Part shown: positions 1 to 41,246 of the stretch, piece after piece
Layout: each line of letters begins with the position of its first letter
Numbering within the stretch: the stretch's first letter is position 1
DNA from: an uncultured Oscillospiraceae bacterium
GTDB taxonomy: Bacteria > Bacillota > Clostridia > Oscillospirales > Ruminococcaceae
Direction of reading: 5' to 3'
DNA: 41,246 nucleotides
Assembly (NCBI GenBank): GCA_949299455.1
Contig: CASGAN010000015.1
Coordinates: 1-41,246, forward strand
Made by a program: the position numbers and the translations under genes
Notes under the pieces: model-generated
The model's input: only the letters and a program-made list of their open reading frames with translations
The model's database searches: none
What the model was told of the DNA's origin: nothing

Positions 1-56
1 TACAGCTCAAGACAGGACAAACCCCGATGGAAGTCCGTTATGCTTATGCTGCATAA
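1..56 (+). CDS. C-terminal tail of an IS3-type transposase (OrfB), partial
   Basis: The third forward frame from position 3 reads QLKTGQTPMEVRYAYAA and then a TAA stop at 54-56. The T-P-M-E-x-R pattern close to the stop resembles the extreme C-terminus of IS3-family OrfB integrases (a TPxEYR-like motif). Only 17 residues are visible, so no catalytic DDE residue can be checked. Its position directly inside the putative terminal repeat supports the call. It could be chance, but frame, stop and terminus agree. Confidence 0.4.
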   Translation, partial: QLKTGQTPMEVRYAYAA

Positions 57-98
57 CAGGTGTCCACAAAAAATGTCTACTTGACAGGGGGCGTGTCA
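1..98 (+). mobile_element. Right end of an IS3-like insertion sequence
   Basis: The first 98 bases look like the end of an insertion sequence that continues left of the window. The end, read from the other strand, starts TGACACGCCCCCTGTC and continues with AGTAGACA, which resembles IS3-family terminal repeats (TGA..TGCCCCC...GGACA type). The tail of a transposase frame stops at 56, just inside this terminus, as is usual for IS3-type elements. Immediately beyond position 98 the sequence becomes the interrupted serine recombinase gene. The other terminus and the target duplication lie outside the window, so the family call rests on one end only. Confidence 0.5.
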
Positions 99-633
99 TT
101 GGATTGTCCGGGTTTTTCATATACCCATAGGGAATGGTTGTACCGACTCGTTCACCGCGTTCGCCTTTGGCTCGCTGTACAGCACGGATTTTTCGGCTTG
201 TATCTCTGGCGTAAAAATCGTTGAAATAATTCTTGATACCGGAGAAATCACTGACGCCGTTTACACTGTCTACTCCGTCATTGACAGCGATAAAACGAAC
301 ATCATACTGAGGAAATGTGATTTCCATCAGCATTCCTGTCTGCAGGTAATCTCTGCCAAACCTTGATTGGTCTTTAACAATTACAATTCCGACCTTTCCG
401 CATTCGACATCGTTCATCATTCGTTTGAAGTCGGGACGGTTAAAATCCGCACCCGAATATCCGTCATCTACATAAAACTGAATGTTCGGGAAGCGATGTT
501 CCTCAGCATATCTTTGTAGCATCAGCCTTTGATTTTCAATCGAGAGTGACTCACCGAGCCGTTCGTCCTCCTGAGACAGTCTGCAATAAAGGGCGGTTAT
601 TAAATTTTTGTTTGTATTTTCGGTTGATCTCAT
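99..633 (-). pseudogene. Large serine recombinase (TnpX-like), truncated by IS insertion
   Basis: This is the N-terminal part of a large serine site-specific recombinase that moves an integrative or mobilizable element. It contains the resolvase catalytic fold: ALYCRLSQEDE with the nucleophile serine at about residue 20-22, then DDGYSGADFNRPDF, a KDQSRFGRDYLQTG motif, and the start of the recombinase domain (RKIRAVQRAKGERG, PYGYMKNPDNP). Similarity stops in PDNP, where the IS end begins; the family is normally 500 or more residues, so the zinc-ribbon and coiled-coil DNA-binding parts are lost. The ATG at 633 is preferred over GTG at 639 because AAAGGA lies about 9 bases upstream. The gene follows the TnpW-like and AAA ATPase genes on the same strand, the usual order in clostridial elements. 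It should be inactive. Confidence 0.85.
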
Positions 634-650
634 TTTCACATTTCCTTTCC

Positions 651-666
651 GAGTGAAGATTCACTC
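651..666. repeat. Perfect palindrome upstream of the recombinase
   Basis: GAGTGAA-GA-TTCACTC is a 7-bp perfect inverted repeat directly upstream of the recombinase ribosome site (AAAGGA at 643-648). Its position would let it act as an operator or as a leader hairpin for the recombinase gene. No binding protein can be named. Confidence 0.4.
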
Positions 667-733
667 TGTCAAACCGAATAGGATACGGTTACACAATACT
701 CTATAACGGTATAAAAGTCCAGCGAGAATACCA

Positions 734-952
734 CTAACTTTTCTGACCGTTTATCAGATATTTAAATTTGCTTTCTGCGTTATCGGTACTGCTGCTACCG
801 GCAGGAAAACACGCCATAACAGGATAGTGTCTGCCCTCGATAATCAATTCATATCCGATACCGATATTCTGTTTTTCTTCTGTTTTTGTTCTTAACTTGA
901 GAATTTTCTCGCGTCTCTTTCGCAGTAATTCATAATCAATTGTTTTCATCAT
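734..952 (-). CDS. Small mobile-element protein, TnpW-like
   Basis: A 72-residue protein with a basic, helical N-terminus (YELLRKRREKILKLRTK) followed by a short strand-rich part (ELIIEGRHYPVMACF) and a helix (DNAESKFKYLI). The second half has the pattern of the small TnpW proteins that precede the TnpX-type recombinase in clostridial transposons (a 'YxVxxxF..xSxE...KI.RLI' pattern). It has an AAAGGA ribosome site 4-5 bases before the ATG and sits just upstream of the recombinase on the same strand. Its function is unknown. The TnpW link is from pattern and position only. Confidence 0.55.
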   Translation of the reverse strand: MMKTIDYELLRKRREKILKLRTKTEEKQNIGIGYELIIEGRHYPVMACFPAGSSSTDNAESKFKYLINGQKS

Positions 953-1278
953 AAATCCTTTCTGTCAAACGGTATAACTCCTGTTTCAACCCCTACCAGA
1001 ACCTTTCTGTTTGGGTATTGTTTCGCATTTGCAACCCCGAGAGCAGGCATTCGGGCAGTTTTACAACCCCTATGCTTCATAGCTTTCGAAAGCGCCGAAA
1101 ATCCTCTTGCGGTCGGCATTGCCGTCCGCTGTGAACCGGAACGGGGTGCTTTTGCAACCCCGTTCCTTTCTCCTGCTATCTTTTCGACCCTGAAAAATTG
1201 CCGCTGCAACCCCGTATCATTTGCTGATAGAATCTGTGCGCTTCTCACCATTTGTTTGAGCCGTCCTGTTCTCCCCAC
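949..1278 (-). CDS. Doubtful ORF overlying the GGGGTTGC repeat block
   Basis: An open frame of 109 codons (GTG start) whose stop overlaps the start of the TnpW-like gene. It has no recognisable domain, a weak ribosome site, and an amino-acid composition (many Arg, Ala, Gly, Lys) that follows the repeated GGGGTTGCAA-type sequence it overlies. The repeats do not all fall in one reading phase, so they are DNA-level repeats rather than protein repeats. The frame is more likely incidental, but it is the only open frame between the ATPase gene and the TnpW-like gene. Confidence 0.2.
   Translation of the reverse strand: MGRTGRLKQMVRSAQILSANDTGLQRQFFRVEKIAGERNGVAKAPRSGSQRTAMPTARGFSALSKAMKHRGCKTARMPALGVANAKQYPNRKVLVGVETGVIPFDRKDL
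985..1214 (-). repeat. Five GGGGTTGC/A repeats (possible iterons)
   Basis: Read on the minus strand, the core GGGGTTG followed by C, T or A and then A occurs at plus-strand positions around 987-993, 1032-1038, 1064-1070, 1155-1161 and 1206-1212. The copy at 1151-1162 also forms a hairpin with ACGGGGTGC at 1141-1149. Spacings are irregular (45, 32, 91 and 51 bases). The block lies between the RepA/AAA ATPase gene and the recombinase genes of the element. Such a place suits protein-binding iterons or an origin, but no function can be shown from sequence. Confidence 0.45.
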
Positions 1279-1360
1279 AAACCGCCCACAACGGCTTTTC
1301 TGCTGCTCGGTCGGGTATTTTGGGGAGCAGAGGCTGTGACGGTATCGTCATCCCGACAAA

Positions 1361-2464
1361 TCAAGCTGTAGCAGGGGTTTGCGGACTCTGTGACGATTCT
1401 TTTCCGCACACAGTTTCAATCGTCATATCGTCATTACCGTCATAGACAATCAGCAACTCCCTGCGCTTGCCTGTCCGGTTGCTGGTAAATTCTACACCCA
1501 TATTTTTCAGCTCTTTTTCATATCGGTTCAGTTTTCGTGTGAGAACATTTCCGTTGATCCTGCCGCCCAGTTTTTCGGACAGCTCGCCTGCCGTTCCGCA
1601 GAATTCTTTTTCTGCTGTCAGATAGTTCATCAGCAGAGGAAAGAACATTTCGCTCTTTAAGGAATTTACAACCGGCGTATCGCTCGAAATAAATATCCAT
1701 TCGTTTGTTTCTTCATCCCTGCGGATATTCAGAATCTGTTCCTCTACATCCCGTCCTTTGATATACAGTTTGGCGTCCTTGTCACCGACATTCTCACGCT
1801 TAAGAACATAACTTCCGTCCGCTGCGCCAAGCAGCCCGGTCGAGCCTGTCACCATATTGTGCGGATCGCTGTCGAACTGTTTTCTCAAATGCTGTACGAC
1901 TACAACGGCAATATGGTATTTATCCGCAAGTGCTTTTAACAATCCGATGTCTTTGTAGTCGGTCGCATACAGATTGGACTCTCCGCTGTTCTCACGAACT
2001 TTCTGCAGGGTATCGATGATAACGAGGTTTGTGCCCGGATGCTCTGTGATAAATTCTTCGATCTGCTCACACAGTCCGTCCGATAAAGATTTTGACAGAG
2101 TTGCGAAGTGGAGGTTGTCCGGTGCCTCCTCAGTCAGATCCATCAGCCGCTGCTGGATACGGTTGAGGCTGTCCTCCAAACACAGTGACAGCACTGTTCC
2201 TCTTTCTGTTTGTAAATTCCAGAACGGCTTGCCCTGCGCTACCCGCAGAGAGAGCAGAAGCAGCAGCCACGATTTTCCGGTTTTAGCGGCTCCGGCAAGA
2301 ATGTGCAGACCTTGCGGCAGCAGACTGTCTACCACAAACCGAATCTGCGGCAGCTGCATATCCAGCAGGGTTTGTCCGTCTATTGTTTTAATTTTTTCTT
2401 TTTTCATGCTGTTTTCTTTTCCTGAGTTTTGGTTTTCATTTGACTCCGATTGCAGAACAGCCAT
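1361..2464 (-). CDS. RepA/KaiC-like AAA ATPase of the mobile element
   Basis: A RecA-fold ATPase of 367 residues, of the type found in clostridial mobilizable elements and plasmids as a RepA-like helicase or replication ATPase. The Walker A motif GAAKTGKS lies at residues 58-65, followed by a Walker B strand (NLVIIDTLQKV) and a sensor-like VVVQHLRKQ segment. The C-terminal third (GELSEKLGGRINGNVLTRKLNRYEKEL) looks like a winged-helix DNA-binding part. The ATG at 2464 is chosen because AAAGGAG lies 10-12 bases upstream; an upstream frame extension lacks such a site. The gene heads the leftward series ATPase, TnpW-like, recombinase, and a good promoter lies at 2660-2689. It is intact although the element around it is broken. 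Confidence 0.85.
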   Translation of the reverse strand: MAVLQSESNENQNSGKENSMKKEKIKTIDGQTLLDMQLPQIRFVVDSLLPQGLHILAGAAKTGKSWLLLLLSLRVAQGKPFWNLQTERGTVLSLCLEDSLNRIQQRLMDLTEEAPDNLHFATLSKSLSDGLCEQIEEFITEHPGTNLVIIDTLQKVRENSGESNLYATDYKDIGLLKALADKYHIAVVVVQHLRKQFDSDPHNMVTGSTGLLGAADGSYVLKRENVGDKDAKLYIKGRDVEEQILNIRRDEETNEWIFISSDTPVVNSLKSEMFFPLLMNYLTAEKEFCGTAGELSEKLGGRINGNVLTRKLNRYEKELKNMGVEFTSNRTGKRRELLIVYDGNDDMTIETVCGKESSQSPQTPATA

Positions 2465-2659
2465 ATGGGCATCAGCTCCTTTCAAAGTTTTTCGGGCAAA
2501 CAAAAAAGGCCCGATCATACAGGTCACGGACAACACAAACAAGCGAACGGCACCGGTTCGCTTTCAAATGTTCCGTGCCTATGTATGTATCGAGTCTTTG
2601 CTCATATATGTTAAGGTCTGCGCATAAAAAGGGCGGCACTTTAATATTTAGTTTTTTTC

Positions 2660-2689
2660 AGTATACCATAAAGAACAAATGTTTGTCAA
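2660..2689 (-). promoter_or_regulatory. Promoter for the AAA ATPase gene
   Basis: On the minus strand TTGACA (2684-2689) and TATACT (2660-2665) are separated by 18 bases. Transcription would start near 2653, giving a leader of about 190 bases. The leader contains GCGAAC-ggcacc-GGTTCGC-type inverted repeats around 2545-2580, which could fold. Confidence 0.65.
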
Positions 2690-2764
2690 GACCTTTGCAT
2701 ATTTCTTTTCCAATGCGGGCATACTATTTTGTTAAACAAGTCGTGATTTCCTCTTTGTACAGTT

Positions 2765-2872
2765 TTATTTCTTTTTAAACTGCCCCAGCATCTTGTTGGT
2801 ATTATGCCGCTGAACTGTGCCTACCACCGAAGCAATATTGGCGTCTCTTCTTGCTTTTTGAGGTATTGTATG
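2765..2872 (-). pseudogene. 3' remnant of a lost mobile-element gene
   Basis: On the minus strand a frame of about 35 codons ends in KMLGQFKKK and a TAA stop, preceded by TIPQKARRDANIASVVGTV. It is closed upstream by an in-frame TAG. The composition reads like the C-terminus of a real protein. It has the same orientation as the ATPase gene and lies just upstream of its promoter, where a mobilization or transfer gene would be expected. The family was not identified; the call is that the gene was cut away, possibly when the neighbouring AT-rich island arrived. Confidence 0.35.
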
Positions 2873-3076
2873 CTAAAATAAAATTGGTATTGTTATATCC
2901 ATTTATAAATATTGCAACATAGTCGTATTATGTTGTTTAATAAATTTGAGGCGTAATATATAGAAGCTACATATAGATCTCCATTGTTATCGGTGTGTCA
3001 GGTGAAATGACTATCGAAAACTGCTTATGGGGTTCGTAGGTACTGAACGGATACTGGAAAGGAACCGATCCATAAC
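2873..3076. other. AT-rich intergenic stretch between element remnant and island
   Basis: Together with the remnant and promoter, the interval 2465-3141 has no intact gene. The part 2873-3076 is AT-rich at first (poly-A/T runs, TTAATAAATTTG), then more mixed from 2990 (GGTACTGAACGGATACTGGAAAGG). Nothing recognisable was seen; it may include the junction between the element and the island. Confidence 0.5.
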
Positions 3077-3115
3077 ATTCTTTTGACCTTTCCTGATGAC
3101 AAAGGTCAAAAGAAT
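3077..3115. repeat. 15-bp perfect hairpin in the leader of the island
   Basis: ATTCTTTTGACCTTT (3077-3091) pairs perfectly with AAAGGTCAAAAGAAT (3101-3115) across a 9-base loop. It ends 26 bases before the first start codon of the island. There is no run of T after it, so it is not a classic terminator; it may be an operator, an mRNA leader structure or the scar of an insertion. Confidence 0.6.
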
Positions 3116-3141
3116 TAGAAATAAAACAGGAGATACACGAC

Positions 3142-3735
3142 ATGAAAGCAAAAGAGTTTTATCAAAAATTAACTACGCAAATATATAGTAATAGTGGTGA
3201 TAGAGGAAAAGTTTACGCAGAAAAAATTTATAGAGATTCAACCCGCTATACTCAGTACACAAAAGAAATCATTGGTGAAATATTATCAAATATTAAAAAA
3301 CCTAATAAAGTTGAAATCAATTTTGAATATTATCGTGTTGATGTTTTCGCATGGGAAAAAGCCGATGATACTTTTCTTCCTGAAAAACCGTCAGAACAAT
3401 TTAAAGAACAATTTTGGAAACCCGTAGCCGCTATTGAACATGAAAACGATTGTAATTCTTGGATGGACGAAGTGATAAAACTCTCTTATTTAAAAGTTCC
3501 GTTAAAGGTGGTAATAGGTTATTTACCGGTGAATGAACGATCATCAGATTATAAATATATAAACTATGTTTCTAAGGCTTTATCTTTATTAGAATATAAA
3601 GAATTAGAAGATGAAGAATTTTTACTCATAATTGGAAATGCTCAAACAAAAGACATATCGAAATATTTTGGATATAAGCCATATCTTTATAATTCGAAAA
3701 CGAGGAAATTCGAGTTGCGAACTAATTGGAATTAG
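3142..3735 (+). CDS. Uncharacterised protein, possible PD-(D/E)XK-type nuclease fold
   Basis: A soluble 197-residue protein with no signal peptide or membrane segment. The middle carries FEYYRVDVFAW (about residues 67-77) and then PVAAIEHEND (about 97-106) followed by WMDEVIKLSYL. An acidic residue after a strand and then a hydrophobic-E-x-E pair followed by a helix is the layout of some PD-(D/E)XK-superfamily proteins, so a nuclease-like fold is possible. This is a weak fold-level inference. The ribosome site is AACAGGAGA about 8 bases before the ATG. It opens the AT-rich island, and its codon use (many AAA, TTA, ATA) is unlike the housekeeping genes to the right. Confidence 0.6.
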   Translation: MKAKEFYQKLTTQIYSNSGDRGKVYAEKIYRDSTRYTQYTKEIIGEILSNIKKPNKVEINFEYYRVDVFAWEKADDTFLPEKPSEQFKEQFWKPVAAIEHENDCNSWMDEVIKLSYLKVPLKVVIGYLPVNERSSDYKYINYVSKALSLLEYKELEDEEFLLIIGNAQTKDISKYFGYKPYLYNSKTRKFELRTNWN

Positions 3736-3776
3736 TGCGAAAATGCGGTAATGGATTTATAAAGGAGAGTAAATGT

Positions 3777-4516
3777 ATGTACTGTGAAAAATGTGGTACA
3801 CAAATAGATGATGATTCTGTATTTTGTCAAAAGTGTGGTAAAAAACAAACTGACACTTTTAATACATCAATGGAGGATAATTCTGAATTTTCCAAAACTG
3901 ACAAAATCGAAGTGGGGTCAATGTTATATGTAATAAAATCAGACATGAAACTTCCGCCGGTAGGCTGCAAAGTAAAAGTTACATCCAAACAGAATATAAG
4001 TGGTAAGGAATATATTTCCGCTATAGGGCCTTACAAAGCTGATGGCGCGCCGATGGCAAAAGTAAAAAAATGTATGCACTTGATATTGCTTATTTTAGCA
4101 CAAACCCTCCGTCACAAGAAATTATACAAAGGGGTAATTCAAAACGATCTAAACAAAGAGGTAGGATTTTTGCACTTGCTTGCCTTCCCTTTGTAATCAT
4201 TATTAGCGCAATAATATTCGGAGTGTTATCTGGCGGTAGTGGATCAAGTGCCAGTATAACTGGTGCTTGGGTCGATAACGCCGATCTTCTTGGAACTTCA
4301 TATCTCGTTACTATCGAATTTTCAAGCAATGGAAATTATATCATGTACAATAATCTTCCTACAAGTGCTTCAAACATAACACGTCAGGGAACATATACTC
4401 GCAGTGGGAATACAATTACCATGAACTATGGTTATGACAGTGTTGCAATATACACATATAATCCATCGAGCGATACAATCAGCGACTCTTCCGGAAATGT
4501 ATATAGAAGGAGATAA
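3777..4516 (+). pseudogene. Zinc-ribbon membrane protein split by a frameshift (or recoded)
   Basis: The first frame starts at ATG 3777 (AGGAG 8 bases upstream) and encodes a zinc ribbon, MYCEKCGTQIDDDSVFCQKCG, with four cysteines. A globular part follows (SMLYVIKSDMKLPPVGCKVKV...). That frame runs to a stop at 4196 through unlikely sequence. The -1 frame, entered at the seven A at 4064-4070, continues sensibly with MYALDIAYFSTNPPSQ, a basic stretch, a membrane segment (IFALACLPFVIIISAIIFG) and an outside domain (TGAWVDNADLLGTSYLVTIEF...) to 4516. The joined protein would be about 246 residues. It is a smaller paralogue of the protein at 4988-6565. A lost A, a sequencing error or -1 slippage at A AAA AAA all explain it; a simple deletion is the plainest. 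Confidence 0.7.
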
Positions 4517-4520
4517 AAAC

Positions 4521-4970
4521 ATGTTTCAATTTGAACCAAATAAAAATTATTTAATTGTTGTAAGCGGACGTCCTAATTCAGGAAAATCAAGTGTTTTATC
4601 AAATATAGACGGAAGGGCGCCAAGCGTTGTTTCGGTGTACCAAAGATTTATAGCCGATGGAGCACAAATCGTTCGGGATTTCAAGGAAAGAGCGAGGGTA
4701 GACATTGTTGTCGCCTTAGAATATAAAGGCAAAAAAATTGGAATTTCTGCGGGCGGTGATTGCGTCAATTGTTTAAAGTGGATAGAAGAATTGGAAAAAG
4801 AGGGTTGCAAATACATTATTACTGCAAGTTCTATACACAGCAACGGAGATACTTGTGCTTATATTAATGATTTTGCAAAAAAGAACAATTTTCAATTAAT
4901 TTCATTATATAAATTTCCTTATCAAAATGATTTTTCAAATCTTGAAGAATTTATTTTTAGTTTATTTTAA
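4521..4970 (+). CDS. Small P-loop NTPase of unknown function
   Basis: A 149-residue protein with a Walker A motif in its first strand-loop-helix: YLIVVSGRPNSGKSSV (about residues 10-25). A strand (VDIVVALEY) and a further strand ending in acidic residues or Ser (YIITASSIHSNGD) follow, consistent with a compact P-loop kinase or GTPase-like core without obvious G4/G5 motifs. AAGGAGA sits 7 bases before ATG 4521, and the gene begins 5 bases after the frameshifted zinc-ribbon gene, so they are probably co-transcribed and translationally coupled. It lies between two zinc-ribbon membrane proteins. No specific family was recognised; substrate and role are unknown. Confidence 0.75.
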   Translation: MFQFEPNKNYLIVVSGRPNSGKSSVLSNIDGRAPSVVSVYQRFIADGAQIVRDFKERARVDIVVALEYKGKKIGISAGGDCVNCLKWIEELEKEGCKYIITASSIHSNGDTCAYINDFAKKNNFQLISLYKFPYQNDFSNLEEFIFSLF

Positions 4971-4987
4971 AAAAGGCTGGTGAAATT

Positions 4988-6565
4988 ATGTATTGTAAAA
5001 AATGCGGTTTGCAAATAAACGATGATGCCGTATTTTGCAAAAAATGCGGGACAAAACAAATTGCCATTTTGTCAGATGATGAAACGCAAGAAAAAGCTGA
5101 TAGTGAAAAAATAAATGAACAGGAGCTTCTGAATAATACATATACAGATGAAACTACCGCTTTCATCGAGAACGAGCCGAGCGAAGATAATCACAAAACA
5201 AAAATTAAAAAGAAGTGGCTTTTACTTATAGCAATTGGTGTTCCCTTTATTCTTATTGGGATATTTTTGATATTGTGGAATATGGGGATTTTTAGAAGCG
5301 GATTAAGTGAATCTGATGTCCGGACGGCTATTTCAAATCATATGCGTGATGCGCACGGTGTACGCATAGAAGAATTTACAAATATAAGCATAGATAAAAG
5401 CGGCGCTCAAGCAACGGTAATAATTGTTTATAACGAGGATGGTTATGATGTTACCTATCCGCCATCCAAAGTCACATTGAATGCACAAGGTGATGTTATT
5501 TCCTGCATATTTTGTCAGTCTGATTCAGAAGAAGATGAAACTTCCTCATCTGAAGAAATTGATGATACAATAGTAGGCACTTTTGAAACCGATAATTTGA
5601 CAACAGCACATTATAGCCATGTTGTTTTTTATGACGACGGAAAATTTGAAGCCTATACCGGTATGTCTTGGACTAACTATCCCTATTGGCCTAATATAAC
5701 TATTTCAGAGCAAGTCCCTAGTTTTGATTCGGGGACTTATACAGAATCCGGAGATATAATTACCGCTAATTTGCATAAAATCGGCGGTCATGATTGCACT
5801 TTAAAATTCCAGAAAGTAAAAAACAATTCAGGAGAGCCGTTGCTTATAATTATTGATGCCGCCCATGATAGTTATCATTGTTTGGACGGAGAATATGGAA
5901 CAGAAGAGGTAGGTGTTGGATATGTGAAGGTTTCTAACCGTTATCTTGAGATGTCTTCGCATTCCGATATTGATACAATTCCCGCCGAAGGAACTATACT
6001 CAAATATTCTAACGACCCAACATCTTCACAAGAAAATCCGAATTATTCAAATGATTCATCATCTGCTTCAGTCTGCCCTCGTTGTGGTCGGCCATTAACT
6101 GACGGAGAAACCTGTGACTGTACCTGGTGTGATATATGTAACGCTTGGATGCTTGGCCACGGGCATGGAGAAGGAGAAGAGCCTGTAGATTCAAGCACTT
6201 CACAGAGCAACAATGATTCTTCTACCCAAAACGGAACAGGCTCTACGGAGGATTTTGTCCCGATTGCGCCGGAAGTATTGTCCGTAACGCCACGCATTAA
6301 TGCAGATAATAATGCCTTTATACTTCTTGATATTACCATTTCTGATTTATCTCTTGGAGAGAAAAGTCCTTCACATTATAATGCCGGTGAAAATTTAACA
6401 ATCACGGTAAATGGGACAAAGGTTAATCACAAAACAGCTTGGTGGGGAGGCAAAAAGTGGCAAATACAAATAGACAATATAAATTTATCCGATACAAAAA
6501 CATTTACCGTCGTTCTCACAAATAAATATGGGCTTAGCACTACCCGTACAGTCACATTTCCATAA
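4988..6565 (+). CDS. Large zinc-ribbon, membrane-anchored protein with secreted domains
   Basis: A 525-residue protein. An N-terminal zinc ribbon (C3, C6, C17, C20: MYCKKCG...FCKKCG) lies in the cytoplasm, then an acidic linker, a basic KTKIKKK stop and one membrane segment at about 76-98. Outside are a small alpha/beta domain (about 105-175), a beta-rich domain (about 195-325), Ser/Asn-rich linkers, a second cysteine cluster (CPRCGRPL at 363, CDC at 376, CDIC at 381, then HGHG) and an Ig-like C-terminal domain (about 430-525). Zinc-ribbon-plus-membrane proteins of this sort are common in Firmicutes but mostly unstudied. The gene follows the P-loop NTPase by 17 bases, with GGTGA as ribosome site. 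Its N-terminus is nearly the same as that of the frameshifted protein, showing duplication. Confidence 0.75.
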   Translation: MYCKKCGLQINDDAVFCKKCGTKQIAILSDDETQEKADSEKINEQELLNNTYTDETTAFIENEPSEDNHKTKIKKKWLLLIAIGVPFILIGIFLILWNMGIFRSGLSESDVRTAISNHMRDAHGVRIEEFTNISIDKSGAQATVIIVYNEDGYDVTYPPSKVTLNAQGDVISCIFCQSDSEEDETSSSEEIDDTIVGTFETDNLTTAHYSHVVFYDDGKFEAYTGMSWTNYPYWPNITISEQVPSFDSGTYTESGDIITANLHKIGGHDCTLKFQKVKNNSGEPLLIIIDAAHDSYHCLDGEYGTEEVGVGYVKVSNRYLEMSSHSDIDTIPAEGTILKYSNDPTSSQENPNYSNDSSSASVCPRCGRPLTDGETCDCTWCDICNAWMLGHGHGEGEEPVDSSTSQSNNDSSTQNGTGSTEDFVPIAPEVLSVTPRINADNNAFILLDITISDLSLGEKSPSHYNAGENLTITVNGTKVNHKTAWWGGKKWQIQIDNINLSDTKTFTVVLTNKYGLSTTRTVTFP

Positions 6566-6742
6566 TTTTTCGCTAAAACGGAGAATTACAATACTTATTA
6601 GCTGAATAAAGCCATTATATCACAAACAGAACATCTTTCATCTGACCATTTCAAATTATTCTGCATATTTTCAGTTTCTGTCGTTTGGGAATACAAATGT
6701 AAACCACAAAAAATCTGAATCCAGATAAAAATTCGTTAAATA
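6566..6742. other. Intergenic tail of the accessory island, nothing recognised
   Basis: AT-rich sequence after the last island gene and before the terminator at 6743. It has no convincing open frame or promoter. The whole gap 6566-7160 also holds the terminator, an inverted repeat with DnaA-box-like words and two promoters, listed separately. Confidence 0.5.
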
Positions 6743-6781
6743 ACAAATCGTCCTCAACCTTTTTGGTTGAGGACGATTTGT
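6743..6781 (+). terminator. Strong bidirectional hairpin terminator closing the island
   Basis: ACAAATCGTCCTCAACC pairs perfectly with GGTTGAGGACGATTTGT over a TTTTT loop (17-bp stem). The outer AAAT/ATTT bases give a short U-run (TTTGTTTG). To its right the base composition becomes that of the housekeeping genome, so it lies near the island edge. Confidence 0.8.
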
Positions 6782-6945
6782 TTGTATCCTATTCAGTTGT
6801 CTTGGATTTCTCCGTTAAGGATATCACGCGTTGCGCGGAGCTTTTTTCTTTTTGTGGAATAAATTGAGCCTTATACAATGGGTAGAACGCGTGAAATGTT
6901 GAAACACTGCGCAGAACTGTTGAAAACATTCGCGAATCAAGCCCG

Positions 6946-6999
6946 TTTTTCCACGCTTTCAACTGAGTTTTCAACAACACGGTGGAAAGCGTGGAAAAC
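6946..6999. repeat. Inverted repeat with DnaA-box-like words
   Basis: TTTTCCACGCTTTC (6947-6960) is matched by GAAAGCGTGGAAAA (6985-6998). Between and around are TTTTCAACA (6969-6977), TTTCAACTG and, on the other strand, GTTGAAAAC (6919-6927). The words resemble relaxed DnaA boxes (TTATCCACA, TTTTCAACA), but no dnaA or dnaN gene is near. It may instead be a protein-binding site or leader structure upstream of rlmB. Confidence 0.4.
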
Positions 7000-7022
7000 T
7001 GTTTTGGGGAAAATTTTGTCCT

Positions 7023-7052
7023 TTGACAGCGAAAAACTACGATGTGTATAAT
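7023..7052 (+). promoter_or_regulatory. Distal promoter upstream of rlmB
   Basis: TTGACA (7023-7028) and TATAAT (7047-7052), both perfect, 18 bases apart. Transcription would begin near 7059, about 100 bases before rlmB. Confidence 0.7.
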
Positions 7053-7089
7053 GGAAAAGAAAAAGCATGTTGGATTTGATTGATTGTAG

Positions 7090-7119
7090 TTGTAAATAAA
7101 AATCGGATTGTGGTATAAT
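7090..7119 (+). promoter_or_regulatory. Proximal promoter of rlmB
   Basis: TTGTAA (7090-7095), 18-base spacer, TATAAT (7114-7119). It lies between the distal promoter and the rlmB ribosome site (AAGGAAAGGG at about 7142-7151), so rlmB may have tandem promoters. Confidence 0.55.
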
Positions 7120-7160
7120 AAAATATAAACGTAAGAAAAACAAGGAAAGGGCTTTCGGAC

Positions 7161-7910
7161 ATGGAAAAAGGAACACGAGATGTGCAGATGATCGGCGGAC
7201 GCAACGCGGTGATCGAAGCACTGCGGACAGGCAAAACGCCGGATACTGTATATATTGCGGAGGGAGAACTTTCGGGCAGTATCGGCAAGATCAAAGCGCT
7301 TGCCAGAGAATCGGGTGCGGTTGTGAAAACGGCTTCCAGAAAAAAGCTGGACGAGATGGCGCCGGATATTCATCATCAGGGTGTGCTGGCGATGTTTGCG
7401 TGTGCAGAGTATTCGACTGTGGAGGAGATTCTGGCAGTGTCCGAGCAAAAAGGAACCCCGCCGTTTGTGATTATTGCCGATGAGATTGAGGACCCGCATA
7501 ATTTGGGTGCAATTCTGCGGACAGCGGAAGCAGCGGGTGCAGACGGTGTGATTATTCCGAAGCGGCGCAGTGCTTCGCTGAATGCCACGGTATATAAGAC
7601 AAGCGCCGGTGCGGCATCGGTTGTCAAAGTGGCGCGTGTGCCCAATCTGGTTGCCTGCATCAAGGAACTGAAAGAGCGCAATATCTGGGTGTATGGCGCC
7701 GATATGGACGGCAATTCGTTTGACCGAACGGATCTGCGCGGTGCGGTTGCACTGGTGATCGGCTCGGAGGGCAGGGGAATGAGCCGTCTTGTCAAAGAAG
7801 CATGTGACTTTATTGTGTCACTGCCGATGTATGGACAGATCAATTCGCTCAATGCATCTGTTGCGGCAGGAATTTTGATGTATGAAGTGGTTCGTCAGCG
7901 GAATGCATGA
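7161..7910 (+). CDS. rlmB: 23S rRNA 2'-O-ribose methyltransferase, RlmB/TrmH family
   Basis: A SPOUT-class RNA methyltransferase of 249 residues, which methylates a ribose 2'-OH (G2251 of 23S rRNA in E. coli RlmB) using S-adenosylmethionine. The N-terminal substrate-binding domain starts MIGGRNAVIEALRTG. The knotted SPOUT domain carries the three motifs: DPHNLGAILRTAEAAGADG (motif 1), LVIGSEGRGMSRLV (motif 2) and INSLNASVAAGILMYE (motif 3). Length and domain order are normal. ATG 7161 has AAGGAAAGGG about 9 bases upstream. The next gene, an unrelated membrane protein, follows by 26 bases. RlmB and the closely related paralogues (YacO type) cannot be separated from sequence alone. Confidence 0.9.
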   Translation: MEKGTRDVQMIGGRNAVIEALRTGKTPDTVYIAEGELSGSIGKIKALARESGAVVKTASRKKLDEMAPDIHHQGVLAMFACAEYSTVEEILAVSEQKGTPPFVIIADEIEDPHNLGAILRTAEAAGADGVIIPKRRSASLNATVYKTSAGAASVVKVARVPNLVACIKELKERNIWVYGADMDGNSFDRTDLRGAVALVIGSEGRGMSRLVKEACDFIVSLPMYGQINSLNASVAAGILMYEVVRQRNA

Positions 7911-7936
7911 TAGAATAGGACAAAGGAGTGGGGAAG

Positions 7937-10432
7937 ATGGCAAACAGAATGAGTGTCGATGATATTTTGGAGGAGCTCAACCAAGGCGAGCATATGAAGG
8001 TGGATCGTCAGGGCTCGCCTTCTGTTGATATGGATAAAATTGATGAATTGATTCGCGATATTCTCACCAAAAACAAGGAAGAGGAACTGAAAAAAGACAG
8101 CCGCGAGTTTACGGACGAAGAAAAAGCAGAGATTGAACGTGAGGTTCGTGCGCAGACCAATTCGCTGACCAGACGGTTTGCTGCCATCCAAACAGAACAG
8201 AAAAAGGGACATACAGCGGCGATCCGTGTGCAGATTTCCGGCGAAGTAGATGATACGCCGTCGCCGTCGCTCGGCATGGGCGTAGAGGCATTCAAGGAGA
8301 TGCACAAAGCGCGGATGCAGCGTGTTGATGCATTTGTGCTGGAGCCGAAAAAGCCGCCGGAGATTCAAAAAGAGGCGCCGACCGTTGATTCGCCGCTTTC
8401 ACTTGCGCAAGCGGCGGATGAAGAGGTTCCATCGCCAAAAGCAGAGCCGCTTCAGAAAGAGATTGTATCAGAGTCAGAGGCCGTTTCGGCTGAGGCAGTG
8501 CAGACAAAAGAAGTGGCGAGTGAGCCGGAGACTGCGCTGAACGATGCAGCAGAAAACACGGGTATTGTAAAGGGATCCGAGACGGAAGAGGCATCTCTTC
8601 TGCTCAATGCAGCGATTGAAAATACTGCAGCAGAAACCATTGTTGAAACGCCGGTGCATGAAAAACAAAACGGACAAAAGGATTCAACGGAAGAATATGA
8701 ACTGACGGAGGAAGACGAGTATGTATTCCCCTCGCAGAAGCCGCAGGTGGCTGCTTTGCTCAAAAGAAGGCGGCGCCTTGCACAGGTGAGCTGTGTGCTG
8801 TCCGGGATCTGTGCGTTTTTAGGCATTCTGCTTGTGTGTGTGCAGATGGGCAAAGAGTCAGTCTACCTGTTCGGCGTCTTGGAAATTGACCCGCTTTATT
8901 ATGCAGTTTCGAATCTTGTATTGCTTGGTTTGTGTCTGGTTGCAAACTTCCCTATGTTTGATGGAATCGGCCGAGGATCGAAAAAAGATGGTTTTGCATT
9001 GATGACACTGCTGTTTACTGCCGCGTGCGGTGTGTTTTTTGTATTTGCGCCGGGTCAGATTGTGACAGAAGCTGCTGTCATGTATGCGCCAGTTGTGAGC
9101 CTTTCGTTGTTTGCAGGCGCCTGTGCGCGCGTATGGCAGACAAAACGCCAGGAAAAGAGCTTTTTGTTTATGACAGAAGACAACAGCGAGCGGTACGGTG
9201 TTTCGATTCCGCAGGAAAATGCAGTGTCCAGAGAGTTAGCGCGCGGACTTTCGGCGGAAAAGGAAGCGGTGCTTGCAGCGAATGTGAAGGCAAACTTTTT
9301 TGACGGATTTTTAACCCGGCTGCAAAAAGGATCGCCGATTGACGCGACATATGGGCGGTTTGCACTTGGTGCATTCTTTTTGGGCGTTTGCTGTGCAGGC
9401 GGTTATTATGCATTTACAAGCAACTTGTACGGCGTATTGACCGTTTTTTCCGCAGTAGAGGTGCTTGCATGCGGAATACTGGCACCTGTTATCTGCGAGA
9501 TGAGCCTGCATGGAAGCAAGACATTGTTTGAGGATTATGGTATTTCGGTTCCTGATTGGGAGAGTGTGCTGGATGCGGCAGATGTCAATGCTGCAATGAT
9601 GCATGCAACTGATTTGTTCCCGGAGGGTGCAGTGACGCTCCACGGTATCAAAACATTCCAGGGCACACGCATTGATACTGCAATCGTGGATGCAGCCAGT
9701 GTCGTCTGCAAGGCAAACAGCGTGCTCCGCAATACATTTTTATACATTATCAATGGCAGAGAAGAACTGTTAAAGCCGGTTGATTCCATTCAGTATGAGG
9801 ATTTGATGGGACTGTCCGCGTGGGTTGATCAAAAACGGATTTTGATCGGCAACCGTGATTTGATGATTCATCACTCGGTCGCAGTGCCGAAACGCGAGTA
9901 TGAAAACCAGTACCGCGAGCAAGGGCAGGAAGTCATCTACTTGGCGCGGGAAGGCGAGCTGTATGCCGCATTTATTGTGGAATTTATCGCTATGGAATCG
10001 GTACGCACAATGCTGTCCATTTTGCAGCGCCAAAAGATTGGTGTTGTCGTTTCATCGGTGGATGCTGCGATTGATGCAGACTTGCTGATGCGTGTGTTTG
10101 GACTGTCGTCAGAGGAAATCAAAGTGATCCCGGCAAGACTGCATGAGCAGTTTGAAGCCAAAATGCAGCCGCGTGAGCGCATGGGACTTACGCTGTTAAA
10201 CGGCGGTGAGATGGAAAGCTTTGCGGTTTCGCTGGCGGCCTGCAAGCTGCTGACACGCTGTGTACGCTTTGGCAAACGGTTATATTTGATTGGTACGATA
10301 CTGCTTTCGGTACTGTTGACAGCATTGTTTGCATTCGGACAAACGATTGCGCTCAGTGCGGCGGCTGTAGCCGGATGCAGCGTGATCTTGCTGCTTGTTT
10401 ATTGGATGTATCAGCGAAATTTGAAGATGTAA
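7937..10432 (+). CDS. Membrane protein resembling a catalytically dead P-type ATPase
   Basis: An 831-residue membrane protein. Residues 1 to about 275 are cytoplasmic, charged and Glu/Ala/Lys-rich (low complexity). Several membrane segments follow (VSCVLSGICAFLGILLV, AVSNLVLLGLCLVA, ALMTLLFTAACGVFFVF, FALGAFFLGVCCAGGYYAF, VLTVFSAVEVLACGIL). From about 545 the sequence tracks the P-type ATPase catalytic region: MMHATDLFPEGAVTL aligns with FDKTGTLTEG, then VDQKRILIGNRDLMI, then GELYAAFIVEF...VRTMLSILQRQKIGVVVSSVD, and last two membrane segments. DKTGT reads HATDL at 556-560, so the phosphorylated Asp is His; TGD reads SVD and GDGxND reads NGGEME. It cannot be a normal ion pump. ATG 7937 is preferred (AAAGGAG 8 bases upstream) over GTG 7928. 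Confidence 0.7.
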   Translation: MANRMSVDDILEELNQGEHMKVDRQGSPSVDMDKIDELIRDILTKNKEEELKKDSREFTDEEKAEIEREVRAQTNSLTRRFAAIQTEQKKGHTAAIRVQISGEVDDTPSPSLGMGVEAFKEMHKARMQRVDAFVLEPKKPPEIQKEAPTVDSPLSLAQAADEEVPSPKAEPLQKEIVSESEAVSAEAVQTKEVASEPETALNDAAENTGIVKGSETEEASLLLNAAIENTAAETIVETPVHEKQNGQKDSTEEYELTEEDEYVFPSQKPQVAALLKRRRRLAQVSCVLSGICAFLGILLVCVQMGKESVYLFGVLEIDPLYYAVSNLVLLGLCLVANFPMFDGIGRGSKKDGFALMTLLFTAACGVFFVFAPGQIVTEAAVMYAPVVSLSLFAGACARVWQTKRQEKSFLFMTEDNSERYGVSIPQENAVSRELARGLSAEKEAVLAANVKANFFDGFLTRLQKGSPIDATYGRFALGAFFLGVCCAGGYYAFTSNLYGVLTVFSAVEVLACGILAPVICEMSLHGSKTLFEDYGISVPDWESVLDAADVNAAMMHATDLFPEGAVTLHGIKTFQGTRIDTAIVDAASVVCKANSVLRNTFLYIINGREELLKPVDSIQYEDLMGLSAWVDQKRILIGNRDLMIHHSVAVPKREYENQYREQGQEVIYLAREGELYAAFIVEFIAMESVRTMLSILQRQKIGVVVSSVDAAIDADLLMRVFGLSSEEIKVIPARLHEQFEAKMQPRERMGLTLLNGGEMESFAVSLAACKLLTRCVRFGKRLYLIGTILLSVLLTALFAFGQTIALSAAAVAGCSVILLLVYWMYQRNLKM

Positions 10433-10467
10433 CAGGATGCATTAAAAATATTTTTATCTATTTACTA

Positions 10468-10517
10468 AAAAAACACTGTGATAACGAAAATTTTTTCGTA
10501 ATATCACAGTGTTTTTT
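10468..10517 (+). terminator. Intrinsic terminator after the P-type-ATPase-like gene
   Basis: AAAACACTGTGATA pairs with TATCACAGTGTTTT, extended inside by ACGAAAA/TTTTCGT, and ends in a run of seven T. Confidence 0.85.
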
Positions 10518-10528
10518 TGATTTTCGTA

Positions 10529-10557
10529 TTGTATTGTATGTGCGAATGTGATATTAT
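10529..10557 (+). promoter_or_regulatory. Possible promoter of the EF-G-like gene
   Basis: TTGTAT (10529-10534), 17-base spacer, TATTAT (10552-10557). It would give a leader of about 130 bases that contains the alternative hairpins at 10630-10677. Confidence 0.45.
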
Positions 10558-10629
10558 TTCTTTAACAAGCATCGTGCCATTTGTTTTATTTATCCAAAGA
10601 CGTAAAACCTGTTTGGCGTTCGAGCAAAA

Positions 10630-10677
10630 ACACAGCTGTGTCCGCGCCGCCGCTGTGTCAGTTTTAAACTGCGCGGA
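10630..10677 (+). promoter_or_regulatory. Leader with competing hairpins that can cover the ribosome site
   Basis: ACACAGC (10630-10636) can pair with GCTGTGT (10652-10658). Inside its loop lies TCCGCG (10641-10646), which can instead pair with CGCGGA (10672-10677), covering the GGAG ribosome site at 10675-10678. A perfect palindrome CAGTTTTAAACTG (10659-10671) is stacked between the arms. The two folds compete, the usual logic of a translational switch. No known riboswitch consensus was recognised. Confidence 0.4.
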
Positions 10678-10691
10678 GAAATGGTGACACT

Positions 10692-12761
10692 ATGAAACAG
10701 TACAGATCGAATCAAATCAAAAATGTTGCGGTTGCAGGCCACGGCGGCTCGGGCAAAACAACACTGGTGGAAGCGCTTTTATATTCAACCGGCGCATCGG
10801 ACCGTTTGGGAACGGTTGCAGGCGGAAATACCGTTTGTGACTATGATCCGGAGGAAATCAAACGGAAAGCTTCGATCAGCCTCGCGGTAGCGCCATATGA
10901 GTACCGGGATATAAAGGTGAATCTGCTTGATTGCCCGGGCCTGTTTGATTTTACCACCGGCTTGTATGAAGGTGTGCAGGCGGCAGGAAGCGTGCTCATT
11001 ACAATTTCCGGCAAATCGGGCGTGACAGTCGGCGCCAGAAAAGCATATAAACTTGCAAAGAAAAAAGGAAAATCACGCGTGATTTTTGTTTCGAAGCTGG
11101 ATCGTGAAAGCGCTGATTTTTACAAGGTACTCGAACAGTTAAAATCCATTTTCGGTCCTTCGGTTTGCCCGCTGGTCGTTCCGGTGATGCGTGACAAGAA
11201 GGTCGAATGCTATGTGGATTTAATCCAGATGAAAGCATATGCATATGAAAACGGCAAGGCAAAAGAAGTACCGGTGCCGCAGAGCGATCATCGCATTGAC
11301 GGTTTGATTGCTGCAATCAGTGAGGCCGTTGCAGAAACGGATGAGGAACTGTTTGAAAAATACTTCTCCGGCGAACAATTTACAAAAGAAGAGCTTGCAA
11401 AAGGCTTGCATGAGGGCATTAAAAACGGATCGGTTACACCGGTGTTCTGTGGTTCTGCACAGGAGATGGAGGCAATTGACCTGCTTTTAAACGGTATTGC
11501 TGATTTCCTGCCGACCGCACAGGAGATGACCGGTGTTGTGGCAGAAGATGAGATTGGTGATCCGGTTGAAATTATTTGTGACGAGGAAGGCCCGGTCGTT
11601 GCACAGGTGTTTAAAACGGTAGCAGACCCGTTTATCGGCAAGCTTTCGTATATCAAGGTGATTTCCGGTAAAATTTCGAGCGGTATGGAAGTTGTCAATC
11701 AGACAACGGGACAGACCGAAAAAGTCGGCAAGCTTTCGTATTTAAGAGGCAAAAAGCAAGAGGAAGCAAGCGTTGTGCCGGCAGGTGACATTGCCGTTGC
11801 CGCAAAGATGAACGCAGCAACAGGCGATACATTGTGCAATGGTGTTTCTGTGAAGGTGGAAAAACCGAAATATGATGCGCCGTGCTATTCCATGGCGATT
11901 ATGCCGAAAGCAAAAGGCGACGAGAGCAAGATTGCACAGGGCGTGCAGCGTCTGCTTGAGGAAGATGGCTCGCTTGCATTTACACAAAATGCAGAAACCC
12001 ATCAGCAGGTCATTTCCGGTTTGGGTGAGCAGCATCTCGATGTCGTCATCACAAAACTGAAAACAAAATTCGGCGCAGATGTCAATCTTGAACCGCCGAT
12101 TGTTGCATATCGTGAGACCATTCAAAAGAAAGTCAAAGTACAAGGCAAACACAAGAAACAGTCGGGTGGCCATGGCCAGTACGGTGATGTGTGGATTGAG
12201 TTTGAGCCGTATGAGGGCGAAGATCTTCTGTTCGATCAGAAAGTGGTCGGCGGCGCTGTGCCGAAGAACTACTTCCCGGCAGTAGAAAAAGGCCTGCGCG
12301 AATCGATTACCCGCGGTATTCTCGCCGGATACCCGGTTGTCGGACTGAAAGCAACACTGCTTGACGGTTCGTATCACCCGGTAGACTCCTCCGAGATGGC
12401 GTTTAAAACAGCGGCATCGCTTGCATATAAAGCCGGCATGCAGCAGGCTTCTCCTGTACTGCTTGAGCCGATCGGTCACTTGAGCGTCACGGTTCCTGAT
12501 GCAAATACAGGCGATATGATGGGCGAGCTGAACAAACGCCGCGGCCGTGTGCTTGGCATGTCACCGGATGAGGACGGAACCACTGTAATTGAAGCGGATG
12601 TTCCGATGAGCGAGATGCATGATTTTGCAACGCTTGTCCGTCAGATGACACAGGGCAGCGGATCGTTCACGTTTACATTTGAACGGTATGAACAGCTCCC
12701 GAATCAGCTGGCAGCAGGTGTCATTGAGCGCGCAAGAGTACTGTTTGGAACAGACGAATAA
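10692..12761 (+). CDS. EF-G-like translational GTPase (non-canonical paralogue)
   Basis: A 689-residue homologue of elongation factor G with the full five-domain layout: GTP-binding domain, beta-barrel domain II (about 290-370), then domains III-V (for example GGHGQYGDVWIEFEPYEGED and domain V LLEPIGHLSVTVPDANTGDMMGEL). The P-loop is GHGGSGKTT (16-24) instead of AHIDAGKTT. Switch II is DCPGLFDF (80-87) instead of DTPGHVDF, so the catalytic His is Leu84. G4 is SKLD instead of NKxD. This is the EF-G-like family seen beside true fusA in many Firmicutes; its role is not settled. The true fusA with rpsL/rpsG is not in the window. The ribosome site is either GGAG (13 bases) or GGTGA (4 bases) before ATG 10692. 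A 4-codon upstream frame (ATG 10681) overlaps the start as ATGA. Confidence 0.85.
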   Translation: MKQYRSNQIKNVAVAGHGGSGKTTLVEALLYSTGASDRLGTVAGGNTVCDYDPEEIKRKASISLAVAPYEYRDIKVNLLDCPGLFDFTTGLYEGVQAAGSVLITISGKSGVTVGARKAYKLAKKKGKSRVIFVSKLDRESADFYKVLEQLKSIFGPSVCPLVVPVMRDKKVECYVDLIQMKAYAYENGKAKEVPVPQSDHRIDGLIAAISEAVAETDEELFEKYFSGEQFTKEELAKGLHEGIKNGSVTPVFCGSAQEMEAIDLLLNGIADFLPTAQEMTGVVAEDEIGDPVEIICDEEGPVVAQVFKTVADPFIGKLSYIKVISGKISSGMEVVNQTTGQTEKVGKLSYLRGKKQEEASVVPAGDIAVAAKMNAATGDTLCNGVSVKVEKPKYDAPCYSMAIMPKAKGDESKIAQGVQRLLEEDGSLAFTQNAETHQQVISGLGEQHLDVVITKLKTKFGADVNLEPPIVAYRETIQKKVKVQGKHKKQSGGHGQYGDVWIEFEPYEGEDLLFDQKVVGGAVPKNYFPAVEKGLRESITRGILAGYPVVGLKATLLDGSYHPVDSSEMAFKTAASLAYKAGMQQASPVLLEPIGHLSVTVPDANTGDMMGELNKRRGRVLGMSPDEDGTTVIEADVPMSEMHDFATLVRQMTQGSGSFTFTFERYEQLPNQLAAGVIERARVLFGTDE

Positions 12762-12777
12762 AGAAACACATAACAAT

Positions 12778-12823
12778 AAACGCACAAAGAGAACAGCCAA
12801 AAGGCTGTTCTCTTTGTGCGTTT
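12778..12823 (+). terminator. Bidirectional terminator between convergent genes
   Basis: A perfect 21-bp stem, AAACGCACAAAGAGAACAGCC with GGCTGTTCTCTTTGTGCGTTT, over an AAAA loop. It lies between the EF-G-like gene and the convergent solute-binding gene and can serve both. Confidence 0.8.
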
Positions 12824-12847
12824 ATAAAAAAGAAAGGAGAGGAGATC

Positions 12848-14314
12848 TCATTGGGACTGCTGTTTTTTCCAAGAGCTCAGCTGATCTTGAACGATGCGTT
12901 GAATCTTATCAATGCCGGCGGCTCGTAAATCTTCGAGATATTTTGGCAGATACGTTTGAATATCGACGCTTCCGGTCATGAGAGAAGAATAGTATTGATC
13001 GCACACGCGTTCGGCGGCCTCAAGCTCAGAAGCAAACGGTGTCGGATCCACTGTAAACCCAAGCGTTTGAGACTTCTTTACAGATTCATTGAAGTCACGG
13101 AATACATCCCATTTGTTTAATGGTTCACCTTCGAGCGTTTTTAAGATAAACCAGTTTCCCTGTGTATATTGTACACCGGAATAGTCGTTGGAAATGCGGT
13201 GTACCTGACCTTTGTCGGTCAGTGTATAGTGTTTGCCTTCAATTCCGAAGTTGATCATGTTGCGCACTTCCGGATCAGTATTCAAACAGTTTAAAAATTC
13301 GACGCTTTCTATCGGGTGAATTGTTTTGGCATTGACGCACATGATGCCGCCGCGCGCCGATTCGGTTGTCATCACCTTTGGAGAGATTTCCTGTGTGACA
13401 ATATCATATCCGCGGTCAGCAGACCAGAGGACTTCAGAGTATGGACCGCCGGAAGAGATTTTGCAGAAAACGCGTTCATCTTTTACCAAGCTGCCGCTTT
13501 CTTTAATGGCGGCGTCCTCGTTGATATAGCCCTTTGTATAATAGTTGCGCATGGTGTTTAAACGGCTTTCACCAAGCGGCGTTTCCAGAATATTGACGAC
13601 TGTGCAGCTTTCATCCAGCGAGTTGACCATCAGCGGCAGATGACCGAGAAGCGTTTCATATCCGTCCTGTGCGAACAGGTTTCTGGCGTTTGTATCAAAT
13701 TCAAACGGGATATAGTCCGGCTCGTTTTTGGCGACGATATCAAGAATTGGTGCAAGTGATTCGATTGTTTGATATCGTGAAATATCGATTTGATATTTGT
13801 CTACAAGATCTTTTGCAAACATGAACATTTCAAGCACGCATGTTTCTTTATTCGTCGGGATGCCGTAAATATGGCCGTTGAGTGTCACGGCGTCCCAGTA
13901 AAACGGATGGATCGCTCCATACATTTCGCTTGCGGACGTTTCAAGATATCCTTCGAGCGGCATCCAGACGCCTCTTTGCGCATTGCCGATAAAATCTCCC
14001 TGTGTGGGTGTGGAACAAAACGCCACATCAAAATAGGCGCCGGAGCGAATGATCGCTGCTAACCGCTCACCGTAATCGGCCCATGCAATTTTGTTGTATG
14101 TGATAGTGACACCGATTTTTTCGGCAAGCAGTTCGTTGAGCGCTTCGTTGACCTCCGGTAAATCAGGATCCGGGTTGCCGATTGTATAATAGATCAGGTT
14201 GATCGGCTCTTTTTTTGGCGTTGTGTTATTTTGTAAGGCGTTTTCACAGCCGGAAGAGGCAAGCACAAATAAAAAGCATACAAAGGCAGTGATGATCTGA
14301 CGAATCCGGCTCAT
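12848..14314 (-). CDS. Sugar-type extracellular solute-binding lipoprotein (DUF3502-like)
   Basis: A 488-residue lipoprotein: signal peptide MSRIRQIITAFVCFLFVLAS and lipobox ASSGC with Cys23. The mature part is a family-1 type carbohydrate-binding protein (INLIYYTIGNPDPDLPEVNEALNE, GVTITYNKIAWADYGERLA, NGHIYGIPTNKE) with a C-terminal segment like DUF3502 (YSGVQYTQGNWF... KWDVFRDFNES). Such proteins normally bring oligosaccharides to an ABC importer. Here no permease or ATPase gene is adjacent; instead the start overlaps the stop of a response regulator gene by 4 bases (ATGA). It is probably a ligand receptor for the neighbouring histidine kinase, or works with permeases encoded elsewhere. The ligand cannot be told. 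Confidence 0.85.
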   Translation of the reverse strand: MSRIRQIITAFVCFLFVLASSGCENALQNNTTPKKEPINLIYYTIGNPDPDLPEVNEALNELLAEKIGVTITYNKIAWADYGERLAAIIRSGAYFDVAFCSTPTQGDFIGNAQRGVWMPLEGYLETSASEMYGAIHPFYWDAVTLNGHIYGIPTNKETCVLEMFMFAKDLVDKYQIDISRYQTIESLAPILDIVAKNEPDYIPFEFDTNARNLFAQDGYETLLGHLPLMVNSLDESCTVVNILETPLGESRLNTMRNYYTKGYINEDAAIKESGSLVKDERVFCKISSGGPYSEVLWSADRGYDIVTQEISPKVMTTESARGGIMCVNAKTIHPIESVEFLNCLNTDPEVRNMINFGIEGKHYTLTDKGQVHRISNDYSGVQYTQGNWFILKTLEGEPLNKWDVFRDFNESVKKSQTLGFTVDPTPFASELEAAERVCDQYYSSLMTGSVDIQTYLPKYLEDLRAAGIDKIQRIVQDQLSSWKKQQSQ

Positions 14315-15093
14315 TGTTTTTCTTCCTCCTTTTGCATGCTGCGCAGTTCGCTTGGAGAAACATCGTAATAGTGTCGGAACAGCGAGTAAAAGTAGCTTTG
14401 ATGCTGAAAGCCGACACGCCGTGCGATGTACGAAATTTTTTCGTCCGTCGTTTTTAACAGCTCATAGGCTACGTGCATCCGGTATGCGAGCACATATTCG
14501 CTGAACTTCATATGCGTTTCTTTCAAGAACGCCTGTCCGATATAAACGCTGTTCATTTGAAACATATCGGCAATATATTTGAGGTTTAAATTTTCGCTGT
14601 AAGAGCTTTGAACAATCAGCAGCACTTTGTTGGTGAGCTTCGAGAGACTTGACAGCGGAACGTGCAGAATCGGATCGACCTGCTCCATTGCAGTGTTTTG
14701 CGGAATCACACCGTGCAGATCGTTCACAATGACCTTTTCGATGATAGTTTGGAGTTTGATTTTGTCGATCGGCTTGAGCAGATAGTCGCGCGCACCTGCC
14801 AAAAGCGATTTGCGCACATAGTTAAAGTCATCGTATCCGCTCATCATGATAAACACACTGTTCTGCTCAGTGCGAGAAAGCTGTTCAATCAGCTCATATC
14901 CCCATTCTTCGCCGATGCGGACGTCAGTTAAAATGATATGCGGTTTTTGTGATAATGCAAGCTTGACTGCTTCCGAAAAGCTGTAAGCGGCTTGGATATC
15001 GGTGATTTCATACCGGTTCCAGTCGATGATGCGGCGAACGCCTTCGATGATATGCGGTTCATCATCTACAATAAGCATTTTATACATGTTCAT
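14311..15093 (-). CDS. AraC-type response regulator (YesN-like)
   Basis: 260 residues: an N-terminal receiver domain (MLIVDDEPHIIEG, phospho-acceptor Asp57 in HIILTDVRIG, Lys in LLKPIDK) and a C-terminal AraC helix-turn-helix pair (about 160-255: LKYIADMFQMNSVYIGQAFL, ISYIARRVGFQHQSYFYSLF). Phosphorylated by the kinase encoded upstream (overlap 14 bases), it should activate sugar-uptake genes. It is co-transcribed with the kinase and the solute-binding lipoprotein. Its DNA target is unknown. Confidence 0.9.
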   Translation of the reverse strand: MNMYKMLIVDDEPHIIEGVRRIIDWNRYEITDIQAAYSFSEAVKLALSQKPHIILTDVRIGEEWGYELIEQLSRTEQNSVFIMMSGYDDFNYVRKSLLAGARDYLLKPIDKIKLQTIIEKVIVNDLHGVIPQNTAMEQVDPILHVPLSSLSKLTNKVLLIVQSSYSENLNLKYIADMFQMNSVYIGQAFLKETHMKFSEYVLAYRMHVAYELLKTTDEKISYIARRVGFQHQSYFYSLFRHYYDVSPSELRSMQKEEEKQ

Positions 15094-16837
15094 CCTCCTC
15101 GAAGAAAGGGAGCGGATCGGTGAATGAAAATTCCACAGTCATTCCGGCCTCTTTGTTGTTGTAAATATGGATGGTGATCTGATCGTTGTAAAAGTAACGC
15201 AGACGGCGGTATACATTTTGCAGACCAATGCTTGCGGACGAGGTATGAAGCGATTCATCCTGCAGTCGCTCGGATAAAGCGGCGATGGCCTCTTCACTCA
15301 TGCCGGTGCCATTGTCGGAAAACAGAATATGATAGCCGTTTTCTGTGCGTTCACCCACAATCATCAGCAGATTATATGGATTTTCCGGACGGAATCCGTG
15401 CTTTAAGAAATTTTCCGCAATCGGCTGCATCCACAGTTTAACGGTCATCATCGACATCATTTCCTCTGCGATATCAATCTGGCAGCAGAAATTGTCCGGA
15501 TATTTAAATTCCATCAGCCGAATGTATTCATTAAGAATTGTAACCTCGTCGGAAAGCGGCAATTCACTTTTGGCGCGTACAATATGACGGTACATGCTGC
15601 CGAGGTTTGAAATCGCATCGGATACTTCCGTGTTGCCGTAGAGCAATGCACGGGAACGGATGATCTCGAGTGTGTTATACAGAAAATGCGGGTCAATCTG
15701 GTTTTGAAGTGCTGTCATTTCCGCTTTTTCCTGCTCAAGCTTTAAAATGAATTCCTTTTTGATGTATTCGTTCATCTTTTCAGACATATCGTTTAGTTCC
15801 GCTGCGATCAAGCCGAATTCGTCGTTTCGTTTGCGCAGGATGGTGCGCGAGAATTCTCCTTGCTTTGCAGCGTTGATGGATGCAATGATGTCGCTGACAA
15901 AGCTTGTATCATGACGGCTGCGATGCACAAAGTAAAACAAAATCAGAAAGTATCCGGAGATAAACATCAAAATCGTATAGAAAAACAGTGCGGCCTGTTT
16001 TTCATATACATCAGAAGCGTCAACGAAGGAGATCAGCGCAATATTGTACTGCTTGTCTGTCAGTCGGGTATAGTAGGTGCGCGAAAAGAGAGAAGACCTG
16101 AATTCACCGGTCGCCGCTTCTGTGCTGAGAATCTGGGTGGCATATGGGTCATAATCCTCTTGGGAGCCTGTGAGCATGATCGTACCGTATTGGGTTTCGA
16201 GTGCGGTTGTTCCCCAAAAGGATGAGAGCGCGCGGCCAAGTGTTTCTTCTTTGTTGAAGATGAAAAAGATTTTTCCCATCTCGTGCGAAACGTCGTTTGG
16301 ATACGGCAGCGTTTTCACATAGGTGTATGCACCGTCTGTATCGTATTGGAGTGAAAACAGCTCACGTTCAGGAACGGAAAACTGGAATGTGATGTTGCCG
16401 TTTTTGGAGTAATGGATCAGGTTTGCTGTTTTTTCGTTTGATAAAAACACGATCGACGAAATCTGATAGCCGGATTCGATGACAAAGTTTTTGCATTCAC
16501 GAAGAAAATAGCTCTCTTTTTCGTCATAGGACAAATTGTCAAGTCTTGAAGAGAGGTAGCTTTCGGCATCGTGGGAAAAATAACGCAGAAAATCAGTTAA
16601 AACGGCTTCATCCGTGTAGACGCGGTTCATGAAGAATTCGATCCGCTCCACCGCGTAGTCAAGTCGGCTTTGAATGGTTTCAAATCCCGATGCAGTTGAG
16701 GCATAAAAATTGTTTGCCGCATTTGTAATAATTTGTTCGGCGACAAACAAAAACAGCAGTACAGCACAAAAGAGTAGAACGATGGCCTTTTTGACGAGTC
16801 CGGAGTAATACATTTTATGCTGAAACAGAGGAGGCAT
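15080..16837 (-). CDS. Sensor histidine kinase (YesM-like, His_kinase/HATPase)
   Basis: 585 residues. Membrane segments at about 17-35 and 293-313 enclose a roughly 255-residue outside sensor domain. A HAMP-like linker follows (about 315-365), then the YesM/LytS-type phosphorylation motif QNQIDPHFLYNTL with His384, and an ATPase domain with an N-box-like IAENFLKHG and FSDNGTGM (G1). This family partners AraC-type regulators and usually senses an extracellular sugar or its binding protein. ATG 16837 has AAAGGA about 10 bases upstream and a good promoter at 16870-16898. It is the first gene of the kinase, regulator, binding-protein operon. Confidence 0.9.
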   Translation of the reverse strand: MPPLFQHKMYYSGLVKKAIVLLFCAVLLFLFVAEQIITNAANNFYASTASGFETIQSRLDYAVERIEFFMNRVYTDEAVLTDFLRYFSHDAESYLSSRLDNLSYDEKESYFLRECKNFVIESGYQISSIVFLSNEKTANLIHYSKNGNITFQFSVPERELFSLQYDTDGAYTYVKTLPYPNDVSHEMGKIFFIFNKEETLGRALSSFWGTTALETQYGTIMLTGSQEDYDPYATQILSTEAATGEFRSSLFSRTYYTRLTDKQYNIALISFVDASDVYEKQAALFFYTILMFISGYFLILFYFVHRSRHDTSFVSDIIASINAAKQGEFSRTILRKRNDEFGLIAAELNDMSEKMNEYIKKEFILKLEQEKAEMTALQNQIDPHFLYNTLEIIRSRALLYGNTEVSDAISNLGSMYRHIVRAKSELPLSDEVTILNEYIRLMEFKYPDNFCCQIDIAEEMMSMMTVKLWMQPIAENFLKHGFRPENPYNLLMIVGERTENGYHILFSDNGTGMSEEAIAALSERLQDESLHTSSASIGLQNVYRRLRYFYNDQITIHIYNNKEAGMTVEFSFTDPLPFFEEDEHV

Positions 16838-16869
16838 GGCAGGGGTCCTTTCATTTAAACTATGTCTTC

Positions 16870-16898
16870 ATTATAAAAGGCATAGGCGGGTTAAGCAA
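16870..16898 (-). promoter_or_regulatory. Promoter of the kinase/regulator/binding-protein operon
   Basis: On the minus strand TTGCTT (16893-16898), 17-base spacer, TATAAT (16870-16875), about 30 bases before the kinase start. Confidence 0.65.
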
Positions 16899-16967
16899 GT
16901 ATATTTTTGAACAAATTGTTTCGAATCTATTGTTTTTTGACTATAAACTATTGTTTTTAGGAATAAA

Positions 16968-16991
16968 AAAAGCGGCGATTTTGCCGCTTTT
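16968..16991 (-). terminator. Terminator of the ROK kinase gene
   Basis: AAAAGCGGC-GATTTT-GCCGCTTTT, followed on the minus strand by a run of T. It lies just past the stop of the leftward ROK kinase gene. Confidence 0.7.
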
Positions 16992-17005
16992 CATCGATTT
17001 GATTT

Positions 17006-17878
17006 TTAAAATAAGCACAAAACGCCTTTCATTGCAAAATCGGCAGAATCCGGGCAGAGGTGCAGTGCAACATGTCTTTCATCGCATACCTGACGGATTT
17101 CATCACCGAATAGCGCGAAGCTTCTGGCGATTTGTCCGCCGATGACGAGCATGCCTGGAGCGAACCGGTCAAGAAACGGCGCGGTCGCCCGTGCAAGACG
17201 CCCACCGAACGTACGGTACAGTGCGATGGCGTCAGGGTCACCTTCAAGTGCACGATCTGCGGCGGCTTTGACGTCGGGCAATGCGCGCAGCGAGGGAAAT
17301 TCGTTCATCATTTGACGAAGGGCGGAACCGGAAACAAGCCGATCGATAATATCTCCTTCAAATGGTGTGTCGAATACCCAGCCGCGGGACGGTACGTCAT
17401 CACGGGATTTAATCAGTGTGCCGTTTTCTACAAAGCAGGAGCCAAGTCCTGTGCCGATGCACAAATACATGACACGTTCGGGCCGGTCACTGCCGCAAAA
17501 GCGATATTCACCAAGACCGAACAAATCGGCGTCGTTTGCAAACCGAAACGTCATCTGCGGAAAATGCTCGCTGAAAAATTCGAGCAGGTTTATGCCGTAT
17601 AATGCGTCATATTTGTTGATATCTTTCATCAGCGGGATTCCGGCTTCATAGTCGAACGGTCCCGGGAATGCAAGTCCGGAAAACCGGACATCCTGCGGAT
17701 TGGGTGCATCAGTCAACGCATCGTGCAGCACGGTTTCAAAATGTGCAAGTAAAGTATCGGCGTTTTCTTTGGAGCGGGAAGGAAATGTTCGAATCGGTGA
17801 GCAAAAGGTTCCGCTTTCGTCCAAGATGCGTGTTTTGATGACAGTGCCGCCAAAGTCAGCAGCCAGATAGTGAGACAT
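17006..17878 (-). CDS. ROK-family sugar kinase lacking the zinc motif
   Basis: 290 residues with the ASKHA fold: phosphate-1 motif YLAADFGGTVIKTRI at the N-terminus, catalytic FANDADLFGLGEY (about 115-127), and IGTGLGSCFVENG as the phosphate-2 motif. ROK kinases normally carry a CxCGxxGC zinc cluster after a GH motif; here that stretch reads DDVPSRGWVFDTPFEGD, with no such cysteines, so it belongs to the zinc-free branch. Substrate is probably a hexose or amino sugar, but cannot be fixed. It diverges from manA across a 150-base region with two matching operators, suggesting joint control of phosphorylation and isomerisation of a sugar. AGGAGT about 6 bases before ATG supports the start. Confidence 0.8.
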   Translation of the reverse strand: MSHYLAADFGGTVIKTRILDESGTFCSPIRTFPSRSKENADTLLAHFETVLHDALTDAPNPQDVRFSGLAFPGPFDYEAGIPLMKDINKYDALYGINLLEFFSEHFPQMTFRFANDADLFGLGEYRFCGSDRPERVMYLCIGTGLGSCFVENGTLIKSRDDVPSRGWVFDTPFEGDIIDRLVSGSALRQMMNEFPSLRALPDVKAAADRALEGDPDAIALYRTFGGRLARATAPFLDRFAPGMLVIGGQIARSFALFGDEIRQVCDERHVALHLCPDSADFAMKGVLCLF

Positions 17879-17911
17879 ATAACTCCTCCTTCGTTCGTTT
17901 TTCTTGATTTT

Positions 17912-17941
17912 ATTATATCAGAAACCGCAAATATGTAAATA
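17912..17941 (-). promoter_or_regulatory. Promoter of the ROK kinase
   Basis: On the minus strand TTTACA (17934-17939 region) lies 16 bases before TATAAT (17912-17917). The -35 box overlaps operator 1, so a bound repressor would block it. Confidence 0.55.
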
Positions 17942-17946
17942 CATAT
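17931..17946. promoter_or_regulatory. Operator 1, ATATGTA-N2-TACATAT
   Basis: A 7-bp inverted repeat with 2-base spacer. A second copy lies 42 bases away (four helical turns, centre to centre), so both face the same side of the DNA and could bind a looping repressor, GntR- or ROK-like. Confidence 0.6.
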
Positions 17947-17967
17947 TTAGAAAAATACAAAAAACAG

Positions 17968-17996
17968 TTGCAATATGTATTTACATAATGTATGAT
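17968..17996 (+). promoter_or_regulatory. Promoter of manA
   Basis: TTGCAA (17968-17973), 17-base spacer, TATGAT (17991-17996). Operator 2 fills the spacer, the classic place for a repressor. Confidence 0.65.
17973..17988. promoter_or_regulatory. Operator 2, ATATGTA-N2-TACATAA
   Basis: Matches operator 1 in 13 of 14 arm positions, with TT instead of AA in the middle. It lies between the -35 and -10 boxes of the manA promoter. Confidence 0.6.
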
Positions 17997-18028
17997 ATAA
18001 GAGAAATAACAAAAAGGAAGTGCTCACG

Positions 18029-19768
18029 TTGACAAAACAATATAAAAGCTATCATAACTATGAAAAGGCGCCGGTTACTTCTGTTGCCGGTGAAATTACA
18101 ACGGGGATTGCGGCAATTGCAAAAAAGATTTTGGCTGCTTGCAAAAAAGAAAAAACGATTGTTGTGCTGGAAGCATATCCGGGTGTGGATCGCGGGGATT
18201 TGTTTGCACTTGCAGATGCACTTTCTCCGGTATGCGTGATTGATGCGGATTCTTGTGCATTTTCAAAAGAAAAACTTGCCGACACATGGAAAGAAGAACT
18301 GACCGATGACCGTGTGTTTGGAAAAATGACCACAGCAAAGCTTTCCGATTATTATGAATCGGACGCTATCGAAGCAGCGCGCGCACAGCTTGACGCAGTC
18401 AGCACAGGTGTGTGCGTTGTGGCAGGCACAGGCGCTTCGCTGATTCATCCGGGCGATGTGACGGCTTATTGTGATCTGTCCCGCTGGGAGATTCAGCTGC
18501 GCTGGCGTGCGGGCGGTACAAACTGGCACTGTGACAATCCGGATGATCCGCAGCTTACCAAATATAAACGCGGCTTTTTCATTGAGTGGCGTTTGGGCGA
18601 TCGTGTAAAACAGCCGCTTTTGAAAACGATTGATTTTTTGATTGATACAAACAAAAAAGGAATGCCGAAAATGATGAACGGCGATGATTTCCGTGCAGCG
18701 CTCAAACAGATCGCGCATCAGCCGTTCCGTACTGTTCCGTATTTTGATCCCGGTCCGTGGGGCGGTCAGTGGATGAAACAGATCTGCGGACTCGATCAAA
18801 ATGAGAAAAACTTTGCATGGAGCTTTGACGGTGTTCCGGAGGAGAACAGCCTTTTGCTCAAAAACGGCGAGGATGTTATGGAGATTCCGGCAATGGATCT
18901 CGTGCTCAATCAGCCGCAGGCGCTGCTCGGTACCCGGGTATACGGTCGGTTCGGTGCAGAATTCCCGATTCGCTTTGACTTCCTTGATACGATGGACGGC
19001 GGAAATTTGTCGCTTCAGGTGCATCCGCTGACCGAATATATTCAGCGGACGTTCGGCATGCATTACACACAGGATGAAAGCTATTACTTGCTCGATGCAG
19101 AGGACGATGCATGCGTGTATCTCGGCATCAAAACCGGTACAAAGCCGGAAGAGATGATTGAAGCGCTCAAAACAGCACAGAAAACGGGCGAGCCGTTTGA
19201 TGCAGAGCGGTATGTCAACCGCATTCCAGCGAAAAAACACGACCATTTCCTGATTCCGGCAGGCACAGTGCACTGCTCCGGCAGAAATGCAATGGTGCTT
19301 GAGATCAGTGCGACACCGTATATTTTCACATTCAAGCTGTATGACTGGGGTCGCCTGGGACTCGATGGCCGTCCGCGTCCGATTCACATTGAACACGGCG
19401 AGCAGGTGATTCAGTTTGACCGCACAACCGATTGGGTGCATGAAAACCTCGTCAATGCGGTGCGTGTGCTCCATGAAGATGAGCACCTGAAAGCAGAGCA
19501 CACCGGACTGCACGCACTCGAATTTTTGGAAACGACACGATTCTGGTTTGATGCACCGTTTGATGTTGAGCGCAATGATTCCGTCAGCATGCTCAACCTG
19601 ATTGAAGGTGAAGCGGCTGTTGTTTCTTCGCCGACCGGTGCGTTTGCGCCATTTACTGTGCATTATGCGGAGACGTTTATCGTTCCGGCAGGCGCCGGTG
19701 CATATCGGATTGCGCCGCTCAATGAAGGCGAACGCTGTGCAGTGATTCGTGCGGAAGTCCGCGGTTAA
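18029..19768 (+). CDS. manA: Mannose-6-phosphate isomerase, class I, with extra N-terminal domain
   Basis: Interconverts mannose-6-phosphate and fructose-6-phosphate. The 579-residue protein is about twice the length of the short bacterial ManA. The second half holds the class I cupin core: zinc ligands in LSLQVHPLTEY and DESYYLLDAE, then HDHFLIPAGTVHCSG, and a C-terminal cupin (FIVPAGAGAYRI). The first 200 residues (TIVVLEAYPGVDRGDLFALADAL, IDADSCAFSKE) resemble a uridine-kinase-like fold without a P-loop, an architecture known in some gut bacteria. TTG 18029 is preferred because AAAGGAAG lies 8 bases upstream, while GTG 18020 overlaps that site. The gene diverges from the ROK kinase and shares operators with it. 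Confidence 0.85.
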   Translation: MTKQYKSYHNYEKAPVTSVAGEITTGIAAIAKKILAACKKEKTIVVLEAYPGVDRGDLFALADALSPVCVIDADSCAFSKEKLADTWKEELTDDRVFGKMTTAKLSDYYESDAIEAARAQLDAVSTGVCVVAGTGASLIHPGDVTAYCDLSRWEIQLRWRAGGTNWHCDNPDDPQLTKYKRGFFIEWRLGDRVKQPLLKTIDFLIDTNKKGMPKMMNGDDFRAALKQIAHQPFRTVPYFDPGPWGGQWMKQICGLDQNEKNFAWSFDGVPEENSLLLKNGEDVMEIPAMDLVLNQPQALLGTRVYGRFGAEFPIRFDFLDTMDGGNLSLQVHPLTEYIQRTFGMHYTQDESYYLLDAEDDACVYLGIKTGTKPEEMIEALKTAQKTGEPFDAERYVNRIPAKKHDHFLIPAGTVHCSGRNAMVLEISATPYIFTFKLYDWGRLGLDGRPRPIHIEHGEQVIQFDRTTDWVHENLVNAVRVLHEDEHLKAEHTGLHALEFLETTRFWFDAPFDVERNDSVSMLNLIEGEAAVVSSPTGAFAPFTVHYAETFIVPAGAGAYRIAPLNEGERCAVIRAEVRG

Positions 19769-19788
19769 TCAATCAATTCGTATAAAAG

Positions 19789-19820
19789 AAAAAGACCTGT
19801 TCTGCTGAACAGGTCTTTTT
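19789..19820 (+). terminator. Bidirectional terminator between manA and the sugar kinase
   Basis: AAAAAGACCTGTTC-TGCT-GAACAGGTCTTTTT: a 14-bp perfect stem with A and T runs, serving both convergent genes. Confidence 0.9.
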
Positions 19821-19833
19821 TATTGCTGTAAAT

Positions 19834-20952
19834 TTAGCCGATATATTTGTGCAGGATATCGTACATTTCTTCCCAGTGCTCTTCCATTTCCGCAACGAGT
19901 TTAAACTGTGTGCGTGCGCGTACTAAGTTGTGGTCATCATATTGGGTGCGGAAATAGGTGTCGCCCTGCAAATAGTCGGTGAGAAAACGGATGCCGCATT
20001 CGAGCGTCATGATTTTGGCACCCCACGGCAGACATTCGCATTCGAGCGGTGTGAGTGCACCGTCTGTACCCTCCAGATAACCTTTGGTGTACAGCTCGTA
20101 CAGATTTAAGTCGAAGTGTACCTTGTCAAGATCGGGCTCGTCCTCGAGTGCAGTCGAAGCGCCGAAGCGAATTGCATCACCGTAATCAAACAATGCGAGA
20201 CCCGGCATAATGGTGTCAAGATCGACAATGCAGATGCCTGCACCTGTCTGCGGGTCGAACAAAATGTTATTGAGTTTTGTGTCGTTGTGTGTGACACGGC
20301 AGGGGAGTTCGCCCGCTTTTTGCAGATCAAACAGCCGGCTACAGTCTTTTTTGTGTCTTGCAGCAAATGCGATTTCATCGATTGCACTTTCGACCCGGTC
20401 GAATTTGTCGGCAACAACGGCTCTGCGCAGGCTTCTGTATCGATGCGGTGTGTCGTGAAAGCGCGGAATCGTTTCATAAAGGGAAGATGCATCGTAGTCT
20501 TTGAGCATGCAAAGAAATGCGCCGAAGCTTTTTGCCGCCTGATAAAAATGATCGGGCACTTCGACTTTGTCGAGCGAAAAGGTATCTTCGACATATTCAT
20601 AGCAGCGCCAGCAGCCGCCTGCGCTGTCTTTAAAAAAGCTTTCGCCTTTTTTCGTACGCAGCACAGAAAGCGTTTCACGTGATGGATCACCGCCGCGCTG
20701 TTTGATTTTTTCTTTTAGGTATTCCGTAACGCCGATGATGTTGTCCATCACCTGTCCGGGATTTTTAAAGACATTTGTGTTGATTTTTTGCAGAATAAAG
20801 CGTTTGGTCTCATTGTTGTCACGAAGCACGGAAACGTTGAAGGTTTCGTTGATATGGCCGCTGCCGAAGCGGATCGCGTCCGTGATTTCGCCGCCAAAGT
20901 CATATGCAGCCAGTGCTTGATTGCGGGCCGCATAGTTTAAGCTGTTTTTCAT
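19834..20952 (-). CDS. APH-fold sugar kinase, N-acetylhexosamine 1-kinase-like (NahK-like)
   Basis: 372 residues of the aminoglycoside phosphotransferase/choline kinase fold. N-lobe: FGSGHINETFNVSV (glycine-rich loop), RFILQKINTNVFKNP (ATP-binding lysine). C-lobe: catalytic loop CRVTHNDTKLNNILFD and metal-binding IVDLDTIMPG, then YGDAIRFGAS. These match the NahK family, which phosphorylates GlcNAc/GalNAc at C1 in host-glycan salvage. NahK substrate specificity is inferred, not seen. The gene converges on manA and has its own promoter at 21073-21101 with a terminator-like hairpin in the leader. No lacto-N-biose phosphorylase gene lies nearby in the window. Confidence 0.75.
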   Translation of the reverse strand: MKNSLNYAARNQALAAYDFGGEITDAIRFGSGHINETFNVSVLRDNNETKRFILQKINTNVFKNPGQVMDNIIGVTEYLKEKIKQRGGDPSRETLSVLRTKKGESFFKDSAGGCWRCYEYVEDTFSLDKVEVPDHFYQAAKSFGAFLCMLKDYDASSLYETIPRFHDTPHRYRSLRRAVVADKFDRVESAIDEIAFAARHKKDCSRLFDLQKAGELPCRVTHNDTKLNNILFDPQTGAGICIVDLDTIMPGLALFDYGDAIRFGASTALEDEPDLDKVHFDLNLYELYTKGYLEGTDGALTPLECECLPWGAKIMTLECGIRFLTDYLQGDTYFRTQYDDHNLVRARTQFKLVAEMEEHWEEMYDILHKYIG

Positions 20953-21019
20953 GATAGAGATTCCTCCGATTGGCCAAAGGCATGTTCAATATACACTGAG
21001 ATGGATACGTACGCAAACA

Positions 21020-21045
21020 AAAAGCGGAGCAACCGCGCCGCTTTT
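21020..21045 (-). terminator. Hairpin with T-run in the leader of the NahK-like gene
   Basis: AAAAGCGG pairs with CCGCTTTT across 10 bases; read leftwards the hairpin is followed by TTTTTG. It lies between the promoter at 21073-21101 and the start codon at 20952, so it may act as an attenuator. Confidence 0.45.
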
Positions 21046-21072
21046 ATTTTCATAAATGAGATATTTAGTATT

Positions 21073-21101
21073 ATTATACTCCGTTTTTTCATGTTTGTAA
21101 A
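21073..21101 (-). promoter_or_regulatory. Promoter of the NahK-like kinase
   Basis: Minus strand TTTACA (21096-21101), 17-base spacer, TATAAT (21073-21078). Leader length about 115 bases. Confidence 0.6.
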
Positions 21102-21173
21102 GGCAAAAGCGCTTTTTTTAAGCGAAAAAAGGGAAATGCGGATGGGATTTCGCAAAATCTGTCATTGTGCACA

Positions 21174-21202
21174 TTGAAAAAGAAAAAAAGATGATGTATA
21201 AT
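21174..21202 (+). promoter_or_regulatory. Promoter of the ychF-trkA-trkA operon
   Basis: TTGAAA (21174-21179), 17-base spacer, TATAAT (21197-21202), about 40 bases upstream of the ychF start. Confidence 0.65.
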
Positions 21203-21248
21203 GAGGGCAAAATCAAATTTTTCAACTGATGATGAAAGAGGAAATGAA

Positions 21249-22343
21249 ATGAAATTAGGTATGGTAGGGCTGCCGAATGTCGGCAAAAGCACCCTGTTTA
21301 ACGCAATCACCAATGCGGGAGCAGAAAGCGCAAACTATCCGTTTTGTACGATTGAGCCGAATGTCGGTGTGGTGTCTGTTCCGGATGAGCGGCTTGACCG
21401 TTTGGCAGAAATGTATCACCCGGTGAAATTTACGCCGGCTGTGCTTGAATTTGTGGATATTGCAGGCCTTGTAAAAGGTGCATCCAAAGGCGAAGGTCTT
21501 GGCAACAAGTTCTTGGCGGATATCCGTGAGGTGGATGCGATTGTCCACGTTGTCCGTTGTTTTGAAGATGAGAATATTATCCACGTCGACGGCGAAATCG
21601 GCCCGGCGCGCGATATTGAAACGATTAACTTGGAACTGGTATTCTCCGACATGGAGATCATCGACCGCCGGATTGACAAACTCAGAAAACTTGTCAAATC
21701 CGATAAAAAGAATCAGCCGGAGCTTGATTTGGCGCTTCGCATTCAGGAATGCTTACAGGAGGGCAAACCGGCACGTTCGCTCAATTTGACGGAAGAGGAA
21801 GCAGCACTTGCCAAAAACTTTTCGCTGCTTTCGATGAAACCGGTCATCTATGCGGCCAATATGAGTGAATCGGATTTTGTGAACAACATTGACACCAATC
21901 CGTTTTACAAACAGGTGTGCGAAATTGCAAAAGAAGAGCATGCGGCTGTTCTGCCGATCTGTGCAAAGATCGAAGAGGAAATTTCCGATATGTCTGCCGA
22001 GGACAAGGCAATGTTCTTGGAGGAACTGAATCTCCATGAATCGGGTCTTGACCGTATCATCAAAGAGGGCTATGCATTGCTTGGCCTGATTTCTTATCTG
22101 ACCGCTGGTGAACCGGAGGTGCGTGCTTGGACGATTACCAAAGGAACCAAAGCACCGCAGGCTGCCGGCAAAATCCACAGTGATTTTGAACGCGGCTTTA
22201 TTCGTGCAGAGGTTGTTTCCTATGACGATCTGATGGCGTGCGGCTCGATGACGGCAGCAAAGGAAAAAGGCCTTGTCCGTTCAGAGGGAAAAGAATATGT
22301 GATGCGTGACGGCGATATTGTGCTGTTCCGGTTTAATGTGTAA
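21249..22343 (+). CDS. ychF: Redox-regulated ATPase YchF (OBG family)
   Basis: 364 residues, the usual length of YchF/Ola1, a ribosome-associated ATPase. P-loop GLPNVGKST at residues 7-15; switch II DIAGLVKGASKGEGLGNKFL; the G4 position reads NMSESD rather than NKxD, as expected of a family that prefers ATP. A coiled-coil middle and the C-terminal TGS domain (FERGFIRAEVVSYDDL, YVMRDGDIVLFRFNV) are complete. ATG 21249 has AGAGGAA about 8 bases upstream; the longer frame start at 21201 overlaps the promoter and is wrong. The first trkA gene follows by 20 bases. Confidence 0.95.
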   Translation: MKLGMVGLPNVGKSTLFNAITNAGAESANYPFCTIEPNVGVVSVPDERLDRLAEMYHPVKFTPAVLEFVDIAGLVKGASKGEGLGNKFLADIREVDAIVHVVRCFEDENIIHVDGEIGPARDIETINLELVFSDMEIIDRRIDKLRKLVKSDKKNQPELDLALRIQECLQEGKPARSLNLTEEEAALAKNFSLLSMKPVIYAANMSESDFVNNIDTNPFYKQVCEIAKEEHAAVLPICAKIEEEISDMSAEDKAMFLEELNLHESGLDRIIKEGYALLGLISYLTAGEPEVRAWTITKGTKAPQAAGKIHSDFERGFIRAEVVSYDDLMACGSMTAAKEKGLVRSEGKEYVMRDGDIVLFRFNV

Positions 22344-22363
22344 GACAGGTTGAGGAGAAAGTC

Positions 22364-22984
22364 ATGAATATTCTTGTGGTAGGATGCGGAAAAGTCGGTT
22401 CTCGGCTTGCAACTGTACTGGCGGAAGAAGGACACATGGTTTCGGTCGTTGACCGCAGTGAGGAGCGTTTGGAATCGCTTCCCGATGATTTTGACGGAAT
22501 GAAAACATGCGGTGTGCCGATCGATCAGGATGTTCTGCGAGAAGCCGGCATTGAAAACTGCGACGCGCTTGCAGCAGTCAGCTCCGATGATAATGTGAAC
22601 ATCATGGTCAGTCAGGTTGCCAAAAAGATTTTCGGCATTCAAAATGTAGTCACACGGATTTATACGCCGGATCGTGAGGATGTGTTCTCGCATTTCGGTT
22701 TAAGCACGGTCTGCCCGACGCATTTGACGGTGAGTGCCATTCATTCCGCGGTTGTGGAACACGATTTGCCGCGGATGCTCAATATCGGATCGCATACAAT
22801 GAAGTTTTCAATTCATCCGGTCCCGCGCGCATTGGTTGGAATGGCAGCATTTGCGTATGATCCGGGTGAGCATTCTTCGTTGTTTGCGGTGCTGCATGAA
22901 GACGATACCATGTCTTTAAACAACAACTGCAAAGAAAAACTGAAAGCAACTGATCGGCTTGTGATCAGTACAATCGTGGATTGA
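22364..22984 (+). CDS. TrkA-type potassium channel regulatory protein (first copy)
   Basis: 206 residues: a Rossmann RCK N-domain (MNILVVGCGKVGSRLATVL, NAD-binding GxGxxG, acidic VVDRSEERL at the end of strand 2) and a short TrkA-C-like domain (SLNNNCKEKLKATDRLVIST). It gates a TrkH/KtrB-type potassium transporter by binding nucleotides. No transporter gene is in the window. A second paralogue follows by 12 bases. The ribosome site is TTGAGGAGA. Confidence 0.85.
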   Translation: MNILVVGCGKVGSRLATVLAEEGHMVSVVDRSEERLESLPDDFDGMKTCGVPIDQDVLREAGIENCDALAAVSSDDNVNIMVSQVAKKIFGIQNVVTRIYTPDREDVFSHFGLSTVCPTHLTVSAIHSAVVEHDLPRMLNIGSHTMKFSIHPVPRALVGMAAFAYDPGEHSSLFAVLHEDDTMSLNNNCKEKLKATDRLVISTIVD

Positions 22985-22996
22985 GGAGGACATGGG

Positions 22997-23662
22997 ATGC
23001 GTGTTGTAATTGTAGGTGCAGGAAAAGTCGGATATTATCTGGCAAAAACACTGATGGAGCACGGCCATGTTCCGACATTGATTGACACAGACCGCACCAC
23101 CTGTGCATTTGTAGCAGATAATCTGGATGTTTCGGTCATTTGGGGTGACGGAACGACGACGGATGTGCTCAAATCGGCAGGAACTGCTCAGTGTGATGCA
23201 TTTGTCAGCGTCACCGGACAGGATGAGGGAAATCTGATCAGCTGTCAGCTTGCAAAGCAGGTGTTTAACGTCAAAAAAACGATCGCAAAGGTCAACAACC
23301 CCAAAAATGCACGCGTGATGCGCGAGCTTGGCATTGACATTGCAATCAGCAGTACCGAGAACATCGCAAGCCTCATTGAGCATGAGGTGGATACAGCGAA
23401 AATCAAACGCTTGGTCGCCATCAATCAGGGCGAGGCATCGATCTGTGAGGCAGTGCTTCCGCCGGATTATAAGCTCCACGGTATTCGCTTGTCGGAGATT
23501 CGGCTGCCAAGTGTTGCGGTCATTATTTCCATCAGCCGCGGCGGCAAAACGATCATTCCCCGTGGTGAAACGCAGCTTCTGTCAGGCGACAAAGTGCTGT
23601 TTTTGACGAAAAACGATGCACTGTATAAGGTGCAGCAGCTTTTAAAAATCGAAAAACTGTAA
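22997..23662 (+). CDS. TrkA-type potassium channel regulatory protein (second copy)
   Basis: 221 residues, a diverged paralogue of the preceding gene: RCK domain MRVVIVGAGKVGYYLAKTL, LIDTDRTTCAFV, VTGQDEGNLISCQLA, and a complete TrkA-C domain (DYKLHGIRLSEIRLPSVAV...RGGKTIIPRGETQLLSGDKVLFL). Two adjacent, unequal RCK proteins suggest a heteromeric gating ring or two-part regulation of a potassium transporter encoded elsewhere. GAGGA lies about 9 bases upstream. Confidence 0.88.
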   Translation: MRVVIVGAGKVGYYLAKTLMEHGHVPTLIDTDRTTCAFVADNLDVSVIWGDGTTTDVLKSAGTAQCDAFVSVTGQDEGNLISCQLAKQVFNVKKTIAKVNNPKNARVMRELGIDIAISSTENIASLIEHEVDTAKIKRLVAINQGEASICEAVLPPDYKLHGIRLSEIRLPSVAVIISISRGGKTIIPRGETQLLSGDKVLFLTKNDALYKVQQLLKIEKL

Positions 23663-23673
23663 AAGAAAGCGCA

Positions 23674-23701
23674 GAAAGCAGCCGAAAATCCGGCTGCTTT
23701 C
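23674..23701 (+). terminator. Terminator of the ychF-trkA operon
   Basis: GAAAGCAGCCG-AAAATC-CGGCTGCTTTC stem, followed by ATTGTTTT. Confidence 0.75.
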
Positions 23702-23743
23702 ATTGTTTTAAAGGGAAATCTTTACGGTTTATTCACTTCTTTT

Positions 23744-23773
23744 TTGTCCGATATGGTATACTTTCATTATAAA
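23744..23773 (+). promoter_or_regulatory. Possible promoter of the response regulator/kinase/htrA operon
   Basis: TTGTCC (23744-23749), 18-base spacer, TATAAA (23768-23773). An alternative extended -10, TGGTATACT at 23754-23762, overlaps it. Confidence 0.4.
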
Positions 23774-23828
23774 TTGGTTTGAAAAACAGCCTTAATTCAA
23801 AAATGGGTTTGCAGGGAGGAAGATTTTG

Positions 23829-24536
23829 ATGGCTTCTGAAAAAATTATGGTTGTCGACGATGATAAAAACATTTGCGAGCTGCTGCGTCTCTATCTCGAA
23901 AAAGAGGGCTACAGCGTGATTTTATGTCATGACGGTCAGGAGGCGGTTGTGAAATTCAACGCACTCAGTCCCGATATGATTCTGCTTGATATCATGCTGC
24001 CTTCGCTTGACGGCTGGCAGGTCTGCCGTGAAATCCGCAAAAAATCAAACGTGCCGATCATCATGCTTACCGCAAAAGGTGAAACATTCGACAAAGTGCT
24101 CGGCCTTGAACTCGGCGCAGACGATTATGTGGTCAAACCGTTTGACACAAAAGAAATTGTTGCCCGCATCAAAGCAGTGTTCCGCCGCATTTCTCAGACG
24201 TCTCAGGCGGAGGAAGTCAAAGAGGTTTCGTATGACAAACTCGTTGTCAACATGACACGCTATGAGCTGAAAGTAGACGGAAAAGTCGTGGACACGCCGC
24301 CGAAAGAGCTGGAGCTTTTGTTCCATCTTGCGTCGAATCCGAACCGCGTTTATACACGTGACCAGCTTCTTGACGAGGTGTGGGGATTTGAGTATTACGG
24401 TGATTCCCGTACCATCGACGTGCACGTCAAACGTCTGCGCGAAAAGCTCGAAGGTGTTTCCGACAAATGGGCCTTAAAAACAGTTTGGGGTGTCGGATAC
24501 AAATTTGAGGTGAAAGATTCGCCGGCTTCGGAATGA
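23829..24536 (+). CDS. OmpR/PhoB-type response regulator
   Basis: 235 residues: receiver domain (IMVVDDDKNICELL, Asp54 in ILLDIMLPSLDG, Thr in IIMLTAKG, Lys in YVVKPFDTKE) and a winged-helix DNA-binding domain (PPKELELLFHLASNPNRVYTRDQLLDEVWGFEYYGDSRTIDVHVKRLREKLE). It is paired with the kinase 13 bases downstream. ATG 23829 is chosen since GGAGGA lies 7 bases upstream. The partnership with an HtrA protease suggests an envelope-stress role such as CssRS or WalRK, but the exact orthology is open. Confidence 0.93.
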   Translation: MASEKIMVVDDDKNICELLRLYLEKEGYSVILCHDGQEAVVKFNALSPDMILLDIMLPSLDGWQVCREIRKKSNVPIIMLTAKGETFDKVLGLELGADDYVVKPFDTKEIVARIKAVFRRISQTSQAEEVKEVSYDKLVVNMTRYELKVDGKVVDTPPKELELLFHLASNPNRVYTRDQLLDEVWGFEYYGDSRTIDVHVKRLREKLEGVSDKWALKTVWGVGYKFEVKDSPASE

Positions 24537-24549
24537 GTGAAACAGCACA

Positions 24550-26025
24550 ATGACGATGCAAAAAAGTATTTTTTCGAAATATTTCATGATCTGTGCGGCA
24601 CTCATTCTCACAAGCATTGTGATTTTGGGTACAGTGTTTCTGGGATTTGCGGCACAGTACAACAAGACGCAGACGTTTGATTCTTTAAACCGGAATGCCA
24701 AAAATATCGGCAAGCTGTTTGCAGAATACTCTGCGGGAACAAACGGATTCACACAAACGACGTTTGATGCCTACTTAAAAAATGCCGCTGAAACGCTCGG
24801 CGCGCAGATTTTCATTACTGACGCGGAAGGCAAGACGATTTATTGCACGGAACAGACGCCTTGCCGGCATACAGCGCGGACGATCCCATCCGATATCATT
24901 ACACCGCTTATCACAACGGGAAATTATGCGGAGCTTGGGAAATTGGGCGGCGTGTATGAGGGACGGTATCATACCGTAGCAGTGACAGCGCCGGCCAATC
25001 TTCAGACGTTTTGTATTTTTGTTTCCGTCTATGATATGGGTCAGCAGCAGGTTTTTTTAAACGAACTGATCAAGATGTTTTTGATTTCGGCTGCAGTTGT
25101 ATTGGTGATTGCGTCGATTGCAATTTATTTCATATCGGTGCAGCTTGTAAAACCGCTTCGTCAGATGTCGGAGGCGGCGAAAAAATTCGGCAGAGGCGAA
25201 TTTGATACACGTCTTGAAGTGACAAGCTATGACGAAATGGGTCAGCTTGCAATGTCCTTAAATCAGATGGCACAGTCGCTGTCGACCACGGAGAGCGCGC
25301 GCCGCAGCTTTACGGCAAATATTTCTCACGAGCTGAAAACGCCGATGACGACGATTTCCGGTTTTGTAGACGGTATTCTGGACGGAACGATTCCGCCGGA
25401 AAAACAGCGGCATTATCTGACGATTGTGTCGGAGGAAACAAAGCGGCTTTCGCGGCTTGTGCGTACGATGCTCAATCTTTCGCGGATTGAAGCCGGCGAA
25501 ATGCAGATGAAGCGCACGAAGTTCAATATTGTGGATACGATCTGCCAGACGGTGTTTTTGTTTGAAAAGCAGATTGAGGAAAAGCACCTTGAGGTTCGCG
25601 GACTCGATCATGAAAAGGTCATGGTGGAGGCCGATCCGGACTTGATGTATCAGGTCGTGTACAACCTGACGGAAAATGCCGTGAAGTTTGTAAACGACGG
25701 CGGATATCTGGCGTTTGATTTCTCGTCTGACGCAAAACATATCTATGTAAGCGTCAAAAACAGCGGTACAGGACTCACCAAAGAGGAAATCCCCAAAATT
25801 TTCGATCGGTTTTATAAAACGGATCGTTCCAGAGGACTGGATAAAAACGGCGTCGGACTTGGACTTTATATCGTGCGCTCGATTGTGAGTCTGCACGGCG
25901 GCGAAATCATTGTGCGCAGTACAGAGGGCGAGTTTGTGGAGTTTATGTTCTCGCTGCCGTATCTGCGCCAGGGCGTGAAATTCAAAAAGAATACAGCGGC
26001 GGTTTTGGAATCGGAGAACGAGTGA
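24550..26025 (+). CDS. Membrane sensor histidine kinase, partner of the preceding regulator
   Basis: 491 residues. Membrane segments at about 12-34 and 175-197 enclose an outside domain of about 140 residues. HAMP follows (about 198-250), then the HisKA dimer with SFTANISHELKTPMTT (His260), and the ATPase domain with N box NLTENAVKFV, GTGLTKEEIPKIFDRF and GVGLGLYIVRSIV. No PAS domain is visible, which argues against WalK and fits a CssS-like sensor better. The ribosome site is weak, implying coupling to the regulator gene. The htrA gene follows by 30 bases. Confidence 0.92.
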   Translation: MTMQKSIFSKYFMICAALILTSIVILGTVFLGFAAQYNKTQTFDSLNRNAKNIGKLFAEYSAGTNGFTQTTFDAYLKNAAETLGAQIFITDAEGKTIYCTEQTPCRHTARTIPSDIITPLITTGNYAELGKLGGVYEGRYHTVAVTAPANLQTFCIFVSVYDMGQQQVFLNELIKMFLISAAVVLVIASIAIYFISVQLVKPLRQMSEAAKKFGRGEFDTRLEVTSYDEMGQLAMSLNQMAQSLSTTESARRSFTANISHELKTPMTTISGFVDGILDGTIPPEKQRHYLTIVSEETKRLSRLVRTMLNLSRIEAGEMQMKRTKFNIVDTICQTVFLFEKQIEEKHLEVRGLDHEKVMVEADPDLMYQVVYNLTENAVKFVNDGGYLAFDFSSDAKHIYVSVKNSGTGLTKEEIPKIFDRFYKTDRSRGLDKNGVGLGLYIVRSIVSLHGGEIIVRSTEGEFVEFMFSLPYLRQGVKFKKNTAAVLESENE

Positions 26026-26055
26026 CCGGCGTACTGAAATAAAGGAGGAGCTTTC

Positions 26056-27450
26056 ATGCAGGAAGAATACAGACCGCCGTTTGCGGACGGTGAAGGCGGG
26101 CAGGGAGAACCGATGAACCATCATCCGGAAAACCCGATGCCTGAATATGGAACAAACGCGCAGCCGTTTGACCAGCCGCAGCAGATGCATCAAAATGAGC
26201 CGTATGCCGCGGACTCCAATCCGCAGCCGCAGTGGACGTATTGCGACTACGGCCCGATCGGCGGAACAGATCCGCAGCCGCCCAAAAAAGAAAAGAAACC
26301 GGGTATGGGACTGCGAGTGTTCGCAATTGTCATGAGTGTACTGTTTGTGCTGTCTGCGGGCGGATTCGTTGCCGTTTTGCTGGGCGGTACGATGAAAAAC
26401 ACACAGAAAAAAGAGAATTCAGAGGTTTCCGGTCCGTTGTTCCAGACGGAGTCCACGCCGGACGGCACAGCGAACGATGAAATTGTCGAAGGACAGCCGC
26501 TTACAAACAGCCAGATTTACCGTAAGGTGGAGCCTGCAGTGGTCGGCATTGTCGGATATGTGCGCGGCGTGACCGGCACACAGCCTGCAAGCCAAGGTTC
26601 AGGCGTTGTGTTCCGTGAGGACGGATACATTGTCACAAACAACCATGTTGTGACCAATGAAGAGAGCGGTGCGGTTTATGATAAAATCGAAGTCATTCTC
26701 TCAAACGGCGACAGCTATATCGCAACGTTTATCGGCGGTGACCGGCAGTCGGATCTGGCCGTTTTGAAAGTGGATGCAACCGGTATGCACGCAGCGGTAT
26801 TCGGTGATTCCGATAAGCTTGAGGTCGGCGACGAAGCAATCGTTATCGGTAACCCGAGCGGCCTTGCGCTTGCGGGCAGCTTTACACACGGATATATTTC
26901 CGCGCTCAATCGTAGCGTATATGTGTCCACCCTCGGTTCAAATGTCAACTTTATTCAGACTGATGCAGCAATCAACCCCGGCAATTCCGGCGGTGCGCTG
27001 GTGAACAAATACGGTCAGGTCGTTGGCATCACCTCTGCAAAGCTTGCGGAGGAGGGATTTGAAGGAATCGGATTTGCGATTCCCGTGAACGATGCAAAAC
27101 CGATTATCGAATCGCTGATTCAAAGCGGATATGTGACCGGCCGTGTCTATATCGGCATCACTTACCGGCCAATCTCTGAAACGATCGCCGAGCTCAATTC
27201 CATTCCGCGCGGTCTTCGCGTCATTGCAATTGACGAGAATGCCGATGTTGCAAAACAGGGACTTCAAGTGGGTGATATCATTACAAAGCTTGACAATCAA
27301 GAGGTATATGACACCCAGACGGTGGATGCGGTGCTTGTTTCCAAATCACCGGGAGATACTATTTTGCTGACGGTTTATCGTGTGAATGAGGAAACGGGCG
27401 TGGCTTCGACCGTTGAAATTACCGCCGTACTTGCGGAAAAAACAGCGTAA
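26056..27450 (+). CDS. htrA: HtrA/DegP-type membrane-anchored serine protease
   Basis: 464 residues. A cytoplasmic N-terminus rich in Pro, Gln and Asn (1-80), one membrane segment (about 86-110), then a trypsin-like domain with triad His197 (VTNNHVV), Asp233 (SDLAVL) and Ser311 (NPGNSGGAL), and a C-terminal PDZ domain (about 360-455: GLRVIAIDENADVAKQGLQVGDIITKLDNQEV). It degrades or refolds damaged proteins at the outer face of the membrane. AGGAGG lies 7 bases upstream of ATG 26056. Being third in the two-component operon, it is likely a stress output of that system. Confidence 0.94.
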   Translation: MQEEYRPPFADGEGGQGEPMNHHPENPMPEYGTNAQPFDQPQQMHQNEPYAADSNPQPQWTYCDYGPIGGTDPQPPKKEKKPGMGLRVFAIVMSVLFVLSAGGFVAVLLGGTMKNTQKKENSEVSGPLFQTESTPDGTANDEIVEGQPLTNSQIYRKVEPAVVGIVGYVRGVTGTQPASQGSGVVFREDGYIVTNNHVVTNEESGAVYDKIEVILSNGDSYIATFIGGDRQSDLAVLKVDATGMHAAVFGDSDKLEVGDEAIVIGNPSGLALAGSFTHGYISALNRSVYVSTLGSNVNFIQTDAAINPGNSGGALVNKYGQVVGITSAKLAEEGFEGIGFAIPVNDAKPIIESLIQSGYVTGRVYIGITYRPISETIAELNSIPRGLRVIAIDENADVAKQGLQVGDIITKLDNQEVYDTQTVDAVLVSKSPGDTILLTVYRVNEETGVASTVEITAVLAEKTA

Positions 27451-27454
27451 TGCG

Positions 27455-27495
27455 AAAAAAGCCTGCCATTTCTAAAGAGAAAGGCAGGCTTTTTT
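27455..27495 (+). terminator. Terminator after htrA
   Basis: AAAAAAGCCTGCC pairs with GGCAGGCTTTTTT; the inner bases TTTCT/AGAAA extend the stem. A T-run follows. Confidence 0.85.
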
Positions 27496-27755
27496 ATTGA
27501 AAGCGGAACTGCTGCATCAAGCTGCGGAAAGCTGTTTTAAAGGACAAGTCCACTTTCTCTGCACATTTCCGCGTGTATTATCTTATTTTATGCAAAAGAA
27601 ATGCACGCGGTTTATATCTGCATCAATGCAGCCCGATTCGCCTTTTTGTTTGGCAGCCGACAGAAGAAAGCGTGTGTTTTTCATAAAAGCGAAAAATACT
27701 GTGCGGAATTCTACAATCTTTTTGGAAGCAAGAGCAAGAAAATAGGGTGTTTACC
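27496..27755. other. Gene-free stretch upstream of rpe
   Basis: Of the gap 27451-27846, this part contains no credible open frame and no repeat worth naming; it has scattered A/T runs. The promoter for rpe follows at 27756-27784. Confidence 0.5.
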
Positions 27756-27784
27756 TTGACGATGCGAGGCGAATTTAGTAAAAT
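27756..27784 (+). promoter_or_regulatory. Promoter of rpe
   Basis: TTGACG (27756-27761), 17-base spacer, TAAAAT (27779-27784), 62 bases before the start codon. Confidence 0.65.
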
Positions 27785-27846
27785 AATATTGGTATCGTCT
27801 GACTTTCTTTTGTGAAAGCAGTGGAATATTTGATAGGAGTTGTTTC

Positions 27847-28488
27847 ATGAATATTATATCACCATCGATTCTTGCAGCCGATTTTGGAAATTTGAAAAAG
27901 GAGATTGAACGCATCAGCGAAGCACAATGGGTTCACATTGACGTGATGGACGGTCATTTTGTACCGAATATTTCGTTTGGACTGCCGATTGTTTCTGCTG
28001 TCCGCAAGCTGACTGCACAGGTGCTTGACGTTCATTTGATGATTTCCAATCCTCTTACCTATGCGGAGCGGTTTGTAAAAGCCGGTGCGGATTTTGTAGT
28101 ATTTCATATGGAGTCGGATGACGATCCAAAAGAAGTCATTCGTGCAGTTCGGAATGCGGGCGCAAAGGTAGGCGCTGCGATTAAACCGGGCACACCGGTA
28201 GAAGCACTTTACGACGTGATGGATTCGCTCGATCTTGCACTGATTATGACAGTGGAACCGGGATTCGGCGGACAGTCGTTTCTGTTTGACACGGTGCCGA
28301 AAACTCGTGCACTGCGTGCATTCTGTACGGAAAATGGGCTGAACGTTCCGATTCAGGTGGACGGCGGCATCAACCGTGAAACTGCAGCAATTTGTGCACA
28401 GGCTGGTGCAGATGTACTGGTTGCCGGTTCGTATGTATTTTCAAGCAACGATGCCACTGCGGCTGTTCATTCACTCATGCATCTTTGA
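27847..28488 (+). CDS. rpe: Ribulose-phosphate 3-epimerase
   Basis: Interconverts ribulose-5-phosphate and xylulose-5-phosphate in the pentose phosphate pathway. 213 residues, a TIM barrel of normal length: ISPSILAADFGNL, metal-site VHIDVMDGHFVPNISFG, DVHLMI, TVEPGFGGQSF (loop 6), and VDGGINRETA and VAGSYVF for phosphate binding. TAGGAG lies about 8 bases upstream. Its last 18 bases overlap the end of the convergent mecA-like gene. Confidence 0.95.
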   Translation: MNIISPSILAADFGNLKKEIERISEAQWVHIDVMDGHFVPNISFGLPIVSAVRKLTAQVLDVHLMISNPLTYAERFVKAGADFVVFHMESDDDPKEVIRAVRNAGAKVGAAIKPGTPVEALYDVMDSLDLALIMTVEPGFGGQSFLFDTVPKTRALRAFCTENGLNVPIQVDGGINRETAAICAQAGADVLVAGSYVFSSNDATAAVHSLMHL

Positions 28489-29043
28489 AAATAATGCACT
28501 GATCGATGCAGTGGCCTGGGTTTCAAACAACGGCTGCGCATACTCCTCAATCAGAAATCCAGCTGTGTTTGACTCGATTCGCCAGGCGGTGTATGGGGTA
28601 AGCAGTTTTAAAAAAAGCGGATCTGCAGCATTATACGAGTATAAAATCAGATAATAAATATGATTTTGATGATACAGTGCACTTTTTAAAATGATGTGCC
28701 CGAAATACTGCTCAAGCGTTCTGCAAAGGCAAACCGCATGAAACAGAGAGGGCAGTTTGAATACATGTTCACACGGGTGCTGTTTTGCAGTGCCGGATGA
28801 TTCTTTTTCTGAGATATATAAAATGCATCCGCCGTCGGCATACGGATAGGCTTCAATCAGCAGACTTTTGCTGATGAGATCTAAACCGGTTTGCTGTTTT
28901 GCAGCGCGCATCAGCAAAATAAGTGCGCGGCGTGTCTGCGGATGTTGTTCATCGATCGTTTCGTAAGTAAGATTCAGGTTTGAAAGATCTGCGGCAGTCA
29001 GTACAATTTTGATGCCGCGTCGATCAAACAGCTCTATTTTCAA
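28471..29043 (-). CDS. MecA/YpbH-like adaptor protein
   Basis: 190 residues. The N-terminus (MKIELFDRRGIKIVLTAADLSNLNLTYETID) and the following helix and strand (ALILLMRAAKQQTGLDLISKSLLIEAYPYADGGCILYIS) match the MecA family, which recruits substrates to the ClpC protease. The C-terminal domain (VFKLPSLFHAVCLCRTLEQYF, YLILYS) follows the family fold. It starts with TTG at 29043, with GGAGTG 7 bases upstream. MecA is normally 210-230 residues, so this is a short and diverged member. No competence genes are near; a role in proteolysis control is inferred. Confidence 0.75.
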   Translation of the reverse strand: MKIELFDRRGIKIVLTAADLSNLNLTYETIDEQHPQTRRALILLMRAAKQQTGLDLISKSLLIEAYPYADGGCILYISEKESSGTAKQHPCEHVFKLPSLFHAVCLCRTLEQYFGHIILKSALYHQNHIYYLILYSYNAADPLFLKLLTPYTAWRIESNTAGFLIEEYAQPLFETQATASISALFSKMHE

Positions 29044-29156
29044 AGATCATCACTCCAATGCAGCCTTCTTTGATAAACGGTTAAAAAAGCCTGTTTCTTA
29101 CATCATATTGCAAAGAATGATGTTTCATGCGGCAGGAAAAACACGGAGGAGAAAAA

Positions 29157-30158
29157 ATGGCTCAAACGATAAAAACGAATACACAGGCCGTGATACGCCG
29201 GCGGGAGATCAATATGCTGCTGGTTTTGTGTGCGCTTTGTGTTATGCCGATTTATTTATACGGTATTCAGGTTTTGTGGATCATTGCATCCGCAGTGGTG
29301 ACTGCGTTTGCAGCGGAATATGCCTGCACCTTGCTGCGCGGTCAGCGCAGAATCCAAAAAGGGGATTTTTCCTATTTGATCACCGCACTGATTACGGCGC
29401 TGTTAATGCCGGCGAGTGCGCCTGTCTGGATGGTTGTGGCAGCTGTGCTGTTCGGCATCTGCATCGCAAAGCATCCGTTCGGCGGAAAAGGAATGAATAT
29501 TTTCAATCCGGCAGCCGCAGGAATTGCGTTTGTAACAATCTGCTGGCCGCAGGTGATGAACCAGTATCCGCAGCCGCTTTCGCAGACGCTCATTTTCTCC
29601 ACAACACCGGCAAGTACGCTGCGTGTTGGCGGTACACCGAACATCGGCGTGTTCGATTTGCTGCTCGGCAATTTTGCAGGTCCGATGGGTGCCACTGTGA
29701 TGATCGTGCTGGCGGCATGCTTGCTGTTTTTGATTTTCCGCCGTACCGTTTCCCTGCGCGTGATTGTGCCGGTGATTGCGATTGTCGGATTTTGCGCAGT
29801 TTTCTTCCCGCGTCTGATGACGGGACGCATCCATTCGCTCGAATTTGAATTTGCATCGGGTGCGCTTGTGTTCGGACTCGCTTTTATGGCAAGCGATCCG
29901 TGCACACTGCCGAAAACCGGATCGGGTAAAATTATCTATGGCGTGCTGCTCGGTATCTTTGTCGTGCTGATGCGCCGGTTTGGATCGTTCGACGTGGAAT
30001 TTGTCTTTGCGCTTCTTTTGGCAAATGCATTTTCGCCGTCCTGCGACCGCTATGCACGCAAACTCCGGTTTGCATGGTCAAGAATGAAACGGCGGCTGCG
30101 CAAATCCCATCATCATGCGCAAGCATCCGCAGAGAAAGCAGGTGACGCAGTTGAATAA
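29157..30158 (+). CDS. rnfD: RnfD-like membrane subunit of electron transport complex
   Basis: 333 residues, about nine membrane segments, of the RnfD/NqrB family. Family signatures: GDFSYLITALITALLMPASAPVW, KHPFGGKGMNIFNPAAAG, GSGKIIYG. In Rnf and Nqr a Thr in an S-G-A-T motif carries covalent FMN; the matching stretch here is FSTTPASTL (147-155), where the acceptor Thr seems replaced by Ser and Gly by Pro. ATG 29157 has GGAGGAG 6 bases upstream. Normally rnfC precedes and rnfG follows rnfD; here both are missing, and rnfE overlaps the end. Confidence 0.85.
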   Translation: MAQTIKTNTQAVIRRREINMLLVLCALCVMPIYLYGIQVLWIIASAVVTAFAAEYACTLLRGQRRIQKGDFSYLITALITALLMPASAPVWMVVAAVLFGICIAKHPFGGKGMNIFNPAAAGIAFVTICWPQVMNQYPQPLSQTLIFSTTPASTLRVGGTPNIGVFDLLLGNFAGPMGATVMIVLAACLLFLIFRRTVSLRVIVPVIAIVGFCAVFFPRLMTGRIHSLEFEFASGALVFGLAFMASDPCTLPKTGSGKIIYGVLLGIFVVLMRRFGSFDVEFVFALLLANAFSPSCDRYARKLRFAWSRMKRRLRKSHHHAQASAEKAGDAVE

Positions 30159-30792
30159 GACGTTTTATCAGCGCCACCGCGAAAAACTTCAAAAGTTAAA
30201 CGGCTTGTTTATGACAAACCCTGTGGTGGAGCGCGGTTTTATCTTGGCACCTGTTGTTGCAGCGGCATACAGCTGTAAAAATGCAGTGTCGCTCGGCATT
30301 GGCTTTATGATTATCACATTTTTGACAGTGATGCTTTCTTCGTTTATTTCCAAACGGATTCCCTATACCATTCGTACGATTTTGTATGCACTCATCGGTT
30401 GTGTGGTCTTTGTTCCGACAGCAATGCTGATTGATTGGATGTTTGAAGATGCACTGTATACAACCGGTATTTTCCTGCCGCTTCTTGTGGCAAACTCGCT
30501 GATTGTTGTAAAGAGCGAATCCCGCTTCCACAAGCACAACAAAGGATATATGGCAGTTGACGTATTCAGTCATACCGTTGGATTTTTCATTGTCATTGTG
30601 CTGGTCGGCTTGATTCGTGAGTTCTTTGGTTCGGGCACATTGTTCGGTGTTTCAGTGAACCAGCTGGTTGTTGCACCTGCATTGCTGATGCCGTTTTCCG
30701 GCTTTATTCTGGTGGGCCTTTTGGCAGCACTCGGAAACATCATCCGCAAGCGGATTGAACATCCCCGCTCAAAAGAGGAGGGCCTCCAATGA
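30151..30792 (+). CDS. rnfE: RnfE-like membrane subunit lacking cluster cysteines
   Basis: 213 residues from TTG 30151 (AGGTGA 5 bases upstream; an earlier frame extension lies inside rnfD). Six membrane segments of the RnfE/NqrD family: NPVVERGFILAPVVAAA, GIFLPLLVANSLIVV, GLIREFFGSGTLFG. In this family two Cys (LGLCP and the VxNC motif) help bind a membrane [2Fe-2S] cluster. Here the first is Ala33 (ILAP) and the second is Ser116 (VANS). It overlaps rnfD by 8 bases and rnfA by 4. Confidence 0.85.
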   Translation: MNKTFYQRHREKLQKLNGLFMTNPVVERGFILAPVVAAAYSCKNAVSLGIGFMIITFLTVMLSSFISKRIPYTIRTILYALIGCVVFVPTAMLIDWMFEDALYTTGIFLPLLVANSLIVVKSESRFHKHNKGYMAVDVFSHTVGFFIVIVLVGLIREFFGSGTLFGVSVNQLVVAPALLMPFSGFILVGLLAALGNIIRKRIEHPRSKEEGLQ

Positions 30793-31409
30793 ATGAATTT
30801 ATGAGTGCGCTTCGGACATTCCTTGGTGACATGTTCATCTATGCCATGATTGCGATTTTTATTGAAAATACAATTTTTTCGCGCTCGATCGGCGTTTCAA
30901 CCGTTTTGTTTTCGGTGCGCAAAAAATATAATATCTTTTTGCTTGGATTGATTATGACCTGCATGCTGGCAGTTTCGTCGATTGCGGTTTACTTCATCTT
31001 CCCGTTTTTAAAACCGCTTTCTTATTCCTATTATGTACTGCCGCCGGTTTATGTGGCAGTCATCGGTGTGATGTATGTGATTGCACTGCTGCTGACACAG
31101 AAATTTGCAAAAAAACGCAGACAGGAAATTCTCTCAATTATCCATGTAGGCGTATTCAACTGTGCGGTGCTGGGTGCGCTTTTGCTTGCAACCAACAACG
31201 TAACCGGTTCGTTTGGCATGTTTTTTGGATTTGCAGTCGGTACAGGAATCGGTTTTATGCTCGCATCGTATACGGTACGCATTGCATATGAGCACTTGTC
31301 CAGCGAATCCGTTCCGGAAGCGTTTCGCGGATTTCCGATTACGCTCATTTACATCGGACTTGTTTCACTTGCGCTGTACGGCGTCATCGGACATGAGCTG
31401 CCGTTCTGA
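30789..31409 (+). CDS. rnfA: RnfA-like membrane subunit with one cluster cysteine missing
   Basis: 206 residues, six membrane segments, RnfA/NqrE family: FIENTIFSRSIGVST at the N-terminus, FNCAVLGALLLATN (Cys125), FRGFPITLIYIGLVSLA at the C-terminus. Cys125 in NCAVLG is kept, but the N-terminal LGxCP cysteine is replaced (IGVST, Ser37/Thr38). The start overlaps the rnfE stop as ATGA, with GAGGAGGG 6 bases upstream. rnfB, which normally follows, is absent; the next gene is a glycoside-hydrolase-like protein. Confidence 0.85.
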   Translation: MNEFMSALRTFLGDMFIYAMIAIFIENTIFSRSIGVSTVLFSVRKKYNIFLLGLIMTCMLAVSSIAVYFIFPFLKPLSYSYYVLPPVYVAVIGVMYVIALLLTQKFAKKRRQEILSIIHVGVFNCAVLGALLLATNNVTGSFGMFFGFAVGTGIGFMLASYTVRIAYEHLSSESVPEAFRGFPITLIYIGLVSLALYGVIGHELPF

Positions 31410-31498
31410 GCGGACAGGCATATTTTTGTTTTTGACTGCATAAAACAAAGAATATCTGGGGTTTCCCGTCAGGATGTTTGTTTTTTAAGGAGATTGTT

Positions 31499-32659
31499 AT
31501 GGCAAAACCAAGAAAAGTTGTGCGAACAAAGCGAATTTATAAGAAGACGCATTCCAAATTACCGGGACGTGTGGCGCGGGGCGTGTTATTCGTGCTGCTT
31601 TTGGTGCTGCTGGTCGGGTTTGGATATATGATGAGCAAAGCGATCGGCGGATGGCTTTCTCAAAAGCCGGAGCAGTCTTCGGAAACCACACAGTCGAGTA
31701 CTCCGAACGAGAGTACACCGGAGGAAGCTTTGCCTGAATCAAGTGAAGAGCCGGAGCAGACGGCGGTGTACGGTGTTGTGATGACACCGGACAAGGCGTC
31801 TTTGACTGGTACAGCGCTTACAGATTATCTGAATGAACTGAAAGCACAGGGATATACAACTGTGTTTGTCACACTCAAGGATGAAAACGGTGATGTCTGG
31901 TATCAGTCGGATGCCGAGGAGGCAATCCGGTTGAATACAGTACGTGCGGATGCGTTTGACGCACAGGCGCTGTGTGCAGAGATCAAAAAAGCAGGACTTA
32001 CCCCGGCGGCGCATATTACAGGGCTTAAGGACCCCAAAGCGGCACATGTACGCAATGAGAACTCCTTTGCTTATGCAAATCAGCTGAACATCAACTGGCT
32101 CGATTCCTCTGTGGAGCTGGGTGGAAAAGCATGGCTCAACCCGTATATGGAAAAGGCGAGACTGTATTTAAGTCAACTTGCAGCCGATGCGGCAGCAAAA
32201 GGATTTGAGCAGATTGCTGTCAGTGATGTGAACTTCCCGACAAGAAATACACGAAATATGAATACCATTTTGACCGAACCGTCGCGTACGGCAATTCTTG
32301 GTCAAACACTCGATGAAATGCAGGCCGCTGCTGGTGATGTGCCGGTGTATAACTGGGTGGATATGGCGGAGCAGTCTGCACTCAGTGAAAACGCAGGACT
32401 TGTCGATCTGCGTGAAATCGGTTATGATAAAAATGCACCTGAAGTAAGCCTTGATGCGATTGCGCAACGCAGAGGCGTGCTTTCACAGAAGTTTGGCACA
32501 GAGGCCGATGATCTGACAATTGCAAAAGAGATGCTTCGCCAGATGAAGGCGGACGGCACGCTGTCAGGCGAGCTGATGCCGGTCATTTTGAAAAAAGATG
32601 TGCAAACATTGCTTCCGGTGCTTGAAGAACTGGAAATCGAGAGCTATCTTGTGGTATAA
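31499..32659 (+). CDS. Membrane-anchored glycoside-hydrolase-like protein (DUF4015-like)
   Basis: 386 residues: a basic N-terminus (MAKPRKVVRTKRIYKKTHSK), one membrane segment (about 31-52), a Ser/Glu/Pro-rich linker (60-95) and a TIM-barrel-like domain (GTALTDYLNELKAQGYTTVFVTLKDENG, EIKKAGLTPAAHITGLKD, WLNPYMEKARLYLSQLAADAAAKGFEQIAVSDVNFP). The layout resembles the putative glycoside hydrolases of DUF4015 type that are found outside the cell. AAGGAG 7 bases before ATG 31499. The substrate is unknown. The next gene, a phosphohexomutase, follows within 80 bases. Confidence 0.65.
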   Translation: MAKPRKVVRTKRIYKKTHSKLPGRVARGVLFVLLLVLLVGFGYMMSKAIGGWLSQKPEQSSETTQSSTPNESTPEEALPESSEEPEQTAVYGVVMTPDKASLTGTALTDYLNELKAQGYTTVFVTLKDENGDVWYQSDAEEAIRLNTVRADAFDAQALCAEIKKAGLTPAAHITGLKDPKAAHVRNENSFAYANQLNINWLDSSVELGGKAWLNPYMEKARLYLSQLAADAAAKGFEQIAVSDVNFPTRNTRNMNTILTEPSRTAILGQTLDEMQAAAGDVPVYNWVDMAEQSALSENAGLVDLREIGYDKNAPEVSLDAIAQRRGVLSQKFGTEADDLTIAKEMLRQMKADGTLSGELMPVILKKDVQTLLPVLEELEIESYLVV

Positions 32660-32738
32660 TTGTATTATAGCGGGTGACCGCTTTAATAAAAAGGTTCCTT
32701 GGGACAAGGAAATTTTGCAATGGAAAGAGGAAACTGTC

Positions 32739-34457
32739 ATGAAGGAAATGGAATTGTATCAACTGTGGAGCAAAACCGAACTGGAAGACGCAGATTTGAG
32801 CGAAGAGCTGGCAGCAATTGCCGGCGATACCGATGCGATCAAAGACCGTTTTTATCGTGAACTGGAATTTGGCACCGGCGGTTTGCGTGGCGTGATTGGT
32901 GCGGGTACAAACCGCATGAATATCTACACCATCCGCAAAGCAACCCAGGGTCTTGCAGATTACCTGAATGAAGCGGTCGAAGCGCCGAGCGTTGCAATCA
33001 GCTACGACAGCCGTATCAAATCGGATAAGTTTGCAAAAGAGACTGCGCGCGTTTTGGCTGCAAACGGAATCAAAACGTATATCTATCCGCAGCTGATGCC
33101 GACACCGTGCTTGTCGTTTGCTGTTCGTGAGCTTGGCTGTGATGCAGGCGTCATGGTCACTGCTTCGCACAACCCGGCAAAATACAACGGCTACAAAGCA
33201 TACGGCCCGGATGGCTGCCAGCTGACACTTGAAGCCGCTGACCGCGTTTTAAGCCTGATCGAGAAAGTTGATCTGTTCCACGGCGTGAAACTGGTTGATT
33301 TTGATGCAGCAATCGAAGACGGCAGCATCGAGTACATCAAACCGGAAGTGGAAGAGAAATTCTTAGCAAATGTCAAAGCACAGGCGCTTGATCTGGAAGC
33401 TTGCGAAAAAGCAAACCTGAAAGTGGTATACACACCGCTCAACGGTACGGGCAATATCCCGGTTCGCAAAATTCTTGCAATGCGCGGCATCAAAGATGTC
33501 ACCGTTGTTAAAGAGCAGGAGATGCCGGACGGCACATTCAAAACCTGCCCGTTCCCGAATCCGGAGATTCCGGAAGCACTCGCACTCGGTCTTGACCTGT
33601 GCAAAGAGGTCAAACCGGACCTGCTGCTTGCAACTGACCCGGACTGTGACCGTGTGGGCATCGCTGTTCCGGACAAAAACGGCGAATATGTGCTCATCAC
33701 CGGTAACGAAGTAGGCGCACTGCTGATGGAATACATCTGCAAACAGCGCACCGAAAAAGGCACCATGCCGAAAGACCCGATCGCAGTCAAAACGATCGTT
33801 ACCACCGAGCTCGCAGCGAAAATTGCAGCAGATTACGGTGTAAAAGTCATCGACGTGCTGACCGGCTTCAAATTCATCGGCGAGCAGATTCTGTATCTTG
33901 AGCAGAAAGGCGAAACCGAGCGTTATCTGTTCGGCTTTGAGGAGAGCTACGGCTATCTGGCTGGTACTTATGCAAGAGATAAAGACGCAGTTGTCGCTTC
34001 GATGCTCATCTGTGAAATGGCTGCAAACTACAAACTCAAAGGTGTTTCGATCCTCGATGCACTCAACAGCATCTATGAGAGATATGGCAACTATATCCAC
34101 CGTCAGCAGAGCTTCACCTGTGAAGGCGCTGCTGGTATGGAGCAGATGAAAGCCATCATGACTTCGCTGCGCACCGATACACCGAAAGAGATCGCAGGTC
34201 AGGCTGTCGTCAGCTTCAGCGATTATTTGGCAAGCAAAACAGTTGATATGACTTCCGGCGCAGAAACCGTCATTGAACTGCCGAAATCGGACGTTTTGTC
34301 GTTTACATTGGCAAACGGCAACAGCATTGTGCTTCGTCCGTCCGGCACAGAGCCGAAAATCAAAGCATACTACACTGCAATCAGCGCAACCAAAGAGGGT
34401 GCTCTGGCTGCAATCGAAGAGATGAAAGCTTCGTTTACAAAAGTATTGGGCTTCTGA
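32739..34457 (+). CDS. Phosphoglucomutase/phosphomannomutase (phosphohexomutase family)
   Basis: Moves phosphate between C1 and C6 of glucose or mannose. 572 residues with the four domains: ELEFGTGGLRGVIGAG, catalytic phosphoserine loop TASHNPAKYNGYK (Ser143), metal loop DPDCDRVGIAV, sugar loop FGFEESYGYLAG, and phosphate loop RPSGTEPKIKAY. Length and motifs are those of the PgcA-type alpha-phosphoglucomutases of Firmicutes. AAAGAGGAA lies about 7 bases upstream of ATG 32739. An extended -10 TGGTATAAT overlapping the previous stop (32652-32660) may give it its own transcription. It links the sugar kinases and isomerase of the window to central metabolism. Confidence 0.92.
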   Translation: MKEMELYQLWSKTELEDADLSEELAAIAGDTDAIKDRFYRELEFGTGGLRGVIGAGTNRMNIYTIRKATQGLADYLNEAVEAPSVAISYDSRIKSDKFAKETARVLAANGIKTYIYPQLMPTPCLSFAVRELGCDAGVMVTASHNPAKYNGYKAYGPDGCQLTLEAADRVLSLIEKVDLFHGVKLVDFDAAIEDGSIEYIKPEVEEKFLANVKAQALDLEACEKANLKVVYTPLNGTGNIPVRKILAMRGIKDVTVVKEQEMPDGTFKTCPFPNPEIPEALALGLDLCKEVKPDLLLATDPDCDRVGIAVPDKNGEYVLITGNEVGALLMEYICKQRTEKGTMPKDPIAVKTIVTTELAAKIAADYGVKVIDVLTGFKFIGEQILYLEQKGETERYLFGFEESYGYLAGTYARDKDAVVASMLICEMAANYKLKGVSILDALNSIYERYGNYIHRQQSFTCEGAAGMEQMKAIMTSLRTDTPKEIAGQAVVSFSDYLASKTVDMTSGAETVIELPKSDVLSFTLANGNSIVLRPSGTEPKIKAYYTAISATKEGALAAIEEMKASFTKVLGF

Positions 34458-34471
34458 TTGAACGTTCACAC

Positions 34472-34505
34472 AAAAACACGGAATCGTTTACGATTCCGTG
34501 TTTTT
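34472..34505 (+). terminator. Terminator after the phosphohexomutase gene
   Basis: AAAAACACGGAATCG-TTTA-CGATTCCGTGTTTTT, followed by more T. Confidence 0.9.
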
Positions 34506-34512
34506 TCTTTTG

Positions 34513-34541
34513 TTGCAAATAAAGAGGCGGTGTGTTAAACT
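34513..34541 (+). promoter_or_regulatory. Promoter of the small lipoprotein gene
   Basis: TTGCAA (34513-34518), 17-base spacer, TAAACT (34536-34541). Confidence 0.55.
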
Positions 34542-34575
34542 GTAAAGTGCAAACATGCATGCGGGAGGATTTTTC

Positions 34576-35046
34576 ATGAAACGAAAACTATGCGCACTGC
34601 TTTGTGTGATTGCCGCTTTTTTGCTGGTGGGATGTACAAGCAGTGAACAAAAAAATACAGAATATTTACAGTCGGTACGTACATCAATGACTGCGATTTC
34701 TGATGCGACCGAACCGTTTTCGACTGATTTGGATGCGATGTTTTCTTCCATTACAGATGAAACAAAGAAAAAGGTACTTGACGATCTTGCGGCCATGAAA
34801 CAGGCGTATGCATCACTGTCAAAACTCAAAGCGCCGAAAGAATACGAACAGGTGCAGACATTGCTTACTGAAAGTGCAGCAAAGGCAACCGCCGGCATTG
34901 AAATTTATGAAAAAGCGATCGGCGAATTGAGTCCGTCGTCGTTTAATCAAGCATTCGTCGATTCACTTGCACCCGGTGACGAGGCGATGAAAGAAGCGTT
35001 TGCAAAATTGGATGAAGCATCCGCACTGCTCACGAATGCGGAATAA
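34576..35046 (+). CDS. Small helical lipoprotein of unknown function
   Basis: 156 residues: signal peptide MKRKLCALLCVIAAFLLVG and lipobox LVGC (Cys20). The mature part is almost all amphipathic helix (YLQSVRTSMTAISDATEPF, LDDLAAMKQAYASLSKLKAP, AAKATAGIEIYEKAIGEL), suggesting a helical bundle. GGGAGGA lies about 8 bases upstream. It stands alone between two terminators with its own promoter. No family name can be given. Confidence 0.8.
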   Translation: MKRKLCALLCVIAAFLLVGCTSSEQKNTEYLQSVRTSMTAISDATEPFSTDLDAMFSSITDETKKKVLDDLAAMKQAYASLSKLKAPKEYEQVQTLLTESAAKATAGIEIYEKAIGELSPSSFNQAFVDSLAPGDEAMKEAFAKLDEASALLTNAE

Positions 35047-35081
35047 GAAAAAGACCACCGATCGGTGGTCTTTTTCTTATT
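35042..35081 (+). terminator. Perfect 40-base palindromic terminator for convergent genes
   Basis: AATAAGAAAAAGACCACCG and its exact complement meet at CGATCG. The stop codon of the lipoprotein (35044-35046) lies inside the palindrome and that of the ROK gene (35080-35082) at its edge, so it serves both strands. Confidence 0.9.
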
Positions 35082-36258
35082 AAATGAGTGTTTTTAAAAT
35101 GCTGTCGGCACCGAAACGGAACGCACCGTACATCGCAGAGTTTGTGTAAAACGGAATGGTCACAGCAGGCGGCGGCAGCGGAATTTGCGCCAGGCAGTGC
35201 ATGACCGTATCAGTGAGAATACTGCCGAACCCGGTGTATTCACCGCCGATAATCACCATTTGCAGATTCAGCGTATATGCGAGGTTTGCAATCACGCGTG
35301 CAACGACGCGTGCGGTATCTTTTGCAAACTGAATACAGAAGATATCGCCGTTTGCAGCAGCTTCAATCATCATATCAAGATAAAAGGTGTCGTTTTTAAA
35401 GTGCGGTGCCAGCACAGAGGCGGCCGCTTCTTCCGGATGGGCGGCGATATAACGGCGGATGCCCTCCAGTGATGTGATGTTCTGCAATTCGTCATAACGG
35501 TGAAGCCAGTCGTTATAGACGATGGAATAGGCAAGCTCACCGCCCGAATGCGCATGTCCTTCATATAAATTGCCGTTTAAAATCAGACCGCCGCCGATCG
35601 CGAGTCCGATCCATGCAAACAAGAGGTTATCAACATGTTTTCCGACACCGAAATGCTTTTCGCCGAGCGCGGCTAAGTCAATATCGTTCTTGACGGCGAT
35701 TTTTCCGGCAAATTGTTCGTGAAATACATCTGCCAGATTGATTTTATCGCCGTTGCGGCATTCAAACGGAATATGCTGTTCATCGTAGCAGGAAGTCGGT
35801 GCTGTGATGACGAGTTTACCGATTTGTTCATGTGGAATGTGGTGCGCTTTGCACAGTGCATCGATTTGGCGCGGGACTTCGCTGTCAATCCATGCACCGG
35901 AAAAATCGGGCGGAAGTGAAATAAAGTCAATAAAAATCGGTTCACAATATAAATTGCAGACAGCAACCGGAATTCTGCCGCGTGTGATGTAGCTGATAAA
36001 ATCGAGTACCAGCACATATCGTACATTTTTATTAAAATCCACAAGCATCGGTTTTTTGCCGATTTCGCTTTCAGAAAAACCGATTTCCATCAACAGATCC
36101 CGCTCGATCAGGGCGGTGATGTTTGCGGAGACGGTGGGCTTGCTGATGGAGAGCTTTTTGGAAAGATCCGCTCTGGAAATCGGCCCGTGTTCAATGATAT
36201 ATTTGGCAATCGCACGCTGATTGTTCTGCTTTAACAGTGTTTGGTTTCCTGCCGGCAT
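35080..36258 (-). CDS. ROK-family transcriptional repressor (NagC/XylR-like)
   Basis: 392 residues. Residues about 10-70 form a winged helix-turn-helix (QRAIAKYIIEHGPISRADLSKKLSISKPTVSANITALIERDLL). The rest is a ROK sugar-binding fold (AVKNDIDLAALGEKHFGVG, IGLAIGGGLILNGNLYEGHAHSGGELA). The usual CxCGxxGC zinc cluster is absent from the segment that follows. It should sense a sugar or sugar phosphate and repress catabolic genes; it is a candidate, but not a proven, binder of the ATATGTA-N2-TACATAT sites near 17931-17988. The start at 36258 has GGTGA about 4 bases upstream. It diverges from trmB. Confidence 0.88.
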   Translation of the reverse strand: MPAGNQTLLKQNNQRAIAKYIIEHGPISRADLSKKLSISKPTVSANITALIERDLLMEIGFSESEIGKKPMLVDFNKNVRYVLVLDFISYITRGRIPVAVCNLYCEPIFIDFISLPPDFSGAWIDSEVPRQIDALCKAHHIPHEQIGKLVITAPTSCYDEQHIPFECRNGDKINLADVFHEQFAGKIAVKNDIDLAALGEKHFGVGKHVDNLLFAWIGLAIGGGLILNGNLYEGHAHSGGELAYSIVYNDWLHRYDELQNITSLEGIRRYIAAHPEEAAASVLAPHFKNDTFYLDMMIEAAANGDIFCIQFAKDTARVVARVIANLAYTLNLQMVIIGGEYTGFGSILTDTVMHCLAQIPLPPPAVTIPFYTNSAMYGAFRFGADSILKTLI

Positions 36259-36291
36259 ATGTTCACCGCTTTCTGTTTGATACTCATTTGT

Positions 36292-36320
36292 ATTATACGG
36301 CGCGCACGGCACAGTGTCAA
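36292..36320 (-). promoter_or_regulatory. Promoter of the ROK repressor
   Basis: Perfect consensus on the minus strand: TTGACA (36315-36320), 17-base spacer, TATAAT (36292-36297). It is back-to-back with the trmB promoter. Confidence 0.8.
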
Positions 36321-36349
36321 GAAATTCACAGGAATCAAATGGGAAACGG

Positions 36350-36378
36350 TTGCATTTCGGTCGCATGCATGATATGAT
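36350..36378 (+). promoter_or_regulatory. Promoter of trmB
   Basis: TTGCAT (36350-36355), 17-base spacer, TATGAT (36373-36378). Confidence 0.55.
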
Positions 36379-36416
36379 AAAACGCTGGAAGAATGGGAAA
36401 AAGGATGTGAAGATTG

Positions 36417-37139
36417 ATGCGGATGCGTGCGAAAAAATGGGCGCGGCCCGAGCTTGCGGCTTGTCCGTATTATGTGAAAGAACCGCAGGAATATAAAGGA
36501 AAATGGGACACGGCATTTTCAAAAAAACAGCCGCTTCATGTGGAGTTGGGATGCGGAAAAGGCCGTTTTTTGGCACAGGCAGGTGTTGAAAACCCGCAGG
36601 TGAACTTTATCGGGATCGATCTGATCAGCGATATGCTGGGTGTTGCACGGCGGACGATCGAGGCCGCTTATGCACAGGCAGAGCGTCCGGTGGATAATAT
36701 TCTGCTTGCGAGTATGGAGATTACACGGATTGACATGGATTTTTCGGATGCACCGGCCGATCAGGCAGAGCGGATTTACATCAACTTCTGCAATCCGTGG
36801 TTTAAGCCGTCCCAGCATAAAAAGCGGCTCACACACCCGCGCCAGCTTGAGAAATACCGCGCCTTTTTAAAAGACGGCGGCGAAATCTGGTTTAAAACGG
36901 ACGATGATCTGCTGTTTAAACATTCGATCGGCTATTTTGAGCAGATGGGATTCACCATCCAGTATCTGACTTATGATTTGCACACGAGCGGTTTTTCGCC
37001 GAATTACCGCACGGAACACGAGGAAATGTATACCGCGCAGGGCATCAAAACCAAGTTTTTGATCGCAGTCAAAGAGCCGGGCGAATTTTTGGCGCCAAGA
37101 CGCGAAAAAAGTTTAGAAACCGCGGAAAATAAGGCTTGA
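36417..37139 (+). CDS. trmB: tRNA (guanine-N7-)-methyltransferase
   Basis: Makes m7G46 in the variable loop of tRNA. 240 residues, normal length: SAM motif I LHVELGCGKGRFL, FIGIDLISDML, the catalytic region IYINFCNPWFKPSQHKKRLTH (NFxDPWPK in most members, so Asp and one Pro-Lys are altered), and a C-terminal SPNYRTEHEEMYTAQG with the conserved T-E-x-E. ATG 36417 follows AAGGA by 11 bases; TTG 36414 is an alternative. The stop overlaps the -35 box of the next promoter. Confidence 0.9.
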   Translation: MRMRAKKWARPELAACPYYVKEPQEYKGKWDTAFSKKQPLHVELGCGKGRFLAQAGVENPQVNFIGIDLISDMLGVARRTIEAAYAQAERPVDNILLASMEITRIDMDFSDAPADQAERIYINFCNPWFKPSQHKKRLTHPRQLEKYRAFLKDGGEIWFKTDDDLLFKHSIGYFEQMGFTIQYLTYDLHTSGFSPNYRTEHEEMYTAQGIKTKFLIAVKEPGEFLAPRREKSLETAENKA

Positions 37140-37164
37140 CACGGCTCTGCTTTTTCGGTATAAT
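37136..37164 (+). promoter_or_regulatory. Consensus promoter of the ylxM-ffh operon
   Basis: TTGACA (37136-37141) and TATAAT (37159-37164), both perfect, 17 bases apart: the best promoter in the window. It overlaps the end of trmB. Confidence 0.85.
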
Positions 37165-37169
37165 ATCCA

Positions 37170-37195
37170 CTTGTAAAGCTTAATTGCTTTACAAG
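37170..37195 (+). promoter_or_regulatory. Hairpin at the 5' end of the ylxM-ffh mRNA
   Basis: CTTGTAAAGC-TTAATT-GCTTTACAAG, a 10-bp perfect stem starting at about the predicted transcription start (near 37171). It has no T-run after it, so it is more likely an mRNA-stabilising 5' hairpin than a terminator. Confidence 0.55.
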
Positions 37196-37217
37196 CCGCA
37201 AAAAAGGATGTGGGTTG

Positions 37218-37589
37218 ATGAGTAAGAATTTAAACGTTGCGGTTTTGCTCGATTTTTACGGCAATATGCTGACTGACAAACAGCGCGACGCCATCGACCT
37301 TTATTATAATCAGGATCTCTCGCTTTCTGAGATTGCCGAGCATCAGGAAATCACACGCCAGGGCGTGCGCGACTCGATTAAGCGCGGTGAGGTCTATTTG
37401 TTTGAGCTTGAGAAAAAGCTTCATATGTTCGATCAATACATCGAAACGCTCAAGGCATTTCAGGAAATCGGCTACGTTGTCGACCGGATTGCACGGGAAA
37501 ATGATGCGGTGCATCACTCGCGGGCGGTTTCCGATAATATCGATCAGATCAAGCGCGTGATCGAACGCTATGTTGAGAAAAACGCATAA
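37218..37589 (+). CDS. ylxM: YlxM-type helix-turn-helix protein, SRP-associated
   Basis: 123 residues with a sigma-70 region 4-like helix-turn-helix (LTDKQRDAIDLYYNQDLSLSEIAEHQEITRQGVRDSIKRGE) and a C-terminal coiled coil. It is the conserved neighbour of ffh in Firmicutes and is thought to act with the signal recognition particle. ATG 37218 is preferred to TTG 37215. ffh follows by 18 bases. Confidence 0.9.
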   Translation: MSKNLNVAVLLDFYGNMLTDKQRDAIDLYYNQDLSLSEIAEHQEITRQGVRDSIKRGEVYLFELEKKLHMFDQYIETLKAFQEIGYVVDRIARENDAVHHSRAVSDNIDQIKRVIERYVEKNA

Positions 37590-37607
37590 GTAAGGAGAGG
37601 AACAGAT

Positions 37608-38948
37608 TTGGCATTTGAATCGTTGTCCGATAAATTGTCCGCGGCGTTTAAAAAGCTGCGGTCCAAAGGCAAACTGACCGAACAGGACATCAAAGAAGCA
37701 ATGCGCGAAGTCAAAATGGCACTGCTCGAAGCAGACGTCAGCTATAAAGTCGTGCGCGATTTTGTCAAATCGGTGAGCGAACGTGCCGTCGGTGCAGAGG
37801 TTATGGAAAGCCTTACCCCTGCACAGCAGGTCGTCAAAATCGTAAACGACGAGCTTTGCCGGCTGATGGGAAATGAGAATCAGCGCATTCGCTTTGCTTC
37901 CAATCCGCCGACTGTTATGATGATGTGCGGCTTGCAGGGCGCCGGTAAAACGACGCATGCGGCAAAGCTTGCAAAATATTTTATGAAGCAGAATCACCGT
38001 CCGCTGCTTGTTGCGTGTGACGTCTATCGTCCGGCGGCAATCGACCAGCTCAAGGTGGTCGGATCGCAGGTTGGCGCACCCGTATTTGAGATGGGACAGG
38101 GCGATCCGGTTAAAATTGCACAGGCGGCCATCCGCCATGCAAAAGACTATGGCAACGACATTGTGATTATCGATACCGCAGGCCGTCTGCATATTGACGA
38201 AACGCTGATGGATGAGTTAAAACGCATCAAGGCAGCCGTTTCACCGCAGGAAATCATGCTGGTGGTCGATGCAATGACCGGTCAGGATGCTGTCAATGTG
38301 GCAGAATCGTTCCACAATGCACTGGACATCGACTCTGTACTTTTGACAAAGCTCGATGGTGATACCCGCGGTGGCGCGGCGCTCTCTGTTCTGGCAGTGA
38401 CCGGAAAGCCGATCAAATTTGTCGGTATGGGCGAGAAGCTCGACGAAATTGAGCCGTTCCATCCGGAACGTATGGCATCCCGTATTCTCGGTATGGGCGA
38501 TGTGCTCACGCTGATTGAAAAAGCGCAGACAGCGCTTGACGACAAAAAAGCAGATGAGATGCTTCAGAAAATGAAGCAGAACAGCTTTGATATGAACGAT
38601 CTCTTAGATCAGATGCATCAGATCCGCAATATGGGTTCGATGAAGCAGCTGTTATCGATGATTCCGGGCGTCGGTGCGAAAATCAAAGATATGGATATCG
38701 ACGACCGTCAGCTTGTGTATATCGAGGCGATGATCACTTCGATGACAAAAGAAGAACGCGAAAAACCGTCAATCATCAATCCGAGCCGGAAACGCCGTAT
38801 TGCAGCCGGCAGCGGCCGTAAGGTCGAGGACGTCAACCGCCTGCTGAAGCAGTTTGAGCAGATGCAGAAGATGATGAAGATGATGAGCGGCAATATGAAA
38901 GGAAAAAAAGGCCGCCGGATGCGGATGCCGAATTTCCCGATGCAGTAA
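37608..38948 (+). CDS. ffh: Signal recognition particle protein Ffh
   Basis: The GTPase subunit of SRP, which targets nascent membrane proteins to FtsY and SecYEG. 446 residues: N domain (1-95), G domain with GLQGAGKTTHAAKLAKY, DVYRPAAIDQL, DTAGRLHID, TKLDGDTRGGAA, and the methionine-rich M domain (INPSRKRRIAAGSGRKVEDVNRLLKQFEQMQKMMKMM) that binds 4.5S RNA and signal peptides. It starts with TTG at 37608; AAGGAGAGG lies about 8 bases upstream and no ATG is near. All motifs are intact. The SRP RNA gene is not in the window. Confidence 0.97.
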   Translation: MAFESLSDKLSAAFKKLRSKGKLTEQDIKEAMREVKMALLEADVSYKVVRDFVKSVSERAVGAEVMESLTPAQQVVKIVNDELCRLMGNENQRIRFASNPPTVMMMCGLQGAGKTTHAAKLAKYFMKQNHRPLLVACDVYRPAAIDQLKVVGSQVGAPVFEMGQGDPVKIAQAAIRHAKDYGNDIVIIDTAGRLHIDETLMDELKRIKAAVSPQEIMLVVDAMTGQDAVNVAESFHNALDIDSVLLTKLDGDTRGGAALSVLAVTGKPIKFVGMGEKLDEIEPFHPERMASRILGMGDVLTLIEKAQTALDDKKADEMLQKMKQNSFDMNDLLDQMHQIRNMGSMKQLLSMIPGVGAKIKDMDIDDRQLVYIEAMITSMTKEEREKPSIINPSRKRRIAAGSGRKVEDVNRLLKQFEQMQKMMKMMSGNMKGKKGRRMRMPNFPMQ

Positions 38949-39035
38949 ATTTTTGATATTCTCCCGCTTACAGTGGGTTGAATCTATATATTTTAATACA
39001 ATATGTAATCTATTTTTTTCAGGAGGACTTTTCAA

Positions 39036-39278
39036 ATGGCAGTAAAAATCAGACTTCGCCGTATGGGCGCAAAAAAAGCACCGTTTTATCGCATCGTTGT
39101 GGCTGACTCGAGATATCCGAGAGACGGCCGTTTCATCGAAGAGATCGGCTACTATGATCCGACCAAAAATCCGTCTGTTGTAAAAGTTGACGCAGACAAA
39201 GCAAAAGAGTGGATCAAAAACGGCGCTCAGCCGACCGACACTGTGAAAAAATTGCTCAAAGACAACGGCGCTCTGTAA
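39036..39278 (+). CDS. rpsP: 30S ribosomal protein S16
   Basis: 80 residues, typical bacterial S16: [26 protein letters not shown] and [12 protein letters not shown] are conserved. AGGAGG lies 10 bases upstream of the ATG. It follows ffh by about 87 bases and precedes khpA by 45, the order common to Firmicutes. Confidence 0.97.
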
Positions 39279-39323
39279 TCAGACATCCGTTTTGCAAAAC
39301 GCAAAGGAATCACGGAGGGCAAT

Positions 39324-39557
39324 ATGAAAGAGTTGTTGGAATCCATCGCAAAAGGCCTTGTCAATGATAAGGACGCTGTGAATGTGACGGTTGACGAGCC
39401 GAATGAGGAAGGCGTCACCGTATATCATCTTCATGTCGCACCAGACGATATGGGCCGTGTGATCGGCAAACAGGGCCGGATTGCAAAAGCAATCCGTGTG
39501 GTGATGCGTGCAGGTGCATCGCGCACAGAAGAAAAAGTTGCAGTCGAAATTGACTGA
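39324..39557 (+). CDS. khpA: KH-domain RNA-binding protein KhpA
   Basis: 77 residues, one KH domain with the GxxG loop as GKQG (48-51) in GRVIGKQGRIAKAIRVVM. KhpA pairs with KhpB (Jag/EloR) in Firmicutes and affects ribosome-related and cell-elongation genes. CGGAGG lies about 8 bases upstream. It sits between rpsP and rimM, as expected. Confidence 0.95.
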   Translation: MKELLESIAKGLVNDKDAVNVTVDEPNEEGVTVYHLHVAPDDMGRVIGKQGRIAKAIRVVMRAGASRTEEKVAVEID

Positions 39558-39598
39558 TACGAAAAAACGGGAAGCGTTCGCTTCCCGTTTTGCGTATC
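39556..39598 (+). terminator. Hairpin between khpA and rimM
   Basis: AAAACGGGAAGC-GTTC-GCTTCCCGTTTT, extended by outer GATACG/CGTATC. It lies inside the operon, so it could be a partial terminator that reduces rimM-trmD transcription relative to rpsP-khpA. Confidence 0.7.
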
Positions 39599-39625
39599 AA
39601 AGAAAAGAATACGGAGGAACCCGGC

Positions 39626-40141
39626 ATGAAAAAAGCGTTTTTGGAAATTGGAAAAATCGTTTCAACCAGCGGATTAAAAGGCGAAGTGCGTGTCCAGCCG
39701 TGGAGTGATTCACCGTCGTTTCTGCTGTCGTTTGAAACGATGTATTTTGACGCAGGAAACGAAAAGGTCAACGTGGAAAAAGGCCGTTTGAATAAAAACA
39801 TCGTCGTATTAAAGCTTTCGTGCGCCGATACGGTCGAGCAGGCAAACGCACTGCGCGGACGCATTTTATATGTGGCACGTGAGGATGTAAAACTTGATGA
39901 CCGTACCTATTTTGTACAGGATCTGATCGGCCTGCGTGTGATTGACGCAAACGATGAAACGATCGAATACGGCACGCTTTCCGATGTCAGCCAGACGGGC
40001 GCCAACGATGTCTACCACATCGAGAGGGACAAGAAAGTGACGCTGATTCCGGCGATCCGTCAGGTTATCATTGATACAGATATTGACGCGGGCGTGATGA
40101 AAATTCGTCCGATGAAAGGGCTTTTTGACGATGAGGATTGA
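39626..40141 (+). CDS. rimM: Ribosome maturation factor RimM
   Basis: 171 residues: N-terminal RimM beta-barrel (EIGKIVSTSGLKGEVRVQPWSD) and C-terminal PRC barrel (YFVQDLIGLRVID, LIPAIRQVIIDTDIDAGVMKIRPMKGLFD). It assists 16S rRNA head folding during 30S assembly, binding S19. ATG 39626 follows CGGAGGA by about 8 bases. Its last 11 bases overlap trmD. Confidence 0.96.
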   Translation: MKKAFLEIGKIVSTSGLKGEVRVQPWSDSPSFLLSFETMYFDAGNEKVNVEKGRLNKNIVVLKLSCADTVEQANALRGRILYVAREDVKLDDRTYFVQDLIGLRVIDANDETIEYGTLSDVSQTGANDVYHIERDKKVTLIPAIRQVIIDTDIDAGVMKIRPMKGLFDDED

Positions 40142-40871
40142 TATTGCCACACTGTTTCCCGAAATGTGCGAGACGGTACTTAACGAGAGCATCATCGGGC
40201 GGGCACGCCGCGCAGGATTGATCGAACTGCACTGCCACAATATCCGCAGCTATACGACCGATAAACACGGCCGTGTGGACGATTACGGCTATGGCGGCGG
40301 GAAAGGTATGGTGATGCAGGCAGACCCGATTTTTCGCTGCTATGAGGCGGTGTGTGCCGAACTGCCGAAAAAACCGCATGTGATCTATCTTTCTCCGCAG
40401 GGCCGGGTGCTCACACAGCAGCGGTGTGTCGAGTATGCGAAGATGGAGCATCTGTTTTTGCTGTGCGGCCATTATGAGGGCGTGGATGAACGTGTGCTCG
40501 AAGAAATCGTCGATGAGGAAGTGTCAATCGGTGACTATGTTCTGACCGGCGGCGAGCTGCCCGCACTCGTTTTAACGGACGCGGTTGCGCGGATGTGTGA
40601 CGGCGTACTGGCAGACAGCATATGCTATGAAGAGGAAAGTCATTTTTCCGGATTGCTTGAGTATCCGCAGTATACCCGCCCGGAAATCTGGCATGATAAA
40701 CCGGTACCGGAAGTGCTTTTGTCCGGACACCACAAGAATATTGCCGATTGGCGGCGTGCAAAACAGCTTGTGCGTACCAGCGAAAAGCGTCCCGATTTGT
40801 ATGAGAAGTATTCCCTTACCAAAGAAGAACAAAAACTGATGCAGAAGCATCCGGAATTATTTGGGAAATAG
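40131..40871 (+). CDS. trmD: tRNA (guanine-N1-)-methyltransferase
   Basis: Makes m1G37 in tRNA, needed for reading-frame maintenance. 246 residues of the SPOUT fold: MRIDIATLFPEMCE, DDYGYGGGKGMVMQADPI, HVIYLSPQGR, LCGHYEGVDERV, SIGDYVLTGGELPA, and the C-terminal SGHHKNIADWRR. All family motifs are intact. ATG 40131 overlaps rimM. In most Firmicutes rplS follows trmD; here the next gene is an HPr homologue with its own promoter. Confidence 0.97.
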   Translation: MRIDIATLFPEMCETVLNESIIGRARRAGLIELHCHNIRSYTTDKHGRVDDYGYGGGKGMVMQADPIFRCYEAVCAELPKKPHVIYLSPQGRVLTQQRCVEYAKMEHLFLLCGHYEGVDERVLEEIVDEEVSIGDYVLTGGELPALVLTDAVARMCDGVLADSICYEEESHFSGLLEYPQYTRPEIWHDKPVPEVLLSGHHKNIADWRRAKQLVRTSEKRPDLYEKYSLTKEEQKLMQKHPELFGK

Positions 40872-41011
40872 AAAATAAATTTCTGTGCATTCTGCTTCCC
40901 GCGTTGAAAAAATTGTGTAAGAGTTGCACAATCGGGGGAAATCTAAAAACGGGGCGAAATGGCGAAAAAGCAGAAAATCAAAAAAACAGTTCGGATTTCG
41001 TTTCGGATACG

Positions 41012-41039
41012 TTGACGCGAACAAGGATTATGTTATAAT
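41012..41039 (+). promoter_or_regulatory. Promoter of the HPr gene
   Basis: TTGACG (41012-41017), 16-base spacer, TATAAT (41034-41039) with an extended TGT just before it. Confidence 0.7.
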
Positions 41040-41103
41040 AAGATCGCACACTTTGATTTATACTATATTTTAATTAGATTTATGATGAAGAGGAGCGCTT
41101 GAG

Positions 41104-41246
41104 ATGTACGTAAGTGAGGTAAAAGTTCAAAATCAGGTAGGATTGCATGCACGTCCGGCCACTTTCTTTATTCAGAAAGCAAATGAGTTTAAATCGTCGA
41201 TCTGGGTGGAAAAAGATGAGCGCCGCGGCGGCGAAACACACCTGCG
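41104..41246 (+). CDS. HPr-family phosphocarrier protein, partial (runs off the window)
   Basis: The first 47-48 codons of an HPr-like protein: MYVSEVKVQNQVGLHARPAT, with the phosphorylated histidine at residue 15, then FFIQKANEFKSSIWVEKDERR. HPr carries phosphate from Enzyme I to sugar transporters and, through Ser46, controls carbon catabolite repression in Firmicutes. The last seven codons read GGETHLR where family members have roughly VNAKSLL, so the Ser46 region looks wrong in the last 20 bases. GAGGAG lies 9 bases before the ATG. Either a divergent member or an unreliable sequence end. Confidence 0.8.
   Translation, partial: MYVSEVKVQNQVGLHARPATFFIQKANEFKSSIWVEKDERRGGETHL

Follow-up and report, generated by a model that had tools for sequence, protein, structure and literature searches.

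The window analysed here, a stretch of 41,246 nucleotides from an uncultured Oscillospiraceae bacterium, harbours three overlapping genes at 29157-31409 whose products resemble the membrane subunits RnfD, RnfE and RnfA. This assignment, made in a preliminary description of the sequence, is confirmed by Pfam matches and by the reading frames. The genes and their neighbours are arranged as follows:

27847-28488, forward strand: rpe, ribulose-phosphate 3-epimerase, a conserved upstream neighbour
28471-29043, reverse strand: gene for a MecA-like adaptor, a frequent upstream neighbour
29157-30158, forward strand: D, divergent RnfD/NqrB-like membrane protein of 333 amino acids (PF03116, 1.7e-70)
30151-30792, forward strand: E, divergent RnfE/NqrD-like membrane protein of 213 amino acids from TTG 30151, or 225 if it starts at ATG 30115 (PF02508, 1.3e-26)
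30789-31409, forward strand: A, divergent RnfA/NqrE-like membrane protein of 206 amino acids (PF02508, 2.3e-21)
31499-32659, forward strand: DUF4015 protein (putative glycosyl hydrolase) with a hydrophobic N-terminal segment, a conserved downstream neighbour (PF13200, 7.6e-17)

E and A overlap by 4 bases, and D and E by 8 bases with the TTG start or by 44 with the in-frame ATG. All three proteins score below the curated NCBIfam cut-offs for their families (D 173.6 bits versus 207 for rnfD, E 81.6 versus 213 for rnfE and A 55.5 versus 229 for rnfA). The AlphaFold2 models of D (pLDDT 91.6) and E (pLDDT 85.2) share the folds of the Rnf complex, with RnfD (TM 0.76-0.79) and RnfE/NqrD (TM ~0.7) as their respective top PDB matches. 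After RnfD, Foldseek relates D weakly to urea and ammonium transporters (E 0.03, TM ~0.35, ~13% identity), a general trait of the RnfD fold. In an unrooted tree the divergent proteins form a clade separate from the canonical rows; we call the trio derived on the basis of gene order and distribution. Several residues are conserved in the divergent proteins and not in the canonical rows, namely Tyr188 (48/51), Phe123 (41/51) and His202 (40/51) in A, and Cys188 (45/54) and a YPxP motif (47-49/54) in D. Literature searches returned no description of such a trio.

To locate the ligands of the membrane [2Fe-2S] cluster we aligned E with RnfE of 7zc6, 9eri and 8ahx and with canonical relatives, and A likewise with solved RnfA chains. 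The ligand positions are:

30247-30249, forward strand: codon 45 of E, Ala at the first ligand position
30496-30498, forward strand: codon 128 of E, Ser at the second ligand position
30897-30899, forward strand: codon 37 of A, Ser (IGVST) at the first ligand position
31161-31163, forward strand: codon 125 of A, Cys, the single ligand kept

Here E is numbered from ATG 30115; the same residues were Ala33 and Ser116 in the preliminary description, whose account of the substitutions and of the retained Cys125 is borne out. The solved RnfE and RnfA chains carry Cys where the window has Ala, Ser and Ser, and three of the four cluster cysteines are thus missing. We counted the ligands in two overlapping sets of divergent proteins that were kept unmerged, set one (53 E, 51 A, 54 D) and a named set (80 E, 80 A). 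In set one, where an E (L065) and an A (L066) with a single missing letter were excluded from the denominators, Cys occupies the first E position in 0/52, the second in 0/53, the first A position in 0/51 and the second in 32/50. The corresponding counts in the named set are 0/79, 0/80, 0/80 and 66/80, and two reduced genomes have none of the four cysteines. The alignment therefore gives good support to the view that the transmembrane electron route through the E-A cluster has been lost in every divergent protein aligned. As the cysteine losses and the D-E-A order recur at the divergent loci examined, the observation is not due to chance.

The flavin sites of D give a less uniform picture:

29382-29507, forward strand: Thr76, Asn114 and Asn117 of D, which together with Asp247 (29895-29897) match riboflavin ligands of NqrB
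29604-29606, forward strand: codon 150 of D, Thr at the covalent-FMN position by alignment, the remaining motif being lost

ApbE attaches flavin at a DxxxAT motif. At this site the window reads FSTTP versus ATP in canonical proteins; the Thr at the attachment position is kept, and the window has neither the upstream Asp found in 10/10 canonical rows nor the preceding Ala found in 9/10. The site is thus changed, as previously noted, except for its acceptor residue. Across the 54 divergent D proteins this position is Ser in 30, Gly in 16, Thr in 4, Asn in 3 and Ala in 1. The riboflavin side-chain ligands of NqrB are T162, N200, N203 and D346, according to PMC10643135, and all four (TNND) have counterparts in the window. 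With Ser counted as Thr and Glu as Asp, the quartet is complete in 32/54 members of set one and 17/78 of the named set. The other members (22/54 and 61/78) would then be without a known redox site in D, E and A, barring flavin bound to Ser or Thr. The earlier proposal that the module no longer carries electrons is consequently well supported for the membrane crossing, whereas it does not extend to all redox steps within D of the window, a protein that keeps the riboflavin quartet and the Thr at the FMN position.

The preliminary description had pictured D, E and A alone and had named a full rnf operon or ApbE as things to look for. Both are present in the assembly: a canonical rnfC-D-G-E-A-B series lies on another contig (C16) and there is an ApbE gene, which makes the trio of the window a paralogue. 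The same trio, sought in relatives, recurs in most sampled genomes of the family; it is missing from 13/60 and hence dispensable there. Among 45 genomes with four or five matches, 37 hold both a canonical and a divergent copy, as established from the retrieved locus or from a low-scoring match in the list; for the other eight (G209, G210, G211, G212, G218, G221, G226 and G229) this was deduced from match number. Two matches were found in 38/61 genomes, not all of them canonical plus divergent since the second is in some cases A of the same operon. The two reduced genomes, of 0.7 and 0.9 Mb, retain D, E and A of the divergent type, but not next to one another; each genome yields a single PF03116 match and a single PF02508 match, neither of them canonical. 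The genome-wide search, which covered D, E, A and ApbE, returned no canonical RnfD, E or A and no ApbE in them, although absence by PF02508 alone is weak evidence because this family missed their divergent A. A lipoprotein-like gene that both reduced genomes carry after A was set aside, since nothing matching it was found at the other loci compared.

RnfB, RnfC and RnfG are all missing beside the trio of the window and at the loci of near relatives. As a statement about this locus their reported absence stands; it does not hold for the assembly, nor for those relatives with an RnfC-like gene, found at 20/54 D-bearing loci of set one and 5/80 of the named set. Searching with phmmer and the genome's own proteins, we found RnfG only at six canonical loci and L083 and at no divergent locus, and RnfB at five canonical loci and weakly (18-19 bits) at L083 and the divergent L103, where the match is of ferredoxin type; neither occurs at the 80 named loci. 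RnfG is poorly conserved and may be missed by phmmer, so that the tight D-E spacing is the stronger argument: at 48/49 loci with all three genes the frames of D and E lie no more than 100 bases apart, the sole exception being L043 with a gap of 388 bases.

Compared with the nearest relative (L039), dN/dS is 0.061 for D, 0.039 for E and 0.040 for A, and 0.14 for rpe in the same pair. This demonstrates strong purifying selection on the trio in the window's lineage and, together with its wide conservation, upholds the earlier view that the genes are not decaying.

We consider it somewhat probable that the trio, a paralogue derived from the Rnf membrane core, has turned into a non-redox transporter or channel for an ion or solute. 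The suggestion that the membrane module was put to a new use, possibly as a transporter or channel, remains the best reading, favoured by the cluster loss and the retention of the genes, with the transport role itself inferred. It draws on the missing E cysteines and first A cysteine throughout, on purifying selection in the window's lineage, on the canonical C-D-E-A order with G and B missing, and on retention in two reduced genomes. More tentatively, and with slightly less than even confidence, we propose that a redox-driven Rnf/Nqr ion pump was converted to a cofactor-free transporter, whose three subunits can be stripped of every known redox centre and still survive genome reduction. E and A would still pair in the inverted, half-helix, alternating-access arrangement known from Rnf/Nqr, with a packed or substrate-binding centre at the former place of the cluster, and D would continue to provide the subunit with kinship to ammonium/urea transporters. 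The three may together carry an ion or small solute, either down a gradient that already exists or coupled to one, and no longer by electron-driven pumping. In the ancestral form, D probably held riboflavin and was joined by a 4Fe-4S subunit resembling RnfC, perhaps for redox sensing in the cytoplasm; later, lineages such as that of the window would have lost C, and many the riboflavin site too.

Speaking against a non-redox role are the riboflavin quartet and FMN-site Thr in the window's D and the 4Fe-4S motifs of C-bearing relatives. An unlikely alternative is therefore a redox device confined to the cytoplasmic side, in which a ferredoxin-type donor, the RnfC-like 4Fe-4S clusters (where present) and riboflavin in D exchange electrons for sensing or for reducing an outside acceptor, bypassing E-A. 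Two CxxCxxCxxxC motifs are indeed found in 20/20 RnfC-like proteins, and the riboflavin quartet is complete in 20/20 C-bearing versus 12/34 C-less members (5/5 versus 12/73 in the named set), albeit with few independent pairs. However, C is missing at most loci including that of the window, and the RnfC-like proteins lack the FMN loop in 20/20 cases (kept in 8/8 canonical rows) and ECEPY in 19/20 (kept in 7/8, the eighth being ECEPL). Moreover, the reduced genomes have no ApbE.

The neighbourhood raises another possibility, which we regard as equally improbable, that D-E-A and the DUF4015 protein form a cell-envelope complex exporting or flipping an envelope glycan or precursor. At what is almost always one and the same locus, rpe comes first and DUF4015 last, and D, E and A between them are often preceded by a mecA-like gene and sometimes by an RnfC-like one. 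DUF4015 comes next after the trio at 69/70 named and 40/46 set-one loci with room for it. A full-length DUF4015 gene is found in 42/47 genomes with the trio (8 of these 47 inferred from match counts) versus 5/13 without it (Fisher p 0.0004, kinship ignored). DUF4015 has been found fused to YkyA domains, themselves also fused to polysaccharide deacetylases, according to PMC12700454. On the other hand, three family genomes (G024, G204, G213) and both reduced genomes have trio proteins without DUF4015, and in four genomes rpe lies beside DUF4015 without the trio. In addition, rpe, whose product is a sugar-phosphate enzyme, is linked to the trio just as closely.

It is very unlikely that the trio is an alternative membrane core working with RnfB, C and G of the other gene cluster. 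That cluster is present in the window's genome, but in it B, C and G form one series with a D, E and A of their own, so that the clear pairing with the trio named in the preliminary description as a refutation is not seen, and the cysteines are lost from the trio; we rejected this explanation on the evidence of the reduced genomes, where the divergent proteins persist although the search for D, E, A and ApbE returned no canonical D, E or A and no ApbE. The least probable explanation is that a duplicated rnf operon is decaying: losses struck first G and B, next C and then, in some lineages, the cofactor sites, E of L061 is split by an in-frame stop, some family genomes have no trio and dN/dS reaches 0.34-0.46 in the L062-L063 pair (rpe 0.20), but the low dN/dS rejects decay for the window's lineage, and newly conserved residues, open frames at nearly all divergent loci and retention in reduced genomes also argue against it.

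Three further candidates were dismissed. A salt bridge replacing the cluster was suggested by acidic residues at E 127 (12/51) together with basic ones at A 38 (Fisher p 0.016), but only two independent pairs exist on the tree with no trend there, and the window is without it. Regulation by a known RNA family was discarded because no Rfam match passed the gathering threshold in the window, and promoter-like sites because 4 were found versus 4.2 expected.

The trio and the Rnf complex (RnfABCDGE; Clostridium tetanomorphum 7zc6, Acetobacterium woodii 9eri, Azotobacter 8ahx) have homologous subunits D, E and A, encoded in one and the same order. The trio differs in that RnfB and RnfG are missing from the locus, RnfC-like proteins are missing or without the FMN loop, the four-Cys site and the FMN motif are lost, and the proteins form a clade apart. 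NqrB, NqrD and NqrE of Na+-NQR are likewise homologous. The NqrB gate positions F338 and F342 are Phe in 50/54 and 48/54 divergent D proteins, whereas the first is Leu in 8/10 canonical Rnf rows, and the Pro after the counterpart of D346 is present as in NqrB. In contrast, NqrA, C and F were not found beside the trio, the counterpart of NqrE Glu95 is kept in 0/51 and the canonical Glu at NqrB 274 in 0/54. Glu95 is required for Na+ pumping, as stated in PMC10643135, and the loss of both residues makes the same ion mechanism unlikely. The NQR/RNF-like systems of Meheust et al. are similarly reduced and, according to PMC8238504 and PMC10979944, combine an NqrB/RnfD-type subunit with an altered flavin site, fused to an NAD-binding domain, with an RnfG-like flavoprotein in a proposed redox role. 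The trio instead keeps D, E and A and has lost the redox partners, and D of the window has no Pfam match to the NAD-binding domain PF00175.

The ion path of these complexes is debated, RnfD/NqrB being favoured in one model and the RnfA-E dimer in another; RnfD is related to ammonium/urea transporters and RnfA-E is reminiscent of alternating-access symporters (PMC12174285). Coupling models can be tested directly on a naturally occurring, conserved core that lacks the central cluster and in many members an intact riboflavin site as well, since whatever it still moves must move without that electron path. If our reading is correct, such complexes would separate the parts of Rnf/Nqr that move the ion or solute from those that conduct electrons, and could reveal if the path runs via D (NqrB) or E-A. 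For annotation, RnfD, RnfE and RnfA assignments in Oscillospiraceae/Ruminococcaceae need not signify a second Rnf complex or extra energy conservation, as a second copy of the Rnf core beside a normal Rnf is common in this gut-dwelling bacterial group.

Analysis with Pfam and alignment to solved RnfE and RnfA chains confirmed the observation of the preliminary description that the window holds an Rnf-like D-E-A trio from which most of the cluster cysteines are gone. The three frames overlap one another, and the NCBIfam rnfD, rnfE and rnfA models match the corresponding proteins, each below its curated cut-off.

29157-30158, plus strand, divergent RnfD (PF03116, far above the Pfam cut-off)
30151-30792, plus strand, divergent RnfE (PF02508, far above the Pfam cut-off; TTG start, ATG at 30115 possible)
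30789-31409, plus strand, divergent RnfA (PF02508, far above the Pfam cut-off)
31499-32659, DUF4015 protein neighbouring the trio (Pfam)

AlphaFold2 models derived from family alignments reach a pLDDT of 91.6 for D and 85.2 for E. The D model matches RnfD/NqrB chains with TM scores of 0.69-0.79, followed weakly by urea transporters (E 0.03, TM about 0.35), while the best matches of the E model are RnfE/NqrD (TM about 0.7) and then RnfA/NqrE. As the predicted folds are Rnf folds, it would be the cofactor sites that were lost and not the architecture.

Based on the alignment with solved chains, window E has Ala and Ser at the two RnfE [2Fe-2S] ligand positions, and window A has Ser at the first RnfA position and Cys at the second. 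The canonical E and A of the same genome carry Cys at all four, so that the earlier reading of three replaced cysteines and a retained second RnfA Cys proved correct. Among the fetched divergent loci (set one), the first and second ligand Cys are found in 0/52 and 0/53 E proteins and in 0/51 and 32/50 A proteins. The corresponding counts in an overlapping set, the best 80 of 180 relatives (named set), are 0/79 and 0/80 for E and 0/80 and 66/80 for A. At six loci (L053, L056, L059, L062, L063 and L099) Glu-Pro replaces Asn-Cys of the RnfE core, placing an acidic residue at the would-be cluster site, and six further divergent loci have Asp there.

Contig C16 of the window's assembly carries both an ApbE gene and a full rnf operon, the two features proposed for checking, the latter as a canonical rnfC-D-G-E-A-B series. 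This makes the window trio a paralogue, and the claimed absence of RnfB, RnfC and RnfG holds at the trio locus but not genome-wide. Searches with the G and B proteins of this genome detected G at six canonical loci and at L083, a locus in another family, and B at five canonical loci and, weakly, at L083 and the divergent locus L103. Neither query matched any locus among the best 80 of 180 relatives. At 48/49 loci the space between D and E does not exceed 100 bases; the sole gap (L043, 6187-6575, genome G001) spans 388 bases and holds a short open frame.

An RnfC-like gene (INTERMEDIATE) directly precedes D at 20 of the 54 D-bearing set-one loci (L052, L054, L057, L066, L067, L070, L072, L075, L078 and 11 more) and at five loci among the best 80 of 180 relatives. 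All 20 proteins keep two 4Fe-4S motifs and have lost the glycine-rich FMN loop, which is retained in 8/8 canonical rows. ECEPY is lost in 19/20, L077 being the exception, and retained in 7/8 canonical rows, the eighth having ECEPL. Pfam found 4Fe-4S domains in 9/9 proteins analysed, with RnfC_N and the Nuo51 FMN domain above cut-off only in L077. The RnfC-like protein is a ferredoxin-like leftover of RnfC.

At the FMN position of the 54 set-one D proteins we found Ser (30), Gly (16), Thr (4), Asn (3) and Ala (1); flavin attachment is thus conceivable in the 34/54 with Ser or Thr. The riboflavin side-chain ligands of NqrB, given in PMC10643135 as T162, N200, N203 and D346 (numbers counted along the printed chain), map to T76, N114, N117 and D247 of window D. 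If Ser is counted as equivalent to Thr, and Glu to Asp, this quartet is complete in window D, in the D proteins of two reduced genomes, and in 20/20 C-bearing compared with 12/34 C-less members of set one (5/5 versus 12/73 among the best 80 of 180 relatives). The counterpart of NqrE Glu95 is lost in 51/51 divergent A proteins, and Glu at NqrB 274 in 54/54 divergent D proteins. Phe occupies the two NqrB gate positions in 50/54 and 48/54 divergent D proteins; at the first, in contrast, canonical Rnf rows have Leu in 8/10.

A search for the same trio in relatives, as suggested earlier, showed that at least 37 of 60 family genomes carry both canonical and divergent copies. Window E as query matched in 56/61 genomes, twice in 38, although not every pair is canonical plus divergent. 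By PF02508, 45 of the 60 genomes have four or five matches (37 confirmed as canonical plus divergent from fetched loci or listed scores, eight presumed), ten have two, two have one and three have none. In these 15 exceptions a divergent-A profile found only canonical A and E in ten (G012 also with a chance-level match), divergent A in the two reduced genomes and nothing in three. PF02508 matched in 110 of the 147 genomes examined across the class, almost always as two strong matches. When the 12 with more than two were rescanned, the window's own left aside, only G059, from the same order as the window, and G187, from a different family, yielded full-length low-scoring copies; short pieces are present in G080, G158 and G172. 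By their titles, the best 80 of 180 relatives are labelled as Clostridia, Clostridiales, Oscillospiraceae or Ruminococcaceae, or by genus (Gemmiger and Massilioclostridium, for example); one carries the label Marvinbryantia and one Bacillota.

In a concatenated D-E-A tree (quick search, root not inferred, several long rows), the 50 divergent rows cluster together, separate from ten canonical rows, which include two Clostridia PDB sets (SH-aLRT 100). Presence of C requires three changes on this tree; at order level, C is present in rows L052 and L057 and absent from L061. The G187 locus (L083, contig C13, 3998-8053) is a different case: an Rnf-type C, D, weak G, E, A series in which E and A are short and score low, and A has GIYPV where the first cluster Cys would lie. 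The contig stops just after A, and a B gene may lie beyond. The cluster site may have changed independently here.

In the window the trio is flanked by rpe, a MecA-like gene on the opposite strand and the DUF4015 protein (Pfam). The closest named genome among the best 80 of 180 relatives is Merdimmobilis hominis An559, placed in Oscillospiraceae by NCBI taxonomy, with an A protein 98% identical. Where the stretch suffices, rpe lies upstream at 46/46 set-one loci and at 64/64 among the best 80 of 180 relatives, and DUF4015 downstream at 40/46 and 69/70, respectively. In four genomes lacking the trio (L200, L202, L203, L204) rpe and DUF4015 are neighbours, separated by no more than a mecA-like gene; the cassette is therefore present or absent as one unit. 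A fifth (L201) has DUF4015 and no rpe in the stretch. The lasting link hints at an envelope setting for the trio, though trio and DUF4015 can occur apart. The DUF4015 family here keeps its position and little of its sequence (20-32% identity to 16/17 aligned relatives), with Trp, Lys and Asp invariant.

Nei-Gojobori dN/dS between the window and the divergent locus L039 is 0.061 for D, 0.039 for E and 0.040 for A (rpe 0.14, mecA 0.076, DUF4015 0.085), upholding the view that the trio is not decaying in this lineage. Six other pairs gave 0.06 to 0.46, with dS high or saturated in several; the top value belongs to L062-L063, where rpe has 0.20. The trio is thus tightly constrained in the lineage of the window and less so in some others. 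Residues conserved in divergent and not in canonical rows include Phe123, Tyr188 and His202 of A and Cys188 and YPxP of D. At L061 (6395-7006, order-level genome G058) an in-frame stop splits divergent E, a pseudogene or assembly error.

In each of the two reduced genomes (0.7 and 0.9 Mb, 97% complete), PF03116 and PF02508 matched once apiece, both times a protein of the divergent type, and a divergent A is present as well. Their D, E and A lie at separate places, breaking the linkage with rpe and DUF4015; none of the four ligand positions has Cys, and no ApbE was found in either genome. That all three are kept although scattered argues that D, E and A work together, without canonical D, E and A. 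Judged from these searches of the reduced genomes, which covered D, E, A and ApbE, the notion of the trio as an alternative core used with canonical RnfB, C and G, which the window's genome does encode, is hard to credit. Directly after divergent A, both genomes have a lipoprotein-like gene (L118, 2066-3520, 485 open codons; L119, 2006-3517, 504); the two are homologous, with a weak FG-GAP match and no match at the other loci compared.

PMC12174285 describes the Rnf/Nqr E-A dimer as an alternating-access device that passes electrons via its [2Fe-2S] cluster, and gives two placements for the ion path, in D/NqrB or in A-E. Judged from sequence, a trio without the cluster, B and G would be unable to pass electrons across the membrane by the known route. 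The remaining alternating-access E-A dimer and a pore-like subunit might instead move an ion or small solute. The idea of a repurposed module thus gains from the predicted loss of the electron route and from selection in the window's lineage; a transporter or channel role, though inferred, is its likeliest reading. Together the data partly support the earlier interpretation and sharpen it to that of an Rnf-derived membrane complex, conserved widely and under selection, that lacks the transmembrane electron path. We found no description of such a trio in the open-access literature searched; the nearest described, in PMC8238504 and PMC10979944, is an NQR/RNF-like system.
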